From contig JADLBZ010000265.1 in the NCBI GenBank assembly GCA_020847415.1, positions 1-41,200 on the forward strand: 41,200 bases of DNA, in the 5' to 3' direction. Of this stretch, positions 1 through 41,200 are shown piece after piece. Each line of letters opens with the position of its first letter. Positions within the stretch are counted from its first letter, which is position 1. The position numbers and the translations under genes were made by a program. This DNA is from Planctomycetota bacterium (GTDB lineage: Bacteria > Planctomycetota > UBA8742 > UBA2392). The notes under the pieces are model-generated. The model saw only the letters and a list, made by a program, of their open reading frames with translations. It was not told the DNA's origin and searched no databases.

Positions 1-311
1 GGCCCCAAGCCGAAGCGCGGCTGTGCGGAGACAACCCCGGCGCCCCGGGGGTGTACTCCGCCGATGTGATTACTCGTTCCAGATCATGGCGAAGAAGCCG
101 GGCCGCCCGCGCCGCTGATGGGCGAGGCAGAGGTGCTGCGTGGGTGCAGACCACGGGCTCGGCATGGCGATATTGCTATCCGCCCTGCTGCAATTGCTCA
201 AAAAGAACTTCCGTTGGTGCAACCACCCGTGGTGGGTCTGCGGCAGGTGGCCTGCAAGTGTTGGTTTCAAGCGGCCTGCCGCAGGATGCTTGATGCCACT
301 ACTCGTGGTAC
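1..311. other. Left-edge stretch without a supported gene
   Basis: No reading frame here resembles a known protein. Short frames exist on both strands but lack convincing ribosome binding sites and overlap each other. The only structure seen is a perfect 10-bp inverted repeat (ctgcggcagg at 238-247 and its complement at 275-284, 27-nt loop) next to a small accac/gtggt hairpin. Both lie just downstream of the minus-strand STAS gene and may form its 3' end. Confidence 0.4.
238..284 (-). terminator. Inverted repeat downstream of the STAS gene, possible terminator
   Basis: Ten perfect base pairs (238-247 with 275-284) begin 28 nt after the STAS stop codon on the minus strand. A short T-run, read on the minus strand, lies about 35 nt further on, too far for a classical intrinsic terminator. 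The 27-nt loop is long. Position supports a 3'-end role; sequence alone does not prove it. Confidence 0.25.
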
Positions 312-1163
312 TCAGGCGTACAGGTAGTGGAGTTCTTCGTCGGGGCTGGTGCCTGTGGGCGCTACTTCGCGCCAGGAGGTGTCTACTTTCAGCATGGTGC
401 GGAACTCGTCCAGGTGGGCGCGGTCGCGGAACACCAGGCGTTCAACCACCATGCCGGTCGGCATGTCGCTGGCCCACAACTCCAGGGCGCGCAGGTCAGC
501 CCCCTTGCCGCGATACCACTGGTGCAGGCGGTGCAGCCGCGCAAACAGCTCGTGTGTGGCGCCACAGCCGCACTGGTGGCGCCGCAGCAGCACCAGCGCC
601 GTTGCCTTGAGCTCGTGGGGAACTGCGGTGCGTTCTTCGCGGACCAGCATGGCGGCGGTGCGTGCCGCCATCTTGGGCGCGTGGCGCTTGAGGTCCACGG
701 GTGCTGTCTCGCGCAGGCCTTCGGCGTGCAGAAGAAACGAGCGGGCCTTGCCGCGCTCGTAGACATCCACACGCCCGCCAGGGGAGGCCACAAACGGGGG
801 CACGAAGGGCACCAGGGGCGACTGGTAGCGACCGTCCGCATCGCTGAACAGGACGCGGTCGCGCAGCAGCCGGTGCGCGCCATACAACTCGAGATAGGCC
901 TGGGCCACGGGCGGGGGCTCACAGACCAGCACCTCGTAGCCGGTGGCGGTGACTCGCCCCAGCATCTCGACCAGCGCCGCCACGGCCGAGGAATCGGCGC
1001 GCTCGACCTGATGCATGTGCAGGATGCGGTGGCCGGGCAGTTCGGGCAGCCGCTCTTCCTGCACGGCACGTTGCAGCGCGGCAATGGCCTGCACGTCCAT
1101 GGCTGCGGGCAGGGTCAGTACCACGGCGCGGAAGTCGTGCGGGACATCAAGCGGCACAGGCAT
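312..1163 (-). CDS. STAS-domain protein (anti-sigma-factor-antagonist-like) with unknown C-terminal domain
   Basis: A 283-residue protein. Residues about 10-105 look like a STAS domain: a beta strand (VVLTLPAAMDV), a helix, then a strand leading to ADSSAVAALVEML, where Ser58/Ser59 sit at the place of the phosphorylated serine of SpoIIAA-type anti-anti-sigma factors. Residues about 120-283 match no family I recognise; they carry a CxC pair (Cys198, Cys200) and many charged residues. The ATG is preceded by GGGAG at 5-nt spacing. It lies 52 nt downstream of clpX on the same strand and may be the last gene of the tig-clpP-clpX operon. STAS partners are usually anti-sigma kinases or PP2C phosphatases; none is adjacent. 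The fold call is fairly sure, the role in partner switching is inference. Confidence 0.6.
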   Translation of the reverse strand: MPVPLDVPHDFRAVVLTLPAAMDVQAIAALQRAVQEERLPELPGHRILHMHQVERADSSAVAALVEMLGRVTATGYEVLVCEPPPVAQAYLELYGAHRLLRDRVLFSDADGRYQSPLVPFVPPFVASPGGRVDVYERGKARSFLLHAEGLRETAPVDLKRHAPKMAARTAAMLVREERTAVPHELKATALVLLRRHQCGCGATHELFARLHRLHQWYRGKGADLRALELWASDMPTGMVVERLVFRDRAHLDEFRTMLKVDTSWREVAPTGTSPDEELHYLYA

Positions 1164-1215
1164 AAGTCTCCCGCAGTGATAACCCGCCGCAACCGCCGGA
1201 TGTTCCCGGCGCCCG

Positions 1216-2544
1216 CTATGCCGCCGCGCTGCCGCCCGCGGCTGGGGCTTGCTGGCTCCAGTTTGCAGTCAGGGCCTTCTCGCCGCGCACCACGGCCTCA
1301 TCCACTACGTAACGGCGCGGCTCTTTCAGCGACGGCAGCTCAAACTGCGCCTCCAGCATGATCTTCTCGACGATGCTGCGCAGGCCGCGAGCGCCGCTCT
1401 GGCGCTTGATGGCCTGGCGGGCAATCTCCAGCAGGCCTTCCGGCTTGAACTCGAGCTCGTGGTTCTGCATGCGAAACAGCTTGCGGAACTGGCGGGTGAT
1501 CGAGTTGCGCGGCTCAGTCAGCACATTGACAAGCATGGCCTCGTCCAGCTCGTCCAGGGTGCTGAGCACGGGCAGGCGGCCGATGAACTCGGGAATCATG
1601 CCGAAACGGATCAGGTCTTCCGGTTCCACCTGCCGGCGCAGGCTGTTGCGTGCGTGGATGTCTTCCGGGTCGTAGTCCTTCCCGCGCGAGGCTTCGGCCA
1701 CCGGCGCCGCGTCGCGCTTGGTCTGGAAGCGCATGGTGGTCTGGCCCAGCCGTTGCCGGATGAAGTCTTCCACGCCCACGAAGGCCCCGCCCACGACGAA
1801 CAGCACGTTCTCGGTGTTGAACTGGATGTACGGCTGTTCGGGGTGCTTGCGTCCGCCCTGGGGCGGCACGTTGGCAACGGTGCCTTCCAGCATCTTCAGC
1901 AGGCTCTGCTGCACGCCCTCGCCGCTGACATCGCGGGTGATGCTGACGTTGCTGCCGGTACGGTGAATCTTGTCAATCTCGTCAATGAAGATGATGCCCA
2001 TCTCGGCGCGGGGCAGGTCAAAGTCAGCGGCCTGCAGCAGCTTCAGCAGCAGGTTCTCGACGTCTTCGCCCACGTAACCGGCCTCGGTCAGCGTGGTGGC
2101 GTCGCCGATGGCAAAGGGCACATGCAGGAACTCGGCCAACGTGCGCGCCAGCAGCGTCTTGCCGCTGCCGGTGGGGCCGATCATCAGGATGTTGCTCTTC
2201 TCGAGCTGCACGCCGTCGCCGTCGTCCTTTTGCAGCAGGCGCTTGTAGTGGTTGTGCACCGCCACCGAGAGCACCTTCTTGGAGTGCTCCTGGCCCACCA
2301 CGTGCTCGTCCAGCACGGCCTTCATTTCCTGGGGCGAGGGCAGCGTCTGCGCGCTCAGGCCCGTGGTGCCGGGGCGGCCGGACTGCTTCTCAGCCACCAG
2401 GATGCTGTTGCAGAGGGTGATGCACTCGTTGCAGATGTACGTGCCCGGCGGGCCGGCAATCAGGCTTTCCACCTGGCGCCGCGACTTGGCGCAGAAGCTG
2501 CAACGTTCCACTTCCTTGCGTTGCGAGTCGTTGGACTTGGCCAT
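1216..2544 (-). CDS. clpX: ATP-dependent Clp protease ATP-binding subunit ClpX
   Basis: A 442-residue AAA+ unfoldase that feeds substrates to ClpP. Visible: zinc-binding C4 domain (Cys15, Cys18, Cys38, Cys41); Walker A GPTGSGKT (123-130); pore loop GYVG (156-159); Walker B IIFIDEID (184-191); arginine finger region EFIGRLP (Arg323); sensor 2 GARGLR (384-389). Length is normal for the family. An upstream in-frame ATG at 2610 is rejected: it adds 22 residues unlike ClpX, and the ATG at 2544 has a GAGA-type ribosome binding site. The loop that docks on ClpP, normally IGF, reads MRF at 271-273; only the phenylalanine is kept. The gene follows clpP on the same strand, with a hairpin in the 204-nt gap. 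Confidence 0.97.
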
Positions 2545-2690
2545 CCCGGGGTCTCTTTCAAGGCGGCGCACGGGGCGCGGAATGCCGCATGTTAGCACGG
2601 CAGCAGACACAGGCTACAGGGGCCACCTGGAGCCCGTCTGGAAACCCGAAAGCGCCATCGCTCAGGGGGCCCGGGCCGGTTCTAATGCAA

Positions 2691-2716
2691 GAATGGCCCG
2701 GAGACCCGGGCCATTC
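2691..2716 (-). terminator. Perfect 11-bp hairpin between clpP and clpX
   Basis: The arms gaatggcccgg (2691-2701) and ccgggccattc (2706-2716) pair perfectly around a 4-nt loop. On the minus strand it follows the clpP stop by 32 nt and is trailed by a weak T-rich stretch (ttgcattaga). It could end part of the clpP transcripts or stabilise their 3' end, setting the clpP:clpX ratio. The tail is too weak to be sure of termination. Confidence 0.5.
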
Positions 2717-2748
2717 GGCGGCATGGTGCGGCAGTTTCCCGCGTCGGG

Positions 2749-3342
2749 CTACTTGCCCGGCGAGTGCTCGATCACGTCGTCAATCAGCCCGTACTCCTTG
2801 GCTTCCTGGGCCGACATGAAGTAGTCCTTGTCGGTGTCCTTCTCGACGGTCTTCAGCGCCTTGCCGGTGTCGTTGGCCAGCAACTGGTTGAGAGCCTTCT
2901 TCAGGCGCAGAATTTCCTTGGTCTGGATGCTGATATCCGACGCCGTGCCGCCGGCGCCGCCCCACGGCTGGTGAATCATGATGCGCGCGCTGGGCAGCGC
3001 GTGGCGTTTGCCCTTGGTTCCGCCCGCCAGGAGGATGGCCCCCATGCTGGCAGCCTGGCCGATGCACACCGTGCTGATCTGGCACGTGATGTACTTCATC
3101 GTGTCGTAGATCGCCAGCCCGGCTGTCACGTCGCCGCCGGGCGTGTTGATGAACATCTGGATGTCCTGGTTCTTGGCTTCCTTCTGCAGGAACAGGAGCT
3201 GCGCCACCACGGCGTTGGCCATCATTTCGTGGACCGTGCCCTGGATGAACACGATGCGGTCTTCCAGCAGGCGCGAATAGATGTCGTAGCTGCGCTCGCC
3301 GCGGCTGGTCTTCTCGATCACGAAAGGAAGCGGGTAACCCAT
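2749..3342 (-). CDS. clpP: ATP-dependent Clp protease proteolytic subunit ClpP
   Basis: A 197-residue serine peptidase that forms the tetradecameric chamber used by ClpX. The catalytic triad is visible: Ser99 in [11 protein letters not shown], His124 in MIHQPWGG, and Asp173 in [11 protein letters not shown]. The oxyanion/handle motif [10 protein letters not shown] is at 66-75. The start at 3342 ([11 protein letters not shown]) has GGAG at ideal spacing; a start at 3408 would add 22 residues without family likeness. It lies between tig (73 nt upstream) and clpX, the classical tig-clpP-clpX order. Nothing unusual in the catalytic parts. Confidence 0.97.
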
Positions 3343-3415
3343 GGTTTCTCCAGGCCGGGGGCCGGTCGAATTGGTCGGCTGGCAGGCCGTTGAAAAGGAC
3401 TTCCTCAACGCCCTG

Positions 3416-4690
3416 CTAGAGGTACTTCGCCTTCTGCCTCAAAAGACTCAACACCTTGCCGGTCTTCAGTTCTTCCCGCATGCCGGAAAGACGGCCGGTC
3501 TGGTTCAGCTCGGTGTTGACTTCTTCGGCAGAGCGGCCGATGGAAGCCGCGATGCGACCCACCTCGCGCTGCAGCTCTTCCTCGGTGATCACGATGCGCT
3601 CGGCCTTGGCAATGGCGTCAACGACGAACGCGCGCTTGAGCATGTTCTTGACGTCGTCCACGCCCTTGTCCTTGTTCTCCTGCAGGAAGGTGCGGATGTC
3701 GTCTTCGGGCATGCCTGAGCGGTACATGCGATAGGCCTGCTGCTGCACCAGCTCGGCGGCCTTACGGCGGCTGAACTTCTCGGGCAGGTCCATGGTCGTG
3801 GATTCAGTGACCTTGAGGATCGCCTTCTCCTCAACGAAGCGGTCGATGTCGTTGTCCTTCTGCGCCTTCACGGCAGCGCGCACTTCGTCTTCCCAGGTCT
3901 TGCGGTCGGCGTGGCCCTTCTTGGCGGCAACTTCGTCCAGCGTGGGGCCTTTGAACTCGAGCACGTCGTTGACGATGATCTCGATGTTGACTTCTTTGCC
4001 GCGCAGGTCCTCACGACCGAAGTTGGCGGGCAGGTTGGCCTTGATTTCCTTCTTGTCGCCGCCCTTCAGGCCCACCAGTTGCGTCTCTGCGTCGCCGGGC
4101 TTCAACCCCGCGATCCATCCGTAGCCCACCTCCAGCAGGCCGCCGCCCTGCTGGAAGATGACCTCTTCGCCGGCCTTGACCAGCACCGAGGCGCGAACCA
4201 GGTCGCCCTTCTGCGAGGGGCGGTCCTGCTGGTTCAGCTCGCCCTCGCCCATCTGCTGGGTGCGCATCTGGGCGTACACCTCGTGCTCTTCCACGTCTGC
4301 AGCGGGGCGCTCTATTTCGAGCCCCTTGTACGTGGGCACGGTGAACTCGGGGAATACCTCGGCTTCCAGGGTCAGCACCACCGGGCCCGCTGCCGCCAGC
4401 TCAGGGTTGCCGACCAGCTCGGGCTGGCCCAGCAGTTTCAACGAGTGCTGGTCCACGGCGCTGCGCAGGGCGTCATCCGCCAGCGTCTGGCGCACATCGT
4501 TGACGACCTCACGCCCGAATCGCTTCTCCAGCAGGTGGCGCGGCGCCTTGCCTTTGCGATAGCCGGGGAAGCTCACCTGGCGGTTCAGGTCGCGGTAGCC
4601 CTCGTTCAGCTTGGTCGCGACGGTGTCGGCGGGGATTTCGGCGCGGATGATGCGCTTGCATCCCCCGGCGTTCTCGACGGTAATCTGCAT
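3416..4690 (-). CDS. tig: Trigger factor, ribosome-associated chaperone
   Basis: A 424-residue protein with the three-part trigger factor layout. The N-terminal ribosome-binding domain has the signature loop GYRKGKAPR (43-51; GFRKGKAP in most homologues). An FKBP-type PPIase domain spans about 150-245, and a helical SurA-like C-terminal domain runs from about 245 to 424. It binds at the ribosome exit tunnel and shields nascent chains. The start at 4690 ([10 protein letters not shown]) fits the family N-terminus and has AGGA upstream; the longer frame to 4795 has no likeness. It is the first gene of the tig-clpP-clpX operon and is divergent from the FHA kinase gene. Confidence 0.96.
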
Positions 4691-4827
4691 AGAGCGATGT
4701 CCTGACAGTTCGGAAGTCCCGGGCAGCCCAGCGAGGCGCCCGCGGCTGAAAGGCCCGGCCGGCCGCGGGGCGGGGATACTAGCAACTTCGCACACTGCCT
4801 CAAGCGGGGCAGCCTTCGGTACCCCGT

Positions 4828-4856
4828 TTGATTCTTTTTGGCTTTGCTGCTAAGGT
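4828..4856 (+). promoter_or_regulatory. Candidate sigma-70-type promoter of the FHA kinase gene
   Basis: TTGATT (4828-4833), a 17-nt spacer and TAAGGT (4851-4856) lie 54 nt before the kinase start codon, in an unusually T-rich stretch of the divergent tig/kinase gap. The spacing is ideal; the -10 match is only partial. Confidence 0.4.
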
Positions 4857-4909
4857 TTTGCGCAGACCGAAAACCCCATGGCGGGGCCGGGAAGGTATTT
4901 GGAGCAGGA

Positions 4910-6157
4910 ATGGCGCGCGCGCGGATCCGCATCGTGGATGGCGTGGATGCAGGCCTCGAGAAGGAACTTCCCGAGGAGGGCCAGGTTGTCGTTGGACGCC
5001 GCAGCACCTGTGACCTGGTGCTGCGGGTGGACTCCGTCTCGCGCGAGCATTGCCGCGTCGCGCGCCAGGACGGCGCCTACTGGATCTATGACAACGGCAG
5101 CAGCAACGGCACCCTCCTGAACGGCCTGCGCATCGAGAAGGCCAAGCTGGTGCACGGCGACGTGATCACGCTGGACCGCGTGACGCTGGAGTACCTGGAA
5201 GAATCCGACAGCGCCCAGACGCGCGAGATGATCCGCGAATTTGTGGTGCAGAAGCGCCCCGAGGGCGACGGAACCTACACCGCCGAGAACAGCCTGATCG
5301 GCAAGACGCTCAAGCACTACAAAGTGCTCAGCGTGATTGGCGAAGGCGGCATGGCGCTGGTCTACAAGGCCCGCGACGAGCGCAACGGCAGCATTGTGGC
5401 CTTGAAGGTTCTCAAGCGCGGCGAGACCGTGGACCAGGAGAACCTGCAGCGCTTCCTGAAGGAGTTCAAGACCGGCAGCAAGCTGAACCACCCCAACATC
5501 ATGCAGGTCTACGAGATCGGCGAGGTGGACGGGACGTACTTCATCGCCATGGAGTACATTAACGGCAGCAGCCTGCAGGAGATCCTGGACGAGAAGGGCC
5601 GCCTTTCCGCAGAAGGCACCCTCAAGATCGGCATCCAGGTGGCCAAGGCCCTCGAATTCGCCTTCAGCCAGCGCATCATCCACCGCGACATCAAGCCCGA
5701 GAACATCCTGATCAGCCGCGAGGGCGAGGTGAAGATCACCGACCTGGGGCTGGCCAAAGAACTGAAGAAGTACGTCAGCATCAACATCACCAAGACGGGC
5801 GAGGGCATTGGCACCCTGCACTACATGAGCCCCGAGCAGGTGGAAAACACCCGCGACGTGGACCAGCGCGCCGACATCTACAGCCTGGGCGCCACGCTGT
5901 ACGAGTGCCTCTGCGGCCAGCCGCCCTTTGATGAAGTGGGCGTCTGGAAATTTGTGGAAGCCATCAATGAGAAGCCGCCGCCGGACCTGAACGAGCGCGT
6001 GCCGAACCTGCATGCCGAAATCTGGCCCATGGTGAAGAAGGCCCTGGCCAAGCGCCCGGAGGAGCGGCAGCAGTCGCCCACGGAGTTCCGGCAGGAGCTG
6101 GAGCGACTGTTGGCGCTGGTGCAGGCGGAACGCCAGAAGAAGATCTCGGCTAACTAG
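4910..6157 (+). CDS. Ser/Thr protein kinase with N-terminal FHA domain
   Basis: A 415-residue cytoplasmic kinase with no membrane segment. Residues about 5-100 are an FHA phosphothreonine-binding domain with its signature residues: GR (29-30), SREH (44-47) and NGSSNGT (62-68). The kinase domain spans about 135-400: Gly-rich loop GEGGMA (144-149), Lys166 in ALKVL, catalytic loop HRDIKPEN (258-265), DLG in place of DFG (278-280), and MSPEQ (306-310) in place of APE. Catalytic residues are intact, so activity is expected. The ATG at 4910 is chosen because GGAG precedes it; a TTG at 4838 would add 24 residues before the FHA domain. FHA-first kinases often bind their own or a partner's phosphorylated threonines. 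A GC-rich hairpin follows the stop. Confidence 0.93.
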   Translation: MARARIRIVDGVDAGLEKELPEEGQVVVGRRSTCDLVLRVDSVSREHCRVARQDGAYWIYDNGSSNGTLLNGLRIEKAKLVHGDVITLDRVTLEYLEESDSAQTREMIREFVVQKRPEGDGTYTAENSLIGKTLKHYKVLSVIGEGGMALVYKARDERNGSIVALKVLKRGETVDQENLQRFLKEFKTGSKLNHPNIMQVYEIGEVDGTYFIAMEYINGSSLQEILDEKGRLSAEGTLKIGIQVAKALEFAFSQRIIHRDIKPENILISREGEVKITDLGLAKELKKYVSINITKTGEGIGTLHYMSPEQVENTRDVDQRADIYSLGATLYECLCGQPPFDEVGVWKFVEAINEKPPPDLNERVPNLHAEIWPMVKKALAKRPEERQQSPTEFRQELERLLALVQAERQKKISAN

Positions 6158-6160
6158 CTG

Positions 6161-6180
6161 CCGGCGGCGAAAGCCGCCGG
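6161..6180. terminator. GC hairpin with GAAA loop after the FHA kinase gene
   Basis: ccggcggc (6161-6168) and gccgccgg (6173-6180) pair perfectly around a GNRA-type gaaa loop, 3 nt after the kinase stop. Only ttgg follows, so there is no U-tract; it may terminate weakly or stabilise the mRNA end before the TetR gene. Confidence 0.45.
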
Positions 6181-6213
6181 TTGGCTGCTGAATGCCGATG
6201 AGTGGAGTGTGCC

Positions 6214-6888
6214 GTGCCCAGGTCGGATACCAAGAAGCGCGACGCTGTCCGCACCAAGGCCGCGATTCTGAACGCGGCTATTGCCGAGTTCGCCGCGCGC
6301 GGCCCCGCCGGCACTCGCGTGGACGAAGTGGCGGCCCGGGCCGGCGTCAACAAGAGCCTCATCTACCAGTACTTCGGCAGCAAGCAGGAGCTGTACGCCG
6401 AGGCCCTGAACTCGGTGCTGCAGGCAGTTACCGAGCGCTCGATGCGGCACAGTCACGAGTTCGCCCAGGTCACGGCGGCCCAGGGCGACGTGAAGAAGAC
6501 CTTGCGCAGCCTGCTGGAAGCCCAGCTCTCGTTGCTGGAGGCGGTGCCGGAGTACCCGCGCCTTCTGGCCTGGGAGAACCTGGAAGGCGGCGACACCCTG
6601 GGGCGGCTGCCGCTGCAGCAGACCTACGAGAGCTTCCTGAAGCGCCTGCAGGAGATGGCTCACCCGCTGATGGCGCGGGGGGTGCTCTCTTCATCACTGG
6701 ACCTGCGGCTCGTGGCGCGGTCAATCATTGCGCTGTTGCACTACTTCCTCATCTACAAGGGCGTGCAGCGCTTCCTGTTTCATGTGGACCCGACACAGCC
6801 GGCCTCGCGCGGCTTGTGGCTGGACCACTGCACGGAAATGCTGGCCAGCGCCCTTGCGTCGCGGGCGGCGGCGCACCCTGGGCCCTGA
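6214..6888 (+). CDS. TetR/AcrR-family transcriptional regulator
   Basis: A 224-residue regulator. The N-terminal TetR helix-turn-helix is clear, from AAILNAAIAEFA through VDEVAARAGVNKSLIYQYFG to SKQELYAEAL. The C-terminal ligand-binding part (about 75-224) is helical and not specific enough to name a ligand. The GTG at 6214 is chosen because GGAG lies 6 nt before it; a GTG at 6202 has no ribosome binding site. It follows the FHA kinase on the same strand, 56 nt away, with a hairpin between, and converges on the serine hydrolase gene with 3 nt between the stops. The target genes cannot be told; no efflux pump, the common TetR neighbour, is present. Confidence 0.9.
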   Translation: MPRSDTKKRDAVRTKAAILNAAIAEFAARGPAGTRVDEVAARAGVNKSLIYQYFGSKQELYAEALNSVLQAVTERSMRHSHEFAQVTAAQGDVKKTLRSLLEAQLSLLEAVPEYPRLLAWENLEGGDTLGRLPLQQTYESFLKRLQEMAHPLMARGVLSSSLDLRLVARSIIALLHYFLIYKGVQRFLFHVDPTQPASRGLWLDHCTEMLASALASRAAAHPGP

Positions 6889-6891
6889 GCG

Positions 6892-8169
6892 CTATTCGCG
6901 CCGGCCTCGAAGCAGCAGCGACAGGAAGCGGCGGTCGTCAAAGGTGCCGGTGTCGTCGGCAAAGCGCACAACGGTCAGGCCCAGCGAGCGCGACACAATC
7001 AAGCGTTGCTTGCCCTTGCCGGCTGCGTACGCCAGGTCGCGGGGCTGCCAGTCCTCGACCTTGGGCGTTGCACGATCAGGTGCTGGCTCCTGCTCGGGCG
7101 AAGCTTGGCCGTCGGCAGCCTCGGCGCCGCCTGAGCCGAGCCACCAGGTCAGGCCGTAACTCGGGTTGCAGGCGCTGGGCTTGAAGCACTCGTCCATGAT
7201 CTCGGTCTTCAGCAGTTGCTTGTCGCCGTGCTTGCCCCCGAGGCGCACGAACTCGCCCAGCTTGGCCCATTGCTCGACGTGAATGAAGATGCCGTGCGGC
7301 ACAGCCGGGTTGCCCACGGCGTCCGTGGTCCAGATCAGCTCCATGCCGATCGGCTTGCCGACGCGGCGCATGAAGTACGAGTGGATGTTCTCGCCTTTGT
7401 CCTTGAGCTTGCGTTTCAGGAACTCGCCGAAGGCGAAGTACTGGGCGGGTCCGTACTCGAAGCGAGTGCCTGGCTCGCGCTTGCACTTCAGGTTGACGGC
7501 GTAGGCGTATTTGTCGCTGGTCTGGGGGCCCTGCAGCGCGTCTTGCTCCGGCGGCAGCCCTGCGCACAACGACAGCAGCATGCGCACGGTAATGCGGCTG
7601 CGGCGCGGATCGTCCTTCCACTCGGTCAGTGTGTTGCAGACCGACTCGTCCCAGGTGAACAGCCCGTCCTCTACGGCGCAGGCGGCCGCAATGCCCGCGA
7701 AGCTCTTGGTGCCGCTGGCCAGCTCGTGGGGAGTGAATCCGTCGTAGCCGTTATCGTTGGCCTGGAAGACGACCTTGCCCTCTTTCAGGACCAGCAACGC
7801 CTCGCCGCGGGTGGCTTTGTGGTAGTCGTGGGCCGCAACCAGATACAGCCCGCTGGCGGGGTCTTTTGCGGGTGTGCCGCGGCTGGGCGTTGCCGGTTGA
7901 AGCTCCGCGGCGGCCTTGGCCAGCGCATTGAGCTCGGCGTCGGCAAAGACGCCGTCGCCATCGGCATCGTGGGCGGCGGCAGTCTTGCGGTGGCGTTCGG
8001 GGATTTCGGCGGTCGTGAGCTTGCCGTCCCCGTCCTTGTCGAGCTGCTTCAGCAGGGCTTTGGCCTGGTCTGTGAGGGCAGGCGCTTCCGGTTGGGGAGC
8101 CTCCTGTGCCAGAGACACCACGGTGGTCAGCAACAGAATGGGGACGACCAACGCGCGTCGTGTGGACAT
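6892..8169 (-). CDS. Exported serine hydrolase (beta-lactamase/esterase fold) with two EF-hands
   Basis: A 425-residue protein with a signal peptide (about 1-21). Two canonical EF-hand loops lie at 44-55 (DKDGDGKLTTAE) and 68-79 (DADGDGVFADAE), with acidic residues at positions 1, 3, 5 and 12, so calcium binding is likely. The rest resembles class C beta-lactamase-like serine hydrolases: SxxK motif SGTK (152-155), giving nucleophile Ser152 and Lys155. The second motif, usually YxN, reads YGPA (239-242), and the late KTG-like strand is replaced by GKGKQRLIVS. The start at 8169 has a perfect AGGAGG at 5 nt; the frame open to 8406 is rejected. Likely an esterase or peptidase outside the cytoplasm rather than a resistance enzyme; the substrate is unknown. 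Divergent from the CAP-domain gene. Confidence 0.82.
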   Translation of the reverse strand: MSTRRALVVPILLLTTVVSLAQEAPQPEAPALTDQAKALLKQLDKDGDGKLTTAEIPERHRKTAAAHDADGDGVFADAELNALAKAAAELQPATPSRGTPAKDPASGLYLVAAHDYHKATRGEALLVLKEGKVVFQANDNGYDGFTPHELASGTKSFAGIAAACAVEDGLFTWDESVCNTLTEWKDDPRRSRITVRMLLSLCAGLPPEQDALQGPQTSDKYAYAVNLKCKREPGTRFEYGPAQYFAFGEFLKRKLKDKGENIHSYFMRRVGKPIGMELIWTTDAVGNPAVPHGIFIHVEQWAKLGEFVRLGGKHGDKQLLKTEIMDECFKPSACNPSYGLTWWLGSGGAEAADGQASPEQEPAPDRATPKVEDWQPRDLAYAAGKGKQRLIVSRSLGLTVVRFADDTGTFDDRRFLSLLLRGRRE

Positions 8170-8336
8170 GGCTGCCTCCTGTGCTCGCTCACCTAACACC
8201 ATGCGCGCTGTGTTGTTGCGCAGAATCTGTTTTCCGGCGAACCGCGCGTGCAAGGCCCGTTTGTAGTGCATCGCACAAAAACGCTGGGCGGCTGCGCTGA
8301 GGTGCCGGGACACCAAGACGCGCATAGGGTGTGGCC

Positions 8337-9545
8337 ATGAAGCGTCTTGCGAGTGCATTCCCAGCCGTACTGTTCCTCTTTGCCGGTGCCACGGGCTTGT
8401 TTGCACAAAGCTCCGGCCCGACGCAGCCGACCAGCTCCGAGCAACTGGCGATTTACGAAATCAACCGCGCCCGCGCCAACCCGCAGAAGTACGACACCGA
8501 AAAGGGCCTGGGCGGCGCGCTGGCCGGCGTGGCGGCACAACAGCCGTTGGCGGTAAACCTGAATCTGACCAACTCGTCGCGCTTTCACTCGACCGAGTTT
8601 GGCACTTACGGCTACTTTGACCACCAGAGCGCCATCACAGGCACCTGGCCCAATAAGATGGCGCGCAACGCGGGCTACTCGCTGCCAAACCCGCCCTATG
8701 TGGACAACGACAACTTCATCGAGTCGATTGCGGCCGTGGGCTCCAGTGGTGGTGGAGCCAGCTACGCCCCTGCCGATGCAATTCGCGCGCTGATTCTGGA
8801 TGCGGGCGTGTCGACCTTGGGCCACCGCATTCACCTGCTGGCCATGAATAGCAGCAGCCAGGCCTTCCGCGAGGTGGGCACCGGCTACGCCACCGGCAAG
8901 CGTTGGGATTTGGCGGCGGCCTACCCCAGCCCGGCACCCAACCCGCCGGCCGGCAGCGGAGCGTACTGGACCATCCACACCGGCGTGCGGGCTGCCAGCA
9001 AGCCGTTCTTGACCGGCATCGTCTACAACGACGCCAACAGCAACGGCCGCTTTGACCTGAACGAGGGCGTCTCGGGCGTCACGGTCTATGCCTGGCAGGG
9101 CTCAGGCGTGCCCCTCGCCACAACCACAAACAGCGGCGGCGGCTGGGCCATTGAGGTGCTGGCCGGTACGTGGGGCGTGACAGCCTATGGCGGCAGTTTC
9201 GGCGGGCCGAAGTACGCACAGGTCACGGTCAGCGCAAGCAACATTGCCGTGGACTTCCGCAGCAACAGCGACACGGTGGATGTCAACTTCGGCGGGCCCA
9301 GCGGCGGCACCGGCACCTGGGGTATCCTGCCCGGCAGCGCCACGCAGGACGGCAGCAGCAAGCCGGCTACGGCCTATGATCCGACCGGCAGCGGGGGCGG
9401 CGGCGGTGGTTCCGGCAGTACGGGTACCGGAGGCGGCGGCGGTGGCGGTTGCGCCTCAGGCGATGCGCCTTCGTGGGCGCTGCTGGCCCTGGCTGCCCTG
9501 GCGTTGCTGGTGATGTGGCGCCGCTCAGCGGCCCAGCGCTCGTAG
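8337..9545 (+). CDS. Secreted CAP-domain protein with SdrD_B-like module and MYXO-CTERM-like sorting tail
   Basis: A 402-residue exported protein. It has a signal peptide (about 1-24), a CAP/SCP domain at about 33-200 (RFHSTEF, FDHQS, and the conserved LGHRIHLL at 161-168), and an SdrD_B/Cna-B-like beta module at about 225-310 (GIVYNDANSNGRFDLNEG). A Gly/Ser/Thr linker follows at 350-371. The C-terminus is Cys372, a hydrophobic helix (about 379-394) and RR, the layout of MYXO-CTERM-type sorting signals, in which the protein is processed and anchored at the cell surface. The ATG at 8337 is preceded by AGGG; a GTG two codons upstream is possible. The last 21 nt overlap the 3' end of the sixA-like gene on the other strand. 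Catalytic function of the CAP domain is unknown. Confidence 0.85.
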   Translation: MKRLASAFPAVLFLFAGATGLFAQSSGPTQPTSSEQLAIYEINRARANPQKYDTEKGLGGALAGVAAQQPLAVNLNLTNSSRFHSTEFGTYGYFDHQSAITGTWPNKMARNAGYSLPNPPYVDNDNFIESIAAVGSSGGGASYAPADAIRALILDAGVSTLGHRIHLLAMNSSSQAFREVGTGYATGKRWDLAAAYPSPAPNPPAGSGAYWTIHTGVRAASKPFLTGIVYNDANSNGRFDLNEGVSGVTVYAWQGSGVPLATTTNSGGGWAIEVLAGTWGVTAYGGSFGGPKYAQVTVSASNIAVDFRSNSDTVDVNFGGPSGGTGTWGILPGSATQDGSSKPATAYDPTGSGGGGGGSGSTGTGGGGGGGCASGDAPSWALLALAALALLVMWRRSAAQRS

Positions 9546-10031
9546 CACGGCCGGTCGCAGCAGGGCCAGCAGGGTAGCCTGCGGCTGGGGCTGCCATTGC
9601 ACGTCCAGCACGCACAGGCCGGCCTTCTTGAGTTCCAGGGCGACCCCGCCCGGTTGCCCGCATGCCAGGTGGGCCACGAGCCGCGACAAGTCCGGCTCGT
9701 GGCCCACGATCATGACCGGCTGTTCGCCGTGCTCGGCAAGCGCATCCAGCAGCGCCTGCACCGGTCTGCCCGGCTGCAGGGCCTCGCAGTTCTTCAGCGC
9801 ACGCGGGGGCAGTCTAAGGCCGCTTTGTGCCAGCAGGGCGGTCTGGTGTGCCCGAAGCAGCGGGCTGGTCAAAATGACGGCGGGCAGCGGCTTGCAGGCG
9901 GCGCGAATGCCGCGCACGGCTGCGGCTGCGCGGCTGCGGCCGGCCCTGGAAAGCGGGCGCAAGGAGTCGTCCGGCCAGCGCTTGGCGTCGCGCTCGCCCG
10001 CGGGCCCGTGGCGAAAGACATAGAGCCGCAT
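9525..10031 (-). CDS. SixA-type phosphohistidine phosphatase (histidine phosphatase superfamily)
   Basis: A 168-residue protein of the phosphoglycerate-mutase-like histidine phosphatase superfamily. The N-terminal RHG motif (MRLYVFRHGPA, His8 the expected phospho-acceptor), the SPLLRAHQTA segment and the second histidine in VGHEPDLSRL are all present. Length and motifs fit SixA, which removes phosphate from HPt or phosphocarrier histidines, though small phosphatases of this kind vary in substrate. The start at 10031 fits the family exactly. It lies 13 nt after ppx/gppA on the same strand, so the two are probably co-transcribed, a pairing seen in other genomes. The 3' end overlaps the CAP gene tail-to-tail by 21 nt. 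Confidence 0.85.
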   Translation of the reverse strand: MRLYVFRHGPAGERDAKRWPDDSLRPLSRAGRSRAAAAVRGIRAACKPLPAVILTSPLLRAHQTALLAQSGLRLPPRALKNCEALQPGRPVQALLDALAEHGEQPVMIVGHEPDLSRLVAHLACGQPGGVALELKKAGLCVLDVQWQPQPQATLLALLRPAVLRALGR

Positions 10032-10044
10032 GAGTGACGGCCTT

Positions 10045-11565
10045 TCAAGCCCGTTCAATGGCAATGTCCGTATCCATGGCCTGCTCAAGCAATTGGGTCG
10101 CCCGCCGCGCCGAGAACAGCTCCAGCTCGGCGTTGCCCCGGGTTCCGCATTGCAGCACCAGGGTGCCGCCCCTCCTGCGGCAGCGCACCTCTCGTACAAC
10201 GCTGCCGCGCCCGCGGTCCAGCCCGTCGGCGATGCGCATGATGCCTGCCAGGATCTTCACTACATGGCGGTCGTCGGGCTCAAGCTCGGAATAGTGCCGG
10301 TGGCGGGGCTTGGGGGCGCCTCTGCGGCTGTAGCGGGCGGTGAGGCCGACGATCTCGAGCTCGCGGTCCGAAAACCCGCGCAGGCCGCCGCCGCGGATGA
10401 TCTGGTAGGCCAGATGCTCGCGGTCGTGCAGGTGAATGGCCCGGCCCAGGTCCTCCAGCAGGCCGGCGGCTTCCAGCAACGAACGGTACTCGCGGGCCAG
10501 TCCGTGGGCCTGTCGCGCGCCGTCAAAGATCTGCAGAGCCAGTCCGGCAAGGTGGGCGGCGCGCTTCTCGTCGCCCCCCAGCCGACGCAGCAGGTCCAGC
10601 GCACTGGCACGCCGCACGTCCGGCTCGCCGGCCGCCCCGTTCTTGCGCGACAGGTGCTGCAGCACCATGCCCTCGCGCAGCGAGGCGCCGCAAAGCTGCA
10701 CCTCCTCGGCCTTCAGCATCTCCAGCACGGTCACCAGCACGGCTGCACCCAGGTGCACGGTGTCTGCGCGGCGCTGGTCAATACCCGGCAGGCGCATGCG
10801 GCCTGCGGCGTCGAGGTCCAGCAACTGGGCGCTCAGGTCCTGCAATTCACCGGTGCCGATCAGGTAGCCGTTCAACGAGCCCCAGGGGTCACGCCCGCGC
10901 AGGCGCAGGCAGGCCAGGCCCAGGGTCAGGTGGGTACCCGATGTAAGGACGACGGTGTCAAAGCCCCGCTTGCGCGTGCGCGCGACAACCGAAGCCGCCT
11001 GCTTGCGCACGTGGGCAATCAGCGCCTCGCGAGCCTTGCGCGGCAGCGGGTCCTCGGCGCCAAAGAAGTCGCGCAGGCGCTGCACGCCCAAGGGCAGGCT
11101 TTCTGCCAGCCAGATACGGCGCGAGTCGCCCAGAATGGCCTCCAGGCTGCCGCCACCCAGGTCCAGGATCAGGCCTCGGCGGCCGTTCAGGTGCACCGCG
11201 TGGCGCACGCCTGTGTAGATGAGGCGGGCCTCGTCGTCGCCGCTGATCGTGCGCGCGTCAATGCCGGTCTCGGCCTTCACCGTGGCCAGGAACTGCTTTC
11301 CGTTGGCGGCCTCGCGTACGGCGCTGGTGGCCACGGCCAGTACGCGGTCTACCTGCAGGCGCTGCGCCAGCAGGGCAAAGCGGGAAAGCGCAGAAAGGGC
11401 CGCGTCCATGGTCTCTGGACGCAGGCGCCCGCTGCGAAAGGCGCCGGCACCCAGCTTGACCCGCTCGCGCTCGCGATCAATGACTCGGAACGAGTGAGGG
11501 CCGGTCGTCTCCGCGACGATCATGTGCACCGAATTGGAGCCGATATCTATGGCTGCCAGCCGCAC
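10045..11565 (-). CDS. ppx: Exopolyphosphatase / guanosine pentaphosphatase (Ppx/GppA family)
   Basis: A 506-residue enzyme, close to the length of E. coli Ppx. The N-terminal ASKHA-fold phosphatase has IDIGSNSVHMIV (6-17), VATSAVREA (78-86), the acidic segment SGDDEARLIYTG with Glu112 as probable catalytic base, and DLGGGSLEA (135-143). The C-terminal half is HD-like, with HDREHLAYQIIR and RYSRRG. It hydrolyses polyphosphate or pppGpp; which of the two cannot be told from sequence. The best start is GTG at 11565, because the family begins at (M)RLAAIDIGSN. A run of nine G, read on the coding strand, lies just before this codon and merges with the GAGG ribosome binding site. The frame stays open up to 11742 but without likeness. 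The sixA-like gene follows. Confidence 0.9.
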   Translation of the reverse strand: MRLAAIDIGSNSVHMIVAETTGPHSFRVIDRERERVKLGAGAFRSGRLRPETMDAALSALSRFALLAQRLQVDRVLAVATSAVREAANGKQFLATVKAETGIDARTISGDDEARLIYTGVRHAVHLNGRRGLILDLGGGSLEAILGDSRRIWLAESLPLGVQRLRDFFGAEDPLPRKAREALIAHVRKQAASVVARTRKRGFDTVVLTSGTHLTLGLACLRLRGRDPWGSLNGYLIGTGELQDLSAQLLDLDAAGRMRLPGIDQRRADTVHLGAAVLVTVLEMLKAEEVQLCGASLREGMVLQHLSRKNGAAGEPDVRRASALDLLRRLGGDEKRAAHLAGLALQIFDGARQAHGLAREYRSLLEAAGLLEDLGRAIHLHDREHLAYQIIRGGGLRGFSDRELEIVGLTARYSRRGAPKPRHRHYSELEPDDRHVVKILAGIMRIADGLDRGRGSVVREVRCRRRGGTLVLQCGTRGNAELELFSARRATQLLEQAMDTDIAIERA

Positions 11566-11571
11566 ACTGCG

Positions 11572-11580
11572 CCCCCCCCC
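11572..11580. repeat. Nine-base C/G homopolymer at the ppx translation start
   Basis: Nine C on the plus strand, read as G9 on the ppx strand, between GAG and the GTG start codon 6 nt downstream. Homopolymers of this length are prone to slippage. Here a length change would alter the ribosome-binding-site-to-start spacing, or the frame if an upstream start is used. Confidence 0.6.
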
Positions 11581-11896
11581 TCTGCCTGGGCTGACTGTAC
11601 TAGTGCTGCGTTCGTATTGAAATTGGGGCGTCCGTTTTGCTTCGGAGTCGCGACGGGCGCACGCGACACGTGCCCTTCGGGCTTCTGTCGCGCGCTGTGA
11701 ATGAGACAAGCTACCAGCCGCAGGTGAAGAATGTCTCAACACGCTCTTCTGCTAAAGGCAGCTCGCCTTGCCGGATCGGGGCAGCATGCGCGAACCACGG
11801 CCCGACGGCTCGCCGAGCGCCCAGCCCGCCAAACACCAGCGCAGCCGTTTTCACGACAAGCAGCGAGGTGCCGGAAAAGAAATCTGAAGATTCCGC

Positions 11897-11924
11897 GCAA
11901 CCGGTTTACCGCGCCGGGGTGTCC
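11897..11924 (+). promoter_or_regulatory. Candidate ECF-sigma-type promoter of the small secreted protein
   Basis: GCAACC (11897-11902) and GTCC (11921-11924), separated by 18 nt, recall the AAC ... GTC pattern of many ECF-sigma promoters. A start near 11930 would leave a leader of about 45 nt before the ATG at 11974, with AGGAG at 11963-11967. Weak evidence on its own. Confidence 0.28.
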
Positions 11925-11973
11925 TTAGGCGTACCCCACAGCGGGGCAAACCCAGACAACACAGGAGAACGAC

Positions 11974-12372
11974 ATGCGCTACATTCTTTCCACCATCCTC
12001 GTTGCAGTGCTCTCCGCCGGTGCTCTCTCTGCGCAGAGCGCCGGCGATGGGCAGGGCATCACGGGTGGCCAGGGCGGGCAGGCCGGCCAAGGCCAGTGCC
12101 ACAAGCGCCATCACTTCATCATGCAGCACCTGAAGTTCCTCGAGCACCTGCTGGCCACCATCAAGAAGCGCATTGCCTCGGGCGAGTGCCAGGACCCGCA
12201 GAAGGCCGCTGAGGCGGTTGCCAAGCTGGAGCAGCGCATTGCCAACATCAAGGCCAAGATCGCCGAGCACAAAGACAAGCACCACGAGGGACGCGGCGAG
12301 CGCCCCGAGCGCAAGGAACGCCCGCAGCGCCCGGAAGGTCGCGGCGAGGGCCGGCGCGGCAAGGGCCAGTAG
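11974..12372 (+). CDS. Small secreted, highly charged helical protein of unknown function
   Basis: A 132-residue protein that I cannot assign. A clear signal peptide (about 1-21, ending LSAQS) is followed by a Gly/Gln-rich linker, then an amphipathic helical core (about 42-100) starting with a His-rich patch, CHKRHHFIMQH. The core contains two cysteines (Cys42 and one in the GECQDPQ turn at about 73). The last third is an extremely charged tail of Arg, Glu, Lys and Gly repeats. The two-helix core with a charged tail recalls small periplasmic stress proteins of the Spy/CpxP kind, but no LTxxQ motif is present, so this is analogy only. AGGAG lies 6 nt before the ATG. It stands alone, with an ECF-like promoter candidate upstream and a strong hairpin downstream. 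Confidence 0.7.
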   Translation: MRYILSTILVAVLSAGALSAQSAGDGQGITGGQGGQAGQGQCHKRHHFIMQHLKFLEHLLATIKKRIASGECQDPQKAAEAVAKLEQRIANIKAKIAEHKDKHHEGRGERPERKERPQRPEGRGEGRRGKGQ

Positions 12373-12394
12373 AACAGTCAATCGGTGCGGAGCG

Positions 12395-12426
12395 CAGGGA
12401 AGACCTACCCCTTATGGTCTTCCCTG
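12395..12426. terminator. Bidirectional terminator between the small secreted gene and thrB
   Basis: cagggaagacc (12395-12405) and ggtcttccctg (12416-12426) pair over 11 perfect base pairs with a 10-nt loop. They lie between two convergent genes (stop at 12372 on plus, stop at 12487 on minus). Tails are only mildly T-rich on either side. Confidence 0.65.
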
Positions 12427-12486
12427 TGTGCGTTTCAGAGCCCGGTTGGGAACTCCGGGCGCCGGCGAAACGGCTGCCGAACAGGC

Positions 12487-13479
12487 TCAGGCGCCGGCAA
12501 CCAGCCCGCGCGTGTCCACCTCGGGTGTCAATGCCGCCGCCTGCATGTCGTGCCGCTCGTAGGCGGCGCGCATGGCCTCTGCCACCGCGCTCATGTCGCC
12601 CTTGCCCACGGCAATCATGGAGCCGCCCGCGCCGCTGATGGTCGCGCCGTAAGCACCGGCGTCGCGCGCCGCGTGCACGATGTCCTCAAAGCCCCGGATC
12701 ATTGCCTTGCGGTGCGGCACGTGCAGCCGGTCCTCAAACCCCGCCGCAATCGCCTCGCCGTCGCCGGTCTCCAGGCCGTACAGCAGCGTCAGCAGGGCGC
12801 GCTGGTTGGAAACGGCTTCGGTGCGCTTGAGCGACTCGGGCAGCCAGCGCCGGGTGGCGCCGGTGCTTTCCTTCAGCGCCTCGCGGGGCACGCAGACAGC
12901 CACGCGCAGGCTTTCATGAAAGGGCAGGGGCTTGGCCCGCGTCTCGCGCCCGAACAGCAGCGCCGCCTGCAGGCCGCCGTACACGGCAGCCGCCGCGTTG
13001 TCGCCGTGGCCTTCAATCTCGATGGCGGCCTGGAAGACCTCATCGCGGTCGCAGCGACCCGTGCGCCAGAGCTGTGCTATGGCGGCGCCGGCTGCCACCG
13101 CGGCGGCGCTGCTGCCCAGGCCCTGGCCGATGGGAATGTCCGAGTGCACCACGGCCTCCAGGCGCGCCGGCAGGCGGTAGTCCGGCCCGCCGCGCACCAC
13201 GGCCTTGAAGAACGAAACCGCGAACAGGTTGGGGCGGTCAATCAGTTCGTCGTCAAAGTCCTTCAGGGTGCCCGTATACTGGCGATAGGGCAGCACGCAG
13301 CGCTGCCACCAGGACAGCGGGCTGTCAAAGTCGTGCAGCTTGATGGACTCGGACGACCAGCCCACCTCGGCGGTCAGGCGCAGGCCGACGCCCAGCCCCA
13401 GGCAATCAAATCCCGGCCCCAGGTTTGCGCTCGAGGCTGGCACCGAAATACGCACTTTGTTCGCGGTCAACGATGTCAC
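12487..13479 (-). CDS. thrB: Homoserine kinase
   Basis: A 330-residue GHMP-family kinase that phosphorylates homoserine in threonine synthesis. Visible: N-terminal VRISVPASSANLGPGFD, the ATP-binding PIGQGLGSSAAAVAAGA, EGHGDNAAAA (EGHPDN in most homologues) and the C-terminal SGAGGSMIA loop. The start is a GTG at 13479, chosen for AAGGA at 8 nt. It lies inside the end of hom, giving a 74-nt overlap. A GTG at 13455 or TTG at 13470 would also give a family-like N-terminus but has no ribosome binding site. The overlap implies translational coupling with hom. thrC is not in this window. Confidence 0.94.
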   Translation of the reverse strand: MTSLTANKVRISVPASSANLGPGFDCLGLGVGLRLTAEVGWSSESIKLHDFDSPLSWWQRCVLPYRQYTGTLKDFDDELIDRPNLFAVSFFKAVVRGGPDYRLPARLEAVVHSDIPIGQGLGSSAAAVAAGAAIAQLWRTGRCDRDEVFQAAIEIEGHGDNAAAAVYGGLQAALLFGRETRAKPLPFHESLRVAVCVPREALKESTGATRRWLPESLKRTEAVSNQRALLTLLYGLETGDGEAIAAGFEDRLHVPHRKAMIRGFEDIVHAARDAGAYGATISGAGGSMIAVGKGDMSAVAEAMRAAYERHDMQAAALTPEVDTRGLVAGA

Positions 13480-14782
13480 GGTAGTTGTCCTTATCGAGCC
13501 GGATGAACACCGGACTGCCCTGCACCCCGGGAATGGCGGCAATCTGCGGCAGCAGCGCCAGCAGGCGGGGCTCGTCCACGACGTCCACGATTACGCCCAG
13601 CCAGGTCGTGCCGCCGGTTTCCACTTGCGCGTTGGAAAGCACCCGCAGCCCCAGTTTGCCGATACGCTCGATGGCGCGCCATGCATCAGCCGGTTTCACG
13701 GGCAGGCGCAGGAAGTAGCACAAGCTGACGTTGTCTTTGTCTGCCAGGCGCAACCCGGTTGCCGACTCGCGCGCGAACACCGGCAGCGCCGAGTGTCCGG
13801 GCTCGCGGGCCAGCTTCACCAGGTCGTTCAGCACGGCACTGGCGGTGGGCAGCTGACCGGCGCCCTTGCCCAGGAAAGTGAGTTCCTTGAAGGCCGGGCC
13901 CTCAATGATGATGGCGTTGAACTCGGAGTCCACATCGGCCAGCAGTTCGCCCTTGTGCACCAGCGCCGGGTGCACGCGCAGCGAAAGCCCCTGCTGCGTC
14001 TGCCTGGCAGCGGCAATCAGCTTGATGCGGTGGTCCATGGCCTGGGCCAGCCGCAGGTCCGCCTGTGCAACGCGGGTAATGCCCTCGGTGTGGATGGCCT
14101 CGGGCGGAAAGTAGGCGCCAAAGGCCTTCAGCGCCAGCAGCGAGAGCTTCTCGGCGGCGTCAATGCCGTCCACGTCCAGGCGCGGGTCGGCTTCCGTGAA
14201 GCCCTTGGCGGCTGCATCGGCCAGGGCATCGGCGTACTCGCAGCCGGCGCGCTCCATGAAAGTGAGGATGTAGTTCGTGGTGCCGTTGACCACGCCCTTG
14301 ATGACGCTGATTTCTTCGCAGGCCAGGGAGCGCTCCAGCACCTCCATGATGGGGATGTGCGCAGCCACCGCGGCCTCAAAGGCGACGGCGGCCTTGCCCG
14401 ACCGGGCAGCCTCGAGGTAGCGAGGCAGATGGCGCGCCAGAGCAGCCTTGTTGGCGGTTACAACAGGCACGCCGCGCGCAAGCGCCTGGCAGGCGACTTC
14501 TACGGCCAGGGTGGTGCCGCCCATGAGCTCGACCAGCACGTCCACATCTCGCGCGCCGGCCACCGCAAGGGGGTCGGTTCCGACCCGTATGCCCGCGGGC
14601 AGGCCGGGCCGCGCCTTGGCGGCATCGCGCACAGCCACGTGCGTGAGGCGCAGGTCAAAGCCGTTGCGGACGAAATCGGGCCGGTGCTTGTCCAGCAGCT
14701 TCAGCAGGACCTGGCCCACCACGCCGCAGCCAAGCATGCCGACGCGGATCACGCGCGGGTCAGTTGTGTGCGAGGCAGCCAT
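13406..14782 (-). CDS. hom: Homoserine dehydrogenase
   Basis: A 458-residue enzyme reducing aspartate semialdehyde to homoserine, the branch point to threonine and methionine. The NAD(P)-binding motif GMLGCGVVG is at 15-23, VVTANK at 107-112, GVVNGTTNYIL at 163-173 and the DVDGIDAAEKL catalytic/substrate region at 203-213. Residues about 355-430 look like a C-terminal ACT domain, the usual site of threonine feedback inhibition. The ATG at 14782 has AGGGG close upstream. It lies 7 nt after the sulfur-carrier gene and overlaps thrB, so the three form one transcription unit. It is a stand-alone enzyme, not fused to aspartokinase. Confidence 0.95.
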   Translation of the reverse strand: MAASHTTDPRVIRVGMLGCGVVGQVLLKLLDKHRPDFVRNGFDLRLTHVAVRDAAKARPGLPAGIRVGTDPLAVAGARDVDVLVELMGGTTLAVEVACQALARGVPVVTANKAALARHLPRYLEAARSGKAAVAFEAAVAAHIPIMEVLERSLACEEISVIKGVVNGTTNYILTFMERAGCEYADALADAAAKGFTEADPRLDVDGIDAAEKLSLLALKAFGAYFPPEAIHTEGITRVAQADLRLAQAMDHRIKLIAAARQTQQGLSLRVHPALVHKGELLADVDSEFNAIIIEGPAFKELTFLGKGAGQLPTASAVLNDLVKLAREPGHSALPVFARESATGLRLADKDNVSLCYFLRLPVKPADAWRAIERIGKLGLRVLSNAQVETGGTTWLGVIVDVVDEPRLLALLPQIAAIPGVQGSPVFIRLDKDNYRDIVDREQSAYFGASLERKPGAGI

Positions 14783-14789
14783 GGCGCCC

Positions 14790-15065
14790 CTATCCGCCCG
14801 CGATGGCGGGCACGATGGAAACCTGGTCGCCGTCCTTGAGCGGAGTGGCGAGGTTCTGCAGGAAGCGGATGTCCTCGTCGTTCACGTACACGTTGACGAA
14901 GCGCCGCACGTTGCCCTTCTCGTCGCAGAGGCGGGTCTTGATGCCGTTGAACTGGCCCTCAAGGGCGTCCAAGGCTTCGCCGATGGTGCGCGCGTTGACG
15001 CTGACTTCGGCCTGGTTGCGCGTCAGGTTGCGCAGCGGTGTGGGAATACGAATTAGGTTCGGCAT
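14790..15065 (-). CDS. ThiS/MoaD-family sulfur-carrier protein
   Basis: A 91-residue ubiquitin-fold protein ending in Ala-Gly-Gly, the diglycine tail that is adenylated and thiocarboxylated in sulfur carriers. The middle has the family pattern (RTIGEALDALEGQF, VNVYVNDEDIRFLQ, PLKDGDQVSIVPAIAGG). The start at 15065 has GGAG about 10 nt upstream; the frame to 15185 has no likeness. It sits directly in front of hom and thrB, not with thi or moa genes. That context suggests a CysO- or HcyS-like role (sulfur for cysteine or homocysteine) instead of thiamine or molybdopterin; this is inference. No E1-like or JAMM partner gene is seen in the window. Confidence 0.88.
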   Translation of the reverse strand: MPNLIRIPTPLRNLTRNQAEVSVNARTIGEALDALEGQFNGIKTRLCDEKGNVRRFVNVYVNDEDIRFLQNLATPLKDGDQVSIVPAIAGG

Positions 15066-15180
15066 GTCCGGGGTCTCCAGGCGCGAAATGCGCCCCATGT
15101 TGCGGCCCGTGGGCGCGGGACAATAGCACTTGCGCAAAGCACCGCCAGCAGGCGAGCGCGCTTGGCAGTCAAGTTGAAGG

Positions 15181-15198
15181 ACCACTGCCGGCAGTGGT
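15181..15198. promoter_or_regulatory. Perfect 18-bp palindrome, candidate operator
   Basis: accactgcc followed at once by its reverse complement ggcagtggt. It lies 116 nt upstream of the sulfur-carrier start codon. The gapless dyad suits a dimeric regulator better than a terminator. A related half, ccggcagtggt, recurs near 25852-25862 upstream of the macroglobulin gene. Confidence 0.4.
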
Positions 15199-15450
15199 GC
15201 CGCGCCAGTTCAGCACCTGGAAATGACCGAAACCTTGGGGATTGTGCACGCACCAGCACGCTTGCACACAACGGGCCTGCGGCGACGCATGCTGCCGACA
15301 CAGCGGGACCTAACCAGCCAAGGACTGAGATTCGCAGCACAGGTGGTCTACCCGGCGGACACATTTCACGGAGAGCTACACTACAGCTTGTGGGTGTGTC
15401 CCTAAGTTGAGAAAACTACCTGTTCGCACATGGAACATAAAGGCGATTTC

Positions 15451-15559
15451 TGCGGTTTTTTGCCGACATACCTACATGTTGGGTGTTGGCAATTGCACAG
15501 GGCACATTCCCTTGGATTTGTGCAATTCCCTGAGACAACCATGCCGCGGAAAAACCGCA
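15451..15559. ncRNA. Candidate structured RNA: nested hairpin upstream of thyX
   Basis: Three stems are nested in 109 nt. The outer stem is 10 perfect bp (tgcggttttt 15451-15460 with 15550-15559). The middle stem is 7 bp with one bulge (15475-15481 with 15536-15543). The inner stem is 9 perfect bp (aattgcaca 15491-15499 with 15519-15527), topped by a 4-bp aggg/ccct hairpin. Weaker closing helices outside (tgggtgt 15391-15397 with acaccca 15609-15615) could extend it to about 225 nt. The outline recalls 6S-like or leader RNAs, but I see no family-defining sequence; strand and transcription are unknown. Confidence 0.35.
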
Positions 15560-15670
15560 ACGTGCACAAACGCAAACAGCACCCTGCGTGTCGTCGCGGC
15601 TGTTACCGACACCCATCAACACACTCGGCCTCCTCACATCCACTGCTAGAGTCCGCCCCCCGAGGCCAAG

Positions 15671-16606
15671 ATGACCAACTACTTCCGCCGTGCCCGCGTC
15701 TATGTTGTCGGCAAGCAAGTCATGCCCCAGGCCGACGTGCAGCGCTTCCTTGATGACGAAGGCGCAGTCTGGATCACCGACACCGACAACCCCGCCCATC
15801 GCATCCCCGAGCTGGCGGGCCGCATCTGCTACATGAGCTTCGGCGAGAAGCAGGGCCGCAAGGAAAACGCCCCGTATCTGGCCAATATCATCGAGGTCGG
15901 CCACGGCAGCGTCCTTGAGCACTCGGTGATCAGCCTGCTCTTCACGGGCATCTCGCGCAGCCTGACCCACGAACTGGTGCGCCACCGCGCGGGTTTTGGC
16001 TACAGCCAGCTTTCCCAGCGCTACGTGGACGAAACCGAAGCCAATTTCGTGGTGCCGCCTGCCATCCAGGGTGACACTGCCCTTGAGGGCATGCTGAAGG
16101 ATCTCTGCGAGCAAAGCCTGAAGGTCTATGGCGCCCTGACCGACCGCCTGGCCGAGCGCATGGCCGCCCCGCAGGCGCTGGTGGACTTTGCCGTGAAAGA
16201 AGGCGCGCTGGTTGAACAGCCGGGGGGCAAGTTCTTCATGCCCGACGGCGATGGCGGCGGCAAGACGCTGGCAGAGTGGCAGCGGCTGGCCGGCAGCGAC
16301 GAAGCCACCCAGAAGCAACTGAAGAAGCTGACCATCCGGGCGCGGCGCAAATCGGCCCGTGAAGCGGCCCGGGCGGTGCTGCCCAACGCCACCGAGACGA
16401 AGATCTTCGTCACCGGTAACGCGCGGGCGTGGCGCCATTTCATTGAGATGCGCGGCGACACCCACGCCGAGGCGGAGATCCGGGCGCTGGCCTGCGACGT
16501 GTGCCGCGTGCTGCAGAAAGAAGCCCCCAACCTGTTCGGGGACTACGTGATTGACCGCATGCCCGACGGCAGCGAGCGCACCCGCACCATCCATCGCAAG
16601 GTGTAG
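15671..16606 (+). CDS. thyX: Flavin-dependent thymidylate synthase
   Basis: A 311-residue ThyX, which methylates dUMP with methylenetetrahydrofolate, FAD and NADPH. It is longer than the roughly 220-250 residues of many ThyX. The family motif is present as RHR (104-106) ... SQLSQRY (112-118), but eight residues instead of seven separate RHR from Ser115, and the first motif serine is glycine. Conserved EHSVISLLFTGISR (84-97) and the NARAWRHFIEMR (250-261) substrate region are intact. An extra charged segment fills about 175-225. GAGG lies 5 nt before the ATG. It is a single gene, divergent from the sulfur-carrier operon behind a long non-coding region, and converges on the EEP gene. Confidence 0.94.
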   Translation: MTNYFRRARVYVVGKQVMPQADVQRFLDDEGAVWITDTDNPAHRIPELAGRICYMSFGEKQGRKENAPYLANIIEVGHGSVLEHSVISLLFTGISRSLTHELVRHRAGFGYSQLSQRYVDETEANFVVPPAIQGDTALEGMLKDLCEQSLKVYGALTDRLAERMAAPQALVDFAVKEGALVEQPGGKFFMPDGDGGGKTLAEWQRLAGSDEATQKQLKKLTIRARRKSAREAARAVLPNATETKIFVTGNARAWRHFIEMRGDTHAEAEIRALACDVCRVLQKEAPNLFGDYVIDRMPDGSERTRTIHRKV

Positions 16607-16629
16607 ACGGGGTGCACCGGCACGAACGA

Positions 16630-17532
16630 TCAACCCTGCAGGTCTGCGATGACCGGGAAGTGATCCGAGGCGTGCCGGCAGCCGAACAGTGTGCAGGGCG
16701 TGCCCTCTTGCGTTACGGCGAGGCCCGCCGACACGAAGATGAAGTCAATGGTGAGGTCGTCGTGCCACCGGGCGCTGAAGTCGTTGAACGTCGTGTTCAG
16801 GCCGAAGTGGCCGGTCTGGCTGGCCAGTCGCGCGTCGCGCAGGCCGGCATCACACAGAACGCGCCAGGGCATTTCCTGCCGCGTGCAGTTCAGGTCTCCA
16901 GCCAGCACAACGTCGCCTTCCAGCGCTGAAACGCGTCGAGCCAGCAGGCGCGCGCTCTCCGTGCGCGCCTTCGCGCCCTCGTGGTCCAGGTGCACGTTCA
17001 GCACGTGCAGGTTGCGTCCGGTGTAGAGATCCAGCAGTTCTACATGCGTGCAGGCGCGGGCAAAGGCAGCGTCCCAGCCGCGGCTGGGGACCTCGGGCGT
17101 GCCGGACAGCCAGGAGGTATCCGCCTGCACAAGCCGGAAGCGGCGACGCTGATAGAAGACGGCGTTGCAGGCGCCCCGCCCGTCACCGTCCTCGGTACCG
17201 AGGCCGTACCAGGCCATCTGGGGCAGCCGCTCGGCCAGGTCGGTCGCCATGCCCAGGTAGGCTTCCTGCACGCAGACGACATCCGCGTGGTGAAAGCGCA
17301 ACACGGCAGCCACGTTATCGCGGCGCTGCGGCCACGCGTTTTCGCCGTCGGTCACGGTATCCACCCGGATGTTGTACGAGACCAGGCGTATGGGCATGCC
17401 CGGCAAGGGGGCATTCTGGGCGGCGGCCTGGTCCAGCCGTGTCCGTTGTGCGGCGAAGACGCCGGAGAGCAGCGCAGCCAGCGCCGCCGTGAGCAGAGCC
17501 TGAAGCAACACGCGCCCGAGCCGTCTGGGCAA
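16630..17532 (-). CDS. Membrane-anchored endonuclease/exonuclease/phosphatase (EEP) family protein
   Basis: A 300-residue protein with an N-terminal signal anchor (about 8-28) and one EEP (DNase I-like) domain. Family residues are all visible: VSYNIR (51-56), Gln89-Glu90 in CVQEAY, NVHLDHEG (179-186), GDLN (212-215), DFIFVS (263-268) and SDHFPV (289-294), so metal-dependent phosphodiester hydrolysis is expected. The active domain would face the periplasm. The start is a TTG at 17532 because GGGAGG lies 6 nt upstream; a TTG at 17577 has no such site. It follows the EAL-CBS-GGDEF gene by 88 nt on the same strand. Substrate (nucleic acid, phospholipid or sugar phosphate) cannot be told. Confidence 0.85.
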   Translation of the reverse strand: MPRRLGRVLLQALLTAALAALLSGVFAAQRTRLDQAAAQNAPLPGMPIRLVSYNIRVDTVTDGENAWPQRRDNVAAVLRFHHADVVCVQEAYLGMATDLAERLPQMAWYGLGTEDGDGRGACNAVFYQRRRFRLVQADTSWLSGTPEVPSRGWDAAFARACTHVELLDLYTGRNLHVLNVHLDHEGAKARTESARLLARRVSALEGDVVLAGDLNCTRQEMPWRVLCDAGLRDARLASQTGHFGLNTTFNDFSARWHDDLTIDFIFVSAGLAVTQEGTPCTLFGCRHASDHFPVIADLQG

Positions 17533-17620
17533 GCAACGCCTCCCTGGACACAGGCAAGAGTAGCCTTGCCGGGTCAAGACCAGGTCAACCTGTTGCAGGG
17601 TCCAGGCGAATTCCGCGCAA

Positions 17621-19429
17621 TCAGGCCGGGTGGCGGCGCTGCTCGAAGCAGTAGCCGCTCTGGCCCCGCGCCTTGGTCTCGCCTTTGACCCTCTTCTTCA
17701 GCGACGCGGCGATCTGCGCCAGCAGCGCGGGGTGCGGCTTCTGGTCCAGCCGGTCGTTGCCGATCACGGCAAGGCTGAGGGTGGTGAGGGGCACACGGGT
17801 GGACTTGCCGGCGCGATCCGTGGCGGCAAACCACCGCTGGTCGCGGTCGAGTGCATTGAACAAATCGAGCTTCTTCTCGTCGAATTCGCGGCAGATGCGG
17901 GCCAGGGCCTCCGGAGAAACGGCCGCCCGGGCCACCACCACGAAGTCGTCGCCGCCCACATGGCCCAGGCGCGCCTCCGCCGCCAGGCCCCGCAGGTTCT
18001 CTTCCAGGACACGGGACGCCAGGCGGATCATGTCGTCACCCAGCACAAACCCGTAGGTGTCGTTGTATTCCTTGAAGTGGTCCAGATCGGCATACACCAC
18101 GGTGTACTCGGGAAGCTCCAGGGTCTCCTTGAGCCACTTCTGGATGGTGCGGTTGCCCGGCAAGTTGGTGAGCGGGTTGGAGTCGTGGGCGACCTGAAGT
18201 TCGAGTTCGACGCTGCGCGACAGCAGTTGCTTCAGGGTCACCGTGCCCAGAAAGGCCCCGTCCGTGTCCACCACCAGGATGGGATCGTAAAGATCCTGCC
18301 GCACACGGTCCATGGCCAGGCGCGCCAGCGTGATGACCGGCATGTCGCTCTGCACGACCAGCACCGAGCGTTTGCTGACCAGGTCCGCCGGTTTGCGCTC
18401 GAACAGCGCGTAGCCGTAACGCCAGCCGGTTACCTGGAACAGGTGGTCGCGGGTCATCAGGCCGTGCGGCTTGTCGCCCTTCAGGAACACAACGTGATCC
18501 AGCGAAGGGTTGCGCCGGAACACGCGTACCAGTTCTTCAGTCGTGGTGCCGCCCACCGGCAGGGTCTCGCACCGGATCATGAGCCGCCGCACGCTCTCGT
18601 CGAGGTTGCTGGACGCCTCGCCGTACCTTTGGGCAAGCTGCCCCAGCCGGCGACGGAACCCGAATTCAATCTCCGTGGGCGTCTCTTCGGGCCGGCCCAG
18701 CAGGAACCCCTGGCCATAGCGCACGCCCAGCCGCACCAGCATCTCCAGCTCGTCCCAGCTCTCGATCCCCTCGGCAACCAGAAGCGCGCCGACGCTGGCC
18801 GCAAGCGACGACAGCGACCGCACCACCGCCTGCTTGTAAGGGTGCTGGTGCACGTTGCGGGTCACGCCCATGTCGAGCTTCAGGTAGTGCGGGCGGCTGG
18901 AGATGAGCGTCATCAGGCCGCTGTGCCCGGAGCCGAAATCGTCCAGGGCGATGTTGAAGCCGTGGTTTGTGTACTGGCGGAGAGCTTCCTCAAACAGCTC
19001 GTAGTCGGTGATGGAGTGTTTCTCGGTCAGCTCGATCACGATGTTGCTGAGCTGGATGCCGAAGTCGGCCAGAGCACGCGGGCTGAAGGTCTCAGCAAAG
19101 CGGGCATCGCCCAGCATGGCGGGGCTGACGTTCAGGAAGTAGCGCTCGTTGCGCAGTGGCTCCGGCAGCGTCGAAATGCGCCGCAGCGCAGCCAGGCGAC
19201 AGGCCCGTTCCAGCTCCCACACGATGCCCAGGCGCTGGGCGCGCTGCAGCAGGATGTCGTAGCCCTCGCCTGTCCCGGCGCGCCGGGAAAGCACCTCGTA
19301 GCCAACCGTCGAGCCGGTGAACACGTTCACGATGGGCTGAAATACGGGCCGGACGTCCTTGTCACTGATGTGCTTGACCAGTTCCGTGATGCGGTTCTGG
19401 CCCGTGTGAGGCTCTTGGTCGGTCTGCAT
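17621..19429 (-). CDS. EAL-CBS-GGDEF protein, probable c-di-GMP phosphodiesterase with degenerate cyclase domain
   Basis: A 602-residue cytoplasmic protein. The EAL domain (about 20-255) keeps the catalytic set: EVL for EAL (Glu45), NVSP, ELTE (Glu133), DDFGSG (Asp163-Asp164), KLD (Lys184), AEGIES (Glu220) and YGQGFLLGRP (Gln240). A CBS pair (about 285-405) follows. The C-terminal GGDEF domain (about 412-575) opens with NPLTNLPGN, but its signature reads GGDDF (492-496) and the RxxD inhibitory site is absent. So phosphodiesterase activity is expected and cyclase activity is doubtful. CBS domains often bind adenine nucleotides and may gate the enzyme. The start at 19429 has GGGAG at 6 nt; the longer frame to 19522 is rejected. 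The EEP gene follows. Confidence 0.9.
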   Translation of the reverse strand: MQTDQEPHTGQNRITELVKHISDKDVRPVFQPIVNVFTGSTVGYEVLSRRAGTGEGYDILLQRAQRLGIVWELERACRLAALRRISTLPEPLRNERYFLNVSPAMLGDARFAETFSPRALADFGIQLSNIVIELTEKHSITDYELFEEALRQYTNHGFNIALDDFGSGHSGLMTLISSRPHYLKLDMGVTRNVHQHPYKQAVVRSLSSLAASVGALLVAEGIESWDELEMLVRLGVRYGQGFLLGRPEETPTEIEFGFRRRLGQLAQRYGEASSNLDESVRRLMIRCETLPVGGTTTEELVRVFRRNPSLDHVVFLKGDKPHGLMTRDHLFQVTGWRYGYALFERKPADLVSKRSVLVVQSDMPVITLARLAMDRVRQDLYDPILVVDTDGAFLGTVTLKQLLSRSVELELQVAHDSNPLTNLPGNRTIQKWLKETLELPEYTVVYADLDHFKEYNDTYGFVLGDDMIRLASRVLEENLRGLAAEARLGHVGGDDFVVVARAAVSPEALARICREFDEKKLDLFNALDRDQRWFAATDRAGKSTRVPLTTLSLAVIGNDRLDQKPHPALLAQIAASLKKRVKGETKARGQSGYCFEQRRHPA

Positions 19430-19561
19430 GGGCGGCTCCCGCAAAGTACCCTGCAAGCTACGACCTGCCCGGCAAGGATCCGTGTTGAGCAATTGAAGGT
19501 CTGAACAGGAACTTGCGTGCATCCCGCGCGTGCTGCCCGTTCTTTCCGGAACGCAAACCAG

Positions 19562-19594
19562 CCGGGCTCGCGGGCACCTGCCCCGCGAGCCCGG
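19562..19594 (-). terminator. Strong GC hairpin after the macroglobulin gene
   Basis: Thirteen perfect base pairs (19562-19574 with 19582-19594) around a 7-nt loop, 18 nt after the macroglobulin stop on the minus strand and before the next gene. The following bases on that strand (tggtttgcgtt) are only weakly T-rich. Likely the transcript end of the 6.2-kb gene. Confidence 0.65.
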
Positions 19595-19612
19595 ACTCTT
19601 GTGTGTCTGCCG

Positions 19613-22600
19613 CTACTTGGCGGTCAGCACGTGGCTGTCGGAGTGGCCGTTGCGGCTCTCGTGGTACATGTCAAAGGCCCGCGCGGGCAGGGCCATGAAG
19701 CTGCCCGGCGCCACCACCACGCAGGTGTATTCGAAGTCAAGTTCCTCTTCTCCGCCCAGGTCTTTGAAGAACAGGACGGTGCTGGTGTCGCGGTCTTCCC
19801 GGGTGACCTCAGGAGGGCGGTACTTCCAGATCTTCAGTGAGCCCTGGATCGGCTCAAGGCACGAGGGTCGGGCGTCTTCCAGGCACAGGTAGCGGTCGCC
19901 CGCGTTGGCCTTCAGTCTCAGGCGGACCACCACGACGTCGCCCACGTTCACCGTGTCCCCGCTGCTCAGGTACTCGTCTTCGTACTTCACGCGCTGCTCG
20001 GTGTACGTGCGCAGCACCTTGCCGCGCTCATCGTGCACCTCAACTTCCACTTCCCGCACGGTGGCGGTACGGCGCAGGTAGCTGCGCTTGATGGACAGGC
20101 CGTTGGACTGCTCGCTGACCCCGGCCGCCACGGGCACAAACGCGTGCACCACCACGCTGCAGGTCACCGCGCCGCCCTTGCGGGCCAGCTGCACGCGCCC
20201 GTTCTTCGGCAACTGGGTGGCAGGCACTTCCAGCCGCGACGTGCCGGCCAAGGGCCGTGCCTTCTCGCGAACGTAGCTGCCCAGCCGCTTGCCGTCTGCC
20301 ATCACGTCCACGGTGGCATCCGCCGTGTCATCCGCCCCGGCGGCGCTGCAAGCTGCGAGGGCCGAGACCACCTGGCCTGTGGCACGAGTGCTTCCCCAAC
20401 CGCTGCCCTGGCGCAGCCCGCGCAGGTGCTTCATGGCCTTTGCTACCGCGTCGTGCTTGGGCAGCACGGTGGCCACGGCCTCCAGGGCCAGGGCCTGTGC
20501 CTCGACGGGCGTATCGTGCCAGCGGTGCTCGGCGCGGCCGTTGTCGGCAAACACCAGCCCGCCCGCGCCGTCGTCCTTGCCTGTGGCCACCAGCACTCGG
20601 GCCAGCGACTCGGCCTCGCGGCTGCGCCCGGCTGAAGCCAGCGCCAGCACGAGTGAGCCAAGGCCCGCACCGCCGCCGCGGTTGTTGTCGGCCAGAGCCG
20701 CGGTGAGCCGCTCGTTCAGGTCCTGGTGCAGGTTGTTGACCTCGCCCTCCGGGTTGGCTGGGTCGGGCTTCAGGAAGGCAGCCGCCATCGCCGCCGAGCG
20801 CAGGGCGCGGCGGTTGAGGGCCGGGTCGTCACGATCGGCAGCCCAGACAAGGAAGTGCGCGCCGCGCAAGAACAGCTCGTCCAGGGCCTCGCGCGAGGCG
20901 GGCAGGGCAATGTCGTCGCCGCTGCCGGCAATGGCCCGCGCGCTGGCCAAGCCGGCCAGCACCACGGCACTCAGGTGCACGTCGCTGCGATTGCCGTTAA
21001 ACCAGCCCCAGCCGCCATCGTGGTTCTGCATCTGGCGCAGGCGACCGAAGCCCTCCTCCACCATGGCGCGCACGGCGTCGGCGTCCTGCAGTTCCGCGGG
21101 CCAGCGCTCCTCAAGCACAGCGCCGTCGTAGGTCTTTCGCTGGCGGCCAATCTCGGTCAGCGTCAGGTTGTTGGCCCGCAGCAGGCGCATCACCGACAGC
21201 AGCGGCACGAAGCGGTTGCTGGTCTGCTCGGCGCACCCGTAGGGGTACTGCACCAGGGCGGGCAGGGCGTCCACCAGGTCCGAGAGCAGCGAGCCCTGGA
21301 AGTGCAGGCTCAACGTGCTGCGCTCCGGTACCGCACCCGGGGGCAGGCCGGTGTCCACGTCCAGGCTCTGCCGGCTTCCTTCCAGGCGCACCTGCTTCAC
21401 GGTGGTCACCTTCATGCCGCGCGGCTCGACGCGGTACTTCCATACCACGGTGTCCTCGGCATCGTCCGTGAAGGCGCGCACCTTGACCGTGCAATCGCCC
21501 CAGCCGGTCACCTTCACACGCCAGCGCACCGAGGCTGCGGCACCTGGGGCCACCAGCAGGGTGGCTTCGGCGGGTGAGGCAACCACGTCAACTCGCGCTG
21601 TGCCGGGTGCCGCGTTGGGGGTGAACTCGGCGCTGACTGCGGCGCCGGTCTCGCCCAGGTTCTGCAACAGGGCGGTCAGCTCGACTTCGTCGCCCTGGGT
21701 CAGCCCGCGCGGGCCGATCAGGCGGGCCGAGAGCGGCTTGGCCGCGGTGAACCTGCCAACTGCCTGGCCCACAGCCGCGACGCGATCCGTGGACACGGCC
21801 TCCCAGGTCCACTCGGTCAGGTTGTCGGGCAGGGTGAAAGTGACACTGGCAACGCCCTCAGCGCTGGTGCGGATGTCCGCACTGAAGAAGGCGCTGTCGC
21901 GGAAGTTCTCCCGGGTTGGCGTGTCAGCCGCGTCGTCGCTGCGCCGGCCGCCGCCGCCCCGCGCGCGGCGATAGGCAAAGCCGCCCTTGCCGCCCCTGCC
22001 GCCGCCCCCGCCCAGGGAGATGCTCTCCATGGCATCGCCGTAGTAGGGGTCGGCCGTTTCGCCCTCAGAGGGCGGCACCAGATCGTCGCTGTTCTCGGAG
22101 TCGCCGGCATCTTCGCCGTAGAAGATCATCGGCCCTTCTTCCACACCGCGTTCAATCAGGGCCTCCAGGTTCGCCCGGCGGGCGCTGGTCCAGCTCAGGG
22201 CCCCATAGAAGTAGCTGCCGGCAGGCATGGGGGCCACGCGGTAACGCTTGACCTTGGCTGTGCTGCGCCGCGAGGGTGCCACACGGGTGGCGCGGGTCAG
22301 GTTGACGTCCATGACCACGCGCTTGCGGCTGCCCGCAAAGAAATGGCCGTACAGGTCCGTCCCGTCCAGGGCACTGCGGGCGAACTCCTTCAGCGCGGAA
22401 TCCCACACCGACAGCGCTACCTCGGCCTGCACGGGCTGCTCGTTCACGTCAAAGGTGTAGATGCTCGCCGTGGCAGCTTCTCCAGGCGAGTAGCGGTCCT
22501 TGTCGAACAGCACCGTGGTGGTGATGCGACGCGAAGCCGGCTGTACGGACATGGCGTAGCTGGTCGCCAGCAGGTCGCCGCGCCGGACGGTGCGGGCCTC

Positions 22601-25600
22601 AATGTGCACGTGGGGCGCGAAGCTCTCCTGCACCTCCAGCTCGTGCACCTGCAATGTACCGCTTTGCATCACACGGTGGCCGAATTCACGGCCGTCGGCG
22701 TGCAGGTTCAGCAGCACCGGCCCGGCCACGGGCTGGCACACCAGCAGGCGCGCGGGCTGGGTGGCGTCGTAGGTGTCGTACTCGGGCACCAGGGCAAAGG
22801 GTGAGTTGTCCAGCCGCCCCCCGGCCACGTACAGCAACTCGTGCATCAACTGGAAGCGCTCGTCGCCCACCGCGCCATCCACGACGATGCGATAGCGGCC
22901 GCCGGCCCTGGGCAGGCGCAGGCGCAGCTCGTTGCTGACCTGGTCCTGTGCGGAGTTCCCTGCGTCCTTCAGGCTTGGGTTGTTCCAGTCCTCGGGGTTC
23001 AGGGAGCCCTGGTCCGTGATGCGGTAGTAGTGCACCTGGCAATCGGCCGTCACCGCTTGCCCGGCGCCGTCCAGCAGCTTCAGGGGCACTTCAAACTCGC
23101 CATCGTCCAGCCAGTTCGCGTCGGGCCACTCCGCTTCCACGCTCAGGCCGGAACCCGCGAGCCTCAGGGTTGCCGAGGCGTGCACCAGCTGCCCGCCGGG
23201 CCCGGTGCCGGTGGCTTGCACGGTCAGGGTCGCGGCCTTGCCGCCCGCACGGGTAGAAAGCACCTGGGTGTTCAGGATAATGGCCAGTCGTCCTTCCAGG
23301 TTCGTTTCGCCTTCGCCGTCGGGCCCATCAAAGTCACTGCCTTCCAGGGTAGTCCCGCTGACGCTCCAGCTCACGCGCCCGCCCTGCACCACACCGCCCG
23401 CCAGATAGGTGAACACAGCCGCCACGTCGGGCGTGCTGCCCGCAATCAGCGGCTCCTTGGGGCCTTGCACTTCCAGCCGGATGTCCTTCTTGAAGTACTC
23501 CAGCACGTTAAGGTGGAAGCCGTAAGAACTCTGCAGCCGCTCGCCCTGGGCCAGGATGTCCCACTGCCCCAAGGGCGAACCCACGGGCACGCGATAGTCC
23601 GTGGTGGCACAGCCGAATTCGTTCAGGGCAACCTCCACGCGATGCTGCTCAACCTGGCCGTGCAGCAGGCGCAGAGTCACTTTCTCGCCCTGCAGCGTGG
23701 CTGCGCCGCCGGGGCTGCGCACCACGACGCGAAGGTGGGCCAGGTCGCCGGGGCGGTACACGGGCCGGTCGGTGTAGACAAACACGCGCAGGTCGCGGGG
23801 CGCCTCAACTTTTGGTGCGGGCGCCCAGGGTGCCGGGTCCTCGATGTACTGCGGCTCGCGCGGCTGGTTGACCAGCCAGGTCCGGCCGTTCGCGCTGACC
23901 AGCGCCCACAGGTTCTCCATGCCGTGGGGCGGCACAACCACAGTGCAAAGGCCGCTGTCGTCGGTCTCGCCCGAGAACGCGTGCTCGGCAAGGCGGCGTT
24001 CCCCGCGCTCAAGGCGCACGTTGTGTCTGCGGCCGGGGTTATCCGGGTCGGGCTGCATTTCCTCGTAGTGCACCGTCACGTGGAGGTTCTCGTGATAGCC
24101 GCCGCGCAGGGAGGCGCGGGGCACCGGTTGGCCGCTGCGGGTGGTAACCCAGAACTCCTCGGCAGCGGTTCCGCGGCGGCGGGTAACCACCAGGTCGCCC
24201 ACCTGCACCAGCTTGCGTTCCAGCACGGGGCCGCCCTTGACCTCCAGCAGGAAGACGCCCTCCTGCCCGGTGTAAAGGGGCAGGTTCTCGCGGCCCACAT
24301 AGTAGTTGCTGGCGTTCACACTGAAGGCCTGGTCCATGACGCTGCCGCCCAGGGCAGCCTCAAAGCCGGGCAGTTTCTCCAGCTCTTCCAGGCGGCTGAA
24401 GACGTGCTCGGCGCCCTTGGCCCCGGCCAGCAGCGTGCCCAGGTTCAGGGGCCGCAGTGAAACCTGCACGCGGTCCAGGTTGCGGGCATAGACGCTGACA
24501 GCCAGAGGCTCTCCGACGCCGACAAACGCGGCGCTGCCCTGCACGGCGGCGCCCGAAAACGACGTGAAGAGCTGGGGGAAATCAACCACCTGCACCAGGC
24601 GCCTGGCCTCGCCCACGTAGCGGCTCTTGGGGTGCTTCTGCTCCAGCACCGCGAACTCGCTGCGCGCGGCAGTGAAGTCATTCAAGTAATAGCCCACGTA
24701 GCCCAGCAGAAACTGCGCCTCGTCGCTCCAGACGCTGCCGGGGTGCTCCTTCAGCAGGCGGCGCAGCAGCGGTCGCGGGTCTTTCACGGCGTCCGGCTCG
24801 TGCACGCCCGGGTTGCGCCAGTCCGTCAGCCTGGCATTCAGCGTGGCGTTGGCGTACAGCCCCACGTTGAACTGCAGCATGGCGCGGCGGTACAGCACCA
24901 TGGCTTCGGCGGGCTTGTCGCCCAGGTCCTGGGCCAGGCGCTGGGCAAGCTCCAGTTGTGTTGTGACCAGCGGCAGGTTGGGGTAGCGCGGCTGGTTGAA
25001 GTAGCCGCGGCGGGTAAAGGGCTCCTGCTCGGGCCCGGTGACGTTGCGCAGGGGCTCTGCCTGCTCAGCTACGGGCTCGTCCTCGACGGGCTCTTCTTCA
25101 AGCACTTCCTCGGGGCGCTCAATGGCCTCGCTGCCCGGCGCGAACAGGGCCATTTCGTTGATGTCGTTGGGGCCGTTAACGCGGTCGTCCAGCTCCATCA
25201 GGTCGCAGTAGTCCAGCGTAATGGCCAGGTGCCGCTGGGTTACTTCGCGCGGGCGGGGCGAAACGGCCAGGTCAAAGGCCGCGCGGCTGGCCTCGTGGGC
25301 AAGCTGCATCAGGCCGCGGGCCGCCGTCACGTCGTCGCGGGTGGTGTTGCGATAGCTCCACGCGCGGCGCTGCAGGTCCGGCAGCTTCTCCCAGTTCATG
25401 GCGTAGTCGCGCAGCTCGCGGTTGTAGTGGTAGTCGTGGTCGCGCGAGGCGAAGTACGCGCCCAGGGTGCGGGCCGAATCCGCGCGCAGGGCCAGGTCGC
25501 GAATGCCGCCCAGCTGCGCCACCCAGGCCCGGGCTTCATCGCTGCCGACCTTGTCCAGGGCCTCGTGGTCGCCTGCCAGTGCCAGGCACAGGGGGTGCCG

Positions 25601-25816
25601 GGCCAGGGCGCGGTCTTTCTCGGCGGCGGGCAGGTCGCGCTTCAGGGCTGCCGCATAAAGGCCCGCAGCCTGTGTCCACTCCTTCTTGGAATAGGCTGCA
25701 TCTGCCCCTGCCAGTGCCGATGCCGGTTTGGGGTCCTGCGCCAGCGCCAGGGCGCCCAACGCAACAACGAATGCCACAGCGGCGGCGGCGCCGCCTGCCT
25801 TGAATACAGGTCGCAT
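19613..25816 (-). CDS. Exported alpha-2-macroglobulin family protein with thioester
   Basis: A 2067-residue protein and the largest gene here. A signal peptide (about 1-27, ending ALALAQD, no lipobox cysteine) is followed by TPR-like helices (about 30-60 and 350-420) around an acidic segment (about 229-262). The MG2-type signature VFVYTDRPVYRPGD lies near 670-685 and the A2M domain (TLPDNLTEWTWEAVSTDR) near 1320-1340. The thioester motif GCAEQ has Cys1528 and Gln1531, within an alpha-toroid region that runs on to the C-terminal domain. Such proteins trap proteases that cut a bait region, exposing the thioester. A Gly/Arg-rich stretch near 1264-1290 is a plausible bait. The start at 25816 has GGGAG at 6 nt. 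No pbpC neighbour is present, unlike the lipoprotein type of enterobacteria. Confidence 0.93.
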   Translation of the reverse strand: MRPVFKAGGAAAAVAFVVALGALALAQDPKPASALAGADAAYSKKEWTQAAGLYAAALKRDLPAAEKDRALARHPLCLALAGDHEALDKVGSDEARAWVAQLGGIRDLALRADSARTLGAYFASRDHDYHYNRELRDYAMNWEKLPDLQRRAWSYRNTTRDDVTAARGLMQLAHEASRAAFDLAVSPRPREVTQRHLAITLDYCDLMELDDRVNGPNDINEMALFAPGSEAIERPEEVLEEEPVEDEPVAEQAEPLRNVTGPEQEPFTRRGYFNQPRYPNLPLVTTQLELAQRLAQDLGDKPAEAMVLYRRAMLQFNVGLYANATLNARLTDWRNPGVHEPDAVKDPRPLLRRLLKEHPGSVWSDEAQFLLGYVGYYLNDFTAARSEFAVLEQKHPKSRYVGEARRLVQVVDFPQLFTSFSGAAVQGSAAFVGVGEPLAVSVYARNLDRVQVSLRPLNLGTLLAGAKGAEHVFSRLEELEKLPGFEAALGGSVMDQAFSVNASNYYVGRENLPLYTGQEGVFLLEVKGGPVLERKLVQVGDLVVTRRRGTAAEEFWVTTRSGQPVPRASLRGGYHENLHVTVHYEEMQPDPDNPGRRHNVRLERGERRLAEHAFSGETDDSGLCTVVVPPHGMENLWALVSANGRTWLVNQPREPQYIEDPAPWAPAPKVEAPRDLRVFVYTDRPVYRPGDLAHLRVVVRSPGGAATLQGEKVTLRLLHGQVEQHRVEVALNEFGCATTDYRVPVGSPLGQWDILAQGERLQSSYGFHLNVLEYFKKDIRLEVQGPKEPLIAGSTPDVAAVFTYLAGGVVQGGRVSWSVSGTTLEGSDFDGPDGEGETNLEGRLAIILNTQVLSTRAGGKAATLTVQATGTGPGGQLVHASATLRLAGSGLSVEAEWPDANWLDDGEFEVPLKLLDGAGQAVTADCQVHYYRITDQGSLNPEDWNNPSLKDAGNSAQDQVSNELRLRLPRAGGRYRIVVDGAVGDERFQLMHELLYVAGGRLDNSPFALVPEYDTYDATQPARLLVCQPVAGPVLLNLHADGREFGHRVMQSGTLQVHELEVQESFAPHVHIEARTVRRGDLLATSYAMSVQPASRRITTTVLFDKDRYSPGEAATASIYTFDVNEQPVQAEVALSVWDSALKEFARSALDGTDLYGHFFAGSRKRVVMDVNLTRATRVAPSRRSTAKVKRYRVAPMPAGSYFYGALSWTSARRANLEALIERGVEEGPMIFYGEDAGDSENSDDLVPPSEGETADPYYGDAMESISLGGGGGRGGKGGFAYRRARGGGGRRSDDAADTPTRENFRDSAFFSADIRTSAEGVASVTFTLPDNLTEWTWEAVSTDRVAAVGQAVGRFTAAKPLSARLIGPRGLTQGDEVELTALLQNLGETGAAVSAEFTPNAAPGTARVDVVASPAEATLLVAPGAAASVRWRVKVTGWGDCTVKVRAFTDDAEDTVVWKYRVEPRGMKVTTVKQVRLEGSRQSLDVDTGLPPGAVPERSTLSLHFQGSLLSDLVDALPALVQYPYGCAEQTSNRFVPLLSVMRLLRANNLTLTEIGRQRKTYDGAVLEERWPAELQDADAVRAMVEEGFGRLRQMQNHDGGWGWFNGNRSDVHLSAVVLAGLASARAIAGSGDDIALPASREALDELFLRGAHFLVWAADRDDPALNRRALRSAAMAAAFLKPDPANPEGEVNNLHQDLNERLTAALADNNRGGGAGLGSLVLALASAGRSREAESLARVLVATGKDDGAGGLVFADNGRAEHRWHDTPVEAQALALEAVATVLPKHDAVAKAMKHLRGLRQGSGWGSTRATGQVVSALAACSAAGADDTADATVDVMADGKRLGSYVREKARPLAGTSRLEVPATQLPKNGRVQLARKGGAVTCSVVVHAFVPVAAGVSEQSNGLSIKRSYLRRTATVREVEVEVHDERGKVLRTYTEQRVKYEDEYLSSGDTVNVGDVVVVRLRLKANAGDRYLCLEDARPSCLEPIQGSLKIWKYRPPEVTREDRDTSTVLFFKDLGGEEELDFEYTCVVVAPGSFMALPARAFDMYHESRNGHSDSHVLTAK

Positions 25817-26084
25817 GCCCAGCTCCCGTGTGTGCGATTCCCCGAGGCACCACCGGCAGTGGTTCGCCAGCCAGTGCGGTTGGGGGCAGCTCTTTGCGGG
25901 GTGATGCGTCCCGTCGCAGCCCCCCGGCCTGCTGAAATGCACACCTCTGTGAACGGGCCATGATACTCGGGGTTCACCCGACGTCACAAACCAACAGCCC
26001 AATCCGCGCGTATTGGCAAAGGCCCCCGGCTCGCGCGACTGTACGGGGCCGGCCGGCGAGCGGCCTCACGCTGCGAGCCGGGCG

Positions 26085-26137
26085 GTAGCAGGCAGTTGAA
26101 GAAGGCGCCGCTGGCGCCTTCTTCAACTGCCTGCTAC
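26085..26137. repeat. Perfect 25-bp inverted repeat with 3-nt loop before ndk
   Basis: Arms 26085-26109 and 26113-26137 are exact reverse complements with only gct between. After a 6-nt bulge, six more pairs (cgggcg 26079-26084 with cgcccg 26144-26149) can form. It lies in the 357-nt divergent gap between the macroglobulin and ndk starts, so no gene ends here that would need a terminator; neither side has a T-run. If transcribed with ndk it would form a very stable hairpin ending about 35 nt before the start codon. The rest of the gap holds nothing I recognise. Confidence 0.9.
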
Positions 26138-26173
26138 GCTCCGCGCCCGCAACGGACAAACGGAGAATGCACC

Positions 26174-26644
26174 ATGGCCATTGAACGGACCCTGATCCTG
26201 ATCAAGCCCGACGGCGTGCAGCGCGGCCTGATTGGCTCCATCGTCGAGCGCTTCGAGCGCCGCGGCCTGAAGATCGCCGGCCTGAAGCTGATGAAGATGA
26301 CCGAGGCGCTGGCTGCCCAGCACTACAAGGACCACGTGACCAAGGGCTTCTACAAGGGCCTGGTCGCCTTCATGACCTCGGGCCCGCTGGCCGCCCTGTG
26401 CGTGGAAGGCCCCAAGGCCATTGAGGTCGCACGCAAGATGATGGGCAAGACCTTCTGTACCGACGCCGAGCCCGGCACCATCCGCGGCGACTTTGGCGTT
26501 TCGCGCGGCATGAACCTGGTCCACGGCAGCGACGGCCCCGACGCCGCCAAACGCGAGCTCGCCCTGTTCTTCAAGCCCGAAGAACTGTTCGAGTACAGCC
26601 GCGCCCTGGACGCCGCTGTGGTCAGCGACGAAGACCGGGCGTAG
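26174..26644 (+). CDS. ndk: Nucleoside diphosphate kinase
   Basis: A 156-residue enzyme that balances NTP pools by a phosphohistidine intermediate. Lys11 in LIKPDGVQRG, the RGDFGVSRGMNLVHGSD segment (104-120) and active-site His117 are present. The C-terminal part (RELALFFKPEELFEY) is typical. It is a little longer than the usual 140-150 residues because of a short acidic tail. GGAG lies 8 nt before the ATG. A frame start at 26096 would place the inverted-repeat arm in the protein and is rejected. It converges with the lipoprotein gene, 2 nt between stops. Confidence 0.96.
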   Translation: MAIERTLILIKPDGVQRGLIGSIVERFERRGLKIAGLKLMKMTEALAAQHYKDHVTKGFYKGLVAFMTSGPLAALCVEGPKAIEVARKMMGKTFCTDAEPGTIRGDFGVSRGMNLVHGSDGPDAAKRELALFFKPEELFEYSRALDAAVVSDEDRA

Positions 26645-26646
26645 AC

Positions 26647-27741
26647 CTACTCCAGCCAAACAAGGGCGCCTTCGCGCGTGACTGCGCGGCGGCGCCCGTC
26701 TGTTTCCGGGGCCAGCGCGGCAATGGCGTCTCGCCCAGGCACCAGCTCAAAGCCCGTCTGCGGCGCCGCCTCGTGGGCGGCCCAGCCGGGGAAGTCTGCT
26801 GGTGCCGCGGGGTCCGCCAGCTCGTGGGCCTTCAGGCCCAGGTCGGCAAGCGCCTTGGGCCAGCCGGGGCCATCGACCTCGCGCCGCAATGCCGCCGCCC
26901 GCAGGTCCAGCAGGCGGCGGTCGCGGGCCTCGCACAGGCGCGCGCGCCGTGTGCTGTCTTCGCGCGAGGCGACAAACCAGCCCCGCTCGTCGTGGCCAAA
27001 GTGCCGCACACTCAGGCTGCCGTCTTCGCGCACCACCTTGAGGCGCAGGGCGCGCCAATCAGCGGCCGGCAACAGGGGCAGGTCAATCAGGCCGTCGGCC
27101 GGCGGCAGCGCAAAGCGTTCGGCCTCGCCGGCGGGCGTGGCCGGCGGAGCGATGTCTGCCGTGGCAACCAGCGTGCACAGGCCGCGGGTGTTGCGGGCCA
27201 GGCGCGCCTTGCAGGCCCGCCCCTCCAAGTTGCCCCACAACTCAAGCTGGTACGCCAGCACGCCGGGCGGGCAGGCATGAGCATCAGCGGGCAACAAGCC
27301 CAGCGGAGCGGCGCCTTTCTCGAAGTAATCGCGCAGACCGCTGCGGCGCCGGTACACCGTGCGGCCGGCTTCCAGCACGTCGGCGGTCAGGGCCTGCTCG
27401 CCGTAGCCCATGGCTGCCTGCAGGCCCGCGTCGTCGCCCGAGCGCAGGCAGCGCAGCACAGCCGCCAGGTCGTGCTCGCGCCCCTCGACTCCCAGGGCAA
27501 TGCGCCAGGTCTCGGGGTCCAGCCGCGTTGCCAGTTGCCGGGCAAAGCCGGCATGGCCGGCGTTCAGCCCCAGGGCTTCACGAAACGCCGCAACATCCGC
27601 GGTGCGCAGCGCCCCCAGCGCCGCCTGGGCGCTGCCTGCCTTGGGTGCTTGGCTTGGTGCGGGTGTACAGGCTGTCAAACACAGCAGCACGAGGACCGGC
27701 AGGCATGCCGATCCTCGTGCCGCATAGTAGCAGGCAGACAT
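26647..27741 (-). CDS. Putative lipoprotein of unknown function
   Basis: A 364-residue protein with a lipoprotein signal: hydrophobic LPVLVLLCLTAC with lipobox LTAC and lipidated Cys25. It is followed by a Pro/Ala linker. I recognise no domain. The N-terminal half has short helical segments (RTADVAAFREAL, AAVLRCLRSGDDAGLQAAMG). The C-terminal half has beta-like stretches ending with GRDAIAALAPETDGRRRAVTREGALVWLE, sense unknown. It starts 2 nt after the rpsT stop, with AAGG reaching into the start codon, so translation is probably coupled to ribosomal protein S20. Ends 2 nt from the ndk stop on the opposite strand. Confidence 0.75.
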   Translation of the reverse strand: MSACYYAARGSACLPVLVLLCLTACTPAPSQAPKAGSAQAALGALRTADVAAFREALGLNAGHAGFARQLATRLDPETWRIALGVEGREHDLAAVLRCLRSGDDAGLQAAMGYGEQALTADVLEAGRTVYRRRSGLRDYFEKGAAPLGLLPADAHACPPGVLAYQLELWGNLEGRACKARLARNTRGLCTLVATADIAPPATPAGEAERFALPPADGLIDLPLLPAADWRALRLKVVREDGSLSVRHFGHDERGWFVASREDSTRRARLCEARDRRLLDLRAAALRREVDGPGWPKALADLGLKAHELADPAAPADFPGWAAHEAAPQTGFELVPGRDAIAALAPETDGRRRAVTREGALVWLE

Positions 27742-27743
27742 CC

Positions 27744-28004
27744 TTAGGCCGTCTTGGCAGCCTGGCGCTTCAGGCGCGCCTTCAGGCGCGAGGCCTGCCG
27801 CGTCTTGATCAGGCCGGTCTTGGCCGCCTTGTCCAGGCGCGATTCCACCCCGCTGAGCTGCTTCTGCACCTCAGGGGTCTTGCCGGCCAGCGCGGTGCGC
27901 AGGCCCTTGATGGCGGCGCGCAGCGACGAGCGCTGGGCGCGGTTGCGTTCGTTGCGGCTGCGGTTTTGACGGATGCGCTTGCGGGCGGAGTCGCTGTGTG
28001 CCAT
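27744..28004 (-). CDS. rpsT: 30S ribosomal protein S20
   Basis: An 86-residue basic helical protein that binds 16S rRNA. The N-terminus MAHSDSARKRIRQN and the pattern NERNRAQRSSLRAAIKG, then GLIKTRQASRLKARL, are those of bacterial S20. GAGG lies 5 nt before the ATG at 28004; a longer frame to 28085 is rejected. It precedes a lipoprotein gene with a 2-nt gap, an unusual partner; S20 is often a single-gene unit. It follows the TPR kinase gene, whose stop is 94 nt upstream on the same strand. Confidence 0.95.
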   Translation of the reverse strand: MAHSDSARKRIRQNRSRNERNRAQRSSLRAAIKGLRTALAGKTPEVQKQLSGVESRLDKAAKTGLIKTRQASRLKARLKRQAAKTA

Positions 28005-28097
28005 GGATACCTCTTCGGTCCTTAACAGGGGCGGCAAAGATAGAACTTTCGCCGCGCCGCGCAACGGGGCGCAGGCGTTTTGCACCTGCCTGCTGCA

Positions 28098-29492
28098 TCA
28101 GCCGGAGACCGTCACGTTGTAGCCCGCCTCCAGGTTGTCCGGATCCAGCAGTCGGGCCGTGTGCAGGCAGCGCCGGGCCTCTTCATCTTTGCCCAGGGCG
28201 TGAAGCGCCACCCCCAGGTTGTTGTGCGCACCGGCATAGCGCGGGCGCAGGGCAATGGCCTTGCGATATGCCTCCACGGCGTCCTTGGGCTTGTCCAGGG
28301 CAAACAGCACGCACCCAAGCTGGTTGTGGGCCTCCGCCGAGCGCGGGCGCAGGGCAACCGCCTTGCGGCTGGCCTCCAGGGCGTCGCGGGCTTCGCCGGA
28401 CCGTAACAGGGCCAGCGAAAGCGCATGCCAGGCCTCGGCGTGGGAAGGTGCTTCTTTCAGCACTTTCTTGAACAGCCGTGCCGCCGCCGGAAAGCTGCCC
28501 TTGGCGTAGAGCGCCATGGCTGGGGCCAGTTCCGGCGCGGCTGCCACGGCAGCCAGGCTGGGGTGGGGGGCCAGGGTGCGCTCCGGCAGGGGCTCGCGTG
28601 CCGTGGCGGGGCTGTCGGCCAGCAGCCGGTCGAGATCCTTGGCACTGGCCGGGATCGCCGCCGGTGCCGCAGTGGTCTCCGCAGGCTGGACCGCGGGGTC
28701 AAGGGCCGCAAGCAGTTCAGCCGCCGACTGGAAACGGCGTTCCGCGCGGGCAAAACAGCGCAGGAAGAACGGGTCCACCCAGGCCGGCAGGCCGGCGGCA
28801 AAGTCGCTGGGCCGGTCCCCCGGCTGGGGGGGCTCGCCGGCCAGCATCTCAAAGAAGACCAGCCCCAGGCTGTAAAGGTCGCTGCGTGTGTCCGGCTGGG
28901 CGCCTTGGCGCTGCTCGGGTGCCATATAGAGGAGAGTTCCGGCCAGGCGGGCGGCCGACTCGTTGCTGGTGTCGGCGCTGAGTTGCAGGCTCTCCTGCCA
29001 GTCCAAGCGGCGGCAGAGGTTGAAGTCCGTCAATTTGGTCACGCCGTCCACGGAGACCAGCACGTTCTCAGGCTTGATGTCGCCGTGGACCACGCCCGCT
29101 CCGTGGGCAATCTGCAGCGCCAGGGCAATGGCGCGGGTGTGGCTGACTGCCTCGGGCAGGGGCAGGCGGCCGCGGCTGAGCATTACTTCGCGCAGGGATT
29201 GGCCTTCCACGTATTCGAGCAGCAGATAGGGCGGGTTGCTGCGGATATTCAGGCCCAGTACCTTCACGAGGTGCGGGCTTTCCAGGGCGGCAAGATCGGC
29301 CTGCACGACGCCCTCCGCGTGCAGCTGCTTCAGGAAGGCTGGGTCCGTGGGCACCTTCACGGCGGCCAGCCGGTTCTTCCATATGTGGTGACGGCCCAGC
29401 CACACCTCGCCGAAGCCGCCCCGGCCCAGGGGGCGTTCCAGGACGTACTCTCCCAGCAGGTTTCCGCGCTGCAAAGCGGTTTCGTCAGACAT
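28098..29492 (-). CDS. Ser/Thr kinase-like protein with C-terminal TPR repeats and altered catalytic motifs
   Basis: A 464-residue cytoplasmic protein. The kinase domain spans about 15-270: Gly-rich loop GRGGFGEVW (23-31), Lys46 in AAVKV, catalytic loop VHGDIKPENVL (135-145) with HGD for HRD, DFN for DFG (156-158), and YMAPEQ (189-194). The catalytic aspartates and lysine remain, so activity is possible but not certain. A Pro/Ala-rich linker (about 270-325) leads to TPR repeats (about 330-455), which usually bind partner proteins. The ATG has GAGG at 8 nt and overlaps the end of the CheX-like gene by 8 nt, so the two are translationally coupled. The pair stands apart from any chemotaxis operon. 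rpsT follows. Confidence 0.9.
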   Translation of the reverse strand: MSDETALQRGNLLGEYVLERPLGRGGFGEVWLGRHHIWKNRLAAVKVPTDPAFLKQLHAEGVVQADLAALESPHLVKVLGLNIRSNPPYLLLEYVEGQSLREVMLSRGRLPLPEAVSHTRAIALALQIAHGAGVVHGDIKPENVLVSVDGVTKLTDFNLCRRLDWQESLQLSADTSNESAARLAGTLLYMAPEQRQGAQPDTRSDLYSLGLVFFEMLAGEPPQPGDRPSDFAAGLPAWVDPFFLRCFARAERRFQSAAELLAALDPAVQPAETTAAPAAIPASAKDLDRLLADSPATAREPLPERTLAPHPSLAAVAAAPELAPAMALYAKGSFPAAARLFKKVLKEAPSHAEAWHALSLALLRSGEARDALEASRKAVALRPRSAEAHNQLGCVLFALDKPKDAVEAYRKAIALRPRYAGAHNNLGVALHALGKDEEARRCLHTARLLDPDNLEAGYNVTVSG

Positions 29493-29967
29493 GGGCCGGC
29501 ACCTCAGCGCCCAGACTCAGAAAGAGGGAAAACGGGCCCAGTTCGCCCTCGAAGGGCTGTTCAAACTGCACCCGGTTGCCCGGCGCCACGACGCGCAGGC
29601 CCGCCCCCGCAAGAATGCGCGGGAACCGGAACACGACCGCCGGGTCGGCCCGGTTGATGTGGGCGACAGCCAGGCCGGCCACCATGTTGGCAATCTCGCA
29701 AACACAGTCGCTGAGCAGGCTGGTGGTCAGTTCCGGTGCAGCGCCTTGCAGTAGGCGGCTGGCCAGCGCACCCGCCTGCGCGGAGGTGAAGGACAAAGCC
29801 AGAAAGGCGGTGCCGGCGCCCTGCAGCTCAACCAAGGCGGTGAAGTCGGCAGCGGGCAACGGCCCTTGGCGTCGGCGGGCGCGGCTCCGAATGACGGGGG
29901 TGCGCAACTGGGTTGCGAAGGTCTCTTGGGCAGAGCGGACGAAGTGGCGTAGGTTGCGCAGTCGCAC
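29485..29967 (-). CDS. CheX-like (CheC/CheX/FliY phosphatase fold) protein
   Basis: A 160-residue protein. The motif CEIANMVAGLA (90-100), with Glu91 and Asn94, matches the E-xx-N phosphatase signature of CheX/CheC proteins, which dephosphorylate CheY. Only one such motif is present, as in CheX. The N-terminal 35 residues are basic and atypical. The start is a GTG at 29967 without a clear ribosome binding site, so it is uncertain; no better start is seen. Its 3' end overlaps the TPR kinase gene by 8 nt. No receiver domain or chemoreceptor is nearby. A role in removing phosphate from a receiver partner under the control of the kinase is an inference from coupling alone. Confidence 0.68.
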   Translation of the reverse strand: MRLRNLRHFVRSAQETFATQLRTPVIRSRARRRQGPLPAADFTALVELQGAGTAFLALSFTSAQAGALASRLLQGAAPELTTSLLSDCVCEIANMVAGLAVAHINRADPAVVFRFPRILAGAGLRVVAPGNRVQFEQPFEGELGPFSLFLSLGAEVPAHV

Positions 29968-29990
29968 GGCCGCAGTTTACGCTTTTTACA

Positions 29991-30137
29991 GTTTCCGACA
30001 ACTTCAACGGCGGTGCATCGGGTGCAACGGCCTGCTTGAGCGGCGTGGACAGTTTGTGGGCAAATATGCCATTTTGCGGAAGAACGCCGTTGCATTGCAC
30101 AGGTTGCAAGCTAGACTTGCGCGGGTATGTCGGAAAC
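29991..30137. ncRNA. Candidate structured RNA or regulatory dyad: nested hairpin between the CheX-like gene and the porin
   Basis: The outer arms are gtttccgaca (29991-30000) and tgtcggaaac (30128-30137), 10 perfect bp. Inside lie cttcaac (30002-30008) with gttgcaag (30103-30110, one bulge), gtgca (30013-30017) with tgcac (30096-30100), and tgcaacggc (30023-30031) with gccgttgca (30086-30094). A 54-nt apical part can form a small gcaaa/tttgc hairpin. A third copy of tgcaacggc lies at 30146-30154. Together they could fold as one long arm of about 147 nt. No RNA family signature is seen, and strand is unknown; it could instead be an operator region. Confidence 0.3.
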
Positions 30138-30398
30138 TCCAACGATGCAACGGCGCAGCCACGCTGGCGCGCCGGGTTTGGCGGTTTCTGCGGGCGCTGC
30201 CTGAAAGGAGGTAGCTGCTAGCGGCTGCGGGCGCGGGGGATAGGGAAAAAAGAACCCTGCGGAAAGAGTGAAGTTATCGGACGAACGAGGCCGATAACCC
30301 CGCACGATGCTACAAGCGCCGGCCAAGATGGCGCGAAGGGGCGGGCAAGCATGTTAGGGGCTTGTCAGCCGGGGGTCAAAAAAGGCCCCAGATGTGTG

Positions 30399-30426
30399 TT
30401 GACATATGGTAATGCATGGCTATGGT
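30399..30426 (+). promoter_or_regulatory. Sigma-70-type promoter of the porin gene
   Basis: A perfect -35 box TTGACA (30399-30404), a 16-nt spacer and TATGGT (30421-30426). It lies in the divergent gap, 134 nt before the porin ATG, and predicts a leader of about 125 nt. It is the best promoter match in the window and fits a strongly expressed outer-membrane protein. Confidence 0.7.
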
Positions 30427-30464
30427 CTGCCTGCCCTAAGGGAGCCGTAAGCTGGTGGCGAAAG

Positions 30465-30527
30465 GCTTGAACACGCCTCGGAAAGGAACGTGTTCAGGCT
30501 CTCCTGAGGCGGTGACGGACGGTGACT
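30465..30527 (+). promoter_or_regulatory. Porin mRNA leader: hairpin followed by a T8 tract
   Basis: The stem 30465-30475 with 30489-30499 (tgaacacg/cgtgttca core, one G-U pair) has a 13-nt loop. A run of eight T lies at 30520-30527, about 20 nt later, after a ggtgac direct repeat. The ribosome binding site GGGAG and the ATG at 30560 follow. The T-run is too far from the stem for a standard terminator; the leader may stabilise the mRNA or act as an attenuator. Confidence 0.4.
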
Positions 30528-30559
30528 TCTTTTTTTTGGGTCTATTGGGAGAGCAAGGC

Positions 30560-31966
30560 ATGGGTAATTTCTGGTCAAAGGCGGCTGCGTTCGCACTGAG
30601 CGCCGGCGCCCTCGCAGCGCCCGTCATGGCGCAGGATGCAGCAGGCACCAACACCGCACTGGGTGACAAGGGCCTGAAGTTCAGCACCGACGGCTTCGAA
30701 CTGGGCATCAAGTCTGGCGTCAAGGCCAGCCTGACCTACCAGAACGAAGTGGGCAACGGTGAGAACGGCACGAACGGCCGTGACTTCATCAACTTCCGCA
30801 TTCGTCGTGCGGAAACCACGTTTGCCGGCCACATCTTCGACAAGGACCTGCAGTACACGGTCCGCCTGGTCTGGACGAACAGCTCTCAGGAAATCCTGGA
30901 CATTGCCAAGTTCCGCTGGGCTTGGAACCAGTACCTGAACGTCAACGTCGGCCAGGACAAGCTGCGCTGGAGCTGGGAGCAGTCGGCCAGCAACTGGAGC
31001 ATTGACTTCGTTGACCGCGGCTATGTGGACGCCGTGTTCAACCAGAGCTACGCCAAGGGCCTCTGGATTGACGGCCAGGTGGGCGAGGACACCCCCTGGG
31101 TCAAGTACTGGTTCGGCTTCTACAACGGCGTGCTTCGTGGCGACAACGACTTCCGTAACCACGACATTGGCGTGAACGCGGATTCCTTCAGCGACGGCGT
31201 GGTTGACGGCGACATGATGATCAACCTGCGCGTCGAGACGCACCCCATGGGTGCCGTGGCCGACAAGATGTACGACGACCGCGCTGAGGATGCCTACAGC
31301 GACGTCCGCTTCGCGGTTGGCTTGGGCTTCAACTGGTTCATCAGCGGCTTCAGCAACAGCGGCATCCGCCCCGACACCGGCGCGGGCACGCCCGCCTCGC
31401 TTCGTAACCGCACCAGCCAGGACACCATGGCGGTGACCTTGGACGGTCACTTCCGTTGGCACGGCCTGAGCGCTGACCTGGCTTGGTACTGGCGCCACAG
31501 CGACCTGCACAACAAGGGTCGCAACGACTTCCGCCCCGGCCAGGGCAAGGCCGGCATCGCGGACCTGGAAGACAGCGGCATCACCTTCAACGTTGGTTAC
31601 TTCATCCTGCCCCAGGACCTGTACGTCGGGTTCCGGTACAACATGCTGAACGCTGACGACTTCTGGGACGGCGATGCTGCTTCGTTTCCCCAGGACGACG
31701 CACGCAAGTTTGGCATCCGTCCCGACACGACCGAGATGGGTATCACCGTGGCCTACTTCGTCCACGGCGAGAACCTGAAGCTGACCATGGATATCTTCTA
31801 CGTTGACCAGCAGCTCTCGTTCGACAACGGCTCGGGCCAGCTCGGCGTCTACAACACCCTTCCGGAGCGCCGTCAGTTCTCGACCACGGGCGATGGCGAT
31901 CACTTCCAGAGCGCCGATCACAACGCGCTGTGGATCGTGCGCTTCGCCCTCCAGTGGCTGTTCTAA
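30560..31966 (+). CDS. OprO/OprP-type outer-membrane porin
   Basis: A 468-residue beta-barrel protein. A signal peptide (about 1-24, ending PVMAQD) precedes strands of the phosphate-selective porin O/P family, for example FINFRIRRAETTFAGHIFD and WNQYLNVNVGQDKLRW. The last residues, IVRFALQWLF, end in phenylalanine, the outer-membrane assembly signal of diderms. It should allow diffusion of anions or small solutes; phosphate selectivity cannot be told. The ATG at 30560 is preceded by GGGAG; a start at 30455 would put 35 non-secretory residues before the signal. Codon use is biased to a narrow set, including more CGT and GGT than neighbours, which suggests high expression. It has its own promoter, a long leader and a terminator. 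Confidence 0.85.
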   Translation: MGNFWSKAAAFALSAGALAAPVMAQDAAGTNTALGDKGLKFSTDGFELGIKSGVKASLTYQNEVGNGENGTNGRDFINFRIRRAETTFAGHIFDKDLQYTVRLVWTNSSQEILDIAKFRWAWNQYLNVNVGQDKLRWSWEQSASNWSIDFVDRGYVDAVFNQSYAKGLWIDGQVGEDTPWVKYWFGFYNGVLRGDNDFRNHDIGVNADSFSDGVVDGDMMINLRVETHPMGAVADKMYDDRAEDAYSDVRFAVGLGFNWFISGFSNSGIRPDTGAGTPASLRNRTSQDTMAVTLDGHFRWHGLSADLAWYWRHSDLHNKGRNDFRPGQGKAGIADLEDSGITFNVGYFILPQDLYVGFRYNMLNADDFWDGDAASFPQDDARKFGIRPDTTEMGITVAYFVHGENLKLTMDIFYVDQQLSFDNGSGQLGVYNTLPERRQFSTTGDGDHFQSADHNALWIVRFALQWLF

Positions 31967-31995
31967 GCCTTACCACTGGTGTAGCAGACACAAAG

Positions 31996-32017
31996 GGGCG
32001 GCCGGTAACGGCCGCCC
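31996..32017. terminator. Rho-independent terminator between the porin and hemB
   Basis: gggcggccg (31996-32004), gtaa loop, cggccgccc (32009-32017), followed by ttctctttt on the plus strand. Upstream acaaa mirrors the tail, so the structure can act on both strands for the convergent porin and hemB genes. Confidence 0.85.
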
Positions 32018-32075
32018 TTCTCTTTTGTGGCGCGCGCAAGCCGCCCGTCACTCACGACCGCGGCGGCAGAAGCGC

Positions 32076-33068
32076 CTACTTGCGGGCCAACAGCCGCGCC
32101 GCCACGGGCGCAAAATAGGTCAGGATCATGTCCGCACCAGCGCGCCGGATGCCCGTCAGGCTCTCCAGGATCGCGGCATCCTCGTTCAGCCACCCGCTGG
32201 CGGCTGCGGCCTTGATCATCAGGTACTCGCCGCTCACCTGGTAGGCAGCCAGAGGCAAGGTGGTGGCGTCGCGCAGCGCGCGGATCACGTCCAGGTAGGC
32301 GCCCGCGGGCTTCACCATCAGCATGTCGGCGCCCTCGGCCTCGTCCAGCGCGGCCTCGCGCAGCGCTTCGCGGCTGTTGGCGGGGTCCATCTGGTAGGTC
32401 TTCTTGTCGCCCGCCTTGGGGGCCGAGTCCAGCGCGCCCCGGAAGGGGCCGTAGAAGGCGCTGGCGTACTTGGCGGTGTAGCTGAGGATGGAGACCGACT
32501 CGTGGCCGGCATCGTCCAGGGCCTCGCGCAAAGCACCCACGCGGCCGTCCATCATGTCGCTGGGGGCCACGATGTCGGCACCGGCCTCGGCCTGCACCAG
32601 TGCCTGCCCGCACAACACCGCCACTGTTTCGTCGTTCAGGATCACGCCGCGGCGCACGATGCCGTCGTGGCCGTCGCTGTTGTATGGATCCAGGGCCACG
32701 TCGGTGATCACCACGGCCTCGGGCATGCGCTTCTTGATGGCGCGGATGGTGCGCGGGATGAGGCCCTCGGGGTTCAGGGCTTCTTCGCCGGTGGGGTTCT
32801 TGGCCCGGTCGGGCACCTTGGGGAACAGCACAAAGGCGCGGATGCCCAGCTTCAGGCCCGCTTCGATCTCGCGCAGCAAGCCCGCCGGGCCGTACCGCTT
32901 GACGCCCGGCAGCGATTCCAGGGCGTGGTCCGCCTTGTCCTCGTGCAGGAACAGCGGGTACACCAGCTGGGCCGCGTCCAGGCGCGTCTCGCGCACCAGG
33001 GCGCGCACACCCTCTGACTTGCGGTTGCGGCGCGGCCGAAGGGGCAGGTCCAGCGGTTGCGGTTCCAT
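32076..33068 (-). CDS. hemB: Porphobilinogen synthase (delta-aminolevulinic acid dehydratase)
   Basis: A 330-residue enzyme joining two aminolevulinates into porphobilinogen in haem synthesis. The two active-site lysines are Lys200 in SYTAKYASAFYGPFR and Lys253 in MVKPAGAYLD. The metal segment reads DVALDPYNSDGHDG (123-136): the three zinc cysteines of the mammalian and E. coli type are replaced, so this is the zinc-independent, Mg/K-type enzyme. The start at 33068 is chosen because AAGGAG lies 7-8 nt upstream; for the ATG at 33074 the same site is only about 1 nt away. Single gene, convergent with the porin, divergent from the exported EF-hand gene. Confidence 0.96.
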   Translation of the reverse strand: MEPQPLDLPLRPRRNRKSEGVRALVRETRLDAAQLVYPLFLHEDKADHALESLPGVKRYGPAGLLREIEAGLKLGIRAFVLFPKVPDRAKNPTGEEALNPEGLIPRTIRAIKKRMPEAVVITDVALDPYNSDGHDGIVRRGVILNDETVAVLCGQALVQAEAGADIVAPSDMMDGRVGALREALDDAGHESVSILSYTAKYASAFYGPFRGALDSAPKAGDKKTYQMDPANSREALREAALDEAEGADMLMVKPAGAYLDVIRALRDATTLPLAAYQVSGEYLMIKAAAASGWLNEDAAILESLTGIRRAGADMILTYFAPVAARLLARK

Positions 33069-33127
33069 GGGCATTCTCCTTCGGGCTCTCTCAGGCGCGC
33101 ATCATGCCGCAAGGTAGACTGAAATCC

Positions 33128-33994
33128 ATGCTGCGCCTGCTGTTCCTGTGCGTGCTGCTTGGCGGGACCCTGGCCGCCCACCCCTTGGACGACCGCGCCT
33201 TCATGACCAGCGAGCTGTCGCTGCTTCCCGGCGGGGGCATGGAGCTGGCCGTTGAGTTCCGCTACAACGACGTGCTGGCCAGCTACACCGAGTTCGGCAA
33301 CGGGCTGGACCGCAACCGCGATGGGTGCGTTACCCGCGGCGAGTGCAACACCCGCCTGCTGGAGGTGGCCGACCTGCTGGCGTTCTCGGTGCAGGTGCGC
33401 GTGGACGGCTCCGTGGTCACATTGGAGGCCGCCATGGAGCGCGCCGAGTTCCGCGACCTCAACGACGCCACAGCCACGCCGGATCAGCCGGGCGGCATGC
33501 CCCTGTCCAGTACGCGCATCTTCTATCGCCTGGTGTTTGCAGGCACGGTGGCGCCTGCGCCGGGCCAAACACGGCAGGGCGAGTACGAGTTCTCGGGCCT
33601 GCAGAGCGTGATCGAGCGGCCCACCGAGCAGATGGCCATCGTGGACGCTCGCAACAGCACGCGCCTGAAGCTGGAAGCCGCCCACGGCACCGGCCCCACG
33701 GGCTTCCCGCTGGCGCGCTTCTCGTGGCAGGACGTCGCCGCACCTGCCGCTGCGCCATCTGGGCCGCCCCAGGTTGCCGCCCCGGCACCGACAACCGCGC
33801 TGCCACCCGCGCCAACAGCCCTGCCACGGCTGGGGGGGCTGCTGTTCGGCCTGGCGCTTGCACTGGCGGGCCTGGGCATGGGGATCGCCGGCCTGCGCGG
33901 CACCAACGGGCGCGCCGGCAGTCTGCTGACTGCCGCGTTGCTGCTGCTGGCCGGCGCCGCCGTGCTGGCCGGCGCGCTGCTGCAACCCGCCTGA
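33128..33994 (+). CDS. Exported EF-hand protein resembling the N-terminal part of HupE/UreJ-type proteins, with two C-terminal membrane helices
   Basis: A 288-residue protein. A signal peptide (about 1-17, ending LAAHPLDD) leads to an exported domain with one EF-hand-like loop, DRNRDGCVTRGE (about 62-73), followed by VADLLAFSVQVRVDG. This pattern recalls the exported N-terminal domain of HupE/UreJ_2-type membrane proteins; the match is by eye and tentative. A Pro/Ala-rich linker (about 205-235) and two membrane helices (about 238-260 and 265-285) finish the protein, in place of the multi-helix transporter part. The ATG at 33128 lacks a good ribosome binding site; an ATG at 33104 is the alternative. 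A TSUP transporter gene follows 43 nt downstream. Confidence 0.6.
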   Translation: MLRLLFLCVLLGGTLAAHPLDDRAFMTSELSLLPGGGMELAVEFRYNDVLASYTEFGNGLDRNRDGCVTRGECNTRLLEVADLLAFSVQVRVDGSVVTLEAAMERAEFRDLNDATATPDQPGGMPLSSTRIFYRLVFAGTVAPAPGQTRQGEYEFSGLQSVIERPTEQMAIVDARNSTRLKLEAAHGTGPTGFPLARFSWQDVAAPAAAPSGPPQVAAPAPTTALPPAPTALPRLGGLLFGLALALAGLGMGIAGLRGTNGRAGSLLTAALLLLAGAAVLAGALLQPA

Positions 33995-34037
33995 TGCGGC
34001 TGGACAACGGCGCGCCGGGGGAGGATGCTCACGGCCC

Positions 34038-34811
34038 GTGAACGAGATTGTCTTGCTGTGCAGCCTTGTGTTTCTGGCACACGCGGTGAAGGGCCTCACC
34101 GGCGGCGGCAGCGCCATCGTCTTCAATGCCTGCTTGCTGGTGTCCCTGATGGCGGGCCTGGCCGGCGCACTGGAGCTTAAGGATGGTCTGTACTTCCTGG
34201 CCGGGGCCGACCTGGTGGTGACTCTGGCCATGGCGGTGCTGCTGTGGCGCGAGCTGAAATTCGAGAAGCTGACCGTGCTCTACCTGGCGGGCTTTTTGCC
34301 CGTGCAGGCCCTTTTCACCCTGGTGCTGCCCAAGCTGGAACTGGAGTGGCTGACCCTGCTGCTGGCGCTGGCCGTCACGGGCGCCGGCCTGTGGCTGGCC
34401 CTGCGCGACGAGAAGCCCCCCGCGCCCAGGGGCGCCATGCTGAAGCTGGCGCTGCCGCTGGGTGCCGTGGCGGGGACGATCGGCGGGCTGTTCGGCATGG
34501 CTGGGCCCGTGACCTTCCTGCTGTTCACCATGGCGGATTCAGACCCCGGTGTGATCCGCCGCCGGGTAGTGTTTTTTACCATTGCGGCCAACACCAGCCG
34601 CACGGCAGTGCTGGCCTCAGAGGGCGTCTTCACCACGACTCGGCTCACCTGGGTGGCGTGGGCATTGCCGTTTATGCTGACGGGCATGGCGCTGGGTATG
34701 TGGCTGCACCGGCGGGTTAAACCGCGGCCCTTCCGGGTCACGCTGGGTGTGCTGGTGGCGCTGGCGGGTCTGGCCGCGCTGGCGCATTTCGTGGTCAAAC
34801 ACTGGCTCTGA
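34038..34811 (+). CDS. TSUP family permease (TauE/SafE, sulfite exporter-like)
   Basis: A 257-residue integral membrane protein with about eight hydrophobic helices. The repeated family motifs are visible: HAVKGLTGGGSAIVFNA near the N-terminus and GTIGGLFGMAGPVTFLLF in the second half. TSUP proteins move small organosulfur or sulfite-like anions; the substrate here is unknown. The start is a GTG at 34038 with GGAGG about 12 nt upstream, somewhat far. It follows the exported EF-hand protein on the same strand and may form an export unit with it. Converges on the uracil-DNA-glycosylase-like gene. Confidence 0.87.
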   Translation: MNEIVLLCSLVFLAHAVKGLTGGGSAIVFNACLLVSLMAGLAGALELKDGLYFLAGADLVVTLAMAVLLWRELKFEKLTVLYLAGFLPVQALFTLVLPKLELEWLTLLLALAVTGAGLWLALRDEKPPAPRGAMLKLALPLGAVAGTIGGLFGMAGPVTFLLFTMADSDPGVIRRRVVFFTIAANTSRTAVLASEGVFTTTRLTWVAWALPFMLTGMALGMWLHRRVKPRPFRVTLGVLVALAGLAALAHFVVKHWL

Positions 34812-34910
34812 TCAGGTCCTCGCGCGAACCTTCCGCTGCATGTGGCGCGGAGAGCAGCGCACAGCTGCGGCCTTCGACTGCACGGCCCACCCGCTGCCAA
34901 CGCCGCACGT

Positions 34911-35594
34911 CTACTCGTCGTCGCCGGCAAGTCCCAGCAGCTCGGCGGCCTGGCGCCGGAACTCGGCGGCACCGCCGTGGGCGGGGTGCCGCAAGTGGGC
35001 GACCACTTCCACCGGCTTGCCCTGCACACGCAGGCGCCCCAGCGCCTCCGCCGCCACGTTGCCTACCGCCGCCACCTTGGTGTTCGGGTACAGCCGCTCA
35101 AAGAAATACGCCAGCACCTCCAGCCCGGCTGTCACCGTGGCGGAGTCGGGCTCGGCGTTGGAAAGCGGCTGTGCGGGCTGGTGGGGGTGCCAGGGGACGA
35201 CATTGAAGCAGGCGACGTTGGCACCCGCTCCCAGGGTCTCCATGACCACGCCGGCGGTGGCCTCGCGCCAGGGCTGGGGCCGGCGGGCGGTGCGGTCGTA
35301 GCACGAGCCCGGAAAGCACAGGCGGTGCTCGTCGCTGAAGGGAACGCCGGTGAAGCGCGCGCCGCGGTAGCCGGGGGCAAGCCCCACCAGCACGAAGGCG
35401 GGCTCGCGCAGGGCCTTCAAGTAGCGGCGCAGGTTCTCGCGGCGGCGGGCAGCCCCGCCGCGCAAGTCCAGGGCGGGGTCATCATCGCGGTAGAGGTTGA
35501 AGACGTGCGGGGGCAGCTCGGCCCGGCGCAGGCGATTAAGCAGCTTCTCGATGGCTTCTTCAAAGGGCTTCTGGGGAACGGGCTGGGCGTCCAT
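34911..35594 (-). CDS. Uracil-DNA glycosylase superfamily protein
   Basis: A 227-residue protein. The motif VGLAPGYRGARFTGVPFSDEH (split here as GLAPGYRGARFTGVPF, 71-86) corresponds to the GxxPG catalytic-water motif A. FNVVPWHPH (130-138) is the uracil-pocket region, and HLRHPAHGG (200-208) is the HPS-like motif B. These fit the UDG superfamily, nearer to family 4/5-type than to Ung; no iron-sulfur cysteine cluster is evident. It would remove uracil or related damaged bases from DNA. The ATG at 35594 has no good ribosome binding site and lies 12 nt after scpB, so translation may be coupled. Last gene of the parvulin-scpB unit. Confidence 0.75.
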   Translation of the reverse strand: MDAQPVPQKPFEEAIEKLLNRLRRAELPPHVFNLYRDDDPALDLRGGAARRRENLRRYLKALREPAFVLVGLAPGYRGARFTGVPFSDEHRLCFPGSCYDRTARRPQPWREATAGVVMETLGAGANVACFNVVPWHPHQPAQPLSNAEPDSATVTAGLEVLAYFFERLYPNTKVAAVGNVAAEALGRLRVQGKPVEVVAHLRHPAHGGAAEFRRQAAELLGLAGDDE

Positions 35595-35606
35595 GGCGGG
35601 GGCGAA

Positions 35607-36269
35607 TTACTCCTCTTCGGCGGCAAACGGGGCAGGCGGGTTTCGCAGGGGCGCAGTCTCGACCTCGGCACCCTCGACGGCGCCGGCCGCCAGGTCCGCC
35701 TCACGGGGCAGCTCCGAGACCGACTTCAGGCCGAACACTCGCAGGAACTCGGCGGTGGTGCCGTAGCGCGCCGGGGCGCCGGGCTTGGCGCTGTCGCGGT
35801 CGGCCACCTTGACCAGCCCGCGGTCCAGCAGGGCGCGCACCAGGTGGTCGCAGCCCGCGCCGCGAATGCTCTCCAGCTCGGTGCGGCTGAGGGGCTGCTT
35901 GTAGGCGATAATGGCCAGGGCCTCCAGGGTGGCGGGCGAGAGCTTCTGGGCCTCGCGCTGGCGCACCAGCTGGGCCAGCAGGGCGTCATGCTCGGGCCGG
36001 GTGGTGAGCTGGTAGCCCTGGGCCAGGTTCTGCAGAGTGAAGGCTGAGCCCAGGTCGTCGTAGCGCTTCTGCAACAGCTCCAGCGCCTGCTTTACAGGGA
36101 TCACCGATTGCAGGCCCACCAGTTCGGCAAGGCGCCGGGCGGCCACCGGCTTGGAGTGCACAAACAGCAGAGCTTCAAGACGCGCCGCCAGGGCGTCCTG
36201 GGGCAGGGCGTCGGCCTCCGGGGCTGGGGCGGTCTCGTCGGTGGGCGGCTCAGGTTGCGGGTCGGGCAT
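35607..36269 (-). CDS. scpB: Segregation and condensation protein B
   Basis: A 220-residue protein, the winged-helix partner in the SMC-ScpA-ScpB condensin. After a Pro/Glu/Ala-rich N-terminus (about 1-25), family segments follow: LEALLFVHSKPVAARRLAEL, the YQLTTRPEH strand, LSPATLEALAIIAYKQPLSRTELESIRG, and GRL-type wing RYGTTAEFLRVFGL. The C-terminal tail is acidic and Pro-rich. The start at 36269 has AGGA at 6 nt; the longer frame to 36308 would overlap the upstream parvulin gene. It follows the parvulin pair by 20 nt on the same strand. scpA and smc are not in this window. Confidence 0.94.
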   Translation of the reverse strand: MPDPQPEPPTDETAPAPEADALPQDALAARLEALLFVHSKPVAARRLAELVGLQSVIPVKQALELLQKRYDDLGSAFTLQNLAQGYQLTTRPEHDALLAQLVRQREAQKLSPATLEALAIIAYKQPLSRTELESIRGAGCDHLVRALLDRGLVKVADRDSAKPGAPARYGTTAEFLRVFGLKSVSELPREADLAAGAVEGAEVETAPLRNPPAPFAAEEE

Positions 36270-36289
36270 AGCGGGTCCTGTGGGTCCGG

Positions 36290-37282
36290 TTACTCGTTGG
36301 CGGCGCAATCCAGGCCGGGCAGACGGCGTTCGCAGGCGTAGCGTTTGGAGGCCACCACGGAGCTGCGCCAGGCGTCAAAGCGCACTTCGTCCACGTTGGC
36401 GCCGGCCAGGCACTCTTCGCGCAGGTCGGCAAAGGCGGCTTCGTTGGCCAGCACGCTGCTGGCGCGCTTCACGAAGTAGAACTGGCCATACTCCACCTCG
36501 ATGGCGCCCGAGCATTCGCCCTCGGCCAGTTTCCAGAAGGCTTCGTCCACCTTGGCGTGCAGACGGCCGTCGGCGGGATACACCACGCCCACACGGCCGG
36601 ACGCCTGTTGCGCGTGGGTGTCAATGCTGTACTTGCGGGCCAGCGCCCCGAAGTCCTCGCCCTTGGCCAGGCGCTCGCGCACGGCTTCCATGTCGCTGCG
36701 ACTGCGCACCAGGATGGTGAACGCGTCGGCGTGGACCGTGGCGCGCTCCCAATAGCCCACCACCAGGCGCTTCAGCAGGGTGCGCTCGGCCTGCTCGCGG
36801 AGCAGGGCATTAAACTCGGCCTCCGTCAGGTCCAGGCGTTCTTTCAGGAAGTCCGGCCAGGCGGCGGTTTTCTCGGGGGCGCCGCGGCGGCGCTGCTCCT
36901 CTACCAGTTGCTTGTTGTACTGGTCAAAGGCCTCGCGATAGACCTTCTGCATGGACTCGACTTCGGCCTGCAGCTCGCGGGACTTCGCCTTGGCTTCCAG
37001 GCGCTCGGCCTCCTGCACCAGCAGCCGGTCCGCCACCAGCGAGTCCAGCACCGCCGTGGTGCGGCGGTGGGCGGGCGGTACCTGGCGCTCGGTGTCCACC
37101 AGGCGCTCAATGAAGTCCTCCGCGGTGATGATGCTGGAGCCCACGCGGGCGACCTCGTTCTTCTTCAGGGTGCAGGGTGCTTCAGCGGGGGCCTGCTGGG
37201 CGCCCATGGTGTAGCCGGCCAGGCCGACACCGCCCAGCAGCAGCAGGGCGCAGGCGGCGCGCGCAACGGGGGGTATTCTCAT
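36290..37282 (-). CDS. Periplasmic parvulin-like (SurA/PrsA-type) protein, second of a tandem pair
   Basis: A 330-residue exported protein. The signal peptide (about 1-28) precedes the line VARVGSSIITAEDFIERLVD, the start of a SurA/PrsA-like helical chaperone domain, and long charged helices. A parvulin-like region runs from about 185 to 285 (RERLAKGEDFGALARKYSID; GRVGVVYPADGRL; EYGQFYFVKR). The parvulin entry motif, ASHILV in the neighbour, reads DAFTILV here, so PPIase activity may be lost. It ends RRLPGLDCAANE, nearly the same as its neighbour's RRLPGYDCKANE. AAGGA lies 8 nt before the ATG, and the gene starts 3 nt after the neighbour's stop. Likely an outer-membrane or secretion chaperone. 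Confidence 0.82.
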   Translation of the reverse strand: MRIPPVARAACALLLLGGVGLAGYTMGAQQAPAEAPCTLKKNEVARVGSSIITAEDFIERLVDTERQVPPAHRRTTAVLDSLVADRLLVQEAERLEAKAKSRELQAEVESMQKVYREAFDQYNKQLVEEQRRRGAPEKTAAWPDFLKERLDLTEAEFNALLREQAERTLLKRLVVGYWERATVHADAFTILVRSRSDMEAVRERLAKGEDFGALARKYSIDTHAQQASGRVGVVYPADGRLHAKVDEAFWKLAEGECSGAIEVEYGQFYFVKRASSVLANEAAFADLREECLAGANVDEVRFDAWRSSVVASKRYACERRLPGLDCAANE

Positions 37283-37285
37283 GGC

Positions 37286-38269
37286 TCAGTCCTTTTTCGG
37301 CGGCAGTTCGTTGGCCTTGCAGTCATAGCCGGGCAGGCGGCGTTCCACTTCGTATTTCTGCGTGTTAAAGACCCACCTCACCCAGCGGTTGAAGCGTTCG
37401 TCCTCGACGTCCGGGCGCTTGAGCAGCTCGGGGCGCAGCTCGGCGAACTTCTTGGCTGAGCCGGCAAAGGTCCGGCTGCGCCGGAACAGGTGCCACCCGA
37501 ACTGCGTCTTGACCGGCGCGCAGAACTCGCCGTCGGAGAGCTTCCACAGCGCGTCGGCCGCCTCCTGCACCAGTGCACCGTCGTTGCGATAGATGCGCGG
37601 CAACCGGCCCTGGGTTACGCCCGCGGCAGGGTCCGTGCTGTGCTGCACCGCCAGCTCCTCAAACTTCGCGGCCTGCTCTGCCTTGGGTGTGGCGGACAGG
37701 CGCTTGTGCAGCTCTTCTGCCGTGGACTGCTTGGCCACCAGGATGTGCGATGCTTCCAGGCTCTCGGTGGTTTCCTCGAACCAGGTCACCAGCAGCCGCT
37801 TGAGCAGGATCACCCGCGAGCGGTCGCGAACGTAGTTCTCGAAGCCTTCCTTGGTCAGGCCCTGCTGCTGCAGCCATTGCTCGTAGGTGATGGTGCCCAG
37901 GGTCTTCTGCTTGACCTCGGCCTTTACGCGCTCAATCTGCTGGGTAGCGGCGTCGGTCACTTCCTGGGTGGTCACGTTGGCCTGCAGGCGCTCGGCCTCC
38001 AGCTCCAGCACAGCCACGTCGCGCAGGTAGTTCAGGCTGGGCGCCAGGATGCGCTGGTCCTGGGGCAGTGCGGACTCGTTGTCCCAGATGCGGGCCACCA
38101 GGTCTTCGGCGGTGACGACGCGCGAGCCCACGCGGAGCACCTGGCCCACCTGCAAGGTCTGCTTGGGCGCGGGCGGAGTGTTCTGGGCGCCGGCGCCATA
38201 ACCGGCGGCCAACGCGCCTCCCAGCGCGGCGACAAGGCAAATACCGCGCCACCAATGGCGGCTGTTCAT
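37286..38269 (-). CDS. Periplasmic parvulin-type peptidyl-prolyl isomerase, first of a tandem pair
   Basis: A 327-residue exported protein with a signal peptide (about 1-28, ending GAGAQN). A SurA/PrsA-like N-terminal helical part (VLRVGSRVVTAEDLVARIWD onward) is followed by a parvulin domain (about 170-275). That domain has the classical motifs SLEASHILVAK, FEELAVQHSTDPAAGVTQGRLPRI and KTQFGWHLFRR, so isomerase activity is plausible. The C-terminus RRLPGYDCKANELPPKKD carries a cysteine motif shared with the following paralogue. GGAG lies 6 nt before the ATG. It opens a minus-strand unit, parvulin-parvulin-scpB-UDG-like, and is divergent from a membrane-anchored kinase. Expected to fold exported or outer-membrane proteins such as the porin. 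Confidence 0.88.
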   Translation of the reverse strand: MNSRHWWRGICLVAALGGALAAGYGAGAQNTPPAPKQTLQVGQVLRVGSRVVTAEDLVARIWDNESALPQDQRILAPSLNYLRDVAVLELEAERLQANVTTQEVTDAATQQIERVKAEVKQKTLGTITYEQWLQQQGLTKEGFENYVRDRSRVILLKRLLVTWFEETTESLEASHILVAKQSTAEELHKRLSATPKAEQAAKFEELAVQHSTDPAAGVTQGRLPRIYRNDGALVQEAADALWKLSDGEFCAPVKTQFGWHLFRRSRTFAGSAKKFAELRPELLKRPDVEDERFNRWVRWVFNTQKYEVERRLPGYDCKANELPPKKD

Positions 38270-38430
38270 GCGATTCTCCGGGGTAAGTCCGGGGCCCCCA
38301 GCATGGTAGATCAGCGCAAGTGGCTTGCAATGCGTGCGGCGTGCGGCTTTCGCTGTGAGGCGGGCGGGGGTAGATTGGAGCCGGCGGGTGACAGTTGCGC
38401 AATGGAACGGCCAAAGGGCCGTCCGTTGTC

Positions 38431-40497
38431 ATGTCGGACTCCGCCGCCCCGGAGCCCGCCGTGTCGCCCGAGTCGGAAACCGTACCAGCAGGCACACCCA
38501 GCTCCGGTTCCAGCCAGGTGCCCGAGTTGCGGCCGGACACCAGCGAGGCGGGGCAGTCGGCCCCGGCCCTGCACCCACTGGAAGCAAACTCGACGCCCAA
38601 GCTGGCCCCGGTGCCGTCCGAGTCCGGCGATTCAGGCGACTCGACCCTGCTGCATCCCGACGACACTTCGCGCAGTGAGACCGGCACCAACGGATACACC
38701 GGCGGCACGTCGCAGGGAACCGCATATCCCGGCCAGGCACCGAATGTGCGCGCGCCCGGCTGGGATGCCTCCGGCAGCCGCACGGCGGGCGAGGTGGCGG
38801 CGCGGGACTCCGCGCGCCACCGGCCCCAGAGCGCTCCTGAGTTGCAGCCGGCATCGGTGCCGAGCCTGGCTTCGCTGCCCATGCAGAAGCCGCGACCTGC
38901 CGGCGCCGATCAGCCGGAAGTGCACGTGATCGCCGAGGTCGAGGCGACAGGCGTCGAAGTGGCCCTGCCCGAACCCGCGCCGGCACTGTCGTCCAAGCCG
39001 CCCGGCCACGGCCAGACGCGCGCCATCCGCTCGGAGTTTGCGGCTGTGGACGAAGCCGCCCGCGAACTGGCCCGGGCCGCCCTGGCAGCCGAAATCGAGA
39101 AGGAAGACCAGAAGGCCCTGAAGGGCTACAAGCCCGACGAGGGCGAGGTGCCGCCTTCGCCGGAGGTGGCCAAGCGCTTTGACGTCATCCTGCAACTGGG
39201 CAAGGGCGGCATGGGCGTGGTTTATCTCTGCCGCGACCCCCGTCGCAGCGGCAAGGTGGTGGCGGTCAAGGACATCCGTTCCGAGATCAAGCCGGGCATG
39301 AAGGTCGAGCAACGCGTCGAACACGAGGCCAACCTGCTGATGCAGCTTGACCACCCCGGCATCGTGAAGGTGTACGACTTCCTCAAGTTCCCGCGCGGCT
39401 CGGCCATCGTCATGGAGTTCATTGACGGTCTGCCCCTGGACCACGAGATTGGCGCCGGCCGCCGGGTGACTTGGGACTTCGGCGTGCGCGTGCTGCGCGA
39501 CATCGGCAAAGCCCTGAACTACGCCCACCAGCAGGGCGTCATCCACCGTGACCTGAAGCCCGACAACATCCTGTATTCCGAGCGCCACAACGTGATGAAG
39601 CTGGTGGACTTCGGCCTGGCCCGCATCTTTGACGAGCAGCAGGACGTGCACCTGACCCGGACCGGCATGGTGGTGGGCACGCCCCACTACATGAGCCCCG
39701 AGCAGGTCTCCGGCAAGGCGCTGGACCAGCGCAGCGACGTGTACAGCTTCGGCGCCACCCTCTACTACCTGCTTACCGGCCAGCGCCACGTTGAGGGCAC
39801 CAACGTGATGGAGATCCTGGAACAGCAGCGCAGCAAGCCCATCCTGCCGCCCAGCCACCTGGTGCGCGATGTGCCCTCGTGGCTGTCCTACATCATCGGC
39901 AAGATGATGGAGATCAGCCCCGACGACCGCTACCCGACCATGGGCGAGGTGCTCGCGGACCTTGACCGCGCCCAGGACGACCCTGAGGGCTTCCTGGCTG
40001 CCCAGCCGCGCGGCACGGTGAAGCGCTATGCGGGCCAGCCCCTCGCGGCCTACGCCACCGAGCCTGCGGGCGAAGAGGTCTACGACCTTACGCCCGAGCC
40101 CGAGGAGGGCCTGCCTTCGAACCAGGCGGAATCGCTGGGCGACCCAGCCACGCGGCGCCACACGCGGCAGAAACGCACCACGCGGCGCACCACGGCATCG
40201 GCGCAGCAATCGGCACAGGCAGAAGGCTCGCCGCCGGTGCCCGACGCGGCCTCGGACCAGACGGCCAAGCTGCCCCCGGACCCCGAACAGCCTGTGCCCG
40301 CCGCCGACGTGGCACAGATCTCGGCACTGCTGAAGGAAATCAGCGGGCGGCTGGAGCGCGCTGAACAGCGACTGGTGAGCCCCGGCATGCAGGTGGTGGT
40401 GGTGATGCTGAGCGTGCTGGCGGTGGCGCTTCTGCTGGTGGGTGGGCTGCTGTGGGCCGACCGCGAGGGGCTGCTGGCCAGTCTGCTGGGCCGGTAG
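38431..40497 (+). CDS. Membrane-anchored Ser/Thr protein kinase with long disordered N-terminus
   Basis: A 688-residue kinase. Residues 1-235 are Pro/Ser/Glu-rich and probably disordered. The kinase domain spans about 248-515: GKGGMGVVY Gly-rich loop, Lys280 in VAVKDI, HRDLKPDN catalytic loop (372-379, Asp374), DFGLAR (393-398) and MSPEQ, all intact. A Pro/Glu and Arg-rich linker (about 530-620) and a coiled-coil-like stretch (ISALLKEISGRLERAEQRL) lead to a single membrane helix (about 653-676) and a short basic end. Tail-anchored with the kinase in the cytoplasm. The ATG at 38431 is the first with a reasonable context (MSDSAAPEP), but no strong ribosome binding site is seen; a TTG at 38395 is possible. 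Divergent from the parvulin pair. Confidence 0.88.
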   Translation: MSDSAAPEPAVSPESETVPAGTPSSGSSQVPELRPDTSEAGQSAPALHPLEANSTPKLAPVPSESGDSGDSTLLHPDDTSRSETGTNGYTGGTSQGTAYPGQAPNVRAPGWDASGSRTAGEVAARDSARHRPQSAPELQPASVPSLASLPMQKPRPAGADQPEVHVIAEVEATGVEVALPEPAPALSSKPPGHGQTRAIRSEFAAVDEAARELARAALAAEIEKEDQKALKGYKPDEGEVPPSPEVAKRFDVILQLGKGGMGVVYLCRDPRRSGKVVAVKDIRSEIKPGMKVEQRVEHEANLLMQLDHPGIVKVYDFLKFPRGSAIVMEFIDGLPLDHEIGAGRRVTWDFGVRVLRDIGKALNYAHQQGVIHRDLKPDNILYSERHNVMKLVDFGLARIFDEQQDVHLTRTGMVVGTPHYMSPEQVSGKALDQRSDVYSFGATLYYLLTGQRHVEGTNVMEILEQQRSKPILPPSHLVRDVPSWLSYIIGKMMEISPDDRYPTMGEVLADLDRAQDDPEGFLAAQPRGTVKRYAGQPLAAYATEPAGEEVYDLTPEPEEGLPSNQAESLGDPATRRHTRQKRTTRRTTASAQQSAQAEGSPPVPDAASDQTAKLPPDPEQPVPAADVAQISALLKEISGRLERAEQRLVSPGMQVVVVMLSVLAVALLLVGGLLWADREGLLASLLGR

Positions 40498-40503
40498 CGC
40501 GGC

Positions 40504-40872
40504 TCAGGGTTCCTCGAAGGGGGCAATGCCTGCCTTGGCGCAGGCCGCGCGCGTGGTTGCGCTCTGGCGCTCGAGTTCGGCTTTGTCGCCTGGTTCGCGC
40601 AAGATCGCCGCGCCGGTTGCGGTGTCTGGCGCGAGGGCCCGGCGCGCATGCCAGGCCGGCTCCTCAGCTACGGCATCCGTGGGATGCGGCTGCATCTTGG
40701 GCGGGTCAATGGCGTCCAGGGGCGGGGGCTCGGGCGCCCTGCCGCCAAACACGTCTTCGATCAGATAGAACGCCAGTTCGTGCAGCCGCGCCCGGTCGCT
40801 GGGCATCTGCACCTGGTAGGCGGCGTCGCGCAGCAGGGCGTGACGGAAGAGATAGGCCAGTTCGGCGTGCAC
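40504..40872 (-). pseudogene. Relic of a kinase-associated AAA/cyclase-type ATPase domain (122 residues)
   Basis: The frame begins LAYLFRHALLRDAAYQ then MPSDRARLHELAFYLIED, which matches by eye the helical part behind the AAA module of large Ser/Thr-kinase- or cyclase-linked ATPases (FRHALL..aaY......R..lH). In those proteins it lies in the middle of more than 1000 residues. Here it is cut upstream by a TAA 9 nt before the only possible start, a GTG at 40872 without a ribosome binding site; no continuation is seen in the other frames. It ends 7 nt from the membrane-anchored kinase stop, on the opposite strand. Probably a degraded remnant; a short stand-alone protein is the alternative. Confidence 0.5.
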
Positions 40873-41042
40873 GGGCGCATTTTAGCGAGGGTTGTCATGG
40901 CGCGAAAACATGAGCGCGAGCCAATGGCCCTGCCACGCATTCGCAAGGACCGCACCCGTGGCCGGGCGCCACATTCTCCCCGGCCAGTTCCTCGCCTTAC
41001 CTGCTGCGAGTCATCTCCGGCTCGTGGTGCAGGTCGTCGCGG

Positions 41043-41200
41043 TTAGACCTCGGCCTGGGCCAGGCCGTGCTCCAGGTCGCGGATGATGTCCGCTGCGGCC
41101 TCAATGCCGATGCTGAGCCGGATGCCGTTGGGGGCAATGCCGCCCTCCAGCCGCTTGTCCTCAGGGACGGCGGCGTGGGTCATGGCACCCGGGTTCTCAA
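41043..41200 (-). CDS. C-terminus of a Cys/Met-metabolism PLP-dependent enzyme (partial, cut by the window end)
   Basis: Reading back from the TAA at 41043-41045, 51 codons give ENPGAMTHAAVPEDKRLEGG, then IAPNGIRLSIGIEAAADIIR and DLEHGLAQAEV. This is the typical end of the PF01053 family: the P-(A/S)-MTH motif and the IRLSIGIE segment of cystathionine gamma-synthase, cystathionine beta/gamma-lyase and O-acetylhomoserine sulfhydrylase. The PLP lysine lies outside the window, and which member it is cannot be told. It is of interest beside the sulfur-carrier/hom/thrB genes 26 kb away, since homoserine esters are the substrates of several members. Confidence 0.85.
   Translation of the reverse strand, partial: ENPGAMTHAAVPEDKRLEGGIAPNGIRLSIGIEAAADIIRDLEHGLAQAEV

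Follow-up and report, generated by a model that had tools for sequence, protein, structure and literature searches.

Two overlapping genes in a 41,200-nucleotide stretch of DNA from an uncultured planctomycete (hereafter the window) pair a putative divergent member of the CheX phosphatase family with a Hanks-type Ser/Thr kinase that carries C-terminal TPRs. Both genes are real, and their pairing, met in one genome and in none of the relatives examined, is a lineage-specific oddity, not a conserved signalling system. We favour, with a probability of roughly 0.55, a lineage-specific two-gene operon, in which the first gene would encode a divergent phosphatase of response regulators and the second a cytosolic kinase with catalytic activity.

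The gene pair and its products

The CheX gene (29485..29967, minus strand) has a GTG start and encodes a stand-alone protein of 160 residues, apparently of the family that dephosphorylates response regulators; the kinase gene occupies 28098..29492 on the same strand. The 8 nt that the two were originally predicted to share are indeed there, the CheX stop and the kinase start overlapping at 29485..29492 on the minus strand (ATGTCTGA), and a Shine-Dalgarno-like GAGGTG was seen on inspection immediately 5' of the kinase ATG. GC content by codon position is coding-like in both genes (0.73/0.52/0.80 and 0.75/0.48/0.83). Co-transcription as a two-gene operon is probable, the overlap being our sole basis for proposing it. 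An ORF lying 93 nt downstream of the kinase on the minus strand (27744..28004, beginning MAHSDSARKRIRQNRSRNERNRAQRSSL...) is one that we take, by recognition, to be rpsT, encoding ribosomal protein S20; we do not count it in the CheX-kinase module.

The original prediction had recognised a CheX-like phosphatase from its E-xx-N motif and had staked that identity on a profile search, and the search found the family: the protein matches PF13690 in Pfam with 45.5 bits (E=8e-12), above the curated cut-off of 27 bits, and Glu91 and Asn94 align with the ExxN columns of other CheX domains. Across the domains compared, the Glu is present in 117/117 and the Asn in 113/117; CheX requires this motif for placing the attacking water (PMC3510030). 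The window protein forms a long branch among these domains, is 21-28% identical to its aligned relatives, and has a Val in place of the conserved Lys that follows GxA in 103/117 of them. A search of 392 genomes of the phylum gave best matches of 28-29% identity and no CheX relative above 29%, and a pattern scan of 85,000 genomes revealed no close relatives. As a single sequence, the protein matches solved CheX structures weakly (3hm4, E=0.016) and its AlphaFold model reaches a pLDDT of 40, too low to be of use; a homologous profile (A3), in which it is one of 14 rows, matches both 3hm4 and 1xko. Sequence comparison supports placing it in the CheX family as a divergent member. With CheX of T. 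maritima and B. burgdorferi it shares the predicted fold family, by profile, and the Glu and Asn of ExxN; unlike them, it lacks the conserved Lys and a nearby receiver gene, and is paired with a Ser/Thr kinase.

The second gene also answers to its original description as a kinase fold with HGD for HRD and DFN for DFG, followed by TPRs. Pfam identifies a Pkinase domain (E=2.4e-34) and at least four TPR stretches; the kinase domain spans about residues 13-265, a low-confidence linker about 273-309, and four to five TPRs about 320-460. The predicted kinase fold is confident: an AF2 model built from 20 sequences has a mean pLDDT of 82, low in the linker (273-309) and the activation-loop region (160-176), and matches PknB in Foldseek with E 5.7e-15. 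Aligned with its relatives, the protein carries HGD as H136-G137-D138 and DFN as D156-F157-N158; the HRD Arg and the DFG Gly are the only departures from consensus, and the catalytic residues K46, E60, D138, K140, N143 and D156 are all kept. The 'KDD' criterion has been used to mark functional planctomycete STKs (PMC11032199), and since the window kinase conforms to this rule it can be counted as functional. To judge from its sequence, it is probably catalytically active, perhaps as a slow enzyme.

When the altered motifs were followed through the relatives, as had been suggested, HGD recurred and DFN did not, so that the two were rejected as joint family traits. Several relatives carry another residue at the HRD Arg, in 5/88 a Gly. 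At the third position of DFG, 83/88 keep the Gly, and DFN is absent from every one of the 88 compared. With Asn in the window kinase and Ser in its nearest relative, a change at this third position may be common to the order, as far as two genomes can indicate. The kinase sits, by alignment, in a distinct Planctomycetota subfamily; its nearest relatives belong to three families of the class other than its own and keep both the N-lobe signature and the C-terminal TPR array, and further relatives were found in planctomycete MAGs. Indeed, the Planctomycetota STK-TPR kinases taken for comparison (L035/L064, L036/L065 and L037/L067) have in common with it the signature GEYVLxxxIGxGGFGEVWxARHHxW, a similar TPR layout and 42-48% identity over the kinase domain, but they carry HRD/DFG (HRD/DFS in the nearest) and have no CheX neighbour. 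In the nearest relative, the kinase gene (L035) adjoins a gene that we take, by eye, to be inositol-monophosphatase-like.

Distribution and genomic context

The CheX-kinase pairing is not conserved across related genomes. Around the kinase's nearest relatives, a CheX HMM run over 79 loci with up to 6 kb of flank found no CheX; many of these loci are cut by contig ends, such that a CheX lying beyond the contig would be missed. A receiver is present in two of the 79. The same HMM recovers both the window's own gene and a distant paralogue (L032), and is therefore sensitive enough for ordinary CheX. Seen from the CheX side, of 98 planctomycete loci (within L208-L307, most of them flanked by about 4 kb to the left and right) 66 hold a receiver no farther than 1 kb away, CheX-REC fusions included, and two hold a Hanks kinase at that distance, a number that we estimate to be near chance level from a rough kinase density, not from a computed background. 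These loci were drawn from a scored list regardless of their neighbours, save that the first batch added L212 and L213 for their nearby kinase; the kinase count is thus, if anything, inflated.

Closer to home, a further 15 genomes from the family of the window genome contain no match to the window CheX, 13 of them have no CheX in a PF13690 search, and the window kinase itself is likewise absent from the 15, where the best kinase matches are far weaker (E about 1e-31 to 1e-36) than in the sister family (1e-88). Searches of the open-licence literature gave no CheX-STK link among the titles and abstracts listed.

The original remark was that no chemotaxis gene is near. A receiver HMM detects no receiver domain in the 41 kb of the window, but two canonical copies of CheX (71-77 bits) lie on other contigs of the genome, as do six CheW domains and 43 receivers. 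From these we conclude that a His-Asp network exists for the window CheX to act on. We also considered contamination as the source of the contig in this MAG and dismissed it, as HemB and an alpha-2-macroglobulin-like protein match the same family; the contig's HemB is 71-77% identical to that of most members of the genome's family.

CheX-kinase linkage in other planctomycetes

One of the two kinase-associated CheX loci, L294, contains a single frame of 561 residues (3923-5605, minus strand; G175:C920) with Response_reg, Pkinase and CheX domains, all above cut-off. Its kinase part is degenerate, with HRDLNPQN and GFG; matches to the REC-kinase part are frequent among the seven genomes of its family, and L294 alone gives one to the CheX part. 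At L212 (G082:C233), a kinase gene (7941-9593) stands directly upstream of a CheX-REC fusion gene (6868-7812), both on the minus strand. In each locus CheX is physically linked with a Hanks kinase, as in the window, but the kinase and CheX subtypes are others, a receiver is part of both arrangements, and the L294 kinase is degenerate. These cases show that the two domain types have been joined by evolution elsewhere, with a functional joining in the window still unproven; the fusion is the main independent hint of a CheX-kinase link, which we regard as possible but unproven. If CheX and the kinase do act together, they would tie Ser/Thr kinases directly to the phosphatases of receiver domains. 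At present the window pair is mainly a catalogue entry, and the REC-kinase-CheX fusion is the better lead.

What the pair might do

Under the operon reading, we infer that the small, divergent CheX has most likely kept the ability to hydrolyse phospho-aspartate, its target being a receiver domain whose gene lies elsewhere in the genome, with Glu91 and Asn94 positioning the water. The second gene would yield a soluble Hanks-type Ser/Thr kinase, probably active, which would recruit partners or substrates through its TPR array. Co-translation would keep the supply of the two proteins matched, and both may belong to one pathway; perhaps the kinase controls CheX, or the response regulator on which CheX acts. 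This reading is strengthened by the PF13690 score and the ExxN pair, by the intact KDD residues, by a kinase-TPR architecture kept in three other families of the class, by the overlap with its Shine-Dalgarno-like sequence, by the contig's place in the genome's family, and by the 43 receivers available as substrates. It is weakened by a pairing seen in one genome only, so that adjacency could be chance, by a long-branch CheX without its Lys and without the neighbouring receiver gene of most CheX loci, and by a DFN that no compared relative shares.

Could the two instead form a dedicated module, in which CheX is partner or substrate of the kinase, and the kinase gates response-regulator dephosphorylation so as to link Ser/Thr and His-Asp signalling? 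The overlap would fit such a module, as would the absence of both genes from the other 15 family members, the L294 fusion with its three Pfam domains, and the STK gene beside CheX-REC in a third lineage (L212). The conserved neighbourhood on which the original prediction had staked a joint module did not materialise, however: with CheX in 0/79 kinase loci, a Hanks kinase in just 2/98 CheX loci at roughly the estimated chance level, and a fusion kinase that is degenerate and of another subfamily, we hold a dedicated module to be possible but doubtful. We think it unlikely that CheX has been converted into a switch under the control of the kinase. Its binding or phosphorylation by the kinase would then set the lifetime of a response regulator and so gate directly between Ser/Thr and His-Asp phosphorylation, and the REC-STK-CheX fusion would be an independent parallel solution.

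A rearrangement may, on the other hand, have set a divergent CheX and a kinase side by side to work independently, which the unconserved pairing and the abundance of Hanks kinases (three in the 41 kb window) would allow; an 8-nt overlap is more than mere adjacency, however, and both genes are jointly missing from the rest of the family, making simple chance improbable in our view. We give very little credence to the originally suggested pseudokinase scaffold, with CheX as its regulated enzyme: DFN, and DFS in the nearest relative, speak for it, but the active site keeps its Lys, Glu, Asn and both Asp, and with them everything needed for ATP, Mg and phosphotransfer; HGD is seen in relatives too; and the pseudokinase examples taken from PMC7586955 and PMC12599244 have mostly lost residues of this kind.

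Elsewhere in the window, the two additional Hanks kinases lie at 4838-6154 and 38395-40494, both on the plus strand, one of them with an N-terminal FHA domain, and the minus strand carries a second-messenger (c-di-GMP) gene at 17624-19522, encoding an EAL-CBS-GGDEF protein.
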